Source of the DNA: Lachnospiraceae bacterium
GTDB lineage: Bacteria > Bacillota > Clostridia > Lachnospirales > Lachnospiraceae
DNA: 64,000 bases
Assembly: GCA_017482205.1 (NCBI GenBank)
Contig: JAFUNK010000024.1
Location: 124,001-188,000 of the forward strand
Direction of reading: 5' to 3'
Position 1 is the first letter of the stretch. Each line of letters begins with the position of its first letter. Of this stretch, positions 1 through 64,000 are shown one piece after another. The position numbers were made by a program, and so were the translations under genes. The notes below the pieces were generated by a model that saw only the letters and a list, made by a program, of their open reading frames with translations, searched no databases and was not told the origin of the DNA.

Positions 1-111
1 AAAGCCAAGGATAGTGGCGTAGAACCGATTACGCTGGGCAAACGGATTCTTCGGACCGAGACTGCGGGATTTACCGTGATGGCATGGATAATGTATCAGT
101 TGGAAGAATAA
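1..111 (+). CDS. rsmE: RsmE, 16S rRNA m3U1498 methyltransferase (3' end only)
   Basis: The window opens inside a gene whose last 36 codons end at the TAA at 109-111. The visible tail contains LGKRILRTETAG, the conserved C-terminal SAM-binding signature of the RsmE (SPOUT/trefoil-knot) family, followed by a short hydrophobic helix and a QLEE end. RsmE methylates N3 of U1498 in 16S rRNA. The start and N-terminal PUA-like domain lie outside the window. The cysteine desulfurase gene starts 42 nt downstream on the same strand, so the two may be co-transcribed. The family call rests on the tail alone but the motif is distinctive. Confidence 0.85.
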   Translation, partial: KAKDSGVEPITLGKRILRTETAGFTVMAWIMYQLEE

Positions 112-153
112 TCGCATATATTGTTTATAGATAGAATAAAAAGGAGAAACACG

Positions 154-1317
154 ATGGAAGTGTATTTGGATAACTCCGCCACAACGAGGGCATTCCCGGA
201 AGTTGCAGAGCTGGTGACAAAAGTCATGTGTGAAGACTATGGAAATCCTTCCAGCCTCCATTTGAAAGGAGTACAGGCTGAGCGATATATCAGATATGCA
301 AAGGAAACACTGGCAAGGCTTTTGAAGGTCAGTGAAAAAGAAATTTGTTTTACTTCAGGTGGTACGGAGTCTGACAATCTGGCGTTAATCGGTTGTGCCA
401 TGGCAAACCGCAGGGCAGGCGGGCATTTGATAACAACCCGGATAGAACATCCGGCGATTTTGCAGACTATGCGGTATTTGGAAAGTCAGGGATTTTCGGT
501 AACCTATCTGCCGGTAGACCACAATGGACAGATTTCTTTAGAGGATTTGCGAAGAAGTATTCGCAGGGATACGATTTTGGTGTCCATTATGCACACCAAC
601 AATGAGATTGGAGCATTGCAGCCTATCGAAGAAGCAGGGAAACTGATTAAAAGTATCAAGCCGGATGTCTTATTCCATGTGGATGCGGTGCAGGGCTTCG
701 GTAAGGCACGTATTTATCCTAAGAAAATGGGCATTGATTTGTTATCTGTCAGCGGGCATAAGATTCATGGACCGAAAGGTATTGGTTTTTTATATGTGGG
801 CGAACGTGTAAAAATCCACAATATCAGTTATGGCGGCGGACAACAGAAAAATCTGCGTTCTGGTACGGAAAATGTTCCGGGTATAGCAGGGCTGGCAAAA
901 GCAGCAGAAATGATGTATGCCCATCTGGAGGAAGATGTGGATAGACTCTATGAATTAAAGGAATATTTCATAGATGGCTTAAAACAGATAAGCGATATTT
1001 ATATCAACGGACTGACCGGCAGGGACAGTGCTCCCCATATTATCAGTGCTTCGATAAGGGGAGTCCGAAGCGAGGTGTTGCTTCATGCATTGGAAGATAA
1101 AGGGATTTATGTTTCTGCAGGAAGTGCCTGTGCTTCCAATAAGCCTCAGACCGGTGCTTCAGCCACTTTAAACGGTATTGGTTTGGATAAGGATTTGGCA
1201 GGTTCCACCATCCGTTTCAGTATGTCGGTGGAAACCACAAAAGAAGAATTGGACTATACATTAAAAGCAATGTATGATATGATTCCCATGTTGCGAAAAT
1301 ATACAAGAAAGGCGTAG
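154..1317 (+). CDS. NifS/IscS-like cysteine desulfurase (ThiI partner type)
   Basis: Class V PLP-dependent aminotransferase of 387 aa that converts cysteine to alanine and hands persulfide sulfur to an acceptor. The PLP lysine is K203 in SGHKIHGPKG and the catalytic cysteine is C326 in SAGSACAS. A longer frame opens at a TTG at 121, but AAGGAG (141-146) sits 7 nt before the ATG at 154, so I use 154. The next gene, 44 nt downstream, is thiI. In B. subtilis the NifZ desulfurase is paired with ThiI in the same way, so the likely job is sulfur supply for 4-thiouridine in tRNA rather than general Fe-S assembly. No scaffold gene (iscU/sufU) is nearby. Confidence 0.9.
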   Translation: MEVYLDNSATTRAFPEVAELVTKVMCEDYGNPSSLHLKGVQAERYIRYAKETLARLLKVSEKEICFTSGGTESDNLALIGCAMANRRAGGHLITTRIEHPAILQTMRYLESQGFSVTYLPVDHNGQISLEDLRRSIRRDTILVSIMHTNNEIGALQPIEEAGKLIKSIKPDVLFHVDAVQGFGKARIYPKKMGIDLLSVSGHKIHGPKGIGFLYVGERVKIHNISYGGGQQKNLRSGTENVPGIAGLAKAAEMMYAHLEEDVDRLYELKEYFIDGLKQISDIYINGLTGRDSAPHIISASIRGVRSEVLLHALEDKGIYVSAGSACASNKPQTGASATLNGIGLDKDLAGSTIRFSMSVETTKEELDYTLKAMYDMIPMLRKYTRKA

Positions 1318-1361
1318 ATACGTCTTTTGACAGGTGCTAGGGCACAGAATAGAGGAGAACT

Positions 1362-2546
1362 ATGTTTAAAGCATTTTTGATAAAATATGCCGAAATCGGT
1401 GTAAAAGGAAAGAATAGATATTTATTTGAAGATGCACTGGTAAATCAGATAAAGTATGCGCTGAAAAAGTGTGACGGTACTTTTCAGGTGCGTAAAACCC
1501 AGGGACGTATTTATGTAGATGCATTAAGCGAATTTGATTTTGACGAAACCGTAGAGCATTTAAAAAGAGTGTTCGGTATTTCCGGTATTTGTCCGGTAGT
1601 ATATGTGGAGGACGAAGGTTTTGAAAAGCTTTGTGAGGATGTAATTTCTTATATTGATAAGGTATATCCCGACAAGAATAAGACATTCAAGGTACAGTCC
1701 AGAAGAGCACGCAAGAATTATCCCAAGGATTCCATGACCATCAATATGGATTTGGGAGAAGCCATATTAAATGCATATCCTGAAATGCACGTAGATGTGC
1801 ATGAGCCGGATATTATGTTGAATATAGAAGTTAGAGAAAAGATTTATATTTATTCCGAAACTATTCCGGGACCGGGTGGTATGCCTGTGGGCACAGGCGG
1901 TAAGGCAATGTTATTGTTGTCCGGTGGTATTGACTCCCCGGTTGCCGGTTACATGATAGCTAAGAGAGGTGTAAAACTGGATGCAGTATATTTTAATGCA
2001 CCTCCTTATACCAGTGAGAGAGCAAAACAGAAGGTAATTGATTTGGCGAAAATTGTATCCAGATATACCGGACCGATTTATCTGCACATCATCAATTTTA
2101 CCGACATACAGCTTTACATTTATGAGAAATGCCCTCATGAGGAACTGACGATTATTATGCGCCGTTATATGATGCGTATTGCAGAACGCATTGCTCAGGA
2201 AACTGAATGTTTAGGATTGGTAACCGGTGAGAGCATCGGGCAGGTGGCATCCCAGACCATGCACAGTCTGGTGGCAACCAACGAAGTGTGTGAACTGCCG
2301 GTATATCGTCCGTTGATTGGTTTTGACAAGCTGGACATTGTAGACGTATCTGAAAAAATCGGTACGTATGAAACTTCTATTCTGCCCTATGAGGACTGCT
2401 GTACTATCTTTGTGGCAAAGCATCCCGTAACCAAACCCAGTCTGAAGGTTATCCGCAGACATGAAGAAAATCTGGCAGAAAAGATTGACGAAATGGTGGA
2501 AGAAGCTATCCGTACCGACGAACTGATTATAGTAAGTGAATCCTAA
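1362..2546 (+). CDS. thiI: ThiI, tRNA 4-thiouridine synthetase
   Basis: 394 aa. It adenylates U8 of tRNA and replaces its oxygen with sulfur from the desulfurase encoded just upstream; some homologues also feed thiazole synthesis. The N-terminal ferredoxin-like and THUMP regions cover about residues 1-165, followed by the PP-loop ATP pyrophosphatase motif SGGIDSP at 187-193. There is no C-terminal rhodanese domain, so this is the short Firmicute form. A Cys pair at 346-347 (EDCC) lies where a sulfur-accepting cysteine could be. GAGGAGAAC precedes the ATG. Downstream come a palindromic repeat element and a bidirectional terminator. Confidence 0.95.
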   Translation: MFKAFLIKYAEIGVKGKNRYLFEDALVNQIKYALKKCDGTFQVRKTQGRIYVDALSEFDFDETVEHLKRVFGISGICPVVYVEDEGFEKLCEDVISYIDKVYPDKNKTFKVQSRRARKNYPKDSMTINMDLGEAILNAYPEMHVDVHEPDIMLNIEVREKIYIYSETIPGPGGMPVGTGGKAMLLLSGGIDSPVAGYMIAKRGVKLDAVYFNAPPYTSERAKQKVIDLAKIVSRYTGPIYLHIINFTDIQLYIYEKCPHEELTIIMRRYMMRIAERIAQETECLGLVTGESIGQVASQTMHSLVATNEVCELPVYRPLIGFDKLDIVDVSEKIGTYETSILPYEDCCTIFVAKHPVTKPSLKVIRRHEENLAEKIDEMVEEAIRTDELIIVSES

Positions 2547-2555
2547 AAGGAGAAA

Positions 2556-2748
2556 ATGCCTGAAAACAGCGGATGGGAATTGCGGTTACAAAAAGTTTTC
2601 CGGCGCAGACCTTTAGCGAACGCCGGCACTTAACGAAAATATCTCGAAGAGATAATTTGAGTTTAGTACCGCTGCGTTTGGTACGAGCGCAAGCGTGTCT
2701 GCAAGGAAACTTTTTTAACTGCAATTCCCAGCCACTGTTTTTAGGCAT
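2556..2748 (+). repeat. Large palindromic intergenic element, copy E1
   Basis: Imperfect palindrome of 193 nt directly after the thiI stop. The outer arms (2556-2604 with 2703-2748) pair over most of their length, for example ATGCCT with AGGCAT and GGGAATTGC with GCAATTCCC. The core runs 2605-2702, closed by GCAGAC/GTCTGC. Inside it AACGCCGG pairs with CCGCTGCGTT (CT bulge), a GAA-loop hairpin lies near 2640-2652, and a small hairpin with a GCAA (GNRA) loop lies near 2686-2695. The same core recurs at 29115-29308 (- strand), 56986-57162 (+) and 58238-58422 (-). The strand given is the one showing GNRA loops. The short reading frames across it are by-products of the palindrome. Confidence 0.8.
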
Positions 2749-2756
2749 CCGCGATG

Positions 2757-2805
2757 ACAAAAAAAGAACACCGTGAAAATTCCGGTGTTCTGCTTTTTCT
2801 CTTTT
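2757..2805. terminator. Bidirectional intrinsic terminator between thiI and the HPr-like gene
   Basis: Stem AGAACACCG (2765-2773) pairs with CGGTGTTCT (2783-2791), followed by CTTTTTCTCTTTT on the + strand and preceded by an A run that gives a T run on the - strand. It can end both the thiI transcript and the convergent HPr-like gene. Confidence 0.8.
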
Positions 2806-2827
2806 ACTCAATTTAAGTATGAGATGA

Positions 2828-3058
2828 TTAGATCAGGTAAGGCTTTAATGCTTCCATTACATCATCGATGTTGTCTTCTGCATGGATATTTAAGTCGATG
2901 GGCTTAGATAAATCCAAGCTGAAGATACCCATGATGGACTTTGCATCGATTACGTATCTGCCGGATACCAGGTCGAAATCATAATCGAACTTTGTAATAT
3001 CATTAACAAAAGATTTTACTTTGTCAATGGAGTTTAAAGAAATCTGAACTGCTTTCAT
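2828..3058 (-). CDS. HPr-like protein lacking the phosphorylatable histidine
   Basis: 76 aa, about the size of HPr. The second half (AKSIMGIFSLDLSKPIDLNI) aligns well with the conserved HPr region around Ser46 (AKSLF-L-LGL-G). The N-terminal GLHxRPA loop, which carries His15, is replaced by SLNSIDKVKS with no histidine. It therefore probably cannot carry phosphate in the PTS and may instead be regulatory, for example by binding partners through the HPr fold; that is inference. AAAGGAGG precedes the ATG and a good sigma-A promoter lies upstream. It is monocistronic, convergent with thiI and divergent from mtaB. A complete HPr with His15 is encoded at 50874-51137. Confidence 0.7.
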   Translation of the reverse strand: MKAVQISLNSIDKVKSFVNDITKFDYDFDLVSGRYVIDAKSIMGIFSLDLSKPIDLNIHAEDNIDDVMEALKPYLI

Positions 3059-3097
3059 AGTAATTACCTCCTTTGATAATTCATACCCTCTGCACTC

Positions 3098-3126
3098 ATC
3101 TTAATGTGTTTGCGGGTAAAAGTCAA
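3098..3126 (-). promoter_or_regulatory. Sigma-A promoter of the HPr-like gene
   Basis: On the - strand TTGACT (3126-3121) is followed after 17 nt by TAAGAT (3103-3098), about 40 nt before the start codon. Confidence 0.65.
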
Positions 3127-3159
3127 TGATAAAACACCACAAATTTTGGAAGGAATAAT

Positions 3160-4584
3160 ATGAAAAGTGTAGCATTACGCAACCTCGGTTGCAAAGTGAA
3201 CTCTTATGAATTGGACGTTATGCAACAAATGTTACAAGAAAAAGGATATATTATTGTACCATTTGATAATGAAGCCGATATTTATATAGTAAATACCTGT
3301 ACCGTTACCAATATAGCTGATAGAAAGAGCAGACAGATGCTGCATCAGGCAAAAGCACGTAACCCTAAAGCAGTTGTAGTGGCAGTGGGGTGCTATGTGC
3401 AGACCGGAGGGGAAGAGGCCCTTGCCGATGAATGTGTGGACCTTGCCATCGGTAACAATAAGAAAAAAGAAATGGTAGAAATTTTAGAGGCATTTCTGGC
3501 AGAACGGGAAAACGTGGCTGTGGATAAGCATACCGAAGCGAAGTATGAAAGTCAAAAAACTTTAAATGACACGAGTGTCATAGATGTAAATGCCGGCTGT
3601 GACTATGAGGAAATGACCTTAAAACAGACTGCGGAGCATACCAGAGCCTATATCAAGATTCAGGACGGCTGTAACCAGTTCTGCTCCTACTGTATCATTC
3701 CCTTTGCGAGGGGAAGGGTACGCAGCCGCAGATGGGAGGACATTTATTCAGAAATCCAAGGGCTGGCAGAGGCTGGCTACAAAGAAATCGTGCTGACAGG
3801 CATTCATATCAGTTCCTACGGAATTGATTTTGATGATGAAGCGTGGGCAGCAGGGAAGAGTGAAGTACGTGCCAGAGAAACCGGACAGAGAGATTACGGC
3901 GGCGGTTCCAAACTGCTGGATTTGCTGGAACGCATACATGACATAGAGGGTATTGCACGCATTCGTCTGGGGTCACTGGAACCCCGTATTGTAACAAAAG
4001 AGAATGCCAAAAGACTGGCAGGCATGCCCAAAATCTGTCCCCATTTTCACTTGTCTTTACAAAGTGGTTGTGATGCAACCTTAAAAAGAATGAATAGACA
4101 TTATACATCGGGTGAATACTCAGAGTGTGTGGAAAGACTGCGTGCAGTTTATGAAAATCCGGCGGTCACAACGGATGTAATTGTGGGATTTCCGGGAGAA
4201 ACCGAAGAAGAATTTGCAGAAACCCATGCATTTTTAGAAAGGGTAAACCTGTATGAAATGCATATCTTTAAGTATTCCAAAAGAAAGGGAACCCGTGCGG
4301 CAGTGATGCCGAATCAGGTGCCCGGTCCGGTGCAGACCATGCGCAGCAACAGTCTGATGGAACTGGAGAAAAAGCAGTCGAATGCTTTCCGTGCGGCATA
4401 CATAGGACGGGAAACGGAAGTGCTATTTGAAGAAACCAAGGAAATTGCAGGTAAAACCTATATGTTGGGACATACGGCAGAGTATTTACATGTCGCAAAA
4501 CAGACAGGAGAAAATCTGTCAAACTGCCTGATGAAAGGGAAAATCAGCGGATTTTTAAATGAAGAGCTTTTGCTGATGGAATAG
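3160..4584 (+). CDS. mtaB: MtaB, tRNA t6A37 methylthiotransferase
   Basis: 474 aa radical-SAM methylthiotransferase that converts t6A to ms2t6A at position 37 of ANN-decoding tRNAs. The UPF0004 domain cysteines are C11, C47 and C78. The radical-SAM cluster motif is CNQFCSYC with C171, C175 and C178, and a TRAM-like region occupies about the last 65 residues. Within the methylthiotransferase family it matches MtaB (start MKSVALRNLGCKVN) rather than MiaB or RimO. An acidic stretch of about 40 residues near 115-155, between the two cluster domains, looks poorly conserved. GGAAGGAATAAT precedes the ATG. It is one of several tRNA-modification genes in this window. Confidence 0.93.
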   Translation: MKSVALRNLGCKVNSYELDVMQQMLQEKGYIIVPFDNEADIYIVNTCTVTNIADRKSRQMLHQAKARNPKAVVVAVGCYVQTGGEEALADECVDLAIGNNKKKEMVEILEAFLAERENVAVDKHTEAKYESQKTLNDTSVIDVNAGCDYEEMTLKQTAEHTRAYIKIQDGCNQFCSYCIIPFARGRVRSRRWEDIYSEIQGLAEAGYKEIVLTGIHISSYGIDFDDEAWAAGKSEVRARETGQRDYGGGSKLLDLLERIHDIEGIARIRLGSLEPRIVTKENAKRLAGMPKICPHFHLSLQSGCDATLKRMNRHYTSGEYSECVERLRAVYENPAVTTDVIVGFPGETEEEFAETHAFLERVNLYEMHIFKYSKRKGTRAAVMPNQVPGPVQTMRSNSLMELEKKQSNAFRAAYIGRETEVLFEETKEIAGKTYMLGHTAEYLHVAKQTGENLSNCLMKGKISGFLNEELLLME

Positions 4585-4606
4585 GGCAAAAAATTCGCCG
4601 GGCAGG

Positions 4607-4635
4607 TTGAATTTTCCGAAAAGATAAGGTAAGAT
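4607..4635 (+). promoter_or_regulatory. Sigma-A promoter of the ireB operon
   Basis: TTGAAT (4607-4612), a 17-nt spacer and TAAGAT (4630-4635), 70 nt before the ireB start codon. Confidence 0.55.
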
Positions 4636-4705
4636 AGACAGTAGTATAGAAATATATACCAATGGGAAGCGGTAGCATACCGGAAGGAATGAGGAGAGAG
4701 TCAAT

Positions 4706-4969
4706 ATGCAGGACTTAGGAAATACACAATACTTCAAAGTGGAAACAGAGCCGGAAACCGGTGTGAAAGTGGTATTGTCCACAGTTTATGAAGCGTTGAC
4801 AGAAAAGGGTTACAATCCGGTAAACCAGATTGTGGGATATATTATGAGCGGTGATCCTACTTATATTACCAGCCACAAAAATGCCAGAAGCCTGATTATG
4901 AAGGTAGAAAGGGATGAACTGGTAGAAGAGTTGCTGACAGAGTATATCCGCAACAATCACTGGAAGTAG
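4706..4969 (+). CDS. ireB: IreB family regulatory phosphoprotein (UPF0297)
   Basis: 87 aa. It carries the family hallmarks [18 protein letters not shown] and [13 protein letters not shown]. In enterococci IreB is a substrate of the Ser/Thr kinase IreK and lowers cephalosporin resistance; the role here is inferred from that family. The typical phosphosite threonines would lie near the N-terminus, here in the stretch [19 protein letters not shown] precedes the ATG. It is followed at short spacing by ruvX and a DUF1292 gene, the same order as B. subtilis yrzL-yrrK-yrzB, so an operon is likely. Confidence 0.92.
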
Positions 4970-4983
4970 TAGGGAGAAAATAC

Positions 4984-5412
4984 ATGCGAATTATGGGACT
5001 GGACTTCGGTTCAAAAACCGTAGGCGTGGCAATCAGCGATGCATTGCTTATGACTGCGCAGGGAATCGAAATTATCCGCCGCAAGGAAGAAAACAAATTA
5101 CGTCAGACTCTGGCACGTATTGAAGAATTGATTTTGGAGTACGAGGTAGAGGAAATTGTACTGGGACTGCCCAAAAATATGAACAACACCGAGGGTGAAA
5201 GGGTAGCACTGACAATGGAGTTTAAGGATAAACTGGAGAGAAGAACCGGATTGCCGGTAGCACTCTGGGATGAACGTCTGACAACGGTTGCTGCAGACAA
5301 AGCCATGATGGAAGCGGGTATCCGGAGGGAAGAACGCAAGGAACATGTGGACAGGATTGCTGCCTGCTTTATTTTGCAGGGCTATTTAGACAGACGCAGC
5401 AATCAGGTATAA
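4984..5412 (+). CDS. ruvX: RuvX/YqgF, Holliday junction resolvase-like RNase H fold protein
   Basis: 142 aa, the normal length for YqgF. It starts [18 protein letters not shown], which holds the first catalytic Asp of the RNase H-like fold. The second acidic motif is LGLPKNMN and the third WDERLTT, with a final Asp in EHVDRIAA. Proposed roles for the family are pre-16S rRNA 5'-end maturation and Holliday junction resolution. GGGAG precedes the ATG, 14 nt after the ireB stop, and the gene ends 3 nt before the DUF1292 start. Identification is firm; which role dominates is not settled by sequence. Confidence 0.93.
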
Positions 5413-5415
5413 GCA

Positions 5416-5697
5416 GTGAAAACGGTAGAGGAAAAAACAGTGGAAAAGATTATTTTTACCCCGGAGGGAAACGGGGAAGCAGTAGAATTTTATGTATTGG
5501 AGCAGACCAGAATCGGGGGCACCAATTATATTTTAGTAACAGATGTAGAAGACGGGGACGGAGATGCTCTGATTTTGAAGGATTTGTCCCAGGACGGAGA
5601 AGAAGAAAGCGTTTATGCCATTGTAGAAGAGGACGAGGAACTGGATGCCGTTGCACAGGTATTCCAGAGCATGATGGAAGACGTTACATTGGAGTAA
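5416..5697 (+). CDS. DUF1292 protein (YrzB-like)
   Basis: 93 aa, strongly acidic. It shows the DUF1292 pattern: a beta-rich core EFYVLEQTRIGGTNYILVTD, then a run of Asp and Glu, then ending in a helix. No enzymatic motif is seen and the family has no established function. It always travels with ireB and ruvX in this phylum. The start is a GTG at 5416, 3 nt after the ruvX stop, which suggests translational coupling. A second in-frame GTG 10 codons in is possible; the first is preferred because the reading frame is closed upstream and coupling explains the weak ribosome binding site. Confidence 0.85.
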   Translation: MKTVEEKTVEKIIFTPEGNGEAVEFYVLEQTRIGGTNYILVTDVEDGDGDALILKDLSQDGEEESVYAIVEEDEELDAVAQVFQSMMEDVTLE

Positions 5698-5723
5698 GAC
5701 CGGCCCGTTATGGAGGTATTTGA

Positions 5724-7397
5724 TTGAAGAAAAAAGAAAATATGAGTGCGTCCAAGCTGAAGGTAATTCCTTTAGGCGGTTTGGAGCAGATTGGAATGAA
5801 CATTACTGCCTTTGAATACGAAGACAGTATTGTTGTTGTGGATTGCGGACTGGCTTTCCCGGCAGATGATATGTTGGGCATTGACTTAGTCATTCCGGAT
5901 GTAACCTATCTGGAAGAAAATATTGAGAAAGTAAAGGGTTTTGTGATTACCCACGGTCATGAAGACCATATTGGTGCACTGCCCTATGTGTTGCGTCGGA
6001 TAAATATTCCTATTTATGCTACCAAGCTGACAGTGGGCATTATTGAAAACAAATTAAAAGAACACGAACTGGAGAAAAGCACGAAACGTAAAGTGGTTAA
6101 ATTCGGCCAGTCCATTAATTTAGGCCAGTTCAGAATAGAATTTATAAAAACAAATCACAGTATTGTGGATGCGGCAGCGTTGGCGATTTATTCACCTGCT
6201 GGCATCGTGGTACACACAGGAGACTTTAAAGTAGATTATACACCGGTATTTGGTGATGCCATTGATTTGCAGCGTTTTGCGGAAATCGGTAAAAAAGGTG
6301 TACTGGCACTGATGTGCGATTCTACCAATGCGGAAAGACCCGGTTTTACCCAGTCTGAAAAGACGGTGGGCAAGACCTTTGATACATTGTTTGCAGACCA
6401 CAAGAATACCCGTATTTTTGTGGCAACCTTTGCTTCCAACGTAGACCGTGTGCAGCAGATTATTAACACGGCGTACAAGTTTGGCAGAAAAGTAGTGGTG
6501 GAAGGCCGCAGCATGGTTAATATTATTGAAACGGCTTCCAATCTGGGATACTTAAGTATTCCGGACAAGACCCTGATTGAAGTGGACCAGCTTAAAAACT
6601 ATCCTCCCGAACAGCAGGTTATTATTACAACCGGCAGTCAGGGAGAAAGTATGGCGGCATTGTCCCGTATGGCATCCAATATGCATAAAAAGATTACCAT
6701 AGGACCGGGGGATACCGTTATTTTTTCCTCCAGCCCTATTCCGGGTAATGAAAAGGCTGTTACCAGGGTGATTAACGAACTGTTCCGTAAAGGGGCTGAT
6801 GTTATTTTCCAGGATACCCATGTTTCCGGTCACGCCTGTCAGGAAGAAATCAAGCTGCTTTATACATTGGTAAAGCCCAAATACGCCGTACCCGTGCATG
6901 GGGAGTACAAGCATCTGCGTGCACAGGCAAAGATTGCGGAAGGTCTGGGAATAGAAAAAGAAAATATCTTTATTCTTTCTTCCGGTGACGTGTTGGAGCT
7001 TTCAGAAGAAAGTGCAGTAGTAACCGGTAAAGTGCCGGTAGGTTCCATTCTGGTAGACGGTCTTGGCGTGGGTGATGTAGGAAATGTGGTGCTTCGGGAT
7101 AGACAACATCTGGGTGAAGATGGTATTCTGATAGTGGTAATGGCATTGGAACGCAGCAGTAATATGCTGGTGGCAGGACCGGATATTGTGTCCAGAGGTT
7201 TTGTGTATGTGAAAGAATCCGATGAATTGCTGGAAGAGGCAAGACAGGTGGTGGATGAAACCATGCAGGATTTGATTGACAGAGGCATCAGTGACTGGGG
7301 TAAGATGCGGGCGGCTACCAAGGATGCACTTTCCGAGTATGTATGGAAAAAGACCAAGCGCCGTCCTATGATTATGCCGATTATTATGGAAGTATAA
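5724..7397 (+). CDS. rnj: Ribonuclease J
   Basis: 557 aa metallo-beta-lactamase/beta-CASP nuclease with 5'-to-3' exo- and endonuclease activity in mRNA decay and rRNA maturation. Zinc ligands are seen in HGHEDH (77-82). The downstream beta-CASP motifs include SNVDRVQQ, TGSQGE, and HVSGHA followed by VHGEYKHL; the C-terminal region VSRGFVYVKE is RNase J specific. The start is a TTG at 5724 with GGAGG (5712-5716) 7 nt upstream; the ATG seven codons later has no ribosome binding site. It may be the end of the ireB operon (26 nt gap). The YlbF gene downstream also belongs to RNA-processing biology. Confidence 0.95.
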   Translation: MKKKENMSASKLKVIPLGGLEQIGMNITAFEYEDSIVVVDCGLAFPADDMLGIDLVIPDVTYLEENIEKVKGFVITHGHEDHIGALPYVLRRINIPIYATKLTVGIIENKLKEHELEKSTKRKVVKFGQSINLGQFRIEFIKTNHSIVDAAALAIYSPAGIVVHTGDFKVDYTPVFGDAIDLQRFAEIGKKGVLALMCDSTNAERPGFTQSEKTVGKTFDTLFADHKNTRIFVATFASNVDRVQQIINTAYKFGRKVVVEGRSMVNIIETASNLGYLSIPDKTLIEVDQLKNYPPEQQVIITTGSQGESMAALSRMASNMHKKITIGPGDTVIFSSSPIPGNEKAVTRVINELFRKGADVIFQDTHVSGHACQEEIKLLYTLVKPKYAVPVHGEYKHLRAQAKIAEGLGIEKENIFILSSGDVLELSEESAVVTGKVPVGSILVDGLGVGDVGNVVLRDRQHLGEDGILIVVMALERSSNMLVAGPDIVSRGFVYVKESDELLEEARQVVDETMQDLIDRGISDWGKMRAATKDALSEYVWKKTKRRPMIMPIIMEV

Positions 7398-7465
7398 GAG
7401 ACGTATGTGAAAAACGGGTTTTAGAACCTTGTTAAAAACTGTAAAGAGGCAGGCTGCGAGAAAGT

Positions 7466-7792
7466 ATGACAGAATTAAACAATGCCATAGAGAGTTTGAT
7501 TGTAACCATTAAGGATACGGATAAGTATAAAAGATATAAAAGAGAAAAAGACAAAGTAAATCTTTTCCCCGAACTGAAAACACAGATAGATATCTTTCGT
7601 GCCCGTAATTTTGAATTGCAGAATATGACAGGTGATGAAGATTTATTCTACAAAATAGAAGAGTTTGAAAGAGAATATGAAAAGTTTAGGGAAAATCCGT
7701 TAGTTGCAGATTTTCTGGCAGCAGAGCTGGATTTATGCAGAATGATGCAGAATGTGAATGCAAGATTGGCGGAAGCTTTGGATTTTGAATAG
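7466..7792 (+). CDS. YlbF/YmcA family protein
   Basis: 108 aa, all-helical and highly charged. It begins with an IESLIVTIKDTDKYKRY helix and has the family pattern of a long coiled region followed by a hydrophobic C-terminal helix (ADFLAAELDLCRMMQ). In B. subtilis, YlbF and YmcA form a complex with YaaT that directs RNase Y cleavage of mRNAs and influences competence and sporulation. Its place right after RNase J fits an RNA-processing role, but whether it is the YlbF or the YmcA orthologue cannot be told here. The ribosome binding site is weak (GAGAAAG). Confidence 0.75.
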   Translation: MTELNNAIESLIVTIKDTDKYKRYKREKDKVNLFPELKTQIDIFRARNFELQNMTGDEDLFYKIEEFEREYEKFRENPLVADFLAAELDLCRMMQNVNARLAEALDFE

Positions 7793-7845
7793 TGATTCCT
7801 GCAATAGCATCAGACTTGCAGGTTAAGGAAGGGTTGGTTGTTGAT

Positions 7846-8232
7846 ATGAATGCCAAACAGGTAATTACAGCCGTTCTGGGTATGTTACTCAAAGTGCTTG
7901 TAGCAATATTTGTAATAGTGGTGGTTTATAAGGGTGCGGTTACAGCGTATGATTACGGGTATCGTATTTTTCAGGAGCCGCCTATGACGGAAAGTCCCGG
8001 GGTAGATATCCAGGTAGATATTACTATGGGAAAAAGTGCGTTGCAGATAGGTGAAATTCTGGAAGAAAACGGTCTTATCCGTGATGCACATCTGTTTTAT
8101 ATCCAGAATTTGTTGTCTCATTACAAGGATGAATTGAAAGCCGGCTCTTATGTTCTCAATACTTCTATGACCATAGAAGAGATGATGGAGATTATGTCTG
8201 CGGACCCTGACGGAGCAGAAAACCAAGAATAA
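7846..8232 (+). CDS. Short MltG/YceG-like membrane protein without catalytic domain
   Basis: 128 aa from the ATG at 7846. A single membrane helix covers about residues 8-28. The outer domain (SALQIGEILEENGLIRDAHL, then ELKAGSYVLNTSMTIEEMM) matches the LysM-like N-terminal module of the endolytic transglycosylase MltG, but the protein ends before the catalytic half with the essential Glu. It may bind glycan or a partner; it cannot be an active transglycosylase alone. The frame is open up to a GTG at 7792 that overlaps the ylbF stop, so a longer coupled form is possible. AAGGAAGGG (7826-7833) lies 12 nt before the chosen ATG. Confidence 0.65.
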   Translation: MNAKQVITAVLGMLLKVLVAIFVIVVVYKGAVTAYDYGYRIFQEPPMTESPGVDIQVDITMGKSALQIGEILEENGLIRDAHLFYIQNLLSHYKDELKAGSYVLNTSMTIEEMMEIMSADPDGAENQE

Positions 8233-8251
8233 GAAAAAGCAGGAAGCAAAT

Positions 8252-8893
8252 ATGATAACTGATGATAGAATGATTGCCTTTATTAACTCGTTTGATAAAG
8301 GCAATACGCCTTTTTTAAACCAAATAGAACAGGAAGCCAAAGCGGATGAAGTACCTATTATCCGTACCCAGACCCAGAGCCTTTTACGGTTTCTCCTTGC
8401 GGCACATAAACCCATGAGGATACTGGAGGTCGGTACGGCAGTAGGTTTTTCGGCACTGTTGATGAGTGAGTATGCACCGGAAGGTGCCCATATTACTACT
8501 ATTGAAAAGTATGAAAAGCGAATTCCCATTGCCAAAGAAAATTTTAAAAGAGCAGGAAAAGAAGAGGCAATTACCTTGCTTGAGGGCGATGCTGCAGACA
8601 TTTTAAAAGAGCTGGAAGGTTCCTATGATTTTATTTTTATGGATGCGGCAAAGGGACAGTACATTCATTTTATGCCGGATGCCATCCGTCTGCTGGCAAA
8701 AGGGGGGCTCTTAGTGTCCGACAATGTATTGCAGGACGGCGACGTATTGGAGTCACGTTTTGCGGTAACCCGCAGAAACCGCACCATCCATTCCCGTATG
8801 CGGGAATATCTGTATGAACTGACCCATCATGCCGAACTGGAAACTGTTATTTTACAGGCCGGTGACGGTGTGGCACTAAGTGTGAAAAAATAA
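8252..8893 (+). CDS. trmR: TrmR-type tRNA 5-hydroxyuridine methyltransferase (YrrM)
   Basis: 213 aa class I SAM-dependent O-methyltransferase of the COMT/YrrM family. SAM motif I is ILEVGTAVGFSALL, and FIFMDAAKGQY carries the metal/SAM acidic residues. In B. subtilis YrrM (TrmR) methylates 5-hydroxyuridine at tRNA position 34 to 5-methoxyuridine, and its neighbours are the U32 proteins that take part in making ho5U. Here a U32 protein gene follows after 28 nt, which is the reason for choosing TrmR over a generic catechol methyltransferase. AGGAAG precedes the ATG. Confidence 0.82.
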   Translation: MITDDRMIAFINSFDKGNTPFLNQIEQEAKADEVPIIRTQTQSLLRFLLAAHKPMRILEVGTAVGFSALLMSEYAPEGAHITTIEKYEKRIPIAKENFKRAGKEEAITLLEGDAADILKELEGSYDFIFMDAAKGQYIHFMPDAIRLLAKGGLLVSDNVLQDGDVLESRFAVTRRNRTIHSRMREYLYELTHHAELETVILQAGDGVALSVKK

Positions 8894-8921
8894 CTCTTTC
8901 CATATGTTCAGGAGGAAACAG

Positions 8922-10211
8922 ATGAAAAAGAAACCAGAACTTTTGATTCCGGCAAGCAGTCTGGAAGTATTAAAAACAGCAGTCCGTTTTGGAGCAGATG
9001 CAGTATATATCGGCGGTGAAGCTTTTGGTCTTCGTGCCAAGGCAAAGAACTTTTCCAAAGAAGAAATGGCAGAAGGGATTGCCTTTGCCCATAAGTATGG
9101 TGTAAAAGTATTTGTGACAGCCAATATTCTGGCGCATAACGGAGATTTGGACGGTGCCCGCAAATATTTTGAAGAGCTTGCCAATATGAAACCGGATGTG
9201 CCGGACGCTCTGATTATTTCAGATCCCGGTATGTACAGTATAGCGAAGGAAGTATGTCCTCAGATTGAACGTCATATCTCTACACAGGCAAACAATACCA
9301 ACTACCTGACCTATCGCTTCTGGTGGGAGCAGGGAGCTAAGCGTGTGGTGTCTGCCAGAGAACTGTCCTTACGTGAAATTGCGGAAATCAGAAAGAATAT
9401 ACCGGATGATATGGAAATAGAGAGTTTTATCCACGGTGCTATGTGTATTTCCTACTCCGGCAGATGTTTGTTGAGCAACTATTTTACCGGACGCGATGCC
9501 AATAAAGGTGCCTGCACCCATCCCTGCCGCTGGAAATATGCAGTGGTGGAAGAAAAGCGTCCCGGTGAGTATCTGCCTGTTTACGAAAATGAGAGAGGTA
9601 CTTATATTTTCAACTCAAAGGACCTCTGTATGATAGAATATATTCCTGAGATGATAGAGGCAGGCATTGACAGCTTCAAAATCGAAGGCCGCATGAAAAC
9701 GGCACTGTATGTGGCAACCGTAGCCAGAACTTATAGAAAAGCCATTGATGACTATCTGGAATCCGAAGAAAAATACCGTGCCAATCTGGACTGGTACAGG
9801 GCGGAAATTGCAAAATGTACCTATCGTCAGTTTACAACCGGCTTCTATTTTGGAAAGCCCGACGAAAACACACAAATTTACGATAATAACACTTATGTAA
9901 ATGAATATATTTATTTAGGAATTGTGGAAGAAATTGCGGATGCTCCATCTGCATTCCCCGCAGATACAGGTTTGGAGGCAGAAACACAACTGGTTCGTAT
10001 TGAGCAACGCAATAAATTCTGCGTAGGCGATACCATCGAAATTATGAAGCCTTCCGGTGACAATGTGGCAACTAAGGTAGAGGCTATGTATAACGAAGCA
10101 GGCGAAGCGGTGGAAAGCTGTCCTCACTCCAAACAACTTATCTGGTTGAAACTTTCAGAGATACCGGAGCAGTATGATTTGCTTAGGGTAAAGAATGAAG
10201 AAGAATTATAA
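8922..10211 (+). CDS. U32 family protein, TrhP-like (tRNA 5-hydroxyuridine synthesis)
   Basis: 429 aa peptidase-U32 family protein. The family signature is visible as IESFIHGAMCISYSGRC, followed by two more cysteines in GACTHPCRW that likely bind an Fe-S cluster. An N-terminal TIM-barrel-like part begins KPELLIPASSLEVLK. U32 members TrhP (E. coli YegQ; B. subtilis YrrN/YrrO) hydroxylate U34 of tRNA using prephenate-derived chemistry; others, like RlhA, act on 23S rRNA. The adjacent trmR supports the tRNA role. AGGAGG (8909-8914) selects the ATG at 8922; an upstream in-frame ATG at 8904 would place that site inside the gene. Only one U32 gene is present, where B. subtilis has two. Confidence 0.85.
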   Translation: MKKKPELLIPASSLEVLKTAVRFGADAVYIGGEAFGLRAKAKNFSKEEMAEGIAFAHKYGVKVFVTANILAHNGDLDGARKYFEELANMKPDVPDALIISDPGMYSIAKEVCPQIERHISTQANNTNYLTYRFWWEQGAKRVVSARELSLREIAEIRKNIPDDMEIESFIHGAMCISYSGRCLLSNYFTGRDANKGACTHPCRWKYAVVEEKRPGEYLPVYENERGTYIFNSKDLCMIEYIPEMIEAGIDSFKIEGRMKTALYVATVARTYRKAIDDYLESEEKYRANLDWYRAEIAKCTYRQFTTGFYFGKPDENTQIYDNNTYVNEYIYLGIVEEIADAPSAFPADTGLEAETQLVRIEQRNKFCVGDTIEIMKPSGDNVATKVEAMYNEAGEAVESCPHSKQLIWLKLSEIPEQYDLLRVKNEEEL

Positions 10212-10235
10212 ATAGTGTAAGAGTAAAAATAGTCG

Positions 10236-10265
10236 TTGACCGATATTGGACATATATTGTACAAT
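10236..10265 (+). promoter_or_regulatory. Sigma-A promoter of glnN
   Basis: TTGACC (10236-10241), an 18-nt spacer and TACAAT (10260-10265), about 60 nt before the glnN start. No obvious GlnR or TnrA palindrome overlaps it. Confidence 0.65.
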
Positions 10266-10327
10266 GTGAACGATAAATACCAGAAAACCGTAATAATATC
10301 TGCGGGAAGAGAAAGGAAGCGCGCCAA

Positions 10328-12439
10328 ATGAGCGAGGTTTTAAACGTAGAAGAGATTTTTGCCAGCAAAGTGTTCACACTGGGCAGAATGAAAGAGAGAT
10401 TACCCAAGAGTATATATAAAGAAGTGGTTAAGGTTATGGATAAGGGAGGCGAATTGTCTTTGGCAACTGCTGATGTTGTGGCAAAGGCAATGAAGGACTG
10501 GGCAGTAGAAAATGGGGCTACCCATTATACCCACTGGTTCCAGCCGTTGACAGGTATCACTGCAGAAAAGCATGATGCGTTTGTGACCCATCCCGATGAA
10601 GACGGTAAGATGATTATGGAGTTTTCCGGTAAGGAATTGATTAAGGGAGAATCCGATGCATCTTCATTCCCGTCCGGAGGCTTACGTGCTACCTTTGAAG
10701 CAAGAGGCTATACCACATGGGATATTACTTCTCCTGCATTTATCAAAGAAACTGCAACCGGACCGACCCTGTGTATTCCTACAGCTTTCTGCTCTTACAC
10801 CGGGGAAGCACTGGATAAGAAAACTCCGCTTTTGCGTTCCATGGAAGCACTGAGTAAGCAGGCAATCCGCCTTGTGAGATTGTTTGGCAATACAGAGGCA
10901 ACTAAGGTGTTGGCATCTGTGGGTGCGGAACAGGAATACTTCCTTGTAGACCAGAAAAAGGCATTGCAGCGTGAAGATATTATTTTTGCCGGCAGAACCC
11001 TGTTTGGTGCACCTGCACCCAAGGGACAGGAAATGGACGACCATTATTTTGGCGTTATCAGAGAACGTATCGGTGCATTTATGCACGATGTCAATATTGA
11101 ACTGTGGAAGCTGGGTGTGACATCCAAGACCCAGCACAATGAGGCGGCTCCCGCACAGCATGAGATAGCACCTATTTACGAATCCGCAAATGTGGCAGTT
11201 GACCACAACCAGCTTGTAATGGAAACTTTAAAGCGAGTGGCAGGTAAGCACGGTTTGCGTTGTATGCTTCACGAAAAGCCCTTTGCCGGCATAAACGGTT
11301 CCGGTAAACACAATAACTGGTCTATTACTACGGATACAGGTATCAATTTGTTGGAGCCGGGTCAGACACCTAATGAAAATGTGCAGTTTTTATTGGTATT
11401 AGCATGTATTATGAAAGCAGTAGACACTCATGCAGACCTGTTAAGACAGAGTGCTTCCAATGTAGGAAACGACCATCGTCTGGGTGGTTATGAAGCTCCC
11501 CCTGCGATTATATCTATTTTCTTAGGCGAGCAGTTAGAGGACGTAGTGGAACAGTTGGTAGAAACCGGAAAGGCAGATTCCCTGAAAAAGGGCGAAGTGT
11601 TAAAAACCGGTGTATCTACCTTGCCTGATTTTGTAAAAGATGCAACTGACCGTAACCGCACGTCACCCTTTGCGTTTACCGGTAATAAGTTTGAATTCCG
11701 TATGGTAGGAAGTGAAGACTCTATCGGAAGCCCCAACACCACATTGAATGCCATTGTGGCAGAAGCGTTCTGCGAAGCGGCTGACAGACTGGAAAATGCA
11801 GAGAATTTTGAACTGGCAGTGCATGATATGATCAAAGAATATATGACCGAGCATCAGAGAATTATTTTCAACGGTGACGGTTATGCCAGGGAATGGGCAG
11901 AGGAAGCAGCAAGAAGAGGACTTCCCAATATTCCGTCCATGGTAGAAGCGGTAGATACCCTGACTACACCGAAGGCAATTCATTTGTTTGAAAAGTTTGG
12001 TATCTTTACGGAAGCGGAATTGCGTTCCCGCGCAGAAATTTTGTATGAAACCTACGCCAAGACTATCAATATCGAAGCACTGACTATGGTGGATATGGCA
12101 AACAAGCAGATTTTCCCTGCGGTTATGAAATTTGCAAAAACATTGGCAGATACCACACTGGCTATTGCACAGGCAGGCGGAGATGATATGGTTTCCAAGG
12201 AACTGTTAAAGACAGTTACCGCAAAACTTTCCGAAGCGAAGAAAGCGGCAGAGGTTCTGCTTGCAGAAGAAACAAAGGCATCCTCCATGCCCCGGGGTAA
12301 AGAGCAGGCATTCTATTATCACGAGGTTGTTGTGAAAGCTATGGATGCCCTGAGAGCACCGGTGGACGAACTGGAAAAACTGGTGGATAAAGCATACTGG
12401 CCGTTCCCTACTTACGCAGACTTACTGTTTGAGGTATAG
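10328..12439 (+). CDS. glnN: Type III glutamine synthetase
   Basis: 703 aa, the length typical of GSIII and far longer than GSI or GSII. It forms glutamine from glutamate, ammonia and ATP in the cytoplasm. GSIII motifs include the N-terminal [26 protein letters not shown], the catalytic segment [15 protein letters not shown], and [16 protein letters not shown] for ATP. The C-terminal helical extension characteristic of GSIII (about residues 560-703) is complete. It has its own promoter and AAAGGAAG before the ATG. A hairpin with a weak T tract follows at 12515, so it is probably monocistronic. Confidence 0.96.
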
Positions 12440-12514
12440 GGAAAGAACTGTTATATTTTTACAATATAGCAGGGGATTAGGCATTTTAGAATTAAATATG
12501 GAATATGTATATAT

Positions 12515-12553
12515 GGGCTGTTGAAATCACTGTTTTTCAATAGCCCTCTTTCG
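12515..12553 (+). terminator. Probable terminator of glnN
   Basis: GGGCT-G-TTGAAA (12515-12526) pairs with TTTCAA-T-AGCCC (12535-12546), followed by TCTTTCG and a T-rich tract. The stem is good; the T run is interrupted. Confidence 0.5.
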
Positions 12554-12571
12554 TTGTCATTTTTTGTCGAG

Positions 12572-12600
12572 TTGACAGGAAAAATGCGAAAAAGTATAAT
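12572..12600 (+). promoter_or_regulatory. Consensus sigma-A promoter of the zinc-ribbon/ABC cluster
   Basis: A perfect TTGACA (12572-12577), 17 nt, and a perfect TATAAT (12595-12600), 42 nt before the ATG at 12643. So strong a promoter suggests either high expression or repression by a factor not visible here. TTGTCGAG, one base from the Spo0A box TTGTCGAA, abuts the -35 (see rejected list). Confidence 0.85.
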
Positions 12601-12642
12601 AGTTCTTAAGATTTTATGTAATGCTTACAAGGAGGACAACAA

Positions 12643-14421
12643 ATGTTTTGCGCTAATTGTGGAAATCAAGTATCTGATGATGAAAAGTTTTGTAATCAGT
12701 GTGGCTGGAGAAAACCGGAAAGCACCGGTGCACCGGCAGCTCCTGTACAACCGGAGGAGGCACCTGCAAGCAATGCAACGACAGGTGCTGTGCCTGCAGA
12801 AAAGGCCGGTACTGGCAAGAAGATACCCAAGGGCGTACTTATTTGTATTGTGGCAGGTATACTCGGAGTGGTAGGGCTTCTGCTAATGCTATTCAGTTCT
12901 GATTCCGTGAAGAACTGGTCCAAAAAGACTTTCTCCGAGCCGGAAGAATATTACCAGTGGGTAGAAGGCAGAGCGGCAGAAGAAGCAGCTTCCAATGCGG
13001 CAACTATTTATAATGATTATTTCAGAGAGAATTTGCAGATATATGACATGAGTGTCGATATGGAAGCAAAGATTGAACTGGAAGAAGCCGGTATGGATAT
13101 GCTCAGTCTGGCAGGTATGAGCGGTGTGGATATGTCATGGCTTGAAAGTGCCACTGTGACCGGTAATGTATCCATAAAGGACAATATGGTATCCTTTAGC
13201 ATGGGTGAGGCTGATATTCTCAGCATGGCAGGTATTTTGGATCTTGCGGAAGAAAGTGCATATATGCAGATTCCTGATTTAAGCGATATGTATATGTCTG
13301 CAGATGATGTGGACGGCGCAGAAGAAATGATTGAAGCTTTTGAGGCATTGAAAGTGCTTTATGAAATTGCACCTGACGAAAAGCTGGTAGAAGAGCTGTT
13401 GAACAAATACACAGCAATGGCACTGAGTTGTGTGGATGATGTAGAGATGTCCGACGGCAGTATCCGTGCAGAAGGTGTTACACAGAAGTGCGTGGAATTG
13501 GAAGTAACTATTGACGAAAAGAATATGGCAGATATGATGGAGACCGTTCTGACTGCACTGGCAGAGGATGAAGAGTTAAAGGAATGGTATGTTGAAGCAT
13601 GGACGACAATAGAAGATTCTGATATGGATATGGATATGGCTGAGGATATGGATCCGGAAGAACTTTATGAAGAATGGCAGGACTTGGTGGAAGAGGCGGC
13701 TGATGAAGCGGATTCCATTGCTGACTATGACATGGAAATCGTAATGGTCGTATATGTGGATTCTAAGGGTAATATCTGCGGACGTACTTTAGAATATGAA
13801 GGACTGACCGTAGAGATGATTATGTCACATGACGGTTCGGATTTCGGATACAATTTATCTATGGAAGCAGGCGGTGAAAGTGTTGCCCTTACAGGAAAGG
13901 GAAAGGATAACGGTGGCAAGCTGACAGGCGAATTCGCAGTAGAATATAATGGTATGGCATTGGTGGAAATTGCGGTAGAAAAGCTGGATACCAATAAACT
14001 GGCAAAAGGACAGTTAAGCGGCACCATTACTGCTGCACCTTCCTCAGCACTGGTTCGTGCACTGGATATGAGTGATTACTCATCCATTATCGGCGAAATG
14101 TCCGTTGTGATTGAAGCGGAATGTGATGCGGATTCTGCAAAACTGGTATGCTCCGTATTGCAGGATGAAGAAAAATGGGGAACCATTACTTTGATTGCGT
14201 CCAAGGATAAGGGAGAAAAGGTAAAAGTACCTTCCGATAAAAATGTAGTCGAGATAGAAGATGAGGATGATTTCGAAGACTGGTATGAAACTGTTGACTG
14301 GGATGCTTATATCAAGAAATTGGAAAAAGCAGGTGTACCTGACGAGATAATTGACGCAATAGAAGATTTGGAAGACATGGATGCTGAAGAGTTTTTAAGA
14401 GCACTCAATTATATGTATTAG
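12643..14421 (+). CDS. Zinc-ribbon, single-pass membrane protein with large acidic outer domain
   Basis: 592 aa. A zinc ribbon at the N-terminus has C3, C6, C17 and C20. A Pro/Ala-rich linker (about 25-60) leads to one membrane helix at about 62-84. The remaining 500 residues should be extracytoplasmic, strongly acidic and rich in Met-Asp (for example DMDMDMAEDMD near residue 328). Two beta-rich segments around residues 170-300 and 370-470 resemble lipoprotein-like repeats, but I recognise no named family. AAGGAGG precedes the ATG. The ABC ATPase gene starts 1 nt after its stop, so it is the first gene of a four-gene operon; a sensor or adaptor role for the ABC exporter is inference. Confidence 0.75.
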   Translation: MFCANCGNQVSDDEKFCNQCGWRKPESTGAPAAPVQPEEAPASNATTGAVPAEKAGTGKKIPKGVLICIVAGILGVVGLLLMLFSSDSVKNWSKKTFSEPEEYYQWVEGRAAEEAASNAATIYNDYFRENLQIYDMSVDMEAKIELEEAGMDMLSLAGMSGVDMSWLESATVTGNVSIKDNMVSFSMGEADILSMAGILDLAEESAYMQIPDLSDMYMSADDVDGAEEMIEAFEALKVLYEIAPDEKLVEELLNKYTAMALSCVDDVEMSDGSIRAEGVTQKCVELEVTIDEKNMADMMETVLTALAEDEELKEWYVEAWTTIEDSDMDMDMAEDMDPEELYEEWQDLVEEAADEADSIADYDMEIVMVVYVDSKGNICGRTLEYEGLTVEMIMSHDGSDFGYNLSMEAGGESVALTGKGKDNGGKLTGEFAVEYNGMALVEIAVEKLDTNKLAKGQLSGTITAAPSSALVRALDMSDYSSIIGEMSVVIEAECDADSAKLVCSVLQDEEKWGTITLIASKDKGEKVKVPSDKNVVEIEDEDDFEDWYETVDWDAYIKKLEKAGVPDEIIDAIEDLEDMDAEEFLRALNYMY

Positions 14422-14422
14422 T

Positions 14423-15085
14423 ATGAAAATAGTAAATTTAAAGAAAAGTTATCAAAACAAAATAGTATTAAAAGACATTACGCTTTCCATAGAAGCGGGA
14501 GAGTGTGTCGGCATATTGGGAAGTAACGGCAGCGGTAAGTCTACGTTGCTTTCCACCCTTGCCGGGGTACAAAAGGCAGATGGCGGCACTTTTTTGTGGG
14601 AAGATACGGATTTGTTTCATAATGAAGCCCTGCGGACGAGTCTGATTGGCTATGTGCCGCAGGGAAATCCTTTATTGGAAGAATTAACGGCATGGGACAA
14701 TTTACGCTTATGGTATGATAAGGCAGCCTTAAATAGGGAATTGGACGAGGGTGTGCTGGCGATGTTAGGTATCACTGAATTTATCAAAGTACCGGTACGC
14801 AAAATGTCCGGTGGCATGAAGAAACGCTTATCAATTGGCTGTGCCGTAAGCGGCAGTCCCAAAGTGCTTTTGATGGATGAAGCAACGGCGGCTCTGGATT
14901 TGGTGTGCAAGGAACGTATTTACAATTATCTGCGGGAATTTAAAGCAAAGGGAGGCAGGATTCTTTTAGCAACCCATGATGTGCAGGAATTGGCATTGTG
15001 CGACAAATGGTACATCCTCAAAGAAGGTGTATTACAGCCCTATCAATATGACGGCAATGTAAGCAGACTGGTGGGGAGGCTTTGA
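14423..15085 (+). CDS. ABC transporter ATP-binding protein
   Basis: 220 aa cytoplasmic ATPase. Walker A is GSNGSGKST (33-41), the signature is MSGGMKKRLSIG (about 134-145), Walker B is VLLMDEAT (about 150-157) and the H-loop is ATHDVQE. The Q-loop sits in GYVPQGNPLLEEL. Its size and signature fit the ABC-2 drug, peptide or lipid export type. It begins 1 nt after the zinc-ribbon gene, and its TGA overlaps the start of the first permease, so translation is probably coupled. The substrate is unknown. Confidence 0.92.
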   Translation: MKIVNLKKSYQNKIVLKDITLSIEAGECVGILGSNGSGKSTLLSTLAGVQKADGGTFLWEDTDLFHNEALRTSLIGYVPQGNPLLEELTAWDNLRLWYDKAALNRELDEGVLAMLGITEFIKVPVRKMSGGMKKRLSIGCAVSGSPKVLLMDEATAALDLVCKERIYNYLREFKAKGGRILLATHDVQELALCDKWYILKEGVLQPYQYDGNVSRLVGRL

Positions 15086-16332
15086 TTAAAGAGATGGCGA
15101 AGTGTGGAAAGTATATATGTGCACAACTGAAACGCGTCCTAAAAGTATTCCCGACCATTATTGTGACAACGCTGCTTTTGCTTCTCAGTATGGCGTTATT
15201 AATGTGGGTAGTGTTTGAGAAAAATAATTCTTCCGAAAAGAAACAAATGGTACAGATTGGATTGACGGGAGATTTGGAAGGCTCTTATCTGGGTATCGGT
15301 ATCCAGACCATTCAAAATCTGGATTCCTCCAAGTTTGCCATTTCTTTTGTGGATATGACGGAGGAAGAGGCAAAAGAGCAGTTGATGCAGGGGAAAATAT
15401 CCGCATATGTAATTGTGCCGGATGGTTTTGTGGAGTCAGTCACATCGGGAGAAAATCTGCCGATTACCTATGTTACCTCTACCGGAGCAACCGGCGTGGG
15501 CAGTATGGTAATGAATGAATTGGTGGATACCATTTCCAAGCTGGTGGTCGAGTCCCAGAATGCCATATACGGTACCCAGAGTTTTATGTTGGAAAACGGT
15601 ATGCGGGATATTTATTGGGATGCCACTGATGAACTGTATCTGCGGATTGTGAATTTTATACTGGGCAGAACACAGGTGTATGAGTTGGAAACACTGGGCG
15701 TGGCAGAGAACCTGTCTTTTATTGGCTATTATGTATGTGGAATACTGGTGCTCTTTTTGCTTTTGTGGGGCATTGTGTGCAGCCCTCTTTTTGTAAAAAG
15801 AAGTGAGGCTTTGCCCAAGCTTTTGAAAGCACGCGGACAAGGGGCTTGCAGTCAGGTTCTTGGTGAGTATGTGGCGTATGTGGCACTGATGTTGGGTACT
15901 TTACTTTTTATATTTATATTGTTAGCAGTTGCCATACCCATAGCCGGAGTATCACCGGCGGAATGGGAGGGTGAAGGCATCAGCAGACTGTTTTTGTTTT
16001 TATTGCAAATGATACCGGTAACCATGTTGATTTCTGCAATGCAGTTTCTGATTTATGAAGTCGTACATGGCATGGTAGGCAGCGTCTTTACACAGTTTTT
16101 GCTTGCGTTAAGCATGGGATATTTGTCGGGATGTTTTTATCCCATATCCTTTTTCCCGCAAAGTATACAGGCACTCTCCGGGTGGTTACCTTCCGGTGCA
16201 GCAGTGCAGTATGCGGGCAAATGCCTGCGTTCCGTATCGGCGAGCGGGGAATGCCTGATTATGGCGGGTTATTGGATCTGCTTTCTGGCACTGGCAGTAA
16301 CGGTTAGAAGACATAAAATCAAAAATACGTAA
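15082..16332 (+). CDS. ABC-2 type permease, first of two
   Basis: 416 aa. One membrane helix (about 22-42) is followed by an outer domain of about 160 residues and five or six helices from about 215 to 405. This is the ABC-2/YhgE-like layout with a large loop after TM1. The TTG at 15082 overlaps the ATPase stop, with GGGGAGG at 15073-15079 only 2 nt away; the ATG at 15094 is 14 nt from that site and is an alternative start that would drop the first four residues. The membrane topology is clear; the cargo is not. Confidence 0.83.
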   Translation: MIKEMAKCGKYICAQLKRVLKVFPTIIVTTLLLLLSMALLMWVVFEKNNSSEKKQMVQIGLTGDLEGSYLGIGIQTIQNLDSSKFAISFVDMTEEEAKEQLMQGKISAYVIVPDGFVESVTSGENLPITYVTSTGATGVGSMVMNELVDTISKLVVESQNAIYGTQSFMLENGMRDIYWDATDELYLRIVNFILGRTQVYELETLGVAENLSFIGYYVCGILVLFLLLWGIVCSPLFVKRSEALPKLLKARGQGACSQVLGEYVAYVALMLGTLLFIFILLAVAIPIAGVSPAEWEGEGISRLFLFLLQMIPVTMLISAMQFLIYEVVHGMVGSVFTQFLLALSMGYLSGCFYPISFFPQSIQALSGWLPSGAAVQYAGKCLRSVSASGECLIMAGYWICFLALAVTVRRHKIKNT

Positions 16333-16385
16333 AGGCGGGAGTGCCCTCTGATTATAAAGGCATCGGCGGCAGATTGAAAGAAAAT

Positions 16386-17534
16386 ATGAAGAAAATACAA
16401 AAAGGTTTATTTTGGTTTTATCTTACCTGCAAGCGGTTGATAAAGAAACCCAGCTTTTTTCTACTCTTGTGCAGTATACCTCTGTTGGTGGCAGCCATGC
16501 AGATGGTATCGCAGGAAGAAAGCGGTATGTTGAAGATTGTGCTGTATCAGGAAAATACAGAGGATGAGCTTTCTTCTAAATTGGTAACGGATTTGCTTAC
16601 GCAGGAAAGTGTATTGCAATATGTACAGGTGGAGACGGAAGAAGAGGCTTATGCGGCAGTAAGAAGCACAGAGGCAGATGCAGCATGGATATTTCCTGAT
16701 GATATGCAGGAAAAACTGGATACCTACATTGCGGGAGCGTACGACCGGGAATTTATAAAAATAATAGAGCGGGAAGACAATGTCGCATTGCAGCTTTCCA
16801 GAGAAAAGTTGTATGGGGCACTGTATTCCTATTTTCCTTATTCGGTATATCGGGACTTTGTCCAAAATGAACTGGCAGCGGGACAAGAAATATCGGAGGA
16901 AGAATTGCTTGCCTATTATGAAGGAAGCAGAGTGGAAGGAAATCTGTTTCAACTTAGCTTTATAAGTGGCGAAAGCAGTGAAATGAATGCCACGGAGCAA
17001 AATTACCTGACGGCACCGGTCAGGGGGTTGTTATCTTTGTTAGTCATTTTGTCCGGTCTGGCAGCAACCATGTATTTTTTACAGGATGAAGAGGCAGGCG
17101 TATTTGACCGTGTAGCACTCCCTGCCAGAGAAAAATATCTGTACGGTTATCAGGCGGCGGCAATGATATATATCGGCACGGCAACCTTGCTGGCACTGTT
17201 CCTTACGGGAAATTTCTGGGGTATAAAGGAAGTAGGCTTAATGCTTTTATTTATGCTTATGAATGTAGGCTTTTGCAGTGTTATTAAGAAAATCTGTAAA
17301 AATCTGCAACGTCTGGGAACCTGTATTCCGCTCTTGATGATGGGAATGCTGGTGTTGTGTCCGATATTTTTTGCGGTGCGCCGTTTCAGAGTGTTACAGT
17401 GTTTACTGCCCCCCTTTTATTATCTGAATGCAATCCACAACAACAGGTATGTGTGGCAGATGATACTCTATTGTGCGGTAGTATTTGGTATTGAAATTTT
17501 ACTGCATAAAGCGATGAACAGGCACAAAGCATGA
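16386..17534 (+). CDS. ABC-2 type permease, second of two
   Basis: 382 aa from the ATG at 16386. It has the same layout as its neighbour: TM1 at about 22-38, an outer domain of about 170 residues rich in Glu, then hydrophobic helices to the end. The two permeases differ clearly in sequence, so they probably form a heterodimer served by the one ATPase. The frame is open back to a GTG at 16341 that directly follows AAAGGCGGGA, too close for normal spacing; the ATG has only a weak AAAGAAA. The gene closes the cluster; a tRNA promoter follows 50 nt downstream. Confidence 0.78.
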   Translation: MKKIQKGLFWFYLTCKRLIKKPSFFLLLCSIPLLVAAMQMVSQEESGMLKIVLYQENTEDELSSKLVTDLLTQESVLQYVQVETEEEAYAAVRSTEADAAWIFPDDMQEKLDTYIAGAYDREFIKIIEREDNVALQLSREKLYGALYSYFPYSVYRDFVQNELAAGQEISEEELLAYYEGSRVEGNLFQLSFISGESSEMNATEQNYLTAPVRGLLSLLVILSGLAATMYFLQDEEAGVFDRVALPAREKYLYGYQAAAMIYIGTATLLALFLTGNFWGIKEVGLMLLFMLMNVGFCSVIKKICKNLQRLGTCIPLLMMGMLVLCPIFFAVRRFRVLQCLLPPFYYLNAIHNNRYVWQMILYCAVVFGIEILLHKAMNRHKA

Positions 17535-17584
17535 ATTGTTCAAATTGTATCTACAAAAAAACAAAAGAAATTGAAAAAAGGGTA

Positions 17585-17613
17585 TTGCAAAATGAATATA
17601 CTTCATGTATAAT
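17585..17613 (+). promoter_or_regulatory. Promoter of tRNA-Gln
   Basis: TTGCAA (17585-17590), 17 nt, TATAAT (17608-17613) preceded by TG, 20 nt before the tRNA 5' end. Confidence 0.75.
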
Positions 17614-17632
17614 GCATAAAGTAATCGCATGA

Positions 17633-17704
17633 AGGGCTATCGCCAAACGGTAAGGCAACGGACTCTGACTCCGTCATTTCAAGGTTCGAATCCTTGTAGC
17701 CCTG
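17633..17704 (+). tRNA. tRNA-Gln, anticodon CUG
   Basis: Cloverleaf read by eye: acceptor AGGGCTA (17633-17639) with TAGCCCT (17697-17703), D arm GCC/GGC, anticodon stem ACGGA/TCCGT around the loop CTCTGAC, and T arm CAAGG-TTCGAAT-CCTTG. Loop positions 34-36 read CTG, so it decodes CAG. The discriminator base is G, as usual for Gln. CCA is not encoded. The A1-U72 pair fits Gln tRNAs, which need an openable first pair. It has its own promoter and terminator. Confidence 0.95.
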
Positions 17705-17710
17705 TTTTCA

Positions 17711-17746
17711 AAATCCCATGAGTTGATGCTCATGGGATTTTTGCTT
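17711..17746 (+). terminator. Terminator of tRNA-Gln
   Basis: AAATCCCATGAG (17711-17722) pairs perfectly with CTCATGGGATTT (17729-17740), loop TTGATG, then TTGCTTT. Confidence 0.85.
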
Positions 17747-17803
17747 TCTGAAATGAGAATTGTCCTGCTTCACGCAGTAAGCTATAAAGTATCGCAGAAA
17801 ACG

Positions 17804-17833
17804 TTGCTTTTCTCAAAGTATTGGTAGTATAAT
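17804..17833 (+). promoter_or_regulatory. Candidate promoter of the Fic gene
   Basis: TTGCTT (17804-17809), 18 nt, TATAAT (17828-17833). The transcript would start about 75 nt before the Fic ATG. Confidence 0.5.
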
Positions 17834-17867
17834 CATTATGTTATAGTATGGATATTTATAGGGAACG

Positions 17868-17889
17868 ATGAGTTGGCGACATGACTCAT
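17868..17889. promoter_or_regulatory. Inverted repeat in the Fic leader
   Basis: ATGAGT (17868-17873) and ACTCAT (17884-17889), 10 nt apart, between the candidate promoter and the ribosome binding site. It could be an operator or a leader hairpin. Confidence 0.35.
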
Positions 17890-17914
17890 TGCTACTGATA
17901 AAAAGGAGCAATGT

Positions 17915-18520
17915 ATGGCACTTGAAAATAAATTAGGAATTACTGATTCTGCCGCTCTTGCCTGTGAAGAAGAAAAAATAAGCAAGAAAAAAGCAATAAG
18001 ACTATTTGAAACAGGTATGCTTGATGCATTGGAAGCAGGTAAGTTTTCATCCCTTAAAGCAATTCATAAGTATTTGTTTGAAGATATTTATGAGTTTGCG
18101 GGAGAAATACGCAAGGTAAATATTTCAAAGGGTAATTTCCGCTTTGCTCCGCTTATGTATTTGGAAGCGGCGCTGAATAATATTGACAAAATGCCCCAAT
18201 CTACTTTTGATGAAATTATTGAAAAATATGTAGAAATGAATATTGCCCATCCGTTTAGAGAAGGAAATGGACGAAGCACACGTATTTGGCTTGATCTTAT
18301 GTTGAAAAAGGAGCTTGGGAAGGTAGTGGACTGGAGCAGAGTGGATAAAGAAGATTATTTGCTCGCCATGGAACGAAGCCCGATTAAGGACATAGAAATT
18401 AAACATATTCTTGGAGCTGCTTTGACTGATGAAATAGCGGATAGAGAACTTTATATGAAGGGGATTGACCACAGCTATTATTACGAAGGTTATACAACTT
18501 TCAGGACGGCAGAATTGTAA
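17915..18520 (+). CDS. fic: Fic domain AMPylase with C-terminal inhibitory motif (class III)
   Basis: 201 aa. The Fic active site HPFREGNGR is intact at 112-120 (catalytic His112), with a beta-hairpin flap ([19 protein letters not shown], 61-79) for target docking. Near the end SYYYEG (187-192) fits the (S/T)xxxE(G/N) inhibitory helix motif, which places it with class III Fic proteins such as Neisseria NmFic that inhibit themselves and act on DNA gyrase and topoisomerase IV. That target is by family only. There is no separate antitoxin gene next to it, as expected. AAAAGGAG precedes the ATG. The coding sequence looks more A+T-rich than its neighbours. Confidence 0.9.
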
Positions 18521-18584
18521 TATAGTTGCCGGAATATGTAAGGAATAAAAGTAATATTTTGTAACTGGGGAAGGAACTATAAAT

Positions 18585-19724
18585 ATGGATGAAAGCATGA
18601 CAAACCAACAACAGATACCTGTGCAGGGAAATCAGCAGCCGATATATATGCAGGGTATGCCCATGCAGGGCTACGGACAGCCCGTGTACCAGCAGATGCC
18701 CATACAGAACTATGAGCCTCCGTTTCAGTATCCGCAGGGAGAAGAATTGCAGAGGGTTGTAAAAGAAGGAAGAAAGCATTTTTCCAAACTGGGATTGAGT
18801 TTCTTTTTTGGCACCTTGATTATTTTTGCGGTACAGCTGGGAATTGCAGCACTGGTGCAGTGGTTATTTCCGGAAGTGGTGGAAAATGGTGACCTGAGTC
18901 TGATAGTATCGATGGTGCCTATGTATGTAATCGGTATGCCTTTGATGATGTTTTTAATCAGCAGAGTTCCGGCTGAAAATATTCCTAAGAAGAAAATGTC
19001 AGCAGGTAAAGCAGTAATAGCCGCAATGATGTGTTACAGCATTATGTATTGCAGTAATCTGATTGGAACAGGCATTACACTTGTGCTTGGCATTTTAAAG
19101 GGCAGTGCCGTAAATAATGAAATACAGAATATAGCAACCAGTACCGGTACAGGGGTTAGGATTTTGTTTATGGTAATCTGCGCTCCGATTTTTGAAGAAT
19201 TGATTTTCCGTAAACTGCTGGTAGACAGAGCGGTGCGTTACGGAGAAGGAACCGCAGTGGTGCTTTCCGGTCTGATGTTTGGCTTGTTCCACGGAAATAT
19301 ATCCCAGTTTATTTATGCTACCACAATCGGTATGTTCCTTGCATTTATCTATGTAAAGACAGGAAATATCAAATATACCATTATCTTACATATGATAGTT
19401 AATTTTATCGGCGGTGTATTGGGCGTCTGGATACTGGAATGGGCAGGATATACGGATATGCTCACTGACCCGGCGGCAATAGAAGCAAATCTGGGACGTG
19501 CAGTTGCAGGGCTTTTGGTGATGTTAGCATATGTATTCTGCCTGATTGGTATTGTAATTGCGGGATTTGTGCTGCTGATTGTATTTAGAAAGAAATTTAA
19601 GGTTTACAGAGGTAAAATTGCACTGCCAAAAGGTAAGCGTTTTACTACGGTTATTTGTAATCTGGGAATCATACTGTTTTGTGTATTCTGGATTGGAAGA
19701 ATCATACAGTTAGTGTTTGTGTAA
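18585..19724 (+). CDS. CPBP family intramembrane glutamic protease
   Basis: 379 aa. A Gln/Met/Pro-rich cytoplasmic tail of about 65 residues with a repeated MPMQGYGQP/MPIQNYEPP pattern precedes eight or so membrane helices. The CPBP (Abi, Rce1-like) motifs are EELIFR (E204-E205-R209), GLFHGN (H236) and a later HMIVN. These are the metal-independent glutamate protease residues. Family members process peptides or confer bacteriocin immunity; the substrate here is unknown. GGGGAAGGAAC precedes the ATG. The Gln-rich tail resembles that of the CtpA homologue at 27628, which may reflect a local low-complexity style. Confidence 0.85.
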   Translation: MDESMTNQQQIPVQGNQQPIYMQGMPMQGYGQPVYQQMPIQNYEPPFQYPQGEELQRVVKEGRKHFSKLGLSFFFGTLIIFAVQLGIAALVQWLFPEVVENGDLSLIVSMVPMYVIGMPLMMFLISRVPAENIPKKKMSAGKAVIAAMMCYSIMYCSNLIGTGITLVLGILKGSAVNNEIQNIATSTGTGVRILFMVICAPIFEELIFRKLLVDRAVRYGEGTAVVLSGLMFGLFHGNISQFIYATTIGMFLAFIYVKTGNIKYTIILHMIVNFIGGVLGVWILEWAGYTDMLTDPAAIEANLGRAVAGLLVMLAYVFCLIGIVIAGFVLLIVFRKKFKVYRGKIALPKGKRFTTVICNLGIILFCVFWIGRIIQLVFV

Positions 19725-19741
19725 CGGAAGGAATGGAAAAG

Positions 19742-20467
19742 ATGTATAGCTTTGAAAGCAGAATCAGATATAGCGAAACGGACAGTGACGGTAATTTAAG
19801 CCTTGAGGGGCTTCTGGATTATTTTCAGGACTGTTCCACGTTTCATTCCGAGGATTTGGGAGTTGGCGTAGAGTATTTAAGAGAAAATAAGATGATATGG
19901 GTGCTTTCCTCATGGCAGATAGAGGTAGAACGGTTTCCCGCATTGGCAGAGCGGGTAAATATCGGTACATTCCCGTATGAATTTAAAGGGTGTTTCGGTT
20001 ACCGTAATTTTTTCCTGACAGATGAAAAAGGCGAGTATCTGGCAAAAGCCAATACTATGTGGACACTTCTGGATACGGAGAGGTTCAGACCCGTGCATCC
20101 CAATGAGCTGATGCTGGAAAAATATGTGTTGGAAGAAAAACTGGATATGGATTATGCAGGACGCAAAATAATGCTTCCCAAGGAAAGCGCAGAACAAGAA
20201 CCCATTACCGTTAGAAAACAACATCTGGACACCAATCATCATGTAAATAATGTGCAGTATGTACGTATGGCAAAGGCATTTTTGCCAGAGGAATTTCCAA
20301 TTGTTAAGATGCGGGCAGAGTATAAAAAACAGGCATTGTTGGGTGATGTGCTTATGCCTTATGTTGCGTGTACCAAAGAGGATGGTCAGGAAAAATGGAC
20401 AGTATCTCTTCAGGATGCGCAGGGGGGGATTTTTGTGAACGTGGAATTTGAAGGAAAATGTAAATAG
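19742..20467 (+). CDS. Acyl-ACP thioesterase (FatA/FatB type)
   Basis: 241 aa with two hotdog domains. The first begins YSFESRIRYSETDSDGNLSL, and the second has TNHHVNNVQYVRM, holding the conserved Asn-His pair. It hydrolyses acyl-ACP to free fatty acid in the cytoplasm. The frame extends upstream into the protease gene, but GGAAGG (19726-19731) lies 10 nt before the ATG at 19742, so this start is chosen; the ATG at 19733 is too close. It follows the CPBP gene by 17 nt and is probably co-transcribed. Confidence 0.87.
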   Translation: MYSFESRIRYSETDSDGNLSLEGLLDYFQDCSTFHSEDLGVGVEYLRENKMIWVLSSWQIEVERFPALAERVNIGTFPYEFKGCFGYRNFFLTDEKGEYLAKANTMWTLLDTERFRPVHPNELMLEKYVLEEKLDMDYAGRKIMLPKESAEQEPITVRKQHLDTNHHVNNVQYVRMAKAFLPEEFPIVKMRAEYKKQALLGDVLMPYVACTKEDGQEKWTVSLQDAQGGIFVNVEFEGKCK

Positions 20468-20528
20468 AAAAGGGCATAATTTTGTGCGGCGGAGTAAAAT
20501 CTGCGATACGGAAAGGCATGGTTTATAA

Positions 20529-21362
20529 ATGATAAAACTGGGTGAAAAACAGGCGCTGAAAGTAGTAAAAAAAGTAGAATTCGGCGTATATCTGGCAGAT
20601 ATGGCAGATACGGAGGAAAGAGTGCTTTTACCTGCGAAGCAGGTGCCGGAAGGTACTGTGGTGGGTAGCCAAGTAGAGGTTTTTATATACAAGGATTCCA
20701 AGGACAGAATTATTGCGACCACCAAGGAACCGCTGTTAAAGATGGGTGAAGTAACCAGATTGCGTGTGGCACAGTTGAGTAAATTTGGTGCTTTCTTGGA
20801 CTGGGGGCTGGAAAAGGATTTGTTTCTGCCCTTTAAGCAACAGACCTATCGTGTGAAGCAGGGGGACACCCCATTGGTATCTTTATATATTGATAAGAGC
20901 AGCAGACTTTGTGCTACCATGAATGTATATCCGTATTTGTCTACGGAAAGTCCTTACACAAAGGACGATAAAGTAACGGGCTGTATTTACGAAACCAGTC
21001 CTGAGTTTGGTGCTTTTGTGGCAGTGGATGATAAGTATTCCGGCCTGATACCCCAAAAAGAGCTGTACGGCGAGGTCAGAATCGGCGATACGGTTACCTG
21101 CAGAGTTACCGGAGTAAAAGAGGATGGCAAGCTGGATTTGAGTATCCGAGAAAAAGCTTACTTACAGATAGAAGCCGATGCCGAGAAGGTGCTTGCGGTT
21201 ATTGACAGCTTTGACGGTGTCCTGCCTTTTAACGATAAGGCTTCACCGGAAGTAATAAAACGTGAGATGCAGATGAGTAAAAACGAATTTAAGCGTGCGG
21301 TAGGACATCTGTTGAAAAAAGGTATGATAGAGATAAAAGAAAAAGCAATCCGTAGGATTTAA
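20529..21362 (+). CDS. cvfB: CvfB-like S1 RNA-binding protein
   Basis: 277 aa with three S1-like segments: about 1-65, about 70-135 (GEVTRLRVAQLSKFGAFLDWG) and about 147-205 (GCIYETSPEFGAFVAVD). A winged-helix C-terminus follows (FKRAVGHLLKKGMIEIKEKAIRR). This is the architecture of S. aureus CvfB and B. subtilis YitL, RNA-binding proteins that affect virulence gene expression. The start is weakly marked (AAAGGCATGG upstream). It lies 61 nt after the thioesterase. Confidence 0.85.
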   Translation: MIKLGEKQALKVVKKVEFGVYLADMADTEERVLLPAKQVPEGTVVGSQVEVFIYKDSKDRIIATTKEPLLKMGEVTRLRVAQLSKFGAFLDWGLEKDLFLPFKQQTYRVKQGDTPLVSLYIDKSSRLCATMNVYPYLSTESPYTKDDKVTGCIYETSPEFGAFVAVDDKYSGLIPQKELYGEVRIGDTVTCRVTGVKEDGKLDLSIREKAYLQIEADAEKVLAVIDSFDGVLPFNDKASPEVIKREMQMSKNEFKRAVGHLLKKGMIEIKEKAIRRI

Positions 21363-21365
21363 GGA

Positions 21366-21395
21366 TTGCGGAAATAAAAGGTTTTGTGTTATAAT
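21366..21395 (+). promoter_or_regulatory. Candidate promoter of the YjfB gene
   Basis: TTGCGG (21366-21371), 18 nt, TATAAT (21390-21395). No sigma-D (motility) type -10 is visible. Confidence 0.5.
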
Positions 21396-21438
21396 AATTA
21401 TAGAAAAGCAGTGCAAGTCTGATAAGGAGGTATTTATT

Positions 21439-21630
21439 ATGGATATTGCAGGATTATCAATGTCATTATCACAGATTAATTTAAATACCAAAATAGGAAC
21501 TGCCGTATTGGACAAAGCAATGGAGTCCGGTGAAGAACTGGCTGCGGGTATGGTAGAAATGATTGATGCGGCAGCAATGGAACGCTCCGTAAATCCGGCG
21601 GTAGGCAGCAATTTTGATATGAGAATTTAA
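21439..21630 (+). CDS. YjfB family putative motility protein
   Basis: 63 aa. It matches the small YjfB family: an N-terminal MDIAGLSMSLSQ followed by NTKIGTAVLDKAME, and a C-terminal part ending NFDMRI. Members occur in flagellated Bacillota and are linked to motility by co-occurrence; no biochemical function is established. AAGGAGG precedes the ATG at good spacing, and the gene has its own promoter and terminator, so it is a genuine small gene. The flagellar genes at 40-42 kb and 45.3 kb show that the organism is motile. Confidence 0.75.
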   Translation: MDIAGLSMSLSQINLNTKIGTAVLDKAMESGEELAAGMVEMIDAAAMERSVNPAVGSNFDMRI

Positions 21631-21656
21631 TGAGGAAATAATGAATAGCACTGAGA

Positions 21657-21688
21657 GGAAGGCCTTGTGTACAGAGCCTTCCTTTTTG
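21657..21688 (+). terminator. Terminator of the YjfB gene
   Basis: GGAAGGC (21657-21663) pairs with GCCTTCC (21676-21682), followed by TTTTTG. Confidence 0.8.
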
Positions 21689-21729
21689 TGTATTGGATTT
21701 ATAACTAAGATACAGAAGGAGAGAATGGT

Positions 21730-23379
21730 ATGTTAAGTATTTTATTAAACTGGTTATATGTTTTTATAACGGTTTTTTGTCTGGGACAGGGTTTTTCCTG
21801 TTTCGCAGAAAAGAAACTGCATTACAGATTAAAAAGCATGGATAGTGTGTTGGTGGCAGGTCTCATTATGGCAACTGTATATGCACAGGTATTCAGTCTG
21901 TTTGGAAAAGTAGGACTGGCAGCTAATCTGTTGTTGCTTGTGGTATGTTTTCTGATTATAACAGTATATCGGTCAAAAATAGCAGAAGATGTGGCAAGGT
22001 GGAACAGGGAAAATACTGTATTACGAAAAGTTTTGGTAGTAGTGCTGGTATTTGTATGGGCGTATTTTACCTCCAGAGGATATCTGGTATACGATTCTGA
22101 CTTGTATCATGGACAGAGTATCCGTTGGATAGAAGAATACGGTGTGGTAAAAGGTTTGGCCAATCTGCATGTAAGATTTGCATACAACAGTGCATCTTTT
22201 GCACTTTCTGCATTGTATAGCATGAAGTTCCTGCTGGGGCAGTCGCTACATACAATGGGTGGATTCTGGGCACTGGTTTTGAGTATCGGCGTACTGGATA
22301 TCGGAAAGAGCTGGAAACGAAAGAAAATGTTGCTGTCGGACTTTGCAAAAGTGGCAGCAATATATTATCTGACTGTTATTTGTGATGAAATAGTGTCTCC
22401 TTCTTCTGATTATGTTGTAATGATTGTAGTGTTCTTTATTGTGATTAAGTGGCTGGAGCAGCTGGAAAATGCAGAAAAAAGCGGATCTGTGGTGCCGTAT
22501 GCACTGTTGTGTGTATGTGGCGTATATGCAGTAACCTTGAAACTTACCGCCGGTCTGATATTGATATTATTATTTAAACCTGCTATGACACTTTTGAAAG
22601 AAAAGCGATGGAAAGAAATAGGTATGTATCTTTTGATGGGCTTGGGGATAGCTATACCGTGGTTGACCAGGACAGTTATTATCTCAGGATGGTTGTTATA
22701 TCCGTTTCCGGCACTGGATTTGTTCTCTGTGGACTGGAAAGTCAGTGCAGAGATTGCCCGGGTGGATGGGGCGGAAATCAAGACATGGGGAAGAGCACTG
22801 TATGATGCATCTAAGGTGAATGTGCCGATAACACAGTGGTTTTCAAACTGGTTCGCTACATTGCTAACGATGGAAAAATTGTTGATTCTGGCAGATTTTT
22901 TGAGTATAGGCATTTTGCTGCCGGTGGCAGTTTGGACTTTTATAAAGCGTAAGAAAGAAAATGCAGATTATCTGTTGGTGATGGCTGCGTTACTTTGTTC
23001 ATATTTGTTCTGGCAGACTAGTGCACCGTTAATACGTTACGGATATGCCTATGTATTATTGGTAGCGGCATTGGCGGCAGGCTGGCTGTTGCAAAAGATG
23101 AGATTGCAGAGGGTGGTATATTTTGGACTGATAGTTTATGGGGCATATAAAGTATGCATGCTGGCGCTTACTGTTTGTAATACCGCTTCAGCACCGTATT
23201 ATCTGTGGCAGCAGGACTATGGGACATATGAGTTACAAACATATGAATTAAATGGGGAAGTCTTCTACTATCCGGTGTCAGGGGATAGAACCGGATATGA
23301 GTATTTCCCGACGGCACCGGTGAAACCTAATATAGAATTTCGCGGTGACGGAATAGCGGACGGATTTAGGGCAAAGTAA
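21730..23379 (+). CDS. Large polytopic membrane protein, glycosyltransferase-like
   Basis: 549 aa with about 12-14 membrane helices. Between early helices there is a conserved-looking acidic loop, VYDSDLYHGQSIRW, similar in place to the acidic first loop of GT-C glycosyltransferases. The C-terminal 70 residues are hydrophilic and outside. It resembles uncharacterised membrane families (LIC_10190-like) from memory only. AAGGAGAG precedes the ATG. It stands alone between two intergenic regions. A lipid-linked sugar transferase or a polymer flippase are both possible. Confidence 0.5.
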   Translation: MLSILLNWLYVFITVFCLGQGFSCFAEKKLHYRLKSMDSVLVAGLIMATVYAQVFSLFGKVGLAANLLLLVVCFLIITVYRSKIAEDVARWNRENTVLRKVLVVVLVFVWAYFTSRGYLVYDSDLYHGQSIRWIEEYGVVKGLANLHVRFAYNSASFALSALYSMKFLLGQSLHTMGGFWALVLSIGVLDIGKSWKRKKMLLSDFAKVAAIYYLTVICDEIVSPSSDYVVMIVVFFIVIKWLEQLENAEKSGSVVPYALLCVCGVYAVTLKLTAGLILILLFKPAMTLLKEKRWKEIGMYLLMGLGIAIPWLTRTVIISGWLLYPFPALDLFSVDWKVSAEIARVDGAEIKTWGRALYDASKVNVPITQWFSNWFATLLTMEKLLILADFLSIGILLPVAVWTFIKRKKENADYLLVMAALLCSYLFWQTSAPLIRYGYAYVLLVAALAAGWLLQKMRLQRVVYFGLIVYGAYKVCMLALTVCNTASAPYYLWQQDYGTYELQTYELNGEVFYYPVSGDRTGYEYFPTAPVKPNIEFRGDGIADGFRAK

Positions 23380-23488
23380 GGCCATTTTTAGGTTAATAAA
23401 GAATATAAAATTTTTTGTTTAGTTTGTCCAGTAACAGAATATCGATAAAAAAGCAAAAAAACATGAAAAGTGCATAAAAAAGTATGAG

Positions 23489-23511
23489 TTTACAGTAGAT
23501 TTTTTTGTAAA
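23489..23511. promoter_or_regulatory. Inverted repeat upstream of the PucR-type regulator
   Basis: TTTACA (23489-23494) and TGTAAA (23506-23511) lie in the A+T-rich 219-nt gap before the regulator gene. It may be an autoregulatory operator; apart from this and several AT tracts I see no clear promoter in the gap. Confidence 0.3.
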
Positions 23512-23598
23512 AATAAATTAAAATGGAAAGTAAGTGTGTGACAGAGCCCTTTTTGAGAGGGAGTTTTCATTGTCATTTTTTACAAAAGGAGTAGGTAG

Positions 23599-24684
23599 AT
23601 GATATCAAGTCAAATATTACAAAATACCATTGAAGGATTAAAATTAATAGCCCGTGTAGAATTCTGTGTAATGGATACGGATGGAAAGGAAGTGGCGTCC
23701 ACTGTGGACATGGGCAATTGTTCCAAACAGGCAGTAGAGTTTGCACTTTCTCCGGCTGATTCACAGGAAATACAGGGTTACCAGTATTTCAAGATATTTG
23801 ATGAACAGCAACTGGAATATGTGCTGATTGCCGGTGGCGCAGGTGAAGATGTGTATACTGTCGGTAAAATGGTAGCATTCCAGATTCAAAATCTGTTGGT
23901 GGCATACAAGGAGCGTTTTGATAAGGACAACTTTATCAAGAATCTGCTTTTGGACAATCTGTTGCTGGTGGATATTTACAGCAGGGCAAAGAAGCTGCAT
24001 ATCCAGACAGATGTAAACCGTGTGGTTATGATTGTAGAGTCTGAAAATGGCAAGGACAATAACGCACTGGAGCTTTCCAGAACCCATTTTGGCAACAATG
24101 GAAAAGATTTCATTACTGCAGTAGATGAAAATAATGTTATAGTAGTAAAGGAATTAACGGATGCGGAAAATAACCGTGAGATAGACAAAGCAGCAAAATC
24201 ATTGGAAGCCTTTCTGCAAAAAGAAGGGGTAAAGAATGTGCATGTGGCTTACGGTACGGTAGTGCATGAGATTAAAGAAGTGAGCCGTTCCTACAAGGAA
24301 GCCAAAATGGCACTGGATGTAGGTAAGATTTTCTTTGACGAGAGGGATGTTATCGCATACAGTGAATTGGGTATTGGACGATTGATTTACCAGTTGCCCA
24401 TACCGCTTTGTAAGATGTTTATCAAAGAGATTTTCGGGGGCAAGAGCCCGGATGAATTTGATGAAGAGACACTTACTACTATACATAAGTTTTTCGAGAA
24501 CAGCCTGAATGTATCGGAAACCTCCAGACAGTTGTTTATTCACCGTAATACACTGGTTTACAGACTGGATAAATTACAAAAGAGTACCGGGCTGGATTTA
24601 AGGGTGTTTGAAGATGCCATTACCTTTAAGATTGCATTGATGGTAGTAAAATATATGAAGTACATGGAAACTTTTGAATATTGA
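23599..24684 (+). CDS. PucR/CdaR-type transcription regulator
   Basis: 361 aa. An N-terminal diacid-sensor-like domain (about 1-135) and a central degenerate GGDEF-like region (about 135-260) precede the PucR C-terminal HTH (about 295-355). The HTH is recognisable from LNVSETSRQLFIHRNTLVYRLDKL, of which RNTLVYRL is the recognition helix. Such regulators often respond to small organic acids. ftsE starts 16 nt after its stop, so it could be co-transcribed with, or control, the ftsEX cluster. AAAAGGAG precedes the ATG. Confidence 0.85.
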   Translation: MISSQILQNTIEGLKLIARVEFCVMDTDGKEVASTVDMGNCSKQAVEFALSPADSQEIQGYQYFKIFDEQQLEYVLIAGGAGEDVYTVGKMVAFQIQNLLVAYKERFDKDNFIKNLLLDNLLLVDIYSRAKKLHIQTDVNRVVMIVESENGKDNNALELSRTHFGNNGKDFITAVDENNVIVVKELTDAENNREIDKAAKSLEAFLQKEGVKNVHVAYGTVVHEIKEVSRSYKEAKMALDVGKIFFDERDVIAYSELGIGRLIYQLPIPLCKMFIKEIFGGKSPDEFDEETLTTIHKFFENSLNVSETSRQLFIHRNTLVYRLDKLQKSTGLDLRVFEDAITFKIALMVVKYMKYMETFEY

Positions 24685-24700
24685 TATAAAGGGGTCAGTA

Positions 24701-25444
24701 ATGTCACGTAAAGAGGAAAAAAGAAAAAGACGCGAGAAAATGATTGAAGAACAGGGCCTGATTCATCTGGATGGAGTAAGCAAGGTCTATTCCGCGGGTG
24801 CACCTGCATTAAACGGTGTTACCCTGCATATTAAAAAGGGAGAATTTGTTTTTATAGTAGGAGACAGTGGTTCCGGTAAATCCACCCTGATTAAGCTGTT
24901 GCTGCGTGAATTAACTGCCAGCAATGGTAAGGTGTGGGTCATGGGACATGATGTGGCAAAACTGCCCCGTCGTAAGATACCCAAGTTCCGTAGAAATCTG
25001 GGTATTGTGTTTCAGGACTTCCGTCTGTTAAAGGACAGAAATGTATATGAAAATGTAGCATTTGCCCAGAGAATTATAGAAGTACCTACCAAAGAAATCC
25101 GCAGAAATGTGCCGGCTATACTGGCTACGGTGGGACTGGCAGGAAAATACAAGGCAAAGCCCAAGCAGCTTTCCGGCGGTGAGCAGCAGAGAGTTGCTCT
25201 GGCGAGAGCGTTGGTAAATAAACCGGCAATTCTTCTGGCAGATGAGCCTACCGGTAACTTAGACCCCAAGAACTCATGGGAAATCATGATGCTTTTGGAC
25301 GAAATCAATGCAGCCGGTACTACGGTTGTAGTTGTAACCCACAACAGAGAAATAGTCAATGCCATGCAGAAACGTGTTATTACCATGAAGCGTGGCGTGA
25401 TTGTAAGTGACGAAGAGGAAGGAGAGTATATCGATGAAGATTAG
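24701..25444 (+). CDS. ftsE: FtsE, cell-division ABC ATPase
   Basis: 247 aa. Walker A is GDSGSGKST, the signature is LSGGEQQRVALARAL, Walker B is ILLADEPTGNLD and the H-loop is VTHNREIV. With FtsX it uses ATP to switch on peptidoglycan hydrolysis outside the membrane. A longer frame begins at a TTG at 24674; AAAGGGG before the ATG at 24701 decides the start. The N-terminus has a basic extension (SRKEEKRKRREKM) of about 20 residues before the usual FtsE start. It overlaps ftsX by 11 nt. Confidence 0.95.
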   Translation: MSRKEEKRKRREKMIEEQGLIHLDGVSKVYSAGAPALNGVTLHIKKGEFVFIVGDSGSGKSTLIKLLLRELTASNGKVWVMGHDVAKLPRRKIPKFRRNLGIVFQDFRLLKDRNVYENVAFAQRIIEVPTKEIRRNVPAILATVGLAGKYKAKPKQLSGGEQQRVALARALVNKPAILLADEPTGNLDPKNSWEIMMLLDEINAAGTTVVVVTHNREIVNAMQKRVITMKRGVIVSDEEEGEYIDED

Positions 25445-26330
25445 TACCTTATTTTATACTCTCAGGCAAGGATTTAGGGGGATTTTCAGAAATAAGTGGT
25501 TTTCCCTTGCGTCTATTGCAACCATTACCACCTGCTTGTTCCTTTTTGGTGTATTGTATGCGGTAGTAATGAATTTTCAGCATATTGTAAAGACGGCACA
25601 GAGCAATATGTCCGTCACAGTATTTTTCTACGAAGACACCACAGATGCCCGCATTGCGGAAATCGGTGATTTGATTCGTATCAGAGAAGAGGTTTCTGAT
25701 GTGAAATTTACTTCCGGTGATGAAGCATGGCAGGAAGTGCAGGAAACCCTTTTCCATGGGCAGGCGGAAGGCTTCCCCACTAACCCGTTGGAAAATCATG
25801 AGAATTATGAAATCTTTTTGAGCGATGTAGCCAAGCAGGATTCGCTGGTTACATGGTTAAGTTCCATTGAAGATATCCGGAAGATTAATTACTCTGAAAG
25901 TACTGCGGATGCATTAAGCGGTGTGAATATGATTACCGCTTATGTGGCATTGGGACTGGTAGCTATTCTGTTAGCAGTATCTGTTTTTCTGATTAGCAAT
26001 ACGGTTACTATTGGTATTTCTGTTCGTCAGGAAGAAATTAACATTATGAAATACATCGGTGCCACGGACTTTTTTGTCAGAGCTCCCTTTGTAATAGAAG
26101 GTATGTTGATAGGTGCTATTGGTTCTACTATTCCACTGGTGATTATCTATTATGCGTATAACAAAGTGGTAAATTATGCATTGACAGAATTTGCGTTACT
26201 TTCCAATATTTTACAGTTTTTAAGTGTAAAAGAAATCTTTTCCGTGCTTTTGCCTGTATCTTTGATACTGGGTATCGGTATCGGCTTTTTAGGAAGCTTT
26301 AATACAGTAAGAAAACATTTGCGTGTATAG
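25434..26330 (+). CDS. ftsX: FtsX, cell-division ABC permease-like protein
   Basis: 298 aa with the FtsX plan: TM1 (about 22-45), an extracellular domain (about 46-165), then three helices. The start ISTLFYTLRQGFRGIFRNKWFS is typical, as is VRQEEINIMKYIGATDFFVRAPF in the cytoplasmic loop. GAAGGAGAG before the ATG at 25434 chooses this start over one 27 nt upstream. The coiled-coil hydrolase gene next door is the expected partner that docks on the FtsX outer loop. Confidence 0.95.
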   Translation: MKISTLFYTLRQGFRGIFRNKWFSLASIATITTCLFLFGVLYAVVMNFQHIVKTAQSNMSVTVFFYEDTTDARIAEIGDLIRIREEVSDVKFTSGDEAWQEVQETLFHGQAEGFPTNPLENHENYEIFLSDVAKQDSLVTWLSSIEDIRKINYSESTADALSGVNMITAYVALGLVAILLAVSVFLISNTVTIGISVRQEEINIMKYIGATDFFVRAPFVIEGMLIGAIGSTIPLVIIYYAYNKVVNYALTEFALLSNILQFLSVKEIFSVLLPVSLILGIGIGFLGSFNTVRKHLRV

Positions 26331-26348
26331 TAGGAGGCAGTAAGTTAC

Positions 26349-27560
26349 ATGAAGAAACGATTGGCAAGAGTGGTGGCGTTAGGACTGACGCTGGCAATGT
26401 TTGCGGGATATGCGTATTCTTCACAGGCTGCGCCTATTACCTCTGAAAGTATACAGGAAAAAGAGGAACAGATTGAGCAGGCTGAGGAAGAGAGAGACCG
26501 ATTGCAGGCATCTCTGACGAATGCGCAGGAAATCAAGGAAAGTCTGGAATCACAAAAGAATGATTTGAATACCTACATCACAGAACTGGATAGAGAACTG
26601 GCTACCATTATTGAAAATATCGAAACTTTAGAAACCCAGATAGCGGAAAAAGAAGCGGAGATTGAACTGACGCAGGCAGAACTGGAGACAGCAAAGGAAA
26701 CGGAAGCAGAACAATATGCCAATATGGTGGAACGTATTCAGTATATTTATGAGCATGGAGAAGAGTCTTATATAGAAATTCTTTTCAGCGGAACCAGTTT
26801 TAGTGACATGTTAAACAGGGTAGAGTATCTGGAACAGATTTCTGCATATGACCAAAAAATGCTGGAACAGTATATTTTAAACCGTCAGATGATAGAATTG
26901 TTGGAACAACAGCTTTTAACGGATAAAGCGTTGTTGGAAGAGTCGAAAGCAGGAAAAGAGTCTGAACAGGCTGCATTAGAAGAATTGATTGCCGCAAAGG
27001 AACAGACCATTCTGGAATATGAAAATGATATTGCCAATAAAGAACAGGCAATTGCACAGTATGAAGCGGATATTCAGGAAGAAACCGAAATAATCGAAGC
27101 ACTGGAAGCGGCCATTGCAGAAGAGAAGAAAAAACTGTTGGAACAAAACAGGATATATTATGACGGAGGACAGTTTAAATTCCCCGTAGCATATTATACC
27201 CGACTGTCCAGTGAGTACGGATGGCGTATGCATCCCACGCTGCATGTGGAAAAATTCCACAACGGTATCGATTTGGCATCTCCTACGGGAACGGATATCT
27301 ATGCGGCATATGATGGAAAAGTAGTGGCAGCGGCATACAGCAGCTCCATGGGTAACTATGTGATGATAGATCACGGTGATGAATTATATACAATATATAT
27401 GCATGCTTCAAAGTTGTATGTTTCTGCCGGAGACATAGTGGTAAAAGGAGAAACAATTGCGGCGGTGGGTTCCACGGGACGTTCTACCGGTCCCCATCTG
27501 CACTTTGGCGTGCGACTGAACGGACAGTATGTAAGTCCGTGGAATTATCTGTCCCAGTGA
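26349..27560 (+). CDS. Coiled-coil LytM (M23) murein hydrolase/activator, EnvC/PcsB-like role
   Basis: 403 aa. A signal peptide (about 1-28, cleaved near SSQAAP) is followed by a long coiled coil (about 35-265, with Glu/Gln heptads). The C-terminal M23 domain has HNGIDLASPTG and HLHFG (383-387), so the zinc ligands look present and it may cleave cross-bridges itself, unlike degenerate EnvC. FtsEX partners (EnvC, PcsB, CwlO) all have this coiled coil, and the gene follows ftsX by 18 nt. GGAGGCAG precedes the ATG. It acts outside the membrane in cell separation. Confidence 0.9.
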   Translation: MKKRLARVVALGLTLAMFAGYAYSSQAAPITSESIQEKEEQIEQAEEERDRLQASLTNAQEIKESLESQKNDLNTYITELDRELATIIENIETLETQIAEKEAEIELTQAELETAKETEAEQYANMVERIQYIYEHGEESYIEILFSGTSFSDMLNRVEYLEQISAYDQKMLEQYILNRQMIELLEQQLLTDKALLEESKAGKESEQAALEELIAAKEQTILEYENDIANKEQAIAQYEADIQEETEIIEALEAAIAEEKKKLLEQNRIYYDGGQFKFPVAYYTRLSSEYGWRMHPTLHVEKFHNGIDLASPTGTDIYAAYDGKVVAAAYSSSMGNYVMIDHGDELYTIYMHASKLYVSAGDIVVKGETIAAVGSTGRSTGPHLHFGVRLNGQYVSPWNYLSQ

Positions 27561-27627
27561 CGGTAAATGACCTGGTCACCCGGCGTTCAACAAGAACTCC
27601 CTCTGACAGAAGGCGGCAGGAGGAAAA

Positions 27628-29106
27628 ATGCAGCAAAATGAATTTTATACGGTAGATATACCGCAGCGGAATCAGCAAAACCAACCAAATCAACAGAGTT
27701 GGCAAACCCAGCCCCAGGCACAAAACATGCAGATGTCGGGACAACAGATACAGAATCAACAGCAGATGCAATATCAGCAGTATCAGCAATATGCACAGTA
27801 TCCCTTGTATCCGCAGGGACCGCAGAATATGCCCACGCCCGGACAACCTAAGAAAGATAAGGGCGGAAAATATTTCTGGTGTGGTCTTGCAACAGGTCTG
27901 GTGTCAGCACTTTTAATTACCAGTAGTGTTTATCTGGTAAACCGTCTGCAGGCACTGGCAGATGCAAAGAATTCCGCAACCGGCGGCTCGATTGCTGACA
28001 GCAGAGATGATGCAGGCAATGGTTCGGATACCGCAATCACTTCTGATATGATAGCGAAAATGGAACTGATTGAGGAAATTATAGATACCTATTACTATCA
28101 GGAAGATATTGACCGTCAGATTTTGGAAGAAGGCGCTTACGAAGGAATGGTAGCAGCATTGGGAGACCCATATTCCGAATATTATTCCGCGGAAGAGTTG
28201 AATGCTTTGTATGAGGAATCCATGGGGGTTTATTATGGTATCGGTGCCTATGTGACACTGGATACCGTAACCGGATACGCTAAAATCAGTGGTGTAATTG
28301 CAGGAACTCCCGCAGAAGAAGCGGATTTGCGTGCAGATGACATTATTTATAAAGTAGATGGTGAAGATACCTACGGTTTGGCCCTGAATGAAGTAACTGC
28401 ACTGATTAAGGGCGAAGAAGGTACTTATGTCAATCTGACACTGGTGCGTGACGGCGAGGAAATTGAAAAAGAGGTAGTCCGCAGAAAAGTAGAAGCACCT
28501 ACCGTAAATTCCGAAATGTATGACAATGGTATCGCTTATATCCAGATTACGGAATTTGACACGGTTACCGAAGACCAGTTTGCAGAAGCCTTGGCAGTGG
28601 CAAGGGAAACCGGTATGGAAGGTCTGATTTTGGATCTGCGTGCAAACCCCGGCGGAAATTTAAGTTCAGTTGTAAATATAGCGAAAATGTTACTTCCTGA
28701 AGGTCTGATTGTTTATACAGAGGATAGAGATGGCAACAGAGATGAATATTACTGTGATGGCAGTAGAGAAATAGAAGTACCCATGGTGGTACTGGTGGAC
28801 GGTAACTCCGCAAGTGCTTCCGAAATTCTGGCAGGTGCCATTAAAGACTATGGTGTAGGTACACTTTTGGGAACCACAACCTTTGGTAAAGGTATTGTAC
28901 AGCGTCCCGTAGAAATGAGTGATGGTTCCGCAGTTAAACTGACTATCAGTTCCTACTACACACCTAACGGTACTAATATCCACGGTATTGGTATTGAACC
29001 GGATGTGGTTGTAGAATTCGATGGTGATAGATATTACAGCGACGAAGAATATGATAACCAGTTAGAAGCGGCTAAGGAATTATTGCTGGAAATGATTGAT
29101 GAATAA
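27628..29106 (+). CDS. ctpA: S41 carboxyl-terminal processing protease (CtpA type)
   Basis: 492 aa. The Gln-rich cytoplasmic tail (about 1-80) precedes a membrane anchor (about 83-105). A PDZ domain (about 200-280) and the S41 catalytic domain follow, with GNSASASE giving Ser396 and TTFGKGIVQ giving Lys421. It acts outside the cell membrane on C-termini of exported proteins. In the ftsEX cluster a natural idea is turnover of the LytM hydrolase, as Prc controls hydrolases elsewhere; this is inference. GGCAGGAGG precedes the ATG. Palindromic element E2 and then a terminator follow. Confidence 0.92.
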   Translation: MQQNEFYTVDIPQRNQQNQPNQQSWQTQPQAQNMQMSGQQIQNQQQMQYQQYQQYAQYPLYPQGPQNMPTPGQPKKDKGGKYFWCGLATGLVSALLITSSVYLVNRLQALADAKNSATGGSIADSRDDAGNGSDTAITSDMIAKMELIEEIIDTYYYQEDIDRQILEEGAYEGMVAALGDPYSEYYSAEELNALYEESMGVYYGIGAYVTLDTVTGYAKISGVIAGTPAEEADLRADDIIYKVDGEDTYGLALNEVTALIKGEEGTYVNLTLVRDGEEIEKEVVRRKVEAPTVNSEMYDNGIAYIQITEFDTVTEDQFAEALAVARETGMEGLILDLRANPGGNLSSVVNIAKMLLPEGLIVYTEDRDGNRDEYYCDGSREIEVPMVVLVDGNSASASEILAGAIKDYGVGTLLGTTTFGKGIVQRPVEMSDGSAVKLTISSYYTPNGTNIHGIGIEPDVVVEFDGDRYYSDEEYDNQLEAAKELLLEMIDE

Positions 29107-29114
29107 TAAGAGGA

Positions 29115-29308
29115 ATTTGTAAGATAGGAGGGGTGGGTATGGAGCAAAAAGCTTTCCACGCAGACACGCTCGCGCTCCGTGCGAAACGTAGCGGATGCTA
29201 AACTCAACCTGCCCTCTGCGAGGTTGGTTTCGTTAAGCACCGACGTTCCGCAAGGGTCTGCTTAGGAAAGATTTTTGCTCCATGTCCCAACACCACTATT
29301 TTACAAAT
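29115..29308 (-). repeat. Large palindromic intergenic element, copy E2
   Basis: Imperfect palindrome of 194 nt, 8 nt after the ctpA stop. The outer arms pair from ATTTGT (29115-29120) with ACAAAT (29303-29308) inwards, including ATGGAGCAAAAA with TTTTTGCTCCAT. The core (about 29160-29262) is closed by GCAGAC/GTCTGC. On the - strand it reads almost base for base like copy E1, with AACGT pairing ACGTT where E1 has AACGC with GCGTT. The small hairpin has a GCGA (GNRA) loop on the - strand. The central loop is larger than in the other copies. Confidence 0.8.
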
Positions 29309-29310
29309 AC

Positions 29311-30705
29311 CTAGAAGCTGTGGAAGAGAAGTTCCACAGCTTTTTCTATGTGCTCTTTTTTGATACCGGAATAGTTGATAACCAGAGTATGCTCTAGTGA
29401 TTTTTCCTGAACTGAAAAGTATTCACTCAGGCAGGAAATGTGGATGCCGTTGTCGGCGGCTCTTTTTACTAGCTGTGAATCGGAATACTTTGTATTTACT
29501 GTCAATAAAAAATGTAAGCCGGCATTTTCTTCGCGGATGGTTACTTTATCATAGTCAGGGTGCTTTTTGATACAGGAAACAATGGTGTCTCTTTGGGAGC
29601 GGTAATAATTGCGCATACGGTTAATGTGTTTTTCAAAATAACCCTGTTCGATAAATTTGGCTAAAGTGTATTGTTCGAAATTGGAAACGGTGCAGGAATA
29701 GAAATTCAGTTCCTTTTTGTAGCGTTCCATAAGTCCCTTGGGCAATACCATGTAGCTGATACGGATGGTAGGAGTCAGGGTTTTGGAAAAGGTATTCATA
29801 TAAATAATTTTGTCCAACACATCAATGCTCTGTAAAGAAGGAATGGGTTTACCCAAAAGCCGGAACTCGCTGTCATAATCATCTTCAATAATATAGCGGT
29901 CAGGGGTTTGGGAAGCCCATGACAAAAGCTCGTAACGCCGGCTGACAGGGGTGACAAGCCCTGTGGGAAAATGGTGGGAAGGGGAAATGTGCAGTACATC
30001 CGCTTCTGTTTTGTCCAAATATTTTATGTCCACACCGTTTTTGTCTAAAGGAACCGGCACGCAGCTTACCTCGTTGGAACGGTACATCTTACTGATTTTT
30101 TGATAACCGGGGTCTTCTACGGCATACACTTTGTTACGTCCCAGCAATTGGATAATCAGGCTGTATAAATAATCGGTTCCTGCACCTACCACAATCTGTT
30201 CAGGTTCAACAGTCATGCCACGAAACTGAAAAAGATAATCTGCAATGGCATTGCGTAAAGGAGTAATACCCGTAGAAGGAGATCTGACCATAAGCTTATC
30301 TGCTTCATCTGACATGGTTTCCCGCATCAATTTAGTCCATGTGGCAAAAGGAAAGTTGTCTGCGGAGGTGGAATTGTTGACAAAGTCAACAAAAAAAGAA
30401 GGCGTGGGAGTGACTTCGTCAACTAAATGTGCCGGTCGTGGCGTTTCCGTGGCTTTGGTGGAAGAGACGTGGGATACATAATAACCACTTTTTGCCACGG
30501 AGTATATATAACCCTCTGCCATAAGCTGTAAATAGGCATTTTCCACGGTGATGGTGCTGACATTTAAATGCTTTGCCAGTGCCCGCTTGGAGGGAAGTTT
30601 TTCATCAGGAGAAAGCTTGTAGTTTAAGATGTCCTGCCTAATTTGTTTGTAAAGGGATTCGTACAGACTGTCATACCCTTTGTCTTCGAAAGAATAAGTA
30701 AGCAT
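29311..30705 (-). CDS. pdxR: PdxR/MocR-type PLP-dependent regulator
   Basis: 464 aa. A GntR-type winged HTH (about 10-75, with LPSKRALAKHLNVSTITVENAYLQL) is fused to a class I aminotransferase-like domain. The PLP lysine is in NTFSKTLTPT, and the Asp of EDDYDSEFR is also of the fold type I pattern. MocR proteins sense PLP or related amino acids. The divergent neighbour is a pyridoxal/pyridoxamine kinase gene, so PdxR, the vitamin B6 regulator, is the best name. Its final 10 codons overlap the ctpA terminator. Confidence 0.9.
   Translation of the reverse strand: MLTYSFEDKGYDSLYESLYKQIRQDILNYKLSPDEKLPSKRALAKHLNVSTITVENAYLQLMAEGYIYSVAKSGYYVSHVSSTKATETPRPAHLVDEVTPTPSFFVDFVNNSTSADNFPFATWTKLMRETMSDEADKLMVRSPSTGITPLRNAIADYLFQFRGMTVEPEQIVVGAGTDYLYSLIIQLLGRNKVYAVEDPGYQKISKMYRSNEVSCVPVPLDKNGVDIKYLDKTEADVLHISPSHHFPTGLVTPVSRRYELLSWASQTPDRYIIEDDYDSEFRLLGKPIPSLQSIDVLDKIIYMNTFSKTLTPTIRISYMVLPKGLMERYKKELNFYSCTVSNFEQYTLAKFIEQGYFEKHINRMRNYYRSQRDTIVSCIKKHPDYDKVTIREENAGLHFLLTVNTKYSDSQLVKRAADNGIHISCLSEYFSVQEKSLEHTLVINYSGIKKEHIEKAVELLFHSF
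29315..29346 (+). terminator. Terminator of ctpA inside the 3' end of pdxR
   Basis: AGCTGTGGAA (29315-29324) pairs perfectly with TTCCACAGCT (29331-29340 plus one T), then TTTTTC. It lies within the last codons of the convergent pdxR gene, so that coding sequence doubles as the terminator of ctpA. Confidence 0.75.
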
Positions 30706-30717
30706 AAAACTCCAATC

Positions 30718-30761
30718 TGACCATAAAAAATAGTTGATTTTTGATTATTTGAACATGGTCA
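30718..30761. promoter_or_regulatory. Inverted repeat operator candidate between pdxR and pdxK
   Basis: TGACCAT (30718-30724) and ATGGTCA (30755-30761) form exact 7-bp inverted half-sites 30 nt apart in the divergent intergenic region. The second lies just upstream of the TATAAT (30770-30775) of pdxK. It is a plausible PdxR binding site. Confidence 0.5.
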
Positions 30762-30775
30762 AAAATAAGTATAAT
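30747..30775 (+). promoter_or_regulatory. Promoter of pdxK
   Basis: TATAAT at 30770-30775 with a weak -35 (ATTTGA at 30747-30752, 17 nt away). The poor -35 and the operator half-site between the elements suggest an activated promoter. The leader is about 105 nt. Confidence 0.5.
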
Positions 30776-30889
30776 AGAGTTTGTTAAAGTTGTAAAGCAT
30801 AACCTGTCCGGGCAAATGAGAGATTAGAGGATAAGGTTGTTTGAATATGAAAACTATGAACAATAGCGATAGAATGTGAGGAATCAGAA

Positions 30890-31723
30890 ATGAAAAGAAT
30901 TGTAACCATTCAGGATATTTCGTGTGTAGGTAAGTGCTCGCTGACGGTAGCACTTCCGATTATTTCGGCAATGGGTGTGGAAACCTCCATCATTCCCACT
31001 GCGGTGTTGTCCACCCATACCATGTTTAAGAATTTTACCTGCAAGGACTTAACAGACCAGATTAAACCCATTACCGCACACTGGAAAGAGGAAAAAATTG
31101 ATTTTGATGCAATTTACACTGGATATCTGGGTTCCTTTGAACAGATAGATTTGATGAAGGAAATGTTTGCGGAATTTAAGACAGAGGACAATATAATTTT
31201 TGTGGACCCTGCCATGGCAGATAACGGTAAATTGTATGCTGCTTTTGATGAAATTTTTGCAAAGCACATGGCAACCCTGTGCGGTAAAGCAGATATTATT
31301 GTGCCAAACGTTACAGAGGCCTGTTTTATGACCGGCACGGAATATAAGGAAACCTACGACGAGACTTATATAAAAGAACTGCTGGAGAAATTGGTTGATT
31401 TGGGTGCGAAAATCAGTGTATTAACGGGCGTAGGATTTGAAAAGGGTAAAACCGGTGTTATGGGTTATGATAAGGAAAAGGACGAATATTATTATTATAC
31501 GCATGACAGACTGGATATGAGTTATCATGGTACAGGCGATATCTTTTCCAGTACCTGCATCGGTGCCATGATGAATGGGTTCGACTGGAAAGAAGCCATG
31601 AAGATAGCGGCAGATTATACTGCTGAATGTATTCGTATCACCATGGAAGATCCCGGTAAACCTTGGTACGGTGTGAATTTTGAACAGGCAATCCCTTATT
31701 TGCTGAAACGAATTGGCAAGTAA
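30890..31723 (+). CDS. pdxK: Pyridoxal/pyridoxamine kinase
   Basis: 277 aa ribokinase-family enzyme that phosphorylates vitamin B6 vitamers in the cytoplasm. It starts RIVTIQDISCVGKCSLTVALP, typical of PdxY/PdxK. The nucleotide and anion-hole motif is YHGTGDIFSS, whose Asp is the catalytic base. VPNVTEACFMTG is also a family motif. TGAGGAATC precedes the ATG. The divergent pdxR gene is the likely regulator. An intrinsic terminator follows at 31801. Confidence 0.92.
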   Translation: MKRIVTIQDISCVGKCSLTVALPIISAMGVETSIIPTAVLSTHTMFKNFTCKDLTDQIKPITAHWKEEKIDFDAIYTGYLGSFEQIDLMKEMFAEFKTEDNIIFVDPAMADNGKLYAAFDEIFAKHMATLCGKADIIVPNVTEACFMTGTEYKETYDETYIKELLEKLVDLGAKISVLTGVGFEKGKTGVMGYDKEKDEYYYYTHDRLDMSYHGTGDIFSSTCIGAMMNGFDWKEAMKIAADYTAECIRITMEDPGKPWYGVNFEQAIPYLLKRIGK

Positions 31724-31800
31724 TCAGGGCGGTAAACTGCTGGACGCCGGGCGAAGCGTTTTGAAAAATAATTACAGGTAATATTTTCTCTTTTTTGGGA

Positions 31801-31832
31801 AACCCTCTAACTAAGAAAGTTAGGGGGTTTTT
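31801..31832 (+). terminator. Terminator after pdxK, overlapping the next gene's ribosome binding site
   Basis: AACCCTCTAACT (31801-31812) pairs with AGTTAGGGGGTT (31818-31829) with one mismatch, then TTTTTG. The only Shine-Dalgarno-like run for the gene starting at 31833 (AGGGGG) is within the 3' half of this stem. Confidence 0.8.
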
Positions 31833-32696
31833 GTGAAAATGAGAAAGAAATGGAAAAAAATTGTGTTACCCTGCATAGCAGTATTGGGTATAGTGCTCAT
31901 GGTTTATCTGGTACAGTGCTACTGGATTCACGGCACAGAATCCTTTGTTCCTGAATATGAAAAGGTTATGTTGTCTGAGACAACAGATTATGAAACGATT
32001 TTTTTGCAAACAGGACTGGGCAGAACGGCAGTAGAGCGTTTGGTGGCGGAGGGAGAATTTTATAAGGTTTTGGAAGCACAGGAAAATTTTTTTGCCCCCA
32101 GACAGGTTTCCTGTGTCTCTTTGATAGGATGGTTTACTAAAGAGGATAAACTGGAATTGGGACAACAGGTAAGGCTTACAAGCGGTACGGTGAAAAATTC
32201 CGCAGAGTACCCTGCTTTTTTGGATTTACAGCCGGGAGATATTTTGCTGACCATTTCTACACATTCTGTGGGATGGCGGCATGGGCATGTTGCATTAGTT
32301 CTGGACGAGAATACGACGGTGGAAAGCGTAATGTGGGGAACGGATTCCACCTATGGAAGCATAGAAGGCTGGAAGGATTATTCCAACTGGGCGGTTTTGC
32401 GGGTAAAAGATGTGACTCCCGAACTGCAGCAGCAGGTGGCCGATTATGGGCGGGAGGTATTGTATGGAGTTCCCTATCACTTATCTTCCGGCTTTATTGG
32501 AAACAAAGCACCGCAGCCTCAAGAAAGACAGTTTGGTGTACATTGCTCCTATCTGGCATGGTATGCGTGGAATCATTTTGGATACGATTTGGATTCGGAC
32601 GGTGGAAGATTGGTTACGGCAGAAGATTTGCTGCATTCCGAATATCTGGAAGTGGTGCAGCTTTATGGGATGGATCCACGGGAGTTTTTGGACTGA
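31833..32696 (+). CDS. YiiX-like permuted NlpC/P60 (papain-fold) protein, membrane anchored
   Basis: 287 aa with an N-terminal membrane helix (about 8-28). LQPGDILLT begins the domain; HGHVALVLDE provides the His and HCSYLAWYAWNHFG the Cys in the order seen in permuted papain-fold families (YiiX/YebB, poxvirus G6R). Such enzymes cleave peptides, amides or lipids; the substrate is unknown. The start is a GTG at 31833 or the ATG at 31839. Both use the AGGGGG located in the preceding terminator stem. Confidence 0.75.
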   Translation: MKMRKKWKKIVLPCIAVLGIVLMVYLVQCYWIHGTESFVPEYEKVMLSETTDYETIFLQTGLGRTAVERLVAEGEFYKVLEAQENFFAPRQVSCVSLIGWFTKEDKLELGQQVRLTSGTVKNSAEYPAFLDLQPGDILLTISTHSVGWRHGHVALVLDENTTVESVMWGTDSTYGSIEGWKDYSNWAVLRVKDVTPELQQQVADYGREVLYGVPYHLSSGFIGNKAPQPQERQFGVHCSYLAWYAWNHFGYDLDSDGGRLVTAEDLLHSEYLEVVQLYGMDPREFLD

Positions 32697-32745
32697 GGTT
32701 AAAAAATTATTTCAGTTTTTGGGATGGAGCAGTTAAAAATAAATT

Positions 32746-32759
32746 AGAACAAAAGTTCG
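32746..32759. promoter_or_regulatory. LexA (SOS) box of the uvrB operon
   Basis: AGAACAAAAGTTCG fits the Gram-positive LexA box CGAAC-N4-GTTCG with a single change at the first base. It is part of a wider palindrome, AGAACAAAA (32746-32754) with TTTTGTTCT (32761-32769). TATAAT at 32792-32797 follows. The downstream genes, which include uvrB, are classical SOS targets. Confidence 0.85.
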
Positions 32760-32791
32760 ATTTTGTTCTGTACTTTCTTTGGGCTTTCTGT

Positions 32792-32797
32792 TATAAT
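32792..32797 (+). promoter_or_regulatory. -10 element of the small ORF/uvrB promoter
   Basis: TATAAT, 25 nt before the small ORF start. No good -35 is present at 17 nt. Confidence 0.55.
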
Positions 32798-32821
32798 AAG
32801 ATTGCTATGGAGGACAGAAAC

Positions 32822-33076
32822 ATGTTGGACTTTTTAAAAAGCAGCAGAAACAAACAGTTGGATGCGGTTGTACAGAAAATACGGATGAATATGGAAAACA
32901 ATTACAAGGATGCCGCACAGATGAATTTAAAGGAATTTGAAGACCTGTTAAAAGGGTTGGAGGAAAGTGACAGGCTGAATGCAAAGCAGAAAGCTTATTA
33001 CAGCAGTGAACTCCATTCTTTTAAAGAAAGAATGAAGAATTTTACGCATAAGGACCAAAAGCCCACTTGGGTGTAG
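32822..33076 (+). CDS. Small helical protein under the LexA box, unknown function
   Basis: 84 aa, charged and helical, with no membrane segment or cysteine motif. It begins MLDFLKSSRNKQLDAV and has a central amphipathic segment (DAAQMNLKEFEDLLKGLEES). GGAGG (32809-32813) lies 8 nt before the ATG at 32822. A much longer open frame runs through this region from 32273, but it overlaps the previous gene out of frame and lacks a ribosome binding site. Position between the LexA box and uvrB (12 nt from its start) makes it an SOS-regulated candidate. I do not recognise a family. Confidence 0.7.
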   Translation: MLDFLKSSRNKQLDAVVQKIRMNMENNYKDAAQMNLKEFEDLLKGLEESDRLNAKQKAYYSSELHSFKERMKNFTHKDQKPTWV

Positions 33077-33088
33077 GGAGGTGCCTGC

Positions 33089-35092
33089 ATGAATACAAAC
33101 CAAGAACAGATTTTTAAATTACACAGTGAATATAAACCGACAGGCGACCAGCCGCAGGCAATTGCAGAACTGGTGGAAGGTTTTAAGCAGGGCAACCAGT
33201 TTCAGACCCTTCTGGGTGTTACAGGTTCCGGTAAGACCTTTACCATGGCAAATGTAATCGCAGCACTGAACAAGCCTACGTTGATTATTGCCCACAACAA
33301 GACCTTGGCAGGGCAGCTTTATGGCGAATTTAAAGAGTTCTTCCCTGAAAACGCAGTAGAATACTTTGTGTCCTATTACGACTATTACCAGCCGGAGGCC
33401 TATGTGCCCTCTACGGATACCTATATTGCCAAGGATTCTGCCATCAACGAAGAAATTGACCGTTTGAGACTGTCGGCAACTGCTTCTTTGACGGAGCGTA
33501 AGGATGTGATTGTAGTAGCCAGCGTGTCCTGCATTTATGGTCTGGGTAGTCCTGACGATTATCAGGGGATGGTAGTTTCCCTGCGTCCCGGTATGGAAAA
33601 AGACAGGGACAGAGTATTACGTGAACTGATAGATATCCAGTACGACCGCAATGATATGGATTTACAGCGAGGCAGTTTCCGCGTGCGTGGAGATGTGGTG
33701 GAAATTTATCCTGCACAGGGAGGAGACTATTTAATCCGCATTGAGTTTTTCGGGGATGAGATAGATCGTATCTGCGAAGTGGAGCCCCTGACGGGACAGG
33801 TGCATGCCACACTGAATCATATTGCAATTTTCCCGGCCTCCCATTATGTAGTGGCACCGGATAAGATAAAGAGAGCTTGTGACGATATTGAAAAAGAACT
33901 GGAAGAGCGTATCCGCTTCTTTAAAGGAGAAGACAAATTGCTGGAAGCCCAGCGCATTTCCGAACGCACCAATTTTGATGTGGAGATGCTCAGAGAAACC
34001 GGTTTTTGCTCCGGTGTAGAAAATTATTCCAGACACTTAAGTGGTATGAAAGCAGGTGAACCGCCCCACTGCCTGATGGATTATTTTGGTGATGATTTTC
34101 TCATTATTATTGACGAGTCCCACATTACCATTCCGCAGATCGGCGGTATGTATGCGGGGGACCGTTCCCGTAAGACCACTTTGGTAGACTATGGTTTTAG
34201 ACTGCCTTCCGCACTGGATAACAGACCCCTCAATTTTGAGGAGTTTGAGGGGCATATTGACCAGATGTTGTTTGTGTCTGCGACCCCCTCTAACTATGAG
34301 GAAGAACATGAACTGCTTCGAACAGAGCAGATTATCCGTCCGACAGGGCTTTTGGACCCGGAGATTTCCGTGCGTCCGGTAGAAGGGCAGATTGACGACC
34401 TGCTTGGGGAAATCCGAAAGGAAATTGACAAACATAACAAGGTACTGGTAACCACCCTTACCAAGCGTATGGCAGAGGATTTGACAGATTACATGAAGGA
34501 AGTAGGTATCCGTGTCAAGTACCTGCATTCGGATATTGATACACTGGAGCGTGCGGAGATTATCCGAGATATGCGTCTGGATGTATTTGATGTACTGGTG
34601 GGTATCAATCTTCTCAGAGAGGGTCTGGATATACCGGAGATTTCGCTGGTGGCGATTCTTGACGCAGACAAGGAAGGTTTCCTACGTTCGGCTACATCCC
34701 TGATTCAGACAGTGGGTCGTGCGGCACGAAATGCGGAAGGTCATGTTATTATGTATGCGGACAATATGACGGATTCCATGAAGACTGCCATTGAAGAAAC
34801 TGAGAGAAGACGTAATATTCAGCAAAAATACAATGAAGCACACGGTATCACCCCTCAGACCATTAAGAAGGCGGTACGTGAACTTATCAGTATTTCCAAG
34901 GTAATTGCTAAGGAAGAATTGAAGTTTGAAAAAGACCCGGAATCCATGAACCGCAAGGAATTGGAAAAGCTGATTGCCGATGTACAGAAGAAGATGCAGA
35001 AAGCAGCGGCAGACCTAAATTTCGAGGCGGCAGCAGAGCTGCGTGACAAGATGGTAGAGTTGAAGACGGTACTTAGGGATTTGGAAGACTAA
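33089..35092 (+). CDS. uvrB: UvrB, excinuclease ABC subunit B
   Basis: 667 aa DNA-damage recognition helicase subunit of nucleotide excision repair. Walker A is [10 protein letters not shown] (about 45), the beta-hairpin region [12 protein letters not shown] follows, the DEAD-like box is IIDESH, and VGRAARN is helicase motif VI. The C-terminal UVR domain (about 625-667) contacts UvrC. GGGAGGTG precedes the ATG. It is controlled through the upstream LexA box together with the small ORF. Confidence 0.98.
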
Positions 35093-35128
35093 TATCATTG
35101 AACGGTACAAAAGCGTAAAGGATAAATT

Positions 35129-35815
35129 ATGAAAATAGATAGTAAAAGAGTTAAAGAAATAATGTATACACTAGGAGCCGATTTGTGTGGAATAGCAAGC
35201 GTTGATAGATTCGCAGATGCTCCTGAGGGTTATCATCCAAGGGATGTATTGCCTACATGTAAATCTGTAATATCTTTCGGATGTCGTTTCCCGGCAGGAA
35301 CATTAAAGTGCCAGTCAGCAATACCGTATACGCGGGTAAGAAATTCCGTTACACCTAAGATGGATGCAATTGCACTGGATTTTTGCATAGAGATGGAGAA
35401 ACTTCGGATTACATGCGTTCCGGTTCCAACTAATGAAAGTGAATGGGATACGCGAACGAAAAGGTGGCGCTCTATTATTTCGCAGAAACATGCAGCACAG
35501 GCAGCAGGATTGGGAACGATAGGAAGGAATTCGCTATTAATTACGCCGGAATTTGGGAGTATGGTTTGGCTGGGAGCTGTTTTGTGTGAAGAGGAACTAG
35601 AAGCAGATTTGTTGATAAATAATATTTGTAATAATTGTAATTTATGTATAGAAGCTTGCCCGGTAAACGCCTTGGAAAAACCACAAATCAATCAACAAGC
35701 GTGTTGGGATTATGCATTTGGTGATGATGCAGAAAAGCAGATATGGTGTATATCCTGTCATAAATGCAGGGATATATGTCCATATAATTTGGGTAATTGT
35801 AATTCGTTTGTATAA
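35129..35815 (+). CDS. QueG-like double [4Fe-4S] cluster protein, short form
   Basis: 228 aa. Two ferredoxin-type motifs near the C-terminus, CNNCNLCIEACP and CISCHKCRDICP, and the N-terminal GADLCGIASVDRF resemble epoxyqueuosine reductase. QueG is usually above 300 aa and has a C-terminal HEAT-like part for tRNA binding that is absent here, so epoxyqueuosine reduction is doubtful and a general corrinoid-linked reductase-like role is open. It is A+T-richer by eye than uvrB and uvrA, between which it sits, suggesting a later insertion. Confidence 0.72.
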   Translation: MKIDSKRVKEIMYTLGADLCGIASVDRFADAPEGYHPRDVLPTCKSVISFGCRFPAGTLKCQSAIPYTRVRNSVTPKMDAIALDFCIEMEKLRITCVPVPTNESEWDTRTKRWRSIISQKHAAQAAGLGTIGRNSLLITPEFGSMVWLGAVLCEEELEADLLINNICNNCNLCIEACPVNALEKPQINQQACWDYAFGDDAEKQIWCISCHKCRDICPYNLGNCNSFV

Positions 35816-35885
35816 AGATTGGATTTGTGGTAAGCAGTTAGAAAAAATGATTAAACTATCGTGGAAGAATAGAAAGAGGTAAGCC

Positions 35886-38729
35886 ATGGAAGAAATACAG
35901 AAAATGCGCCCCAGAGAGTGGATTAAAATCAGGGGTGCCAAGGAACATAATTTAAAAGATATCGACGTGGATATTCCCAGAAATGCAATGGTGGTGCTGA
36001 CCGGATTATCGGGTTCGGGCAAGTCTTCGTTGGCATTTGATACCATATATGCAGAAGGGCAGCGCCGTTATATGGAGTCGCTGTCTTCCTATGCCCGCCA
36101 GTTTCTGGGGCAGATGGAAAAACCCAATGTGGAAAAGATAGAGGGGCTTTCGCCTGCCATATCCATTGACCAGAAATCCACTAACCGCAATCCCCGTTCT
36201 ACGGTGGGAACGGTTACGGAAATCTATGATTATTTCCGACTGCTCTATGCCCGCATTGGAATTCCCCACTGTCCGAACTGTGGCAGGGAGATTGCCAAAC
36301 AGAGTGTGGACCAGATGGTGGACCGTATTATGGAATTAGAATCCGGCACTCGTATTCAACTGTTGGCACCGGTAGTACGCGGACGAAAGGGTGAGCATGT
36401 CAAGGTATTTGAACGTGCAAAGCGAAGCGGCTATGTGCGTGTGCGTGTGGACGGTAATATGTATGAATTGTCCGAGGAAATCAAGCTGGACAAAAATATT
36501 AAGCACAATATTGAAGTGGTTGTAGATCGTCTGGTTGTCAAGGAAGGAATTGAACGCCGTCTGACAGACTCCATTGAAAATGTACTGGATTTGTCCGAAG
36601 GGCTTTTGGAAGTAGATGTAATTGACGGTGAACCCATGACGTTCAGCCAAAGCTTTGCCTGCCCTGATTGTGACATTAGTGTCAGCGAGATCGAGCCCAG
36701 AAGCTTTTCCTTTAACAACCCTTTTGGCGCCTGTCCGGATTGCTTTGGTCTGGGATACAAGATGGAATTTGATATTGATTTGATGATTCCTGAAAAAGAA
36801 CTGAGCATCAATCAGGGAGCCATAGCAGTAACAGGCTGGCAGTCCTGTGCGGACAAGGGCAGCTTTACCAATGCAGTGTTACAAGCACTTTGCAAGGAAT
36901 ATAAATTTGATTTGGATACTCCTTTTGAAAAATATACTGAAAAGATACAACAGATTCTCATTTATGGTACGGACGGTAAGAAAGTAGATGTGTACTATGA
37001 AGGACAGAGGGGCCGCGGTGTGTATCCTGTGGCGTTTGAAGGTTTGATTAGAAATGTAGAGCGTAAGTATCGTGAGACATTTTCGGAAACCATGAAGCAG
37101 GAGTATGAGTCCTTTATGCGGATTACCCCCTGTAAGCTCTGTGGCGGTATGCGCCTGAAAAGAGAGTCTCTGGCAGTTACCGTCTGCGACAAAAATATCC
37201 ATGAGATTACCTCTATGTCGGTGGAAAAGTTGCACGAATTCCTCGGGGAAATGCAGCTGACGAAGCAACAGCAGTTGATTGGTAAACAGGTTTTAAAGGA
37301 AATTAAGGCAAGAGTAGGCTTTTTGGTAAATGTGGGGCTGAGTTATCTGTCCCTTTCCAGGGCTACGGGTACACTTTCCGGTGGAGAAGCCCAGCGTATC
37401 CGTCTGGCAACCCAGATTGGGTCCGGTCTGGTAGGGGTATGTTATATTCTGGATGAACCCAGTATCGGTCTGCATCAGAGGGACAATGACAAGCTGTTGG
37501 CGGCTCTTAAAAATTTGCGTGACCTTGGCAATACGCTGATAGTGGTGGAACACGACGAGGATACCATGCGTGAGGCGGACTACATTGTGGATATCGGACC
37601 GGGAGCAGGCTCCCATGGTGGTAAGGTAGTGGCATGCGGTACGGCAGAAGAGATTATGCAGGTGCCGGAATCTGTGACGGGACAGTATTTAAGCGGTGCG
37701 AAGAAGATTCCGGTGCCTAAAATGCGCCGAAAGCCTACGGGCAAACTGACAGTAATGGGTGCTCAGGAAAACAACCTGAAAAATATCAATGTTGACTTTC
37801 CGTTAGGGGTTATGACAGCGGTGACAGGCGTGTCAGGTTCCGGTAAGAGTTCACTGGTAAACGAAATCCTTTACAAGCATTTGGCAAAGAAGTTAAACCG
37901 TGCCCGCACGATACCGGGTAAACATAAGGGTATCAAGGGCATTGAACAGTTGGACAAGGTTATCGATATTGACCAGTCTCCTATCGGACGTACACCCCGC
38001 TCCAACCCTGCGACTTATACAGGTGTGTTTGATCAGATTCGCGATTTGTTTGCTGCTACGGCAGATGCCAAAGCCAAAGGCTACAAGAAAGGCCGTTTCA
38101 GTTTTAATGTAAAAGGCGGCAGGTGTGAGGCCTGTAGCGGCGACGGTATTATCAAGATAGAAATGCATTTCCTGCCCGATGTCTATGTGCCCTGTGAAGT
38201 CTGTGGCGGTAAACGTTACAACAGAGAAACACTGGATGTAAAATACAAGGGTAAGAGTATTTATGATGTATTGGATATGACAGTGGAAGAGGCAGTACCT
38301 TTCTTTGAAAATGTGCCTTCCATACGCCGCAAAATCGAAACACTCAATGATGTAGGACTTTCCTATATCAAATTGGGACAGCCTTCTACCCAGTTGTCCG
38401 GTGGTGAGGCACAGCGCATTAAGCTGGCTACGGAGCTGAGCCGTAAGAGCACAGGCAAGACGATCTACATTCTGGACGAACCTACTACCGGTCTGCATTT
38501 TGCGGACGTGCAGAAACTGATTGAGATTTTGCAACGACTGGCTGACAGCGGAAATACCGTGGTAGTAATTGAGCACAATCTGGATGTGATTAAGACTGCG
38601 GACTATATTATCGATATCGGACCGGAGGGTGGCGACGGCGGCGGTACTGTCATTGCACAGGGTACACCCGAAGAGGTGGCAGACAATCCGGTTTCCTATA
38701 CCGGCAAGTATATTAAAAAAATGCTATAA
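35886..38729 (+). CDS. uvrA: UvrA, excinuclease ABC subunit A
   Basis: 947 aa, full length. Two ABC ATPase modules: Walker [10 protein letters not shown] (about 40) and GVSGSGKSS (about 645), each with an LSGGEAQRI signature. Zinc-finger cysteines appear in [13 protein letters not shown] with CPDCFG and in [14 protein letters not shown] with [10 protein letters not shown]. It loads UvrB on damaged DNA. AAAGAGGTAAG precedes the ATG. The 70 nt before it contain no GAAC-N4-GTTC box, so SOS control would need read-through from uvrB across the QueG-like gene. Confidence 0.98.
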
Positions 38730-38744
38730 TTTAAAAAACAACCC

Positions 38745-38780
38745 TAAAGTTTTACGGCGGTACTGCCGATAAAAACTTTA
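38745..38780 (+). other. Hairpin after uvrA
   Basis: AAAGTTTT...GGC pairs with GCC...AAAACTTT (about 38746-38779). No T run follows, so it may stabilise the uvrA 3' end upstream of the true terminator. Confidence 0.4.
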
Positions 38781-38791
38781 CAGGAGCATGG

Positions 38792-38839
38792 ATGCAGGTA
38801 AAAGGACGGAAGGAACCGTCCTCTTCCTGCATTGTTTTT
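38792..38839 (+). terminator. Terminator of uvrA
   Basis: ATGCAGG (38792-38798) pairs with CCTGCAT (38826-38832) around an inner stem GGACGG/CCGTCC, then TGTTTTTG. Confidence 0.8.
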
Positions 38840-38894
38840 GTGTTAGGGAAGGTCTTGTTTTGCGAAAGTGGAAAGTCAATTTTTCAAAGTAAAG

Positions 38895-38913
38895 GTGCTC
38901 TGGAGGAGAGCAC
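38895..38913 (+). other. Perfect hairpin presenting a GGAGG loop
   Basis: GTGCTCT (38895-38901) and AGAGCAC (38907-38913) flank the loop GGAGG. It lies about 115 nt before mreB and upstream of its probable -10 (TATAAT 38982-38987). A GGA in a hairpin loop is the recognition form of CsrA, and flagellar genes follow, but no transcript is proven here. The rest of the 297-nt gap holds A+T-rich sequence only. Confidence 0.3.
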
Positions 38914-38981
38914 GTGTGCCCCATAAAATTCTTTTTAATTAAAATTTTGTGAAACCCCTATGAAAATAGCAAGATTTAGGT

Positions 38982-38987
38982 TATAAT
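38982..38987 (+). promoter_or_regulatory. -10 element upstream of mreB/mbl
   Basis: TATAAT, 40 nt before the start codon; the -35 (TATGAA at 38959-38964) is poor. Confidence 0.45.
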
Positions 38988-39026
38988 AATTAAGAATGTC
39001 TTACTACCATGAAAGGGGTATGTTTT

Positions 39027-40019
39027 ATGCAATATACAGATATAGGAATTGACTTAGGTACAGCGAGTATACTGGTTTACATCAGAGGCAAGGGTGTAGT
39101 TTTAAAAGAGCCCTCTGTTGTAGCTTTTGATAGAGACACCAATAAGATTAAAGCAATTGGAGAGGATGCAAGACTGATGCTGGGTAGAACGCCCGGCAAC
39201 ATTGTGGCAGTCAGACCTTTGCGTCAGGGTGTTATTTCCGATTACACCGTTACCGAAAAGATGATGAAATATTTCATCCAGAAGGCGTTGGGCAGAAGAA
39301 GCTTTAGAAAGCCTCGTATTGCAGTGTGTGTACCCAGTGGCGTAACGGAAGTAGAAAAGAAAGCGGTAGAGGATGCTACTTATCAGGCAGGTGCCAGAGA
39401 AGTATCTATTATTGAAGAGCCTATTGCAGCAGCTATCGGTGCAGGTATCGATATTTCCAAACCCTGCGGCAATATGATCGTAGATATCGGCGGTGGTACT
39501 TCCGACATTGCGGTTATTTCCTTGGGTGGTACGGTAGTCAGCGCTTCCATTAAGATTGCAGGGGATGATTTCGATGAAGCGATTGTGCGTTATATGCGTA
39601 AGAAACACAATTTGTTAATTGGTGAAAGAACTGCGGAAGATTTGAAGATTAAAATCGGTTCTGCTTACAAGCGGGCAGAAGTGGATTATATGGATGTCAG
39701 AGGACGTAATCTGGTAACAGGTTTGCCCAAGACAGTTACGGTTTCTTCCGAAGAAACCGAAGAAGCGCTGAGAGAGACTACGGCACAGATTGTAGAAACC
39801 ATTCACAGTGTATTGGAAAAGACTCCGCCTGAGTTGGCGGCAGATATTGCAGACAGAGGTATTGTACTGACCGGAGGCGGCAGCTTGTTGCGTGGTCTGG
39901 AGGATTTGATTTCCGCCAAGACAGGTATCAATACCATGACGGCTGAGGATCCCATGACAGCGGTAGCTATCGGTACCGGTAAGTATGTAGAGTTCCTTGC
40001 CGGATATAAAGAAGACTAA
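39027..40019 (+). CDS. mbl: MreB/Mbl rod-shape actin homologue
   Basis: 330 aa. Actin-fold motifs include DIGIDLGTASILVY (phosphate 1), VDIGGGTSDIAVISLGG (phosphate 2) and LTGGGSLLRGLE (adenosine). It forms membrane filaments that guide cell-wall elongation. AAAGGGG (39013-39018) fixes the ATG at 39027; an upstream in-frame ATG at 39009 overlaps that site. The two flagellar rod genes follow as in B. subtilis mbl-flhO-flhP, so it is best equated with Mbl. Confidence 0.93.
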   Translation: MQYTDIGIDLGTASILVYIRGKGVVLKEPSVVAFDRDTNKIKAIGEDARLMLGRTPGNIVAVRPLRQGVISDYTVTEKMMKYFIQKALGRRSFRKPRIAVCVPSGVTEVEKKAVEDATYQAGAREVSIIEEPIAAAIGAGIDISKPCGNMIVDIGGGTSDIAVISLGGTVVSASIKIAGDDFDEAIVRYMRKKHNLLIGERTAEDLKIKIGSAYKRAEVDYMDVRGRNLVTGLPKTVTVSSEETEEALRETTAQIVETIHSVLEKTPPELAADIADRGIVLTGGGSLLRGLEDLISAKTGINTMTAEDPMTAVAIGTGKYVEFLAGYKED

Positions 40020-40051
40020 AGAAGCGGCGGTATTCGCCGGGGAGGAAATTT

Positions 40052-40828
40052 ATGTTAAAGGGTTTGTATACGGCGCATACCGGTTTGCGAAATGAACAGA
40101 ACCGTATGGACATTATGACCAACAATCTGGCAAATGCATCTACGGTAGGTTTCAAAAAAGAGGGTTCTACCAGCCAATCCTTTGACACGGTTTTGGCATA
40201 CAAATTAAAAGATGCTTCCGTGGGATTGGGAAGAGCAGAAGGTATCGGGGTAAACAATCCCGGTGTTAAGATTGGTGAAAACTATACCGATTATTCACAG
40301 GGCTCGTTCAGAATTACCAACAATACCTTTGATTTGGCATTGACGGATGAAGGATTTTTTGCAGTAGAGTTTACCAATAAGGCGGGTGAAACCATGACCA
40401 TGTATACCCGTGCCGGTAACTTTACCTTAAACAGTGACGGCTATCTGGTAACCAGTGACGGTGATTATGTGCTGGATGAAAACAACAATCGTATTCAGTT
40501 GGACCCTTTGCATGGAGCAGACATTATGTCTGACGGCACCATCAATCAGGACGGTAGAACGATTGCAAAGATTCAGGTGACTGATTTTGCTGATTATGAT
40601 TATCTGGAACGATATGGTGAGACTTATTTTCAGCCTCTTGAGGGAGCAGAACTGATACAGTCTTCTGCGGAAGTAAAATCGGGTGTTTTGGAAATGGCAA
40701 ATGTACAGGTGGTTTCTGAAATGGTAAATATGATTACCATTACCAGACAGTACGAGAGCAACCAGAAGGTAATGCAGACATACGACAGTTCACTGGAAAT
40801 AGCAGTAAACCAGTTAGGTAAGTTATAG
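40052..40828 (+). CDS. Flagellar hook-basal body rod protein, FlgF/FlhO type
   Basis: 258 aa. The conserved N-terminal rod motif is MTNNLANASTVGFKK and the C-terminal amphipathic helix reads SEMVNMITITRQYESNQK. Both ends pack into the coiled D0 domain of rod proteins. It is exported by the flagellar type III system and assembles in the distal rod. GGGGAGGAAAT precedes the ATG. It is 10 nt from the FlgG-like gene. Confidence 0.88.
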   Translation: MLKGLYTAHTGLRNEQNRMDIMTNNLANASTVGFKKEGSTSQSFDTVLAYKLKDASVGLGRAEGIGVNNPGVKIGENYTDYSQGSFRITNNTFDLALTDEGFFAVEFTNKAGETMTMYTRAGNFTLNSDGYLVTSDGDYVLDENNNRIQLDPLHGADIMSDGTINQDGRTIAKIQVTDFADYDYLERYGETYFQPLEGAELIQSSAEVKSGVLEMANVQVVSEMVNMITITRQYESNQKVMQTYDSSLEIAVNQLGKL

Positions 40829-40838
40829 GAGGTAAGCC

Positions 40839-41657
40839 ATGGTACGTAGTTTATGGACAGCAGCAACAGGTATGATTTCACAGCAGACAAATGTGGATAC
40901 CATCGCGAACAATCTTTCCAATGTAAATACAACAGGTTATAAGACGCAGGTTAATGAATTTAAATCCCTGCTTTATCAGAACATACAGACCAGAACCACT
41001 TCTGCTAACGGAGAAACCAAACCCTCCAGTGCACAGGTAGGTCTGGGTGTCAGAAATGCAGCTATCAATACCATCTTTACAAACGGCAGTATGCTGGCAA
41101 ATGACAGCAGTACCGCATTTGCAATCAGCGGTAAAGGTTTCTTTGCAGTTCGTGGCGAAGACGGTAATACATATTATACCCGTAACGGTAACTTCCGTTG
41201 GACAATTGCCAACGGTGGCGGCACCATGTTGGCTGACAGTGAAGGTTTACCTGTTATGGATTCCACCGGTAAACCGATTATTCTGGACTCCACTTATGAT
41301 ACCAGCCAGATTACGGTAACCGCAGACGGTACAGTCTGCTATCCCGATGAAAACAACAACCCTAAGTCACTGGGTATTACAATAGGTCTTTACCAGTTCC
41401 AGAACCCCGGTGGTCTGGAAAGACTGGACAGCAGCCTTTATTCCCAGTCAGCAGCAAGCGGTGCGCCCATCAATGAAGCAACCAGTACTACTGTAGAAAA
41501 GAGTTCCGTATTGCAGAATTACTTGGAAGGTTCCAATGTGCAGGTAGTAGATGAAATGGTAAATATGATTGTGGCACAGAGAGCTTATGAGATGAACTCT
41601 AAGGCAATTACTGCTTCTGATGAAATGTTACAGCAGGCTAACAATCTGCGCCGTTAG
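40839..41657 (+). CDS. flgG: Flagellar distal rod protein FlgG (FlhP)
   Basis: 272 aa. It starts RSLWTAATGMISQQTNVDTIANN, closer to canonical FlgG than its neighbour, and has the TGYKTQVNEF motif after NNLSNVNT. The C-terminal EMVNMIVAQRAYEMNSKAI helix is the FlgG signature. It builds the distal rod between the proximal rod and hook. AGGAGGTAAG precedes the ATG. Confidence 0.9.
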   Translation: MVRSLWTAATGMISQQTNVDTIANNLSNVNTTGYKTQVNEFKSLLYQNIQTRTTSANGETKPSSAQVGLGVRNAAINTIFTNGSMLANDSSTAFAISGKGFFAVRGEDGNTYYTRNGNFRWTIANGGGTMLADSEGLPVMDSTGKPIILDSTYDTSQITVTADGTVCYPDENNNPKSLGITIGLYQFQNPGGLERLDSSLYSQSAASGAPINEATSTTVEKSSVLQNYLEGSNVQVVDEMVNMIVAQRAYEMNSKAITASDEMLQQANNLRR

Positions 41658-41732
41658 TAGCGGGGTGACCGGATGAAAACGGCATGTTGAAGTGCCATGA
41701 ATGGGGCGTAAGCCTTCAAAAGGAGCAATTAT

Positions 41733-42077
41733 ATGGATATCAACGGATTATCAGCATATACAGATTTATACCAGACACAGGTTTCCCAAAGTACTTCCAA
41801 GCTGGAAAACGAATTAAAGTCGGATTATGCACAGGCGACCAATGATGAACTGATGGATGCCTGCAAAGAGTTTGAAGCATATTTTGTGGAGCAGATGTTT
41901 AAGGAAATGATGAAAACCATTCCGGAATCTGAGACCACATCCTCCTACACCTCCAATTTGATGGATTATTATAAAGACAGTATGGTGCAGGAAATTGCCA
42001 GCGACTCTACCGAGCAGAACAGTCTTGGTCTGGCACAGATGCTTTACGAGCAGATGAAGAGAAACTACGGTCTGTAA
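41733..42077 (+). CDS. FlgJ-type rod-binding protein, no muramidase domain
   Basis: 114 aa. It matches the N-terminal rod-binding domain of FlgJ: ELMDACKEFEAYFVEQMFKEMMKT, ending in a helix with QMLYEQMKRNYGL. There is no C-terminal glucosaminidase domain, as is common in Bacillota. It probably chaperones or caps rod assembly. AAAAGGAG precedes the ATG. The 75 nt before it contain a small GGC-GTAA-GCC hairpin of unknown meaning. A terminator follows. Confidence 0.82.
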   Translation: MDINGLSAYTDLYQTQVSQSTSKLENELKSDYAQATNDELMDACKEFEAYFVEQMFKEMMKTIPESETTSSYTSNLMDYYKDSMVQEIASDSTEQNSLGLAQMLYEQMKRNYGL

Positions 42078-42146
42078 TTTGATAAAATACAATTTGCAGA
42101 AATATTATGCAAGAGTTTGTTTAGAAACCCCATACATTACAATAGC

Positions 42147-42176
42147 AAAAAAGACTGCTGAATGGCAGTCTTTTTG
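42147..42176. terminator. Terminator of the mbl-flagellar operon
   Basis: AAAAAGACTGC pairs with GCAGTCTTTTT, loop TGAATG; symmetrical A and T runs would work in both directions. Confidence 0.85.
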
Positions 42177-42282
42177 TACTATGACCGCATGCGTATGACT
42201 GAAGGACCGGTATTACCGGAAAATCCAATATTATGACCGGTATAGTGCAAATCATTGCCTTTTGGCAGTCTGAGGAAAATCA

Positions 42283-44532
42283 ATGGAAACAATAAAAGGA
42301 TTTGTAGATCATATTATATTTCAAAATGCAGATAACGGTTATACAGTGCTTTCACTTTCCGGTGAGGACGGAGAAAGCATTTTGGTGGGCATGATGAAAG
42401 GTATCAGCCAGGGGGACAGTATTCAGGCAGAAGGTGATTTTGTTGAGCACCCCGTATATGGGGAACAATTTAAGGTGGTAACTTTTAAAACTGTCATGCC
42501 GGAGGATGCAGCGAGCATGGAGCGTTATCTGGCATCCGGTGCCATTAAAGGTATCGGTGCGGCACTGGCAGCCCGTATTGTGAAAAAATTCGGAGAGGAT
42601 ACCTTTCGTATTATGGAGGAAGAGCCGGAGCGTCTGGTAGAAATTAAGGGCATTAGTGAGCGGATTGCCAGAGAAATATCGGTACAGATGGAAGAAAAGA
42701 AAGATATGAGGGAAGCTTTTCTTTTCTTGCAGCAATTTGGAATTACAAATGCATTAGCGGTAAAAATATATAATACCTATGGAAATCGTCTGTATACGGT
42801 TTTACAGGAAAATCCTTATAAGATGGCAGAGGATATTGACGGAGTGGGTTTTCGGATTGCGGATGAAATTGCCGGACGTATCGGTATTCATACCGATTCT
42901 GATTACCGTATCCGCAGCGGTATTCTCTATGTGCTGTTGCAGGGCGTGCAGGAAGGGCATATATATTTGCCGGGACAGATGCTTCTTGCCAGAGCCTCGG
43001 AACTTTTGGGTGTAGAAGAAGCATATATAGAACCACAAATCAGCAATCTGGCAATGGATAGAAAAATCGTAGTAAAAAAACCTTCTAAGGAGGAAGATAT
43101 ACAGGTTTTTGCGGCAAACTATTATTATGCGGAATTAAATTGTGCCCGTATGCTTATGGAATTGAACATTCCCATGGAAGGCGATGGAAATCTTTTGCCG
43201 GCACAGGAAAATCTGATAAGAAAGCGGATAGAAACCATTACCGCAGCAGAAGAACTGGAATTGGACGAACTGCAGGAAAAAGCAGTTTTGGAATGTGTAA
43301 AAAACGGTGTATTTATTTTGTCAGGCGGGCCCGGTACGGGAAAGACTACCACAATCAACACAATTATCCGTTATTTTGAGGCGGAGCGGCTGGATATTTT
43401 TCTGGCAGCACCTACGGGACGCGCGGCAAAGCGAATGACGGAAACCACCGGTTACGAAGCAAGGACCATTCATCGCATGCTGGAACTGACCGGTGCGTTA
43501 GGAGAAGACGGCGGTAAAAATATACGCTTTGAAAAAAACGAAGAAAATCCATTGGAAGCAGATGTTATCATTATCGATGAAATGTCCATGGTGGATATTA
43601 ATCTATTGCAGGCACTGCTAAAAGCCATAGTGCCGGGAACACGGCTGATATTGGTAGGAGATGTGGACCAGCTGCCCAGCGTAGGACCGGGACAGGTGTT
43701 AAGGGACATTATGGCGGGCGGAGCGTTCCCTATGGTTATTTTGAAAAAGATTTTCAGGCAGGCACAGGAGAGCGGCATTGTAGTCAATGCCCACCGCATT
43801 AACGGCGGAGAGGAACCCAATTTAGACAATAAGAGCCGGGACTTTTTCTTTTTGGAAAGAGACAATGTAAACGTGATTTACAAGCATATGGTACAGCTGA
43901 TTACCGAAAAACTGCCACGCTATGTAGGTGCGGATGCTTTTGAAATACAGGTGTTGACGCCTATGCGGAAAGGTAATCTGGGGGTAGAAACTTTGAACCG
44001 GATTTTGCAGCAATATGTGAATCCGCCTTCTCCTGAGAAAAAAGAACATACCGTAGGAGAAACTGTTTTCCGTGAAGGTGACAAGGTTATGCAGACCAAG
44101 AATAACTACGAATTGGAGTGGGAGATTGTCAGCAAGTACGGTATTCCTATAGATAAAGGACTGGGCATCTTTAATGGTGATATGGGAAGGATTTTGCAGA
44201 TTAATGAGTATGCTGGTAACATGGTGGTGGAATACGATGAACATCGCAGGGTAACCTATCCTTTTATACAGGTGGAAGAACTGGAACTGGCATATGCCAT
44301 TACCATTCATAAGGCACAGGGAAGTGAGTATGCGGCAGTGGTAATGCCTCTTTTGAGCGGCCCAAGAATGTTGTTTAACCGCAATCTTCTTTATACAGGA
44401 GTAACCCGTGCTAAGTCCTGCGTGACTATATTGGGAAGCAGCCTGACCATAGGGGAAATGGTCAGAAACGCAGAGGTAAACCGCAGATATACGGCATTGG
44501 CAGAGCGGATTAAGGAATTGGCAGAAGAGTAG
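42283..44532 (+). CDS. recD2: RecD2 (YrrC) SF1B DNA helicase
   Basis: 749 aa. The N-terminal OB-like and HhH region (about 1-210) is followed by the helicase core: Walker A GGPGTGKTTT (about 347), Walker B IIIDEMSMVD (about 427), GDVDQLPSVGPG (motif III), and the C-terminal ITIHKAQGSEY and YTGVTRAK motifs. RecD2 moves 5'-3' and acts in replication-stress and mismatch repair, without RecBC. Start at the ATG at 42283 after CTGAGGAAAA. ComF follows 29 nt later. Confidence 0.95.
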   Translation: METIKGFVDHIIFQNADNGYTVLSLSGEDGESILVGMMKGISQGDSIQAEGDFVEHPVYGEQFKVVTFKTVMPEDAASMERYLASGAIKGIGAALAARIVKKFGEDTFRIMEEEPERLVEIKGISERIAREISVQMEEKKDMREAFLFLQQFGITNALAVKIYNTYGNRLYTVLQENPYKMAEDIDGVGFRIADEIAGRIGIHTDSDYRIRSGILYVLLQGVQEGHIYLPGQMLLARASELLGVEEAYIEPQISNLAMDRKIVVKKPSKEEDIQVFAANYYYAELNCARMLMELNIPMEGDGNLLPAQENLIRKRIETITAAEELELDELQEKAVLECVKNGVFILSGGPGTGKTTTINTIIRYFEAERLDIFLAAPTGRAAKRMTETTGYEARTIHRMLELTGALGEDGGKNIRFEKNEENPLEADVIIIDEMSMVDINLLQALLKAIVPGTRLILVGDVDQLPSVGPGQVLRDIMAGGAFPMVILKKIFRQAQESGIVVNAHRINGGEEPNLDNKSRDFFFLERDNVNVIYKHMVQLITEKLPRYVGADAFEIQVLTPMRKGNLGVETLNRILQQYVNPPSPEKKEHTVGETVFREGDKVMQTKNNYELEWEIVSKYGIPIDKGLGIFNGDMGRILQINEYAGNMVVEYDEHRRVTYPFIQVEELELAYAITIHKAQGSEYAAVVMPLLSGPRMLFNRNLLYTGVTRAKSCVTILGSSLTIGEMVRNAEVNRRYTALAERIKELAEE

Positions 44533-44561
44533 AAGGTTGTGTATGCGGAAAGAAGGCATAC

Positions 44562-45314
44562 ATGAAAAGAAAAAGTGAGAATGGTCTAAAGAGAAGGAAC
44601 ACTGTCCGAAGGTCAATCGGAAAAATAATTCTGACACTGTTGTTTCCTAACAGATGTCCTGTTTGCGACAATGCTGTCAGATTGAGGGACGGATTGATTT
44701 GTCGGGAATGCAAGGAAAAGTGGAAAGTAATACAGGAGCCGTTTTGTTTTCGGTGCGGAAGACCGCTGGTGGCAAGGGAGCAGGAATGTTGCAGAGACTG
44801 TATGCGGAAACATCATGCCTATATACGGGGACGTGCACTTTACCGGTATGCAGAAGTAAGGGCAGCAGTTTATCGGTTTAAATATGGCGGCAGATGTGAG
44901 TATGCAGACTTTTTCGGAAAAAAGATGGCAGAGGAACTGAGAACTTTTATAGAGAGTGTTAAGCCGGACTGCCTGATGCCTGTGCCTGTCAGCAGAAAGC
45001 GTTTGAACAGGCGGGGATACAATCAGGCAGAACTGCTTGCAGAAGTAATGGGGCGCAATCTGGGAGTGCCTGTTTATACAGATTTGGCGGTTCGGAACAG
45101 GGATACGGTTCCTCAAAAAGAATTAAATGCATATCAAAGGCAAAATAATTTGAAAAAGGCTTTTAAAATTAAGGAAAATGATGTAAAATTAAGTACGATT
45201 ATAATTATTGATGACATCTACACGACCGGCAGTACCATAGATGCACTTGCAGAGGCGTTGCAGGGGGTAGGTGTGGAAAAAGTTTATTTTGCAGTATTGG
45301 CCATTGGTGCCTGA
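44562..45314 (+). CDS. comF: ComF family phosphoribosyltransferase-like protein
   Basis: 250 aa. Two zinc-binding CxxC pairs near the N-terminus (CPVCDN, CRECKE, CFRCGR, CRDCMR) precede a PRTase domain with the PRPP loop IIIIDDIYTTGST. ComFC proteins take part in DNA uptake; outside competent species the role is uncertain. The KYGGRCEYADFF segment is the ComF family hallmark. Neighbouring yvyF-like gene order matches B. subtilis comFC-yvyF. Confidence 0.92.
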   Translation: MKRKSENGLKRRNTVRRSIGKIILTLLFPNRCPVCDNAVRLRDGLICRECKEKWKVIQEPFCFRCGRPLVAREQECCRDCMRKHHAYIRGRALYRYAEVRAAVYRFKYGGRCEYADFFGKKMAEELRTFIESVKPDCLMPVPVSRKRLNRRGYNQAELLAEVMGRNLGVPVYTDLAVRNRDTVPQKELNAYQRQNNLKKAFKIKENDVKLSTIIIIDDIYTTGSTIDALAEALQGVGVEKVYFAVLAIGA

Positions 45315-45331
45315 AACTGAGGAGGTTACTT

Positions 45332-45745
45332 ATGAACGTTCGGAATTGTAGAAAATGTGGTAAGATGTTTAACTATGTAATGGGCCCTTTTATCTGTCCG
45401 GTATGTCGTGACAAGGGAGAAGCGGAATTCCAGAAAGTAAAAGAATATGTACGTGAACATCCCGGTGCTACGGTAAATGAAGTATCAGATGTATGTGAGG
45501 TGCCGGTGTCACAGATTCACCAGTGGCTGCGTGAGGAACGTCTGGAACTGGCAGAAGGTTCTGCAATTATCTTACAGTGTGAAACCTGTGGAGCACCTAT
45601 CAGCTGCGGACGCTATTGCGAAAAGTGCAAGAGGAATCTGGCCATGGGATTTAAAGAAGTGACCCGTGCTGCGGCACCGAAGATTGAGGAGCCCGTGATA
45701 AATAAAAACCGTGACAGGGACAGAATGCGCTTCCTGAACAAATAG
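45332..45745 (+). CDS. YvyF-like flagellar operon protein (zinc ribbons)
   Basis: 137 aa. The N-terminal zinc ribbon CRKCGKMF...CPVCRDKG and a second CETCGAP...CEKCKRN flank a small HTH-like part (VNEVSDVCEVPVSQIHQWLREER). This is the YvyF/TIGR03826 flagellar-protein family; in B. subtilis it sits by flgM. A regulatory or FlgM-related function is likely but not defined. GAGGAGGTTAC region precedes the ATG. Confidence 0.82.
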   Translation: MNVRNCRKCGKMFNYVMGPFICPVCRDKGEAEFQKVKEYVREHPGATVNEVSDVCEVPVSQIHQWLREERLELAEGSAIILQCETCGAPISCGRYCEKCKRNLAMGFKEVTRAAAPKIEEPVINKNRDRDRMRFLNK

Positions 45746-45760
45746 GTGAAAGGCATAATT

Positions 45761-46156
45761 ATGTTAAACGAAGAAAGAATCATACTGATGACCAAGCTTG
45801 CTTCTTACGAAACAGGCGAAGGCAAAAAGAATGCGGCTATCGGTAAATATTTCAGAAGTGATTATATCGGTGCACAGGTGATTAAATCCATAATCAGTGC
45901 AACAATTGCATTTTTTGTTGTGTTTGCATTATATATCCTTTATGATTTTGAAACCTTTATGCTGGACATTTACAAAATGGATTTGTTTGTATTTGCCAAA
46001 AATATATTGAAGGCATACGCAGTGGTAGTCATCGGATTTGCGGTGCTGACTTATATTGTATATACTTATCGTTACAGTAAAGCCAAAAAGAGTCTGAAAA
46101 ATTATTATGGCAATTTGAAGAAACTGGCATCGCTGTACGAAAAAAACAAACATTAA
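45761..46156 (+). CDS. Two-helix membrane protein, unknown
   Basis: 131 aa. Two membrane helices (about 45-65 and 83-105) separate a hydrophilic N-terminus and a basic C-terminal coiled tail (YRYSKAKKSLKNYYGNLKKLASLYEKNK). AAAGG (45749-45753) supports the ATG at 45761 over a GTG at 45746. I recognise no family. It lies between the YvyF gene and a larger membrane protein that overlaps its stop region, so the two may work together. Confidence 0.7.
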   Translation: MLNEERIILMTKLASYETGEGKKNAAIGKYFRSDYIGAQVIKSIISATIAFFVVFALYILYDFETFMLDIYKMDLFVFAKNILKAYAVVVIGFAVLTYIVYTYRYSKAKKSLKNYYGNLKKLASLYEKNKH

Positions 46157-46170
46157 TGAAAGGTCTGGTT

Positions 46171-47265
46171 ATGAGAAATTTACTGGAAATAAAAGAAATC
46201 ATAAAAAGAATTTACGGTAAATATGATGTATTTATTATGCCGGTTCTCAAACTGATATTGGCACTTGTAACATTTTTCAGTATCAATAAGCAGTTGGGGT
46301 ATATGGCACGGATTAACAGTGGGGCAATTGTTATGATGGTGGCATTGCTCTGTTCATTTCTACCGACCGGTTTTATTATTTTCTTTGCGGCGGTATTTGT
46401 GTTGTTGCACTGTTACGCATTGGCAATAGAAGTGGCTTTGGTAGTGTTCTGCCTCTTTTTGGTCATAGCACTTTTGTTTTTCAGATTTTCACCCAAGGAT
46501 TCGCTGGTAATAGTAGTGACTCCGTTGTTGTTCGGGCTTAAGATACCTTATCTGGCACCTTTGGCGATGGGACTGATAGGTACGCCCGCCTCTGCGGTAT
46601 CCATTGGATGCGGAGTGGTGGTTTATTATTTGATTCGCTTTATATCCATAAATGCACCCTCCATCAGTGCGATAGATGCCGCAGAAGCGGTAGCCCGTCT
46701 GAGGATGGTAATTGACGGTATTCTGGATAATAAAGAAATGCTTGTAATGATAGCAGCATTTGCATTTGCGGTTGTAGTGGTATACATTATCCGCAGATTA
46801 TCCATTGACCATGCGTGGACGATTGCCATGATTGCAGGTGCGTTTGTGAATGTAGTCATTTTATTACTTGGTGATTTGGTGTATGACATCAACGTATCTG
46901 TACTGGGTGTGTTGTTTGGCTCTCTGGTCTCGTTGGGCATTTGTGTTGTGTTGCAGTTTTTTGTGTTCAGCGTGGATTATACCAGAACCGAAAAGGTACA
47001 GTTTGAAGATGATGAATATTACTATTATGTGAAAGCGGTACCTAAGATGACGGTAGCCGCACCGGAAAAAACGGTTAAGAGAATTAATGCACAGGTGGGA
47101 CGTTCTACTCATGCCGGCAGTGTACATCAGCCGGCGAGAAGTGCATCGGGTAACAGGACACCCGGCAGACAGGCACCGTCCAGAACCATTTCAACGCGTG
47201 ATTCCGGTTATACAGACAGAGATATTGAGTTGGAAGAGGATACCGACGATTACGAAGAAATTTAA
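46171..47265 (+). CDS. Polytopic membrane protein upstream of cdaA, unknown
   Basis: 364 aa with about eight membrane helices in the first 280 residues and a hydrophilic, Arg/Ser-rich cytoplasmic tail (about 300-364) that ends in an acidic run. AAAGG (46159-46163) 7 nt before the ATG at 46171 is the reason for this start; an ATG at 46156 overlaps the previous stop. No catalytic motif is visible. It directly precedes the c-di-AMP genes (15 nt), which invites a link to c-di-AMP or envelope control, as inference only. Confidence 0.68.
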   Translation: MRNLLEIKEIIKRIYGKYDVFIMPVLKLILALVTFFSINKQLGYMARINSGAIVMMVALLCSFLPTGFIIFFAAVFVLLHCYALAIEVALVVFCLFLVIALLFFRFSPKDSLVIVVTPLLFGLKIPYLAPLAMGLIGTPASAVSIGCGVVVYYLIRFISINAPSISAIDAAEAVARLRMVIDGILDNKEMLVMIAAFAFAVVVVYIIRRLSIDHAWTIAMIAGAFVNVVILLLGDLVYDINVSVLGVLFGSLVSLGICVVLQFFVFSVDYTRTEKVQFEDDEYYYYVKAVPKMTVAAPEKTVKRINAQVGRSTHAGSVHQPARSASGNRTPGRQAPSRTISTRDSGYTDRDIELEEDTDDYEEI

Positions 47266-47279
47266 GGTAGGATGCAGGT

Positions 47280-48188
47280 ATGCAGCAGGAGTTTCAAAGA
47301 TTAACAGACAATGTGATACGGCGCATGCCGGATATGGATTTGGCGAATGCGGTTGAAATATTTATTATTGCTTTCCTCATTTATCACATCCTGATCTGGA
47401 TAAAAAATACCAGGGCCTGGAGTTTGCTCAAGGGCCTGGTTATCATTTTGATCTTTTGGGCGTTTGCAGCGTATTTCCGCATGAATACCATTTTGTGGTT
47501 GGGAGAAAATATTTTAGGATTTGCGGTTACCGCGATTATTATTATCTTACAGCCTGAATTAAGAAAAGCATTGGAAGAACTGGGAAATAAAGAAATTGTA
47601 TCCAGTGTACTACCCTTTTCTACCAATAAGCGGGAAGAGGGCGGTTTTTCCCAGAAGACCATCAATGAAATTGTAAAAGCCTGTGTGGAGATGGGCAAGG
47701 TGCGTACCGGAGCACTGATTGTGATTGAATGTAAGCAGCCGTTGGGAGAATTTGAGCGTACCGGTATTGATGTGGATGCTTTGGTAACCAGTCAGTTGCT
47801 GATAAATATATTTGAACATAATACACCGTTGCATGACGGTGCTGTTATTGTACGTGGAAACCGTATTACTTCCGCAACCTGTTATCTACCCCTTTCTGAC
47901 AATTTGAATCTGGATAAAAATCTGGGGACCAGACATCGTGCAGGTCTGGGTATTTCAGAAGTGACGGATGCGGTGACCATTATTGTTTCAGAAGAAACAG
48001 GTAAAATCAGCCTTGCATATAAGGGTACACTGGAAAGGCATCTGGATGGAGAAAAATTGAAAGAAAAGTTACAGATGGCATTGCCCGGTGGTGTGGAAGA
48101 AAAGAAGAATTACAGAATGTTCAGAGGAAGGAGCAAAGCAGGTAAAGTTGAAAATGTTGAAGAAAATAGGCAAGAAACTGCTGAATAA
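47280..48188 (+). CDS. cdaA: CdaA diadenylate cyclase
   Basis: 302 aa. Three N-terminal membrane helices (about 20-100) are followed by the DAC domain with DGAVIVRGNRI and GTRHRAGLGISE, the DGA and RHR active-site motifs that make c-di-AMP from two ATP. CdaA is membrane-bound and controlled by CdaR and GlmM, both encoded next. It overlaps cdaR by 35 nt. c-di-AMP in Bacillota controls K+ and osmolyte transport and wall homeostasis. Confidence 0.97.
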   Translation: MQQEFQRLTDNVIRRMPDMDLANAVEIFIIAFLIYHILIWIKNTRAWSLLKGLVIILIFWAFAAYFRMNTILWLGENILGFAVTAIIIILQPELRKALEELGNKEIVSSVLPFSTNKREEGGFSQKTINEIVKACVEMGKVRTGALIVIECKQPLGEFERTGIDVDALVTSQLLINIFEHNTPLHDGAVIVRGNRITSATCYLPLSDNLNLDKNLGTRHRAGLGISEVTDAVTIIVSEETGKISLAYKGTLERHLDGEKLKEKLQMALPGGVEEKKNYRMFRGRSKAGKVENVEENRQETAE

Positions 48189-49452
48189 CTGGTGGCTCAA
48201 GCTCTTTTCACTGGTGGCCGCATTTCTTTTGTGGCTGGTGGTAATGAATATTGATGACCCTGAGGAACAATGGACGGTTTATAATATACCGGTGAAGCTG
48301 GTAAATACGGATGTACTGGCAGACGAGGATATGGTGTATGAAATTCTGGATAAGACAGATGTGGTCAGAAGCGTTACCATTATAGCACCAAAATCCGTAA
48401 AGGACGAATTGAGCAGCAGTGACATTATTGCGGAAGCGGATTTTAGCAATTTGACAGTAACAAATACCGTAGAAATCAGATTTTATTCTTTGCGTTATAA
48501 TGATAAAATTACCAGTATTACAGGCAGCACAGAGATTTTAAAACTGAACATAGAAGAAAAGAAGACCAAGAGATTGGTACTGGAAGTGCAGACTACGGGT
48601 GAAGTGGCGGATGGACATATTATCAATAGTGTAACGCCTAATCAGAACCGTATTGAGGTAAGCGGACCGGCTTCTGTGATTTCACAGATAGCAGAGGCCA
48701 TTGTGCATGTGGATGTAACGGATTCTACCAGTGATATTTCTACTAATGCAGACGTAAAATTATATGATGCTGATGGTAAGGAAATTGCAACAGACAGACT
48801 GAATATGAACATTACGACCGCACTGGTAAAGGTGGAAATTCTGGATACCAAGACCGTGCCTGTAGTTTATACAGCGGTGGGAACACCTGCGGAAGGATAT
48901 TTGTTTACCGGAGAAATTACCGGTGTGCCGGAACGGATTGTAATAGCAGGTACTACTGAAAACCTTGCCAATGTCAATAGAATAGTTGTACCGGAAGACT
49001 TGTTAAATATTACGGGACAGACCGGTAATCTCCTGCAGAGTGTCAATATAGCGGAATATTTGCCGGAAGGTACCATATTGGCGGATGATTCTTTTAATGG
49101 TAAGATATTGGTAACTGTGCATATAGAGGAAGAATATGAGAAGACGTTGAACATTGCGGCAAGCCATATTCAGATTGAGGGTGTGCCGGAGGGATATACG
49201 GTACAACTCAGTGAAGAGGCTATCGTATATACAATCAGAGTAAAGGGCTTACGTGCGGATGTAGATGCAATTGATGCGGCTAACCTCTACGGAACCATAG
49301 ATGTAGCAGACTTTACAGAAGACAAAGGTTGGAGTGAGCCGGTGCCCGGTATCTATGAAACCGATGTGGAGATTGTTTTGCCTGCAGATATTACAATAGA
49401 GGGAAGATTAGAAGCTTATATTGAAATAATAAAATTGGAGGAAGTAGAATAA
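48154..49452 (+). CDS. cdaR: CdaR (YbbR-domain) regulator of CdaA
   Basis: 432 aa. One N-terminal membrane helix (about 12-35) anchors an outer region with about four YbbR repeats, each showing a GxxxxGYxxxxxxxxP-like pattern (for example VPEGYTVQLS and VPERIVIAGT). It adjusts CdaA activity across the membrane. The frame extends upstream to 48088 inside cdaA; starts at a TTG (48148) or ATG (48154) near GCAGG are more likely. Its stop is followed at once by the glmM ATG. Confidence 0.92.
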   Translation: MLKKIGKKLLNNWWLKLFSLVAAFLLWLVVMNIDDPEEQWTVYNIPVKLVNTDVLADEDMVYEILDKTDVVRSVTIIAPKSVKDELSSSDIIAEADFSNLTVTNTVEIRFYSLRYNDKITSITGSTEILKLNIEEKKTKRLVLEVQTTGEVADGHIINSVTPNQNRIEVSGPASVISQIAEAIVHVDVTDSTSDISTNADVKLYDADGKEIATDRLNMNITTALVKVEILDTKTVPVVYTAVGTPAEGYLFTGEITGVPERIVIAGTTENLANVNRIVVPEDLLNITGQTGNLLQSVNIAEYLPEGTILADDSFNGKILVTVHIEEEYEKTLNIAASHIQIEGVPEGYTVQLSEEAIVYTIRVKGLRADVDAIDAANLYGTIDVADFTEDKGWSEPVPGIYETDVEIVLPADITIEGRLEAYIEIIKLEEVE

Positions 49453-50802
49453 ATGGGACGTTTATTTGGAACAGATGGTGTACGTGGTATTGCGAATGAG
49501 GAACTGACGCCGTTGTTGGCTATGCAGCTGGGTCAGGCAGGCGCATATGTGTTGACAAAGGAAAAAGCACATAAGCCTACATTGATGGTTGGCTGTGATA
49601 CCCGTATATCAGGTGATATGTTGGCAAATGCATTGATGGCAGGTGCCTGTTCGGTAGGTGCAAACTGTGTGTTTGTAGGAGTGCTTCCTACACCTGCAAT
49701 TGCATATCTGACTAAAAAATACAAGGTAGATGCAGGCGTTGTGATTTCTGCTTCTCACAATCCGGTGGAATTTAACGGAATCAAATTTTTTGATGGAGAC
49801 GGTTACAAGCTGCCGGACGAACTGGAAGATGAAATTGATGCATTGATTAAAAACAATATGCAGGGCGTAAAGTTCCCTACCGGCTCCGGTGTTGGTAAGG
49901 TAAAATACCGTACCGATGCAAAAGAAGAATATATCAACCATGCAGTGCAGGCAGTGCCGGTAGCTTTAAACGGTATGAAGATTGTAGTGGACTGTGCAGA
50001 AGGTGCTTCTTATTATACTTCCGTAGAGGCATTGAAGGAGTTGGGGGCAGAAGTGGTAGCTATCCACAACAATCCTGACGGTACGAATATCAATGCTAAC
50101 TGTGGTTCTACCCATATGGAAGAATTACAGGCCAGAGTTGTTTATGAGAAGGCTAATGTAGGTCTGGCATTTGACGGAGATGCAGATCGTCTGTTGGCAG
50201 TGGATGAAAACGGTACGATGGTAGACGGTGACCAGATTATGTCCATCGTAGGTACTTATATGAAACAGAAGGGTACTTTGAAACAGAATGCCATTGTGGC
50301 AACCGTTATGAGTAATTTGGGATTTTTCCTGATGGCAGAAAAAAATGGTATTACGGCAGAACAGACCAAGGTAGGAGACCGTTACGTGCTGGAACGTATG
50401 CGTGAAATTGGAGCAAGTCTGGGCGGTGAACAGTCAGGTCATGTTATTTTCCTGGATGAAAATACCACAGGTGACGGTTTACTGAGTGCATTGCATCTGT
50501 TACAGGTAATAGTAGATACCGGCAAGCCTTTATCCGAGCTTTCAAAAGTGATGGAGGTATTACCCCAGGCACTGGTAAATGCAAAGGTGGCAAACCACAA
50601 AAAAGACCGCTATCTGGAATATCCGGAAATTGCAAAGGCGATTGAAGAACTGACAGAGAAGTTCGCAGGAGAAGGCCGTGTGCTGATTCGTCCTTCCGGA
50701 ACTGAGCCTCTGGTACGTGTCATGATAGAGGGAAAAGACAAGGCTCTGATACAGGCTGAGGCAGAAAAACTGGCAAGTTTGATACAGGACATTATGTTTT
50801 AG
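49453..50802 (+). CDS. glmM: GlmM phosphoglucosamine mutase
   Basis: 449 aa. It interconverts glucosamine-6-P and glucosamine-1-P for UDP-GlcNAc. The phosphoserine loop is ISASHNP (Ser101), the metal loop DGDADR (about 242-247) and the sugar-binding GEQSGH (about 325). The C-terminal phosphate-binding RPSGTEP is present. GAGGAAG overlaps the end of cdaR. GlmM also binds and inhibits CdaA, so the cdaA-cdaR-glmM operon links wall-precursor supply to c-di-AMP. Confidence 0.98.
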   Translation: MGRLFGTDGVRGIANEELTPLLAMQLGQAGAYVLTKEKAHKPTLMVGCDTRISGDMLANALMAGACSVGANCVFVGVLPTPAIAYLTKKYKVDAGVVISASHNPVEFNGIKFFDGDGYKLPDELEDEIDALIKNNMQGVKFPTGSGVGKVKYRTDAKEEYINHAVQAVPVALNGMKIVVDCAEGASYYTSVEALKELGAEVVAIHNNPDGTNINANCGSTHMEELQARVVYEKANVGLAFDGDADRLLAVDENGTMVDGDQIMSIVGTYMKQKGTLKQNAIVATVMSNLGFFLMAEKNGITAEQTKVGDRYVLERMREIGASLGGEQSGHVIFLDENTTGDGLLSALHLLQVIVDTGKPLSELSKVMEVLPQALVNAKVANHKKDRYLEYPEIAKAIEELTEKFAGEGRVLIRPSGTEPLVRVMIEGKDKALIQAEAEKLASLIQDIMF

Positions 50803-50809
50803 AAAAGGC

Positions 50810-50838
50810 TTGTAGAGCTTGTCAAAAAATGTTATAGT
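50810..50838 (+). promoter_or_regulatory. Candidate promoter of ptsH
   Basis: TTGTAG (50810-50815), 17 nt, TATAGT (50833-50838), 36 nt before the start codon. Confidence 0.45.
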
Positions 50839-50873
50839 AAAAAATGTGAGATGGGAAATGGAGGGATTGCATC

Positions 50874-51137
50874 ATGGTGAGTCAAAAGGTTACGATTAAG
50901 AACCCGACCGGATTGCATTTAAGACCTGCGGGCATCCTATGTAAGGAAGCGATGAAATATAAATCTTTAATTACATTTAGATTTCGCGACAATACAGCCA
51001 ATGCCAAGAGTGTATTGAGTGTATTGGGAGCCTGTGTAAAATGCGGAGATGAGATTGAATTTGTTTGCGAAGGTGACGATGAGGAAGTAGCATTACAATC
51101 GTTAGTGGAAGCAATCGAAAGCGGTCTTGGGGAATAA
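50874..51137 (+). CDS. ptsH: HPr phosphocarrier protein
   Basis: 87 aa. GLHLRPAG carries His15, the site phosphorylated by enzyme I, and AKSVLSVLG has Ser46, the HPr kinase site. Both sites fit canonical positions. In Bacillota P-Ser-HPr partners CcpA for catabolite repression. Unlike many ptsH genes it is not next to ptsI. GGAGGG precedes the ATG. A terminator follows. It contrasts with the His-less homologue at 2828-3058. Confidence 0.9.
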   Translation: MVSQKVTIKNPTGLHLRPAGILCKEAMKYKSLITFRFRDNTANAKSVLSVLGACVKCGDEIEFVCEGDDEEVALQSLVEAIESGLGE

Positions 51138-51157
51138 GGCTTGTACATGTGATTGAC

Positions 51158-51187
51158 AGCCCATCTGCGGATGGGCTGATTTTAGTT
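51158..51187 (+). terminator. Terminator of ptsH
   Basis: AGCCCATC (51158-51165) pairs with GATGGGCT (51170-51177), loop TGCG, followed by GATTTTAGTTT. Confidence 0.7.
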
Positions 51188-51273
51188 TGGTGGAAATGTT
51201 GCAGGCTGATAGGGAGGAAAATGGGAACATATAGTTTCTGACAGAAATGCTTGTGACAGAAAGGAAGAGAAGC

Positions 51274-52947
51274 ATGTTGAATTATAAGAGATATCAGAAA
51301 AATCCTGTTGTGGATTACAAAGAGAGGCAGTGGCCCAACAAGGAAATTGAAAAAGCACCTATCTGGTGTAGTGTGGATTTGCGTGACGGTAATCAGGCAT
51401 TGATTGACCCCATGCAGGTAAATGAAAAGATTGAAATGTTTCAATTTCTGGTGAAGCTGGGCTTTAAGGAAATCGAGATTGGTTTCCCGGCAGCAAGCCA
51501 GATTGAATTTGATTTTTTACGTCAGCTTGTGGACAGAAAGCTGATTCCTGATGATGTGCGGGTACAGGTACTGACCCAGTGCAGAGAAGAACTGATTGAC
51601 AGAACCTTTGAGGCGATTGAGGGCTGTAAGCAGGCAGTGGTACATATTTACAATTCTACGTCTACTTTGCAGAGAGATGTGGTATTCCACATGAATCGTC
51701 AGGAAATTATTGATATTGCTGTTAAAGGCACACAAATGGTAAAAGAGCGTGCGGCAAAATTCCCCGGAAAGATTGTTTTGGAATATTCTCCCGAAAGTTT
51801 TACCGGAACGGAATTGGATTTTGCACTGGAAATCTGTACTGCAGTACAGGATGCATGGGGACCTACCAAGGAAGACCCCATGATTATCAATCTGCCTTCC
51901 ACGGTTGAGATGAATACCCCCAACGTATTTGCAGACCAGATTGAATGGATGATTACGCACTTCAAGAACAGAGAGAGTTTAATTATCAGCGTACATCCGC
52001 ACAACGACAGGGGCACAGGTGTGGCAAGTGCTGAGCTTGCAATGTTAGCAGGTGCAGATCGTGTGGAAGGTACTCTGTTCGGTAACGGTGAGCGTACCGG
52101 TAATGTGGATATTTTGAATATTGCATACAATATGTTTTCCCAGGGGATTGATCCTGAACTGGCAATTGAAAGAGTAAACGATATTATTGAAATATATGAA
52201 AGATGTTGCAAGATGCCTGTGCATCCCAGACATCCTTATGCCGGTAAACTGGTATTTACCGCATTTTCCGGTTCTCATCAGGATGCAATTAACAAGGGCG
52301 TTCAGGCGTTGAAAGAACGTGGCAGTGAACATTGGCAGGTGCCTTATCTGCCCATTGATCCGGCGGATATCGGAAGGGAATACGAGCCTATCGTGCGTAT
52401 CAATTCCCAGTCCGGTAAGGGCGGTGTTGCGTTCATTATGGATACTTACTTCGGCTTCAAACTGCCTAAGGCTATGCATAAAGAGTTTGCAAATGTTATC
52501 CAGAATGTATCTGAAAAGCAGGGTGAGGTTTCTCCTGAGCAGATTATGGATTGCTTCAAAGCAGAATATCTGGAGAAGAAAGAACCTATTCATTTCCGTA
52601 AGCTGCGCGTAGATGATTTGAGCGGCGAGGTGGAGAGTGCATTCGATACCAGAGTTACGGTGGAATACACCAACAGAGGCGTGGCGAAGAGTTTTGTTGG
52701 TGTGGGTAACGGTCCTATCGATGCAGTGCAGAGAGGTCTTTGCGAAGAACTGGATATCCGTATCAAAGTATTGGATTACGAAGAACATGCATTGCAGAGT
52801 GGTGCTAACTCTCAGGCAGCTGCGTACATTCATCTGTTGGATTCCCAGACCGGTCACGTTACCTATGGTGTAGGTGTAAGCTCCAATATTACCAGAGCTT
52901 CCGTGCGTGCAATTTTCTCTGCAATCAACAGATTAGAATTAGGCTGA
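51274..52947 (+). CDS. leuA: 2-isopropylmalate synthase (LeuA, long form)
   Basis: 557 aa. It condenses acetyl-CoA and 2-ketoisovalerate in leucine synthesis. The HMGL-like TIM barrel shows the active-site start SVDLRDGNQAL and the metal-binding SVHPHNDRGTG; the C-terminal LeuA regulatory domain (about 430-557) gives leucine feedback control. GGAAGAG before the ATG at 51274 decides the start; an in-frame ATG lies 27 nt upstream. No T-box or leucine-rich leader is visible before it, and leuBCD are not in the window. Confidence 0.95.
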   Translation: MLNYKRYQKNPVVDYKERQWPNKEIEKAPIWCSVDLRDGNQALIDPMQVNEKIEMFQFLVKLGFKEIEIGFPAASQIEFDFLRQLVDRKLIPDDVRVQVLTQCREELIDRTFEAIEGCKQAVVHIYNSTSTLQRDVVFHMNRQEIIDIAVKGTQMVKERAAKFPGKIVLEYSPESFTGTELDFALEICTAVQDAWGPTKEDPMIINLPSTVEMNTPNVFADQIEWMITHFKNRESLIISVHPHNDRGTGVASAELAMLAGADRVEGTLFGNGERTGNVDILNIAYNMFSQGIDPELAIERVNDIIEIYERCCKMPVHPRHPYAGKLVFTAFSGSHQDAINKGVQALKERGSEHWQVPYLPIDPADIGREYEPIVRINSQSGKGGVAFIMDTYFGFKLPKAMHKEFANVIQNVSEKQGEVSPEQIMDCFKAEYLEKKEPIHFRKLRVDDLSGEVESAFDTRVTVEYTNRGVAKSFVGVGNGPIDAVQRGLCEELDIRIKVLDYEEHALQSGANSQAAAYIHLLDSQTGHVTYGVGVSSNITRASVRAIFSAINRLELG

Positions 52948-53002
52948 TTTGACAGAGCGGATGTGTATTTAAAATGTTAGTATCGCATCAAGGAGACATT
53001 AA

Positions 53003-54169
53003 ATGTTTTCTATATTATTAGTTATTATTTATATTGCATTTATTTCACTGGGCCTTCCGGACTCCATATTGGGGTCCGCATGGCCCAGTATGTACGAGGG
53101 ATTACAGGTACCGGTTTCCTATGTAAGTATTCTCTCCATGATTATTTCTGCGGGTACGATTGTGTCCAGTATGTTTTCCGGTAAGTTGATATCGGCACTG
53201 GGAACCGGTAAAGTGACTGCAGTCAGTGTAGGAATGACAGCACTGGCGTTATTTGGATTTTCCTTCTCCTCGTCCTTTTGGATGTTATGTCTGTGGGGAC
53301 TGCCTTACGGCTTGGGAGCAGGAAGTGTGGATGCGGCACTGAATAATTATGTGGCACTGCATTATAAGTCGCGTCATATGAACTGGCTTCATTGTTTTTG
53401 GGGAGTAGGAGCGACGGTGGGACCTTATATTATGGGATTGTGTCTTACAAACAATTTGCACTGGAACAGAGGATACCAGATAATCGGTGTATTGCAGACG
53501 GTGTTAGTGATTGTATTGATTTTCTCCCTGCCGCTTTGGAAGCAGCCTGAAAAAGCAGAGAATGGGGAAGAGAAAAAAGCAACCTCCATGAAGTTTTCCC
53601 AAATTCTTAAAATGAAGGGTGCCAAGAAAATATTGTTTGCATTCTTTTGCTATTGTGCAGTAGAAACAACCGCAGGTTTGTGGGCAAGCAGCTTTTTGGT
53701 ATTTGAAAAGGGAATAGATGCCCAAACGGCAGCAAAATGGGCTTCCCTGTTTTATCTGGGCATTACCGGTGGCAGATTTTTAAGTGGTTTTGTGGCAGAT
53801 AAAATCGGAGATAAAAACATGGTGCGGGCAGGACAGATTTTGTGTCTTGTAAGCGTAGGACTTTTGTTTGTGCCGTTAGGTGTTGGGGTTTCCCTGGTGG
53901 CATTGGTACTGCTGGGTATAGGCTGTGCGCCTATTTACCCCAGTCTGATACATGAAACACCGGAGAACTTCGGACCGGAAAAATCCCAGGCAATTATGGG
54001 AGTGCAGATGGGATGTGCCTATATCGGAACCACCTGCATGCCGGTGGTGTTTGGTGCCATAACCAATTTGACCGGGCTTGGTTTATATCCGATATTTTTA
54101 TTAGTAGTGCTGGTGCTGATGATAGTAGTAATTGAAAGTCTCAATATGGACATGAAAAAGCAGAATTAG
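53003..54169 (+). CDS. MFS transporter
   Basis: 388 aa with about 12 membrane helices. It begins FSILLVIIYIAFISLGLPDSILGSAWP, typical of a subgroup of major facilitator proteins annotated as sugar or drug transporters. The motif A-like GRFLSGFVADKIGDKN lies between the two halves at TM8-9. TCAAGGAG precedes the ATG. The substrate cannot be told. It stands alone, with a bidirectional terminator downstream. Confidence 0.85.
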   Translation: MFSILLVIIYIAFISLGLPDSILGSAWPSMYEGLQVPVSYVSILSMIISAGTIVSSMFSGKLISALGTGKVTAVSVGMTALALFGFSFSSSFWMLCLWGLPYGLGAGSVDAALNNYVALHYKSRHMNWLHCFWGVGATVGPYIMGLCLTNNLHWNRGYQIIGVLQTVLVIVLIFSLPLWKQPEKAENGEEKKATSMKFSQILKMKGAKKILFAFFCYCAVETTAGLWASSFLVFEKGIDAQTAAKWASLFYLGITGGRFLSGFVADKIGDKNMVRAGQILCLVSVGLLFVPLGVGVSLVALVLLGIGCAPIYPSLIHETPENFGPEKSQAIMGVQMGCAYIGTTCMPVVFGAITNLTGLGLYPIFLLVVLVLMIVVIESLNMDMKKQN

Positions 54170-54220
54170 AAATGTTACAGACGCATTAGGAATGCACTAC
54201 TTGGAAATGATTATGAAACT

Positions 54221-54255
54221 AAAAAAGAGAACCGTTTGTAAGCGGTTCTCTTTTT
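54221..54255. terminator. Bidirectional terminator between the MFS and DUF3048 genes
   Basis: AAAAAGAGAACCG pairs with CGGTTCTCTTTTT, loop TTTGTAAG; A and T runs suit both strands. Confidence 0.85.
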
Positions 54256-54264
54256 GCATTCACA

Positions 54265-55446
54265 TTAGTTGTAAACGGGTTCGCAACCTTCCTGTGCTAC
54301 ACCAATATAGGTATGACCTGCATTGATTTCAATTTCGTTACCATCCATATCATAGTATCTGGTAGGAGAGAAATCATCTTCTTTTGTCCAGGTAATCTGA
54401 ATACCACGACCCTGGGTGAAGTACCAGCCCATACGTCCGGAATCGTTGGTCTGGAATTTCAGGTACTTGTTGTCCTCTCTGTATTCCCAAGCGGTATCCT
54501 GAATAATGACGTTAGTAAATGCAAGCTGCTCGCCGGTAGCGGCATCAATCTGCGGTGAACCATACATATATTTCAAGTAAGTACCGGTTGCCTCGTCATA
54601 CTCGAAAGAAGACTTGGTAACAGGGAAAATACCGGTCAAATCAATCTCGGTAGCAGTGAAAGCACCTTCAGCATCTTCAAGGGTGTTGATTTCACCCATG
54701 GGAACGAAGTCAAAGTGATTCGATTCGTATAATGCAGAGGTATGTTCTACATCATACTCCAAAGAGTTGATGGCGCTTAACAATTTCGCACCACTGGTAT
54801 AGCCGTTGTGAGGTGCGGAGTTGTCACCCCAACGGAAGAATGCACCTGCACCTGCTGCGGGAGTTTCAATTGCACTACCTGCACCAACTGCAACAGCGGA
54901 TAAATAATCAAAATCGTCACGTCCGGTTACTTCGCAAAGGTAGTAAGGACCACCCCAGTGAACAAAGATGGCATCCCATTCCATACACCAGTATCCGTAA
55001 TAGTCACGGCCACTGCGGATATTACCGATGGTTTCCATATCATGCCAGTCTTGGATAATACCCATCTGGCGGGACATACTGCCTTCTTCCAGACATTCAT
55101 ATAAAACACCTGCTTCGCCGATACCGTACTGGGGCTGTGCCGCTCTGTCAATAGGGAACATAACAGCAATTGGTCTCTGGGCTGCCAGTTCTTCGTCAAT
55201 CCACTCGTTGGTCAGAGGGCTGTGTACCAGACCCTCCTCGGGGGGGATATCTTCGGGTTCTTCTTCGGTAACAGGAGTAGTAGCTTCCGGAGTAGGGGTA
55301 GCATCCTGAGTTGCAACAGTAGTGTCATTGGGCTGAGCCAAATCACTGGGACGTACAGGAGCATCTGCGTCTTCTGAACCACCACAGCCGCCAAGTGCAA
55401 GCATGGCAGACAGAGATAATAACAGAAGTAATGAATGTTTCTTCAT
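54265..55446 (-). CDS. DUF3048 lipoprotein (YerB-like)
   Basis: 393 aa. A lipoprotein signal ends in LALGGC (Cys21), followed by a Thr/Pro/Glu-rich linker (about 25-75). The DUF3048 domains follow, with RPIAVMFPIDRAAQPQYGIGEA and RSGRDYYGYW seen in YerB. Anchored to the outer face of the membrane, its function is unknown, although it co-occurs with wall metabolism genes. AGAGAGG precedes the ATG. Confidence 0.88.
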   Translation of the reverse strand: MKKHSLLLLLSLSAMLALGGCGGSEDADAPVRPSDLAQPNDTTVATQDATPTPEATTPVTEEEPEDIPPEEGLVHSPLTNEWIDEELAAQRPIAVMFPIDRAAQPQYGIGEAGVLYECLEEGSMSRQMGIIQDWHDMETIGNIRSGRDYYGYWCMEWDAIFVHWGGPYYLCEVTGRDDFDYLSAVAVGAGSAIETPAAGAGAFFRWGDNSAPHNGYTSGAKLLSAINSLEYDVEHTSALYESNHFDFVPMGEINTLEDAEGAFTATEIDLTGIFPVTKSSFEYDEATGTYLKYMYGSPQIDAATGEQLAFTNVIIQDTAWEYREDNKYLKFQTNDSGRMGWYFTQGRGIQITWTKEDDFSPTRYYDMDGNEIEINAGHTYIGVAQEGCEPVYN

Positions 55447-55484
55447 GAAAAAACCTCTCTTTCGTTTAAAAAATCCTAAAAGTG

Positions 55485-55514
55485 ATTATAACACATTACA
55501 TATGATAATTGCAA
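55485..55514 (-). promoter_or_regulatory. Promoter of the DUF3048 gene
   Basis: On the - strand TTGCAA (55514-55509), 18 nt, TATAAT (55490-55485), about 40 nt before the start codon; it overlaps the 3' end of the PAP2-like gene. Confidence 0.55.
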
Positions 55515-55944
55515 TGGTAATACCTAGAAGACCGCCGATTATGACTTGAAGGGGAGTGTGACCGACAAATTCTTTCAGCTTGTCCTGCGGAGACATGTCA
55601 CTGTCCATGGCAGCAAAAACTTCTATCAATTCGTTCAGGACGCGGGCCTGTTTGCCGGTTTCGCGGCGTACACCCATAGCATCATGCATAACGATAATGG
55701 CAAAGATAAAAGAAATGGCAAACTCAAAACTTCCTATACCGTAAGTCATAAAAGTGGCTGTGGCCAGTGCACAGACAGTTGCGGAATGGGAACTGGGCAT
55801 GCCGCCACTGCCTACCAGTCGTTCGGCTACAAATTTTTTTGTAAAAAACAAGTGTATCAGAGTTTTTAGTACTTGTGCCACACACCAACCGATAGCAGCA
55901 CAGATAAGAATTTTATTTTGTAATAACTCATTAAAAAAGTCCAT
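55486..55944 (-). CDS. Divergent PAP2 family membrane protein (YuiD type)
   Basis: 152 aa with four membrane helices. GSGGMPSSHSATV holds the His-centred motif shared with PAP2 phosphatases, and HDAMGVRRETGKQA is the second motif of the divergent PAP2 (DUF212) family. GCGAGGTG before the ATG at 55944 selects a start 48 nt inside the longest frame, and it avoids overlap with the AraC gene. A lipid-phosphate phosphatase is likely, not proven. Confidence 0.85.
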   Translation of the reverse strand: MDFFNELLQNKILICAAIGWCVAQVLKTLIHLFFTKKFVAERLVGSGGMPSSHSATVCALATATFMTYGIGSFEFAISFIFAIIVMHDAMGVRRETGKQARVLNELIEVFAAMDSDMSPQDKLKEFVGHTPLQVIIGGLLGITIAIIICNVL

Positions 55945-55969
55945 AAAGCACCTCGCTTGTTTTAGTATA

Positions 55970-56803
55970 TCACCACTTGCGTCTATACTCAAGAGGAGTT
56001 AGCCCCTCATATTTCTTAAAAACTTTGATAAAGTAAGAAGCGGTCTGAAATCCGCAGGTGAGAGCGATACTTTCTATACTTTCACCGGAAAAACGTAACA
56101 GGCTCTTTGCATGGGATAAACGTTTGATAGAGATGGCATTGGTAATGGTAGTGCCGAATAATTTCTGATATTCCCGATGCAAATGATATTTACTGATAAA
56201 AAACTGCTCAGCTAAAAGGTCCAGAGTCAGCTTGTCGGTGTAATTTGTTTCAATATATTCCCTGATATCCAGAAATTTCTGGGGAATGGCGGTAGCAGTA
56301 TCTTTGTGAAAGGCATCTGCAAAAATCAATGTAATTAAATCGGTTAAATGCTTGTGAGAAAGCAAATCGGTCAATGCTTCCGGTGTCTGGTGCAGGCGGT
56401 AGATAGTCTGTAATAGTTCCGTATAAGCAGTCAGACTTAGAGGGGTATAGACCGGCAGACCTCCCTTTTCGATATATAATTGATAAAAGGAAGGAAGCTG
56501 GAACCCGTTAAAGTGTACCCATTTCAAGGTCCAGGGGTCATGCAGGTTACTTTTATGGGAATAAGGTGTCAGGCAGTTCAGCCAGACACAGTCCCCTGCC
56601 TTGACGGGAAAGGCCTCTCCCTGAATGGTGACGGTACCGCTGCCCTCTGTTACAATAAAGAATAAATAGGAGTCCAACTGTTCGCGTTGACTTAAGTGAG
56701 GATGTGAACTTGTCAGAGTGCCGATTTCCTGTGCGTAGAGATAATGCTTTTTGGTATAGGCAGACGGCGTAACCAAGATACGTTCTGAAGTTGAATTAGG
56801 CAT
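55970..56803 (-). CDS. AraC family regulator
   Basis: 277 aa. A cupin-like sensing domain (about 30-135, with KAGDCVWLNCLTPYSH) is followed by two HTH motifs at the C-terminus (about 180-277; LDLLAEQFFISKYHLHREYQKLFG and SIESIALTCGFQTASYFIKVFKKYEG). Such regulators mostly sense sugars. AAAGGAA before the ATG at 56803 decides the start over a frame opening 66 nt upstream. It is divergent from gmd across a 372-nt gap. Confidence 0.9.
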   Translation of the reverse strand: MPNSTSERILVTPSAYTKKHYLYAQEIGTLTSSHPHLSQREQLDSYLFFIVTEGSGTVTIQGEAFPVKAGDCVWLNCLTPYSHKSNLHDPWTLKWVHFNGFQLPSFYQLYIEKGGLPVYTPLSLTAYTELLQTIYRLHQTPEALTDLLSHKHLTDLITLIFADAFHKDTATAIPQKFLDIREYIETNYTDKLTLDLLAEQFFISKYHLHREYQKLFGTTITNAISIKRLSHAKSLLRFSGESIESIALTCGFQTASYFIKVFKKYEGLTPLEYRRKW

Positions 56804-56818
56804 AAGATTCCTTTCTGT

Positions 56819-56847
56819 ATATGATAAATTTAATATTACAATGTCAA
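56819..56847 (-). promoter_or_regulatory. Candidate promoter of the AraC gene
   Basis: On the - strand TTGACA (56847-56842), 17 nt, TCATAT (56824-56819). The -35 is perfect and the -10 poor. Confidence 0.4.
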
Positions 56848-56915
56848 TAAAAACATGTTGGTATAGCAAATTAAAGCAATAGCAATATTTTGCAATTTTT
56901 TAGCAACATAATAGA

Positions 56916-56944
56916 TTGATAAGGCTATTATACAATAGTATACT
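56916..56944 (+). promoter_or_regulatory. Promoter of gmd
   Basis: TTGATA (56916-56921), 17 nt, TATACT (56939-56944). It would give a gmd transcript with a leader of about 225 nt that holds palindromic element E3 entirely. A further TATAAT at 56968-56973 lacks a good -35. Confidence 0.6.
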
Positions 56945-56985
56945 GCATTTGTGAATTGGAAAAATAATATAATTTTTATATTGAG

Positions 56986-57162
56986 TAGGTTGCTTGGAAA
57001 GCGTATCGTTGCTATATATTCCACGCAAGGACCGTTAGGGAACGCCGGTCCTTAGTATGCGTATAAAGCGAAGCTTTGCATACTTAGTACCGTTGCGTTT
57101 CCTGTCGAGCGAAAGCGAGTCCGGCGGGGAATATATAGCAACGATAGTGAAACAACAACCTA
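56986..57162 (+). repeat. Large palindromic intergenic element, copy E3, in the gmd leader
   Basis: Imperfect palindrome of 177 nt ending 13 nt before the gmd ATG. The outer arms pair TAGGTTG (56986-56992) with CAACCTA (57156-57162), and TATCGTTGCTATATATTCC with its full complement ending at 57145. The core has AACGCCGGT pairing ACCGTTGCGTT (TT bulge), a long central hairpin with a GAA loop (GTATGC...GCATAC around AAAGC-GAA-GCTTT), and a small hairpin with a GAAA (GNRA) loop at about 57109-57116. It is the copy with the most divergent core but the best-paired arms. Confidence 0.8.
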
Positions 57163-57175
57163 AGAAAGGGTAAAG

Positions 57176-58243
57176 ATGAGTAAAACAGCACTTATTACAG
57201 GTATTACAGGGCAGGATGGTTCTTATCTTGCGGAATTTTTATTAGAAAAAGGATATGAAGTACACGGTATTATCCGTCGTCACAGTACAGAAAATCTGGA
57301 CAGACTGGATGGAGTTTTAAAGTCTGAATATAACAATACAAAATTCTTTTTACATTACGGAGATTTAACGGACTCCAGTAATTTGATTCGATTGGTGGCA
57401 GAGATTAAACCTTCCGAGGTGTACAATCTGGCAGCACAGTCCCATGTGGGTATTTCTTTTGAAGTGCCGGAGTATACAGCGGAGGCAACCGGTGTGGGTA
57501 CGCTGAAACTTTTGGAGGCAATCAGACTTTGGGGCGGAGAATGCCGTTTTTATCAGGCGTCTACTTCTGAACTGTTTGGCGGTTTACCTGAAACTGCACC
57601 CCAGAGCGAGAAAACCCCGTTTTATCCTAAGAGCCCTTATGGTGTAGCAAAATTGTATTCTTATTGGATTACTGTAAATTATAGAGAATCTTACAATATG
57701 TTTGCCTGCAACGGTATTTTGTTTAACCATGAGTCCCCCAGAAGAGGTGAAAATTTTGTAACCCGTAAAATTACATTAGCAATTGCTAATATCATGGCGG
57801 GTAAGCAGGAAAAATTGTCTCTGGGTAATATGGATGCTAAGCGTGACTGGGGCTTTGCGGGAGATTATGTGAAAGGTATGTGGATGATGTTGCAGCAGGA
57901 TAAGCCCGGTGATTATGTACTGGCTACCGGACAGACCCATACGGTTCGTGAATTTGTGGAAGAAAGCTTTAAGAACCTGGGGATAACTATTCGCTGGGAA
58001 GGCACCGGCGTGGAGGAAAAAGGCTATGATGTCAAAACGGGAAAACTGCTTGTAGATGTGAACCCTGTATTTTACAGACCTGCAGAAGTAGAGTTTTTGT
58101 GGGGCGATGCTACCAAGGCAGAAACAGAACTGGGATGGCAGCGAGAGATTGGTTTTAAAGAATTGGCAGCCATGATGATGGATGCGGATATGAAGGCGGT
58201 TGCCGGTATGAGTTGTGAGGAGTTTAGGAATATTGAGAAATAA
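57176..58243 (+). CDS. gmd: GDP-mannose 4,6-dehydratase
   Basis: 355 aa NAD(P)-dependent SDR enzyme that makes GDP-4-keto-6-deoxymannose. The nucleotide-binding loop is [21 protein letters not shown] is a Gmd motif, and the catalytic Tyr/Lys are in [25 protein letters not shown] binds GDP-sugar. AAAGGG precedes the ATG. With fcl downstream it makes GDP-L-fucose. The gene is bracketed by two oppositely oriented copies (E3, E4) of the palindromic element, the second starting in its last codon. Confidence 0.96.
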
Positions 58244-58422
58244 GTAGGTGTTGCAGTCACCTTGAAAAATTTCCTCACAGACGCGCTTTCGCTCCGTGCC
58301 AAACGTAGCGGACACTAAGCTCGCAGGCGAAATTCTTTCGCCTGATACCTCGCTAAGTGCCGACGTTTGCCAAGGGTCTTTAGAGGAAAGCTTTTCAAGG
58401 CAGTAGCAAGCATACTTAGTTT
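58238..58422 (-). repeat. Large palindromic intergenic element, copy E4, between gmd and fcl
   Basis: Imperfect palindrome of 185 nt whose left arm begins in the gmd stop (AAATAAGTA, 58238-58246) and pairs with TACTTAGTTT (58413-58422). Inner arms CCTTGAAAA and TTTTCAAGG are fully complementary. On the - strand the core reads like E1 and E2, with AACGT/ACGTT and CACT/AGTG pairs, a long central hairpin (AGGCGAAA-GAA-TTTCGCCT) and a GAAA (GNRA) tetraloop hairpin. It lies inside the probable gmd-fcl transcript. Confidence 0.8.
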
Positions 58423-58446
58423 TCAATATGGAGGATGGATAATAAG

Positions 58447-59388
58447 ATGAAGAAGACGGATAAAATATACGTAGCGGGGCATAGAGGTTTGGTTGGTAGT
58501 GCGATTGTCAGGAATTTAGAGAGCAAGGGGTATGAGAATATTATAGGGCGTACCCATAAAGAATTAGATTTGACAGACCAAAAAGCAGTTAGGGATTTCT
58601 TCGAAGAAGAAAGACCGGATGTGGTGGTGTTGGCGGCAGCTAAGGTTGGCGGCATTAATGCCAATAATACCGCACCTGCAGATTTTGCTTATGAAAATAT
58701 GCAAATTCAGTGTAATGTAATTAAGGCGGCGCATGATTATAAAGTGAAGAAACTGTTATTCTTGGGAAGTACCTGTATTTATCCTAAAATGGCACCCCAG
58801 CCCATTCCGGAAAGTGCCTTGCTTACAGGGCCGCTGGAAGTGACCAATGAGGCATATGCAATAGCAAAAATTGCGGGACTGGAGATGTGTAAATTCTTTA
58901 AACGCCAGTACGGGGATAATTTTATCAGTTGTATGCCAACCAATCTGTATGGTCCCAGAGATAACTATGATTTGGAAAATTCCCATGTAATGCCTGCGAT
59001 GATTCGTAAGTTCCATGAAGCAAAGAAAAACAATGCGGCAAGTGTGGAGCTTTGGGGTACGGGCACACCTTTAAGAGAATTTTTATATGTGGATGATATG
59101 GCGGATGCCTGTGTATTCCTGTTGGAGAACTATGACGGGGAAGAGCATGTAAATATCGGTACAGGCAAAGAGGTGAGTATTAAGGAACTGGCAGAAACAG
59201 TAAGAGAAGCAGTAGGTTATACCGGAGAGATTGTTTGGAATACAGATATGCCGGACGGCACTCCCAGAAAACTGACAGATGTGTCAAAATTGCATGAGCT
59301 GGGTTGGAAGCACCGGGTAGAGTTAAAAGAAGGCGTAAAACTGGCGTATCAATGGTTTTGTGAAAATATCGAAGAGGCAAGATTATAA
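58447..59388 (+). CDS. fcl: GDP-L-fucose synthase
   Basis: 313 aa SDR epimerase/reductase converting GDP-4-keto-6-deoxymannose to GDP-L-fucose. The NADP loop is [12 protein letters not shown], the motif [10 protein letters not shown] follows, and the catalytic Tyr/Lys are in [13 protein letters not shown] (58430-58434) lies 12 nt before the ATG at 58447 and directly abuts another in-frame ATG at 58435, so the later start is preferred. Its TAA shares one base with the manC ATG. Confidence 0.95.
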
Positions 59389-60455
59389 TGAAAGCATACG
59401 GAGTTATCATGGCAGGAGGCGGGGGAACCCGCTTTTGGCCGTTAAGCCGCAGGGAACTTCCCAAGCAGTTTTTAAACTTGACGGGGAAGGATATTCTGGT
59501 AAATGAGACCTTTGATAGATTAAAACATTCGGTAGCGGGAGAAGATATTTTTGTGGTTACCAATGTCATACATGCTGAAAAGACCTTTACCATGATGAAC
59601 GGCAGAATAAAAACAAATCATATTCTGGCAGAACCGGCTGCCCGCAATACCGCAGCATGTATCGGTTATGCGGCGATGGAAATATTGAAAAAGTACGGAG
59701 ACGGTATTATGTGTGTAGTACCGTCTGATCATTATATAAAGAATGAAGCGGGTTATACACAAGTGATTAACCGGGCTATTGAATTGGCCCAGACCCAGAA
59801 TTGTCTGGTTACTATCGGAATCAAGCCCACGTTTCCTTCCACCGGTTACGGGTACATTAGAAAAAAAGAGGCAGAAGGTGCAGATTTCAGCCTGGTAGAA
59901 GAGTTTGTGGAAAAGCCGGAAGAAGAAATTGCAAGACGGTATATGGCAGACGGGCATTATGTGTGGAATAGCGGGATGTTTGTGTGGAAAACCTCTCTGA
60001 TTTTACAGTATTTTAAAAGACTGCTTCCGGATATTTATGAATGTCTGGAAGAAATCGGTAATGCCATGGGGACGGATAAAGAACAGGAAACTCTTGACAG
60101 GGTGTATCCGTATATCCCCAAGATTTCCATCGATTATGGTATTATGGAAAGAGCGGACAAGGTTATTGTATTGGATGGAGACTTTGGCTGGAGTGATGTA
60201 GGGAATCTGGACGCATTGGAGACTCTGCACGCAGGGGATGCGAAGGGCAACGTGGATGTAGGGAATTGTGTTTTGGTGGACACCGAGGAAACAATCTGTT
60301 ATGCTAAAGATAAGTTGTTGGTGACTGCCTACGTAAAGGACTTGATTGTGGTGGAATCGACGGATGCTATTCTGGTCTGTCCCAAGAGTAAGGCGCAGGA
60401 GGTCAGAAAAATCGTAGAAGAACTGGAGAAACGTGGCAGGACGGATTATTTGTAG
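59388..60455 (+). CDS. manC: Mannose-1-phosphate guanylyltransferase
   Basis: 355 aa. It makes GDP-mannose, the substrate of Gmd. The nucleotidyltransferase signature is GGGGTRFWPLSR, with EKPEEEIA and DFGWSDVGN further on. There is no C-terminal phosphomannose isomerase domain, so this is the short monofunctional form. ATAATG overlap with fcl suggests coupled translation. gmd, fcl and manC therefore form a full GDP-Man to GDP-Fuc route. Confidence 0.95.
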   Translation: MKAYGVIMAGGGGTRFWPLSRRELPKQFLNLTGKDILVNETFDRLKHSVAGEDIFVVTNVIHAEKTFTMMNGRIKTNHILAEPAARNTAACIGYAAMEILKKYGDGIMCVVPSDHYIKNEAGYTQVINRAIELAQTQNCLVTIGIKPTFPSTGYGYIRKKEAEGADFSLVEEFVEKPEEEIARRYMADGHYVWNSGMFVWKTSLILQYFKRLLPDIYECLEEIGNAMGTDKEQETLDRVYPYIPKISIDYGIMERADKVIVLDGDFGWSDVGNLDALETLHAGDAKGNVDVGNCVLVDTEETICYAKDKLLVTAYVKDLIVVESTDAILVCPKSKAQEVRKIVEELEKRGRTDYL

Positions 60456-60474
60456 GCTGCGGAAGAGAGGGAAA

Positions 60475-61404
60475 ATGAAACTTTTAAGTGTAATTGTGCC
60501 TTGTTATAACGAAGAAGAAAATGTTCCTTATTTCTATGAGGAATTTATTAAAAATGAGTCTTTTTTCAAGGAAAAAGAGATTGATTGGGAACTTTTATAT
60601 GTGGATGACGGCTCCAAGGATAAGACAGCTTCGGAAGTAAAAAAACTACATGAGAAGGATGAAAGGGTACATTTGTTTTCTTTCTCCCGTAATTTTGGTA
60701 AAGAAGCTGCCATGTATGCCGGAATGGAAAAGTCCAAGGGCGATTATGTGGTGATTATGGATGTGGATTTGCAGGATCCGCCAGCTCTTTTGCCGGAGAT
60801 GTTTTCCTATATAGAACAGGGGTATGATTCTGTGGCAACCAGACGTGTGACCCGCAAAGGAGAACCGCCTATCCGCTCCTTTTTTGCCCGAATGTTTTAT
60901 CGTATGATGAAGCGGATTTCCAAGACAGAGATGATGGACGGTGCCAGAGATTATCGTCTGATGACCCGCCAGATGGTGGATGCCATTCTGGAGATGAAAG
61001 AATACAACCGTTTTACCAAAGGTATTTTTGGCTGGGTCGGTTTTAATACCAAGTGGATTGAGTTTGAAAATGTGGAGAGAGTAAAAGGAGAAACCAAATG
61101 GAACTTTTGGAAGTTACTTTTATACTCTATTGAAGGAATTACGGCATTTTCCACAGCACCTCTTTCCTTTGCGGCGGTAATGGGCGTGTTGTTCTGTATA
61201 TTTGCCTTTATATTGATTGGATTTATTATAGTGCGTACGCTGGTGTTCGGTGACCCGGTTTCCGGTTGGCCGTCCTTGGTATGTATTATATCTCTGATAA
61301 GCGGTGTACAGCTGTTTTGTCTGGGGATTGTGGGACAATATCTGGCAAAAACTTACATGGAAGTAAAACGCCGTCCTATTTATCTGCTGAAAGAAGAAAT
61401 ATAA
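60475..61404 (+). CDS. GT2 glycosyltransferase, polyprenyl-phosphate type (GtrB-like)
   Basis: 309 aa. A GT-A domain with PCYNEEENVP, DDGSKDKT and the DxD-like MDVDLQDPP is followed by two C-terminal membrane helices (about 232-255 and 265-290). This plan is that of dolichol/undecaprenyl-phosphate glucose or mannose transferases, which charge lipid carriers at the inner face of the membrane. GAGAGGG before the ATG at 60475 rules out an upstream frame start at 60433. It probably uses GDP- or UDP-sugar from this locus. Confidence 0.9.
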   Translation: MKLLSVIVPCYNEEENVPYFYEEFIKNESFFKEKEIDWELLYVDDGSKDKTASEVKKLHEKDERVHLFSFSRNFGKEAAMYAGMEKSKGDYVVIMDVDLQDPPALLPEMFSYIEQGYDSVATRRVTRKGEPPIRSFFARMFYRMMKRISKTEMMDGARDYRLMTRQMVDAILEMKEYNRFTKGIFGWVGFNTKWIEFENVERVKGETKWNFWKLLLYSIEGITAFSTAPLSFAAVMGVLFCIFAFILIGFIIVRTLVFGDPVSGWPSLVCIISLISGVQLFCLGIVGQYLAKTYMEVKRRPIYLLKEEI

Positions 61405-61531
61405 TTGCAGGAATTGTTGATATTCCGCGATGAAAAATAAATTCCGCCTCTTCCATAATGGGTTTGGGTATGTTAGGATACTTTTGCAATCACGTTGACT
61501 GGCACTGCTTGACACAAGGAAGGGGATTGGA

Positions 61532-61909
61532 ATGGACATATCTACAATTGATGACACAGAGCTGGAAAGTTACATAACGGAAATTATGTTGGAAATAGGA
61601 GTTCCGGCTCATCTGAAAGGATATTACTATCTGCGGAATGCCATTATGATGACAGGAAGGGATATAGAGGTGGTAACCAGTGTTACCAAGCTGATGTATC
61701 CTGTGATAGCAAGACGTTTCAAAACCACTGACCAGAAGGTGGAACGGGCAATCCGCAATGCGATAGAAGTATCGTGGGAGAGAGGCAACACGCAGACCTT
61801 TGAAAAACTCTTCGGATATTCCGTGCAGAACGGAAAAACAAGGCCTACAAACAGTGAATATATTGCCAGAATAGCTGACAAAGTACGGTTGGATATTAAG
61901 GCAATGTAA
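61532..61909 (+). CDS. Stand-alone Spo0A C-terminal DNA-binding domain protein
   Basis: 125 aa consisting almost only of the Spo0A effector domain: EIGVPAHLKGYYYLRNAI, then the DNA-contacting VTKLMYPVIARRF and VERAIRNAIEVSWERGN, and the C-terminal PTNSEYIARIADKVRL. No receiver domain precedes it, because the frame is closed and GGAAGGGG directly precedes the ATG. It may bind 0A boxes constitutively or compete with full-length Spo0A. Its neighbours are glycosyltransferase and membrane-protein genes. Related receiver-less genes occur in Clostridia, function unknown to me. Confidence 0.88.
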   Translation: MDISTIDDTELESYITEIMLEIGVPAHLKGYYYLRNAIMMTGRDIEVVTSVTKLMYPVIARRFKTTDQKVERAIRNAIEVSWERGNTQTFEKLFGYSVQNGKTRPTNSEYIARIADKVRLDIKAM

Positions 61910-61984
61910 TGCACTAAGGATTTAGCAGACAATACCGACAAAGTAATAAAAGCATACATAATGTCATGTTACGATGATTGCAAT

Positions 61985-62018
61985 AAACAGCAGGAAGAAG
62001 AGGACTTCCTGCTGTTTT
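61985..62018 (+). terminator. Terminator of the Spo0A-like gene
   Basis: AAACAGCAGGAA (61985-61996) pairs perfectly with TTCCTGCTGTTT (62006-62017), then a weak T tract. Confidence 0.7.
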
Positions 62019-62021
62019 ACA

Positions 62022-62050
62022 TTGTACTTATCTGTAAATTATGGTAAAAT
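62022..62050 (+). promoter_or_regulatory. Promoter of the membrane protein pair
   Basis: TTGTAC (62022-62027), 17 nt, TAAAAT (62045-62050), 28 nt before the ATG at 62078. Confidence 0.55.
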
Positions 62051-62077
62051 TGGGTAGGATTTATACTGGAGGTTATT

Positions 62078-62986
62078 ATGCAAAAAAGCATTGCGGATAA
62101 AATAATAATAAGCATCATATTGGTATTGGGCCTGGCTGAAGTGGCACACCTTGCAGCACTGTTTCTGCATCTGTCTTTTTCCATGTGTGCGGTTGTTTTT
62201 ACAGTACTGCTTCTGGGACTGGCGTTATTTGGAATTGTGAAGTTTGTTTTAGAACATCGAAAAGTAAAGAATGTTAAGGGAAGTATTGCAGAAAAAACAG
62301 GAACACCTGCTAAGACATTGCTGTATTTGTATCCGTTTTGGATTTTGCTGACCGGCGGATTAATTGTGTTTCAGATTATTTGGAATTATTGGATGCACAT
62401 ACCGTATATCAGCAATGATATTACGGCAGAAACGGTACAGACAATGTTGTGCTCGGATAGCATTTATAATATCAATCCGCTGACGGGACAGGCATTTACG
62501 GCAGGTATGCCTATGAGATTAAAAATATTGGTACTGCCTACTTTGTGTGCTGTATTCTGCAAGTGGACCGGATTGTCAGTGATAACGGTATGTTACAGTA
62601 TTATACCCATGATAATACTGCTGCTTAGTTATCTGGTTTACAGCAGATGGGCAGTGTATTTGTTTCCCAATGAAGGCCGCAAGCAGGTGTTGTTTATGTT
62701 TTTCGTGGCAGTAATTTATCAATTTGGCTGTTATAGTTCGGTGATGGACAGCTTTTTATTGTTTTTCAGAGGCGGTCATGGCGAAACTTTAAGAACCTGT
62801 GTATTGTTGCCCTATGCACTCTTATGTTGTTTGCAAAAGGACTGGAAGAAAGCAGTGCTATGTGTACTGGCGGAAGCCTGTGTTGTCTGGACCTTTTACG
62901 GACTGGGATGGACGGCGTTGACAATCGGTGTGGTCTGTGGAATCAGCCTTATAAAAACAATGATTGACAGGAGGAAAAAGGTATGA
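62078..62986 (+). CDS. Polytopic membrane protein (GT-C-like), first of a pair
   Basis: 302 aa with about eight membrane helices. After TM3 an outer loop (about 105-150) contains PYISNDITAETVQTM, placed like the acidic first loop of GT-C glycosyltransferases. A RGGHGETLRT loop lies further on. GGAGGTT precedes the ATG. The next gene overlaps its TGA by four bases (ATGA), so the two are translated together and may be halves of one enzyme. No named family recognised. Confidence 0.6.
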   Translation: MQKSIADKIIISIILVLGLAEVAHLAALFLHLSFSMCAVVFTVLLLGLALFGIVKFVLEHRKVKNVKGSIAEKTGTPAKTLLYLYPFWILLTGGLIVFQIIWNYWMHIPYISNDITAETVQTMLCSDSIYNINPLTGQAFTAGMPMRLKILVLPTLCAVFCKWTGLSVITVCYSIIPMIILLLSYLVYSRWAVYLFPNEGRKQVLFMFFVAVIYQFGCYSSVMDSFLLFFRGGHGETLRTCVLLPYALLCCLQKDWKKAVLCVLAEACVVWTFYGLGWTALTIGVVCGISLIKTMIDRRKKV

Positions 62987-63861
62987 TGAAACTTTTGGAA
63001 TCCTGGGGAGCAGGAACAGGCAGTTTTGCTGAAAACGGACAATATCTGGCATTGTTTCTGGTGGTATTGTTATTTTTATGGCTGACAGGAAAAGAGGTAA
63101 AAAAAGAATTTGTTATTTTTTCGGGTGTTGTTGCGTTGCTGATATTGTGTCCGTTTACGGCAAAAGTTTTACTGATATATCAGACGACTTTTTTTGCTCA
63201 CGAAACAGTGTGGGAATTGCTGCCTATGACTGCTTTTCTGGCATATGGGGCGGTAATGGCTTTTGCAAAAATGACAGCGGCTTTGACAAAAGAGGACAGA
63301 GAATGGAAGGCAACGATTTCCGGCAAAAAAGGCAAGGCATATGAGGCGTTGGCGGTGTTGGCATTGGCAGCTTTATTGTTTTTGAGCGGTACGGTTTCTT
63401 TTACGGAGAATATTACTGAAAAAGCAGAGAGGGCGGACAGGATACCCGTAGAAATAGGTGAAGTACTGGATTTACTGGAAATTCCACAGGGTGAAACGGT
63501 ATTGTTGGCAGCCCCCGACGAGGTTGTTGAATGGGCACGTTTGTATAGCGGAAACATTATAATGCCTTACGGTAGGGACATGGATGAGCAGGGACTCACG
63601 GCGTATCTGTATGACAAATATACATCCGATATAGTGGGTCTGCATGATTGGATACAGGGAGCACTGCCGGCTCCGGAGTTTGTGGAAGATGCTTATTTGC
63701 AGGAAGAGGCGTATGCACAGCAATGTGCCTCGGCAGGATATGATTATCTGATATTTACTGTGGAGAGAGCCAATAACGATTTGCTGGCATATGCACTTGA
63801 AAGCTATGGCGGTTACCGGATTTTTGCACGGACGGATAATTATGTGATTTACAATCGGTAA
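62983..63861 (+). CDS. Membrane protein with C-terminal outer domain, second of a pair
   Basis: 292 aa. Four or five membrane helices (about 20-165) are followed by an outer alpha/beta domain (about 170-292, with VEIGEVLDLLEIPQGETVLLAAP and YDYLIFTVERANN), which is what typically follows the last helices of a GT-C enzyme. AGGAGG (62969-62974) is 8 nt before the ATG. Together with its neighbour it reproduces the N- and C-terminal halves of a typical 600-aa lipid-linked sugar transferase. Split or fused state in relatives would tell. Confidence 0.6.
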   Translation: MMKLLESWGAGTGSFAENGQYLALFLVVLLFLWLTGKEVKKEFVIFSGVVALLILCPFTAKVLLIYQTTFFAHETVWELLPMTAFLAYGAVMAFAKMTAALTKEDREWKATISGKKGKAYEALAVLALAALLFLSGTVSFTENITEKAERADRIPVEIGEVLDLLEIPQGETVLLAAPDEVVEWARLYSGNIIMPYGRDMDEQGLTAYLYDKYTSDIVGLHDWIQGALPAPEFVEDAYLQEEAYAQQCASAGYDYLIFTVERANNDLLAYALESYGGYRIFARTDNYVIYNR

Positions 63862-63886
63862 TTTTTATCATGGAAGGATAAGGGGC

Positions 63887-64000
63887 ATGACGGAAAATAA
63901 GGTTAGTATTATTGTACCGGTATACAATGCGGAAAAGTATATAGAGGAAACGGTTGCAAGTGTAAAAGCACAAACCTATAAAAATTGGGAGCTTTTGCTT
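63887..64000 (+). CDS. GT2 family glycosyltransferase (5' end only)
   Basis: The first 38 codons of a gene that runs off the window. VSIIVPVYNAEKYIEETVASV is the start of a GT-A glycosyltransferase 2 domain. AAGGGG precedes the ATG at 63887. It continues the glycan locus. Confidence 0.85.
   Translation, partial: MTENKVSIIVPVYNAEKYIEETVASVKAQTYKNWELLL

Follow-up and report, generated by a model that had tools for sequence, protein, structure and literature searches.

Four large palindromes with a common core of about 100 nt lie within a single 64,000-nt stretch of a Lachnospiraceae genome (the window), and the question is whether they are copies of a mobile DNA element or members of a structured RNA family. 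An earlier note, made from the letters alone, had described the four copies (E1 to E4) and named both options. Reading and aligning the window bore out the copies and their core, with E1 and E3 on the plus strand and E2 and E4 on the minus strand. The limits given for E1 were exact, whereas the palindromes of E2, E3 and E4 reach further out than described, with weaker pairing at their ends. The features are as follows.

2556..2748, plus strand: E1, full palindromic element (core match 2593-2712, 120.7 bits)
2607..2700, plus strand: conserved E1 core (AGAC to GTCT), comprising a long helix with a YT bulge, two mismatches (C.A and T.T), an apical stem and a side hairpin
2687..2694, plus strand: GNRA side hairpin of E1, GC-GCAA-GC, assigned from the sequence and the family statistic
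29111..29312, minus strand: E2, full element (core match 29150-29273, 117.5 bits)
56968..57182, plus strand: E3, element (core match 57015-57134, 93.7 bits)
58230..58429, minus strand: E4, element (core match 58267-58393, 108.9 bits)

E1 starts 9 nt past the end of a thiI-like gene (1362-2546), and E2 has as neighbours a gene for a C-terminal processing peptidase and, on the opposite strand, a pdxR-like gene. E3, in which firm pairing is confined to 56986-57162, has an AraC-type regulator gene and gmd as its flanks, and E4 sits between gmd and fcl. Because the E4 palindrome overlaps the last codons and the stop of gmd at 58230-58243 (stop at 58241-58243), one E4 arm pairs with coding sequence. 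Over the stretches delimited in the earlier note, the RNA folding energies of E1, E2, E3 and E4 are -92.9, -91.7, -87.3 and -76.8 kcal/mol, with folding z of -10.15, -9.24, -10.31 and -6.73, and for each none of 200 shuffles folded as well. No terminator-like site was detected around E1 within 2300-3000, and by eye none of E2, E3 and E4 lies inside a canonical terminator. The comparison with Rfam matched no family to the element: a scan of the window at the gathering cut-off returned tRNA as the sole match, and for three loci at E up to 5 there were two weak matches, both outside the cores. The window also holds a 393-aa open reading frame (54265-55446, minus strand) without any NCBIfam match.

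A covariance-model search, which the earlier note had proposed as a check, brought up many further copies in the genome and in its relatives. In the own genome, whose assembly is 2.16 Mb and 73.7% complete, a core pattern with at most two mismatches found at least 41 copies; the same search matched 8 of 41 genomes, with 74 matches in genome G017 and 8 in G016. The covariance model of the core, built from 23 own-genome copies, matched 57 of the 81 genomes in the genus, with no more than 43 candidates scored in each, and genome G097 had 143 matches among 150 candidates scored. Across the family, 117 of 299 genomes and 116 of 298 genera were matched (at most 11 candidates scored per genome), while a search across the class matched 7 of 291 genomes, all seven within the same family. 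Going by the named matches (at least 113 stretches), this host family is Lachnospiraceae. Carriers named among the matches listed are Butyrivibrio proteoclasticus P18, Butyrivibrio and Lachnospiraceae MAGs, Candidatus Fimimorpha excrementavium, besides a single MAG submitted under the name Blautia. Viral contigs held no exact match to the core pattern, E1 had no match among plasmids, and the E2 core had none among phages. Matches to this protein-less repeat, with its strongly conserved and covarying fold, span about two fifths of the genera sampled from a major gut family.

E1 to E4 probably belong to a large family of non-autonomous, MITE-like mobile DNA elements that fold back on themselves and whose ends decide mobility in trans. 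The element is about 180-270 bp long, occurs in many dispersed copies and has no coding potential that we could see. Each copy would form one long fold-back, made of host-specific terminal inverted repeats, fast-changing inner arms and a near-constant core of ~100 nt, and it is apparently the ends, not the core, that set mobility, in trans, via a putative transposase. The mobile-element option of the earlier note is supported by presence and absence of copies between sister species, by target duplications in two host lineages, by a nested insertion and by core-less derivatives.

Syntenic sites of G097 and G017, which are about 91-96% identical in the stretches compared, differ by presence or absence of the element. 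At five such sites the element carries a core, one in G097 and four in G017. In the repeats around these copies roughly a quarter of the bases differ by eye, against ~5% in the flanks, and because the flanking duplications are imperfect, some absences may be losses via deletion between the repeats. The G097 site corresponding to E1 has no element-length insert, and the flanks there are 81-85% identical. A further candidate empty site (locus L145 against L242) was rejected as a deletion remnant. At another locus (L143, contig C7 of G017, about 53145-54641), an element end is directly adjoined by an insertion of ~1.5 kb that G097 lacks and whose flanks overlap by 9 bp.

Copies have terminal inverted repeats in common, namely TAGGTAATTGCGAAAC in G017 and G097, GGGCTGTTGCAAAATA in part of the own-genome copies and CAATGTCATTTAG in genome G048. 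Since the ends vary this greatly among hosts, the view of one family rests on the core. For 142 end pairs of G017 and G097 with TAGGTAATTGCGAAAC, some of them probably spurious, the direct flank score was at least 9 in 9 (0.6 expected), and the inverted score reached this level in none. The direct repeats are ~12 bp long by eye, often with one to three mismatches. In G048, a direct score of at least 9 was found for 5 of 21 elements versus 0.0 expected, a set that excludes 5 elements without recognised ends; among the nine direct repeats scoring at least 7, two are not located at the ends, and a third (L077) is a word complementary to itself. No target duplication was found in the own genome, where the mean score over 29 end pairs was 3.8 versus 4.0 and a direct score of at least 8 occurred in none versus 0.4 expected. 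For this reason we call the element MITE-like and do not assign it to a named MITE family.

In G048 (locus L325), one copy has inserted into the side hairpin of a second copy and is bordered left and right by ACATAGAGCG; it is a filled site within recognisable sequence. Four core-less copies of 73 bp occur in the own genome (L259, L260, L261 and L263) and have one common deletion junction by eye, and the core-less short elements L229 and L240 of G017 and G097 have the same ends as core-bearing copies. As these derivatives have spread, the ends appear sufficient for spread; the core nevertheless seems to matter for it, because core-bearing copies outnumber core-less ones in the own genome.

A second short palindromic element, which we call type C (L152 2361-2917, L237, L241 and L245, in G017 and G097), has an interior with GACAAAATAAGGGCGACTTGCC and the same ends. 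It often lies some 11-19 nt from a core-bearing element, giving A-C-A rows by eye. In G097, 26 core pairs stand head to head (minus then plus) less than 400 nt apart, as at L152 2409-2516 and 2762-2869, and none stand tail to tail.

In G048, copies are frequently found within hairpins. Among the 21 copies with recognised ends, the inverted flank score was at least 9 in 9 versus 0.31 expected, and 13 copies lay within hairpins (inverted score of at least 7; 1.76 expected). Eleven of these 13 are terminator-like, with a T-run after or an A-run before the element, and none has the opposite arrangement alone. In some copies it is the loop of the terminator that is duplicated (GGGCATAGGTC in L087, GACGCAAGT in L088). 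At L081, also in G048, about 25 nt of flank recur inverted across the element, and one side is apparently coding. In the own genome an A-run before or a T-run after the element was found in 15 of 25 cases versus 2 of 25 for the opposite, or 13 of 19 versus 1 of 19 without six end pairs judged spurious by eye. These counts use terminal-repeat ends, as automatic arms run into the A and T runs, a switch chosen after a negative result: automatic arm ends gave no excess of the terminator signature in any of five groups (terminator side versus opposite, 17 vs 15 of 38 in the own genome, 6 vs 4 of 19 in G048, 9 vs 10 of 20 in G017, 3 vs 9 of 17 in G097 and 15 vs 16 of 50 in the others). No hairpin-loop targeting was seen in G017 and G097, where inverted flank scores are at the null and T- or A-runs stand on the terminator side in 6 of 41 versus 16 of 41 on the other side.

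At ten loci chosen for having a terminator-like stem, folding predictions for either strand retain the pairing of this stem, with 6 of 8 bases in the worst case. The fold-back of the element would bring the two halves of the terminator stem together again, so that insertion would do little harm in either orientation. Copies could then accumulate, and paired arms would be favoured without favouring one strand. Should terminator loops be its harbour, the element would illustrate how mobile DNA can multiply in a compact genome while leaving genes intact, and would account for the locus-specific palindromes around such repeats.

The same hairpins admit a second reading, which we regard as a tentative possibility: that the constant piece is a core unit of about 130 nt, from TTCC to GGAA, which together with its close arms inserts into hairpin loops. 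The outer arms would then be partly captured target stem. The targets would be loops of terminators, of other palindromic repeats and even of the element's own side hairpin, as at L325, and terminators would be safe harbours because the fold of the element keeps the target hairpin working.

The part common to all hosts is the core. From the cores collected we aligned 53 diverse ones, one or a few per genome, with MAFFT and predicted the structure on the same alignment. It comprises 29 pairs, with 94.7% of cells paired, and 23 of the 29 pairs show compensatory change. The core covariation of 0.450 exceeds the shuffle mean of 0.160 and that of slid versions (at most 0.129), the two controls used for the covariation check that the earlier note had proposed. 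The core consists of the stem AGAC/GTCT, a helix formed by NNNNAACGYCGG and CCGYTRCGTTNNNN that carries a YT bulge of two bases, the block CTTA/TTAG, an apical stem that varies, and the side hairpin GC-GNRA-GC. The change from AACGC/GCGTT to AACGT/ACGTT, reported from the four window copies, is real and covarying (UA in 41, CG in 9, UG in 1 and unpaired in 2 of the 53 cores). For the next block, pairing had been said to be always kept; this goes slightly too far, as CACT/AGTA has a C.A mismatch; in copies with a bulged T the pair is C-G or T-A. The T-T mismatch in CTTA/TTAG extends beyond the four copies, as neither T column varies in any of the 53 cores.

The arms behave differently, being paired within each copy and differing among copies. 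Copy pairs with cores at least 95% alike have arms that are on average 63-71% alike, versus 49% for random sequence (three genomes, with 3, 42 and 28 copy pairs). In 174 elements (183 unique matches of 200, minus overlapping opposite-strand matches), the arm mismatches comprised 297 G.T and 323 A.C, and the 88 isolated ones 24 G.T and 38 A.C. Since A.C is as frequent as G.T, arm pairing is not maintained via selection on one RNA strand. Of 24 copies tried between G097 and G017, 9 gave a through-alignment, and at these orthologous loci the substitutions per site were 0.068 in the core (54/789), 0.108 in the arms (111/1029), 0.045 in the terminal repeats (40/888) and 0.051 in the flanks (309/6102). 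An apical piece of ~19-22 nt is variably present or absent. Several arm changes arrive as paired blocks, a pattern expected from gene conversion between copies, and at C33:29515 the G097 inner arms equal, by eye, those of another G097 copy. Gene conversion would thus swap both cores and arms between copies. Because such exchange also transfers paired arms, selection for the fold is not established for the outer arms. The claim of the earlier note that a fold is selected stands for the core, family-wide.

These observations bring in a third reading, an ordinary old MITE whose arms are complementary only via template switching and gene conversion and whose core looks conserved through recent source copies. 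The near-equal A.C and G.T counts in the arms, the exchange of arm and core blocks at orthologous loci and a core that changes no more slowly than its flanks all agree with it. However, the same core positions, bulge and mismatch recur in 53 diverse cores with covariation in most pairs, and a model from one genome finds the core in more than a hundred genera. Recency within one genome fails to explain a family-wide core on which diverse cores and genera agree, and we consider this reading rather unlikely. Within the proposed MITE-like family, the core is constant across genera yet changes ordinarily at single loci, which suggests selection on source copies; the core presumably serves the element as a whole rather than the individual locus.

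The strand on which the core folds bears on a further alternative, that of a host-functional structured RNA (a 3'-UTR element, regulator or small RNA) repeated by chance. A GNRA loop is found in 147 of 155 unique 3' ends, with four other or unclear loops and four failing the hairpin rule, and its retention on one strand suggests that this strand is the one that folds. Wobbles in one core helix are 37 G.T versus 12 A.C (73 unique), and over the 29 pairs of the 53 cores 51 G.T versus 26 A.C, which agrees mildly with a single-strand fold of the core; a single pair, however, supplies 17 of the 51 G.T. The fixed bulge and T.T mismatch across the 53 cores also speak for a structured RNA. Against a host RNA, orientation relative to the flanking genes is mixed among 39 intergenic pattern matches (8 (+,+), 16 (-,-), 5 (+,-) and 10 (-,+)), the core changes as fast as the flanks at the nine loci of the sister species, and these species differ in which sites hold a copy. 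The structured RNA that the earlier note had entertained is thus not favoured in a host-encoded form, which we judge improbable.

The enzyme that would move the element was sought in the same genomes. The searched patterns and contigs, from incomplete assemblies, yielded no autonomous element that shares these ends. Stitched contigs gave 16 end pairs 0.6-3 kb apart, covered by nine intervals. Their content resembles what we take to be ordinary host genes, and the intervals were rejected as autonomous elements. PF05598 (DUF772) transposases were absent from the own genome, G048, G072, G043 and G097. An IS1182/IS1272-type transposase was rejected as the mobiliser, as only two were found (in G017), in surroundings without matching ends.

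REP/REPIN-type palindromes moved by a Y1 (RAYT) transposase are also palindromic, intergenic and multi-copy, and the 26 head-to-head pairs of G097 recall REPIN doublets, yet this origin is very improbable, and is rejected for high-copy genomes, as Y1_Tnp occurs in 30 of 81 genomes and is missing from the assemblies of 8 among the 9 genomes with at least 41 matches, and as the target duplications do not fit.

Among known elements, Correia/NEMIS, ERIC and RUP-type MITEs have small TA-type target duplications; compared by description, the present element differs in its duplications of about 9-12 bp, its folded core, shared across the family, and its host-dependent ends. According to the passages of PMC2229807 that treat them, these and other bacterial MITEs are likewise non-autonomous, with terminal inverted repeats, fold-back transcripts and target duplication, and they typically end in TA. 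The same passages describe YPAL/RU-2 of Yersinia, a repeated palindrome of 168 bp whose targets span or adjoin dyad symmetry and are duplicated over 3-26 bp (PMC2229807). Our element resembles it in being a repeated palindrome with dyad-symmetry targets and target duplication. By description, it differs in that the inverted repeats of YPAL are internal and that a folded core bearing a GNRA side hairpin goes unmentioned in those passages (PMC2229807). IS1272, as portrayed in the relevant part of PMC5678879, targets inverted-repeat structures without duplication. The own-genome copies are similar to IS1272/IS1182 in lacking duplications and in often lying between an A-run and a T-run; IS1272 differs in encoding a transposase and replacing the target inverted repeat, by the same account (PMC5678879). 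No such Lachnospiraceae repeat was found among the best-ranked matches of the literature searched, a scope that was mainly open literature and included the repeat, intergenic and transposase passages of the Butyrivibrio genome papers PMC2914790 and PMC5716241.

The element also has a practical side, as its copies end many contigs of one Fimimorpha MAG. In this assembly (Candidatus Fimimorpha MAG DVJD; loci L118, L122, L157, L163, L174 and others), many contigs terminate inside the element, and the copies are therefore probably near-identical and break the assembly.
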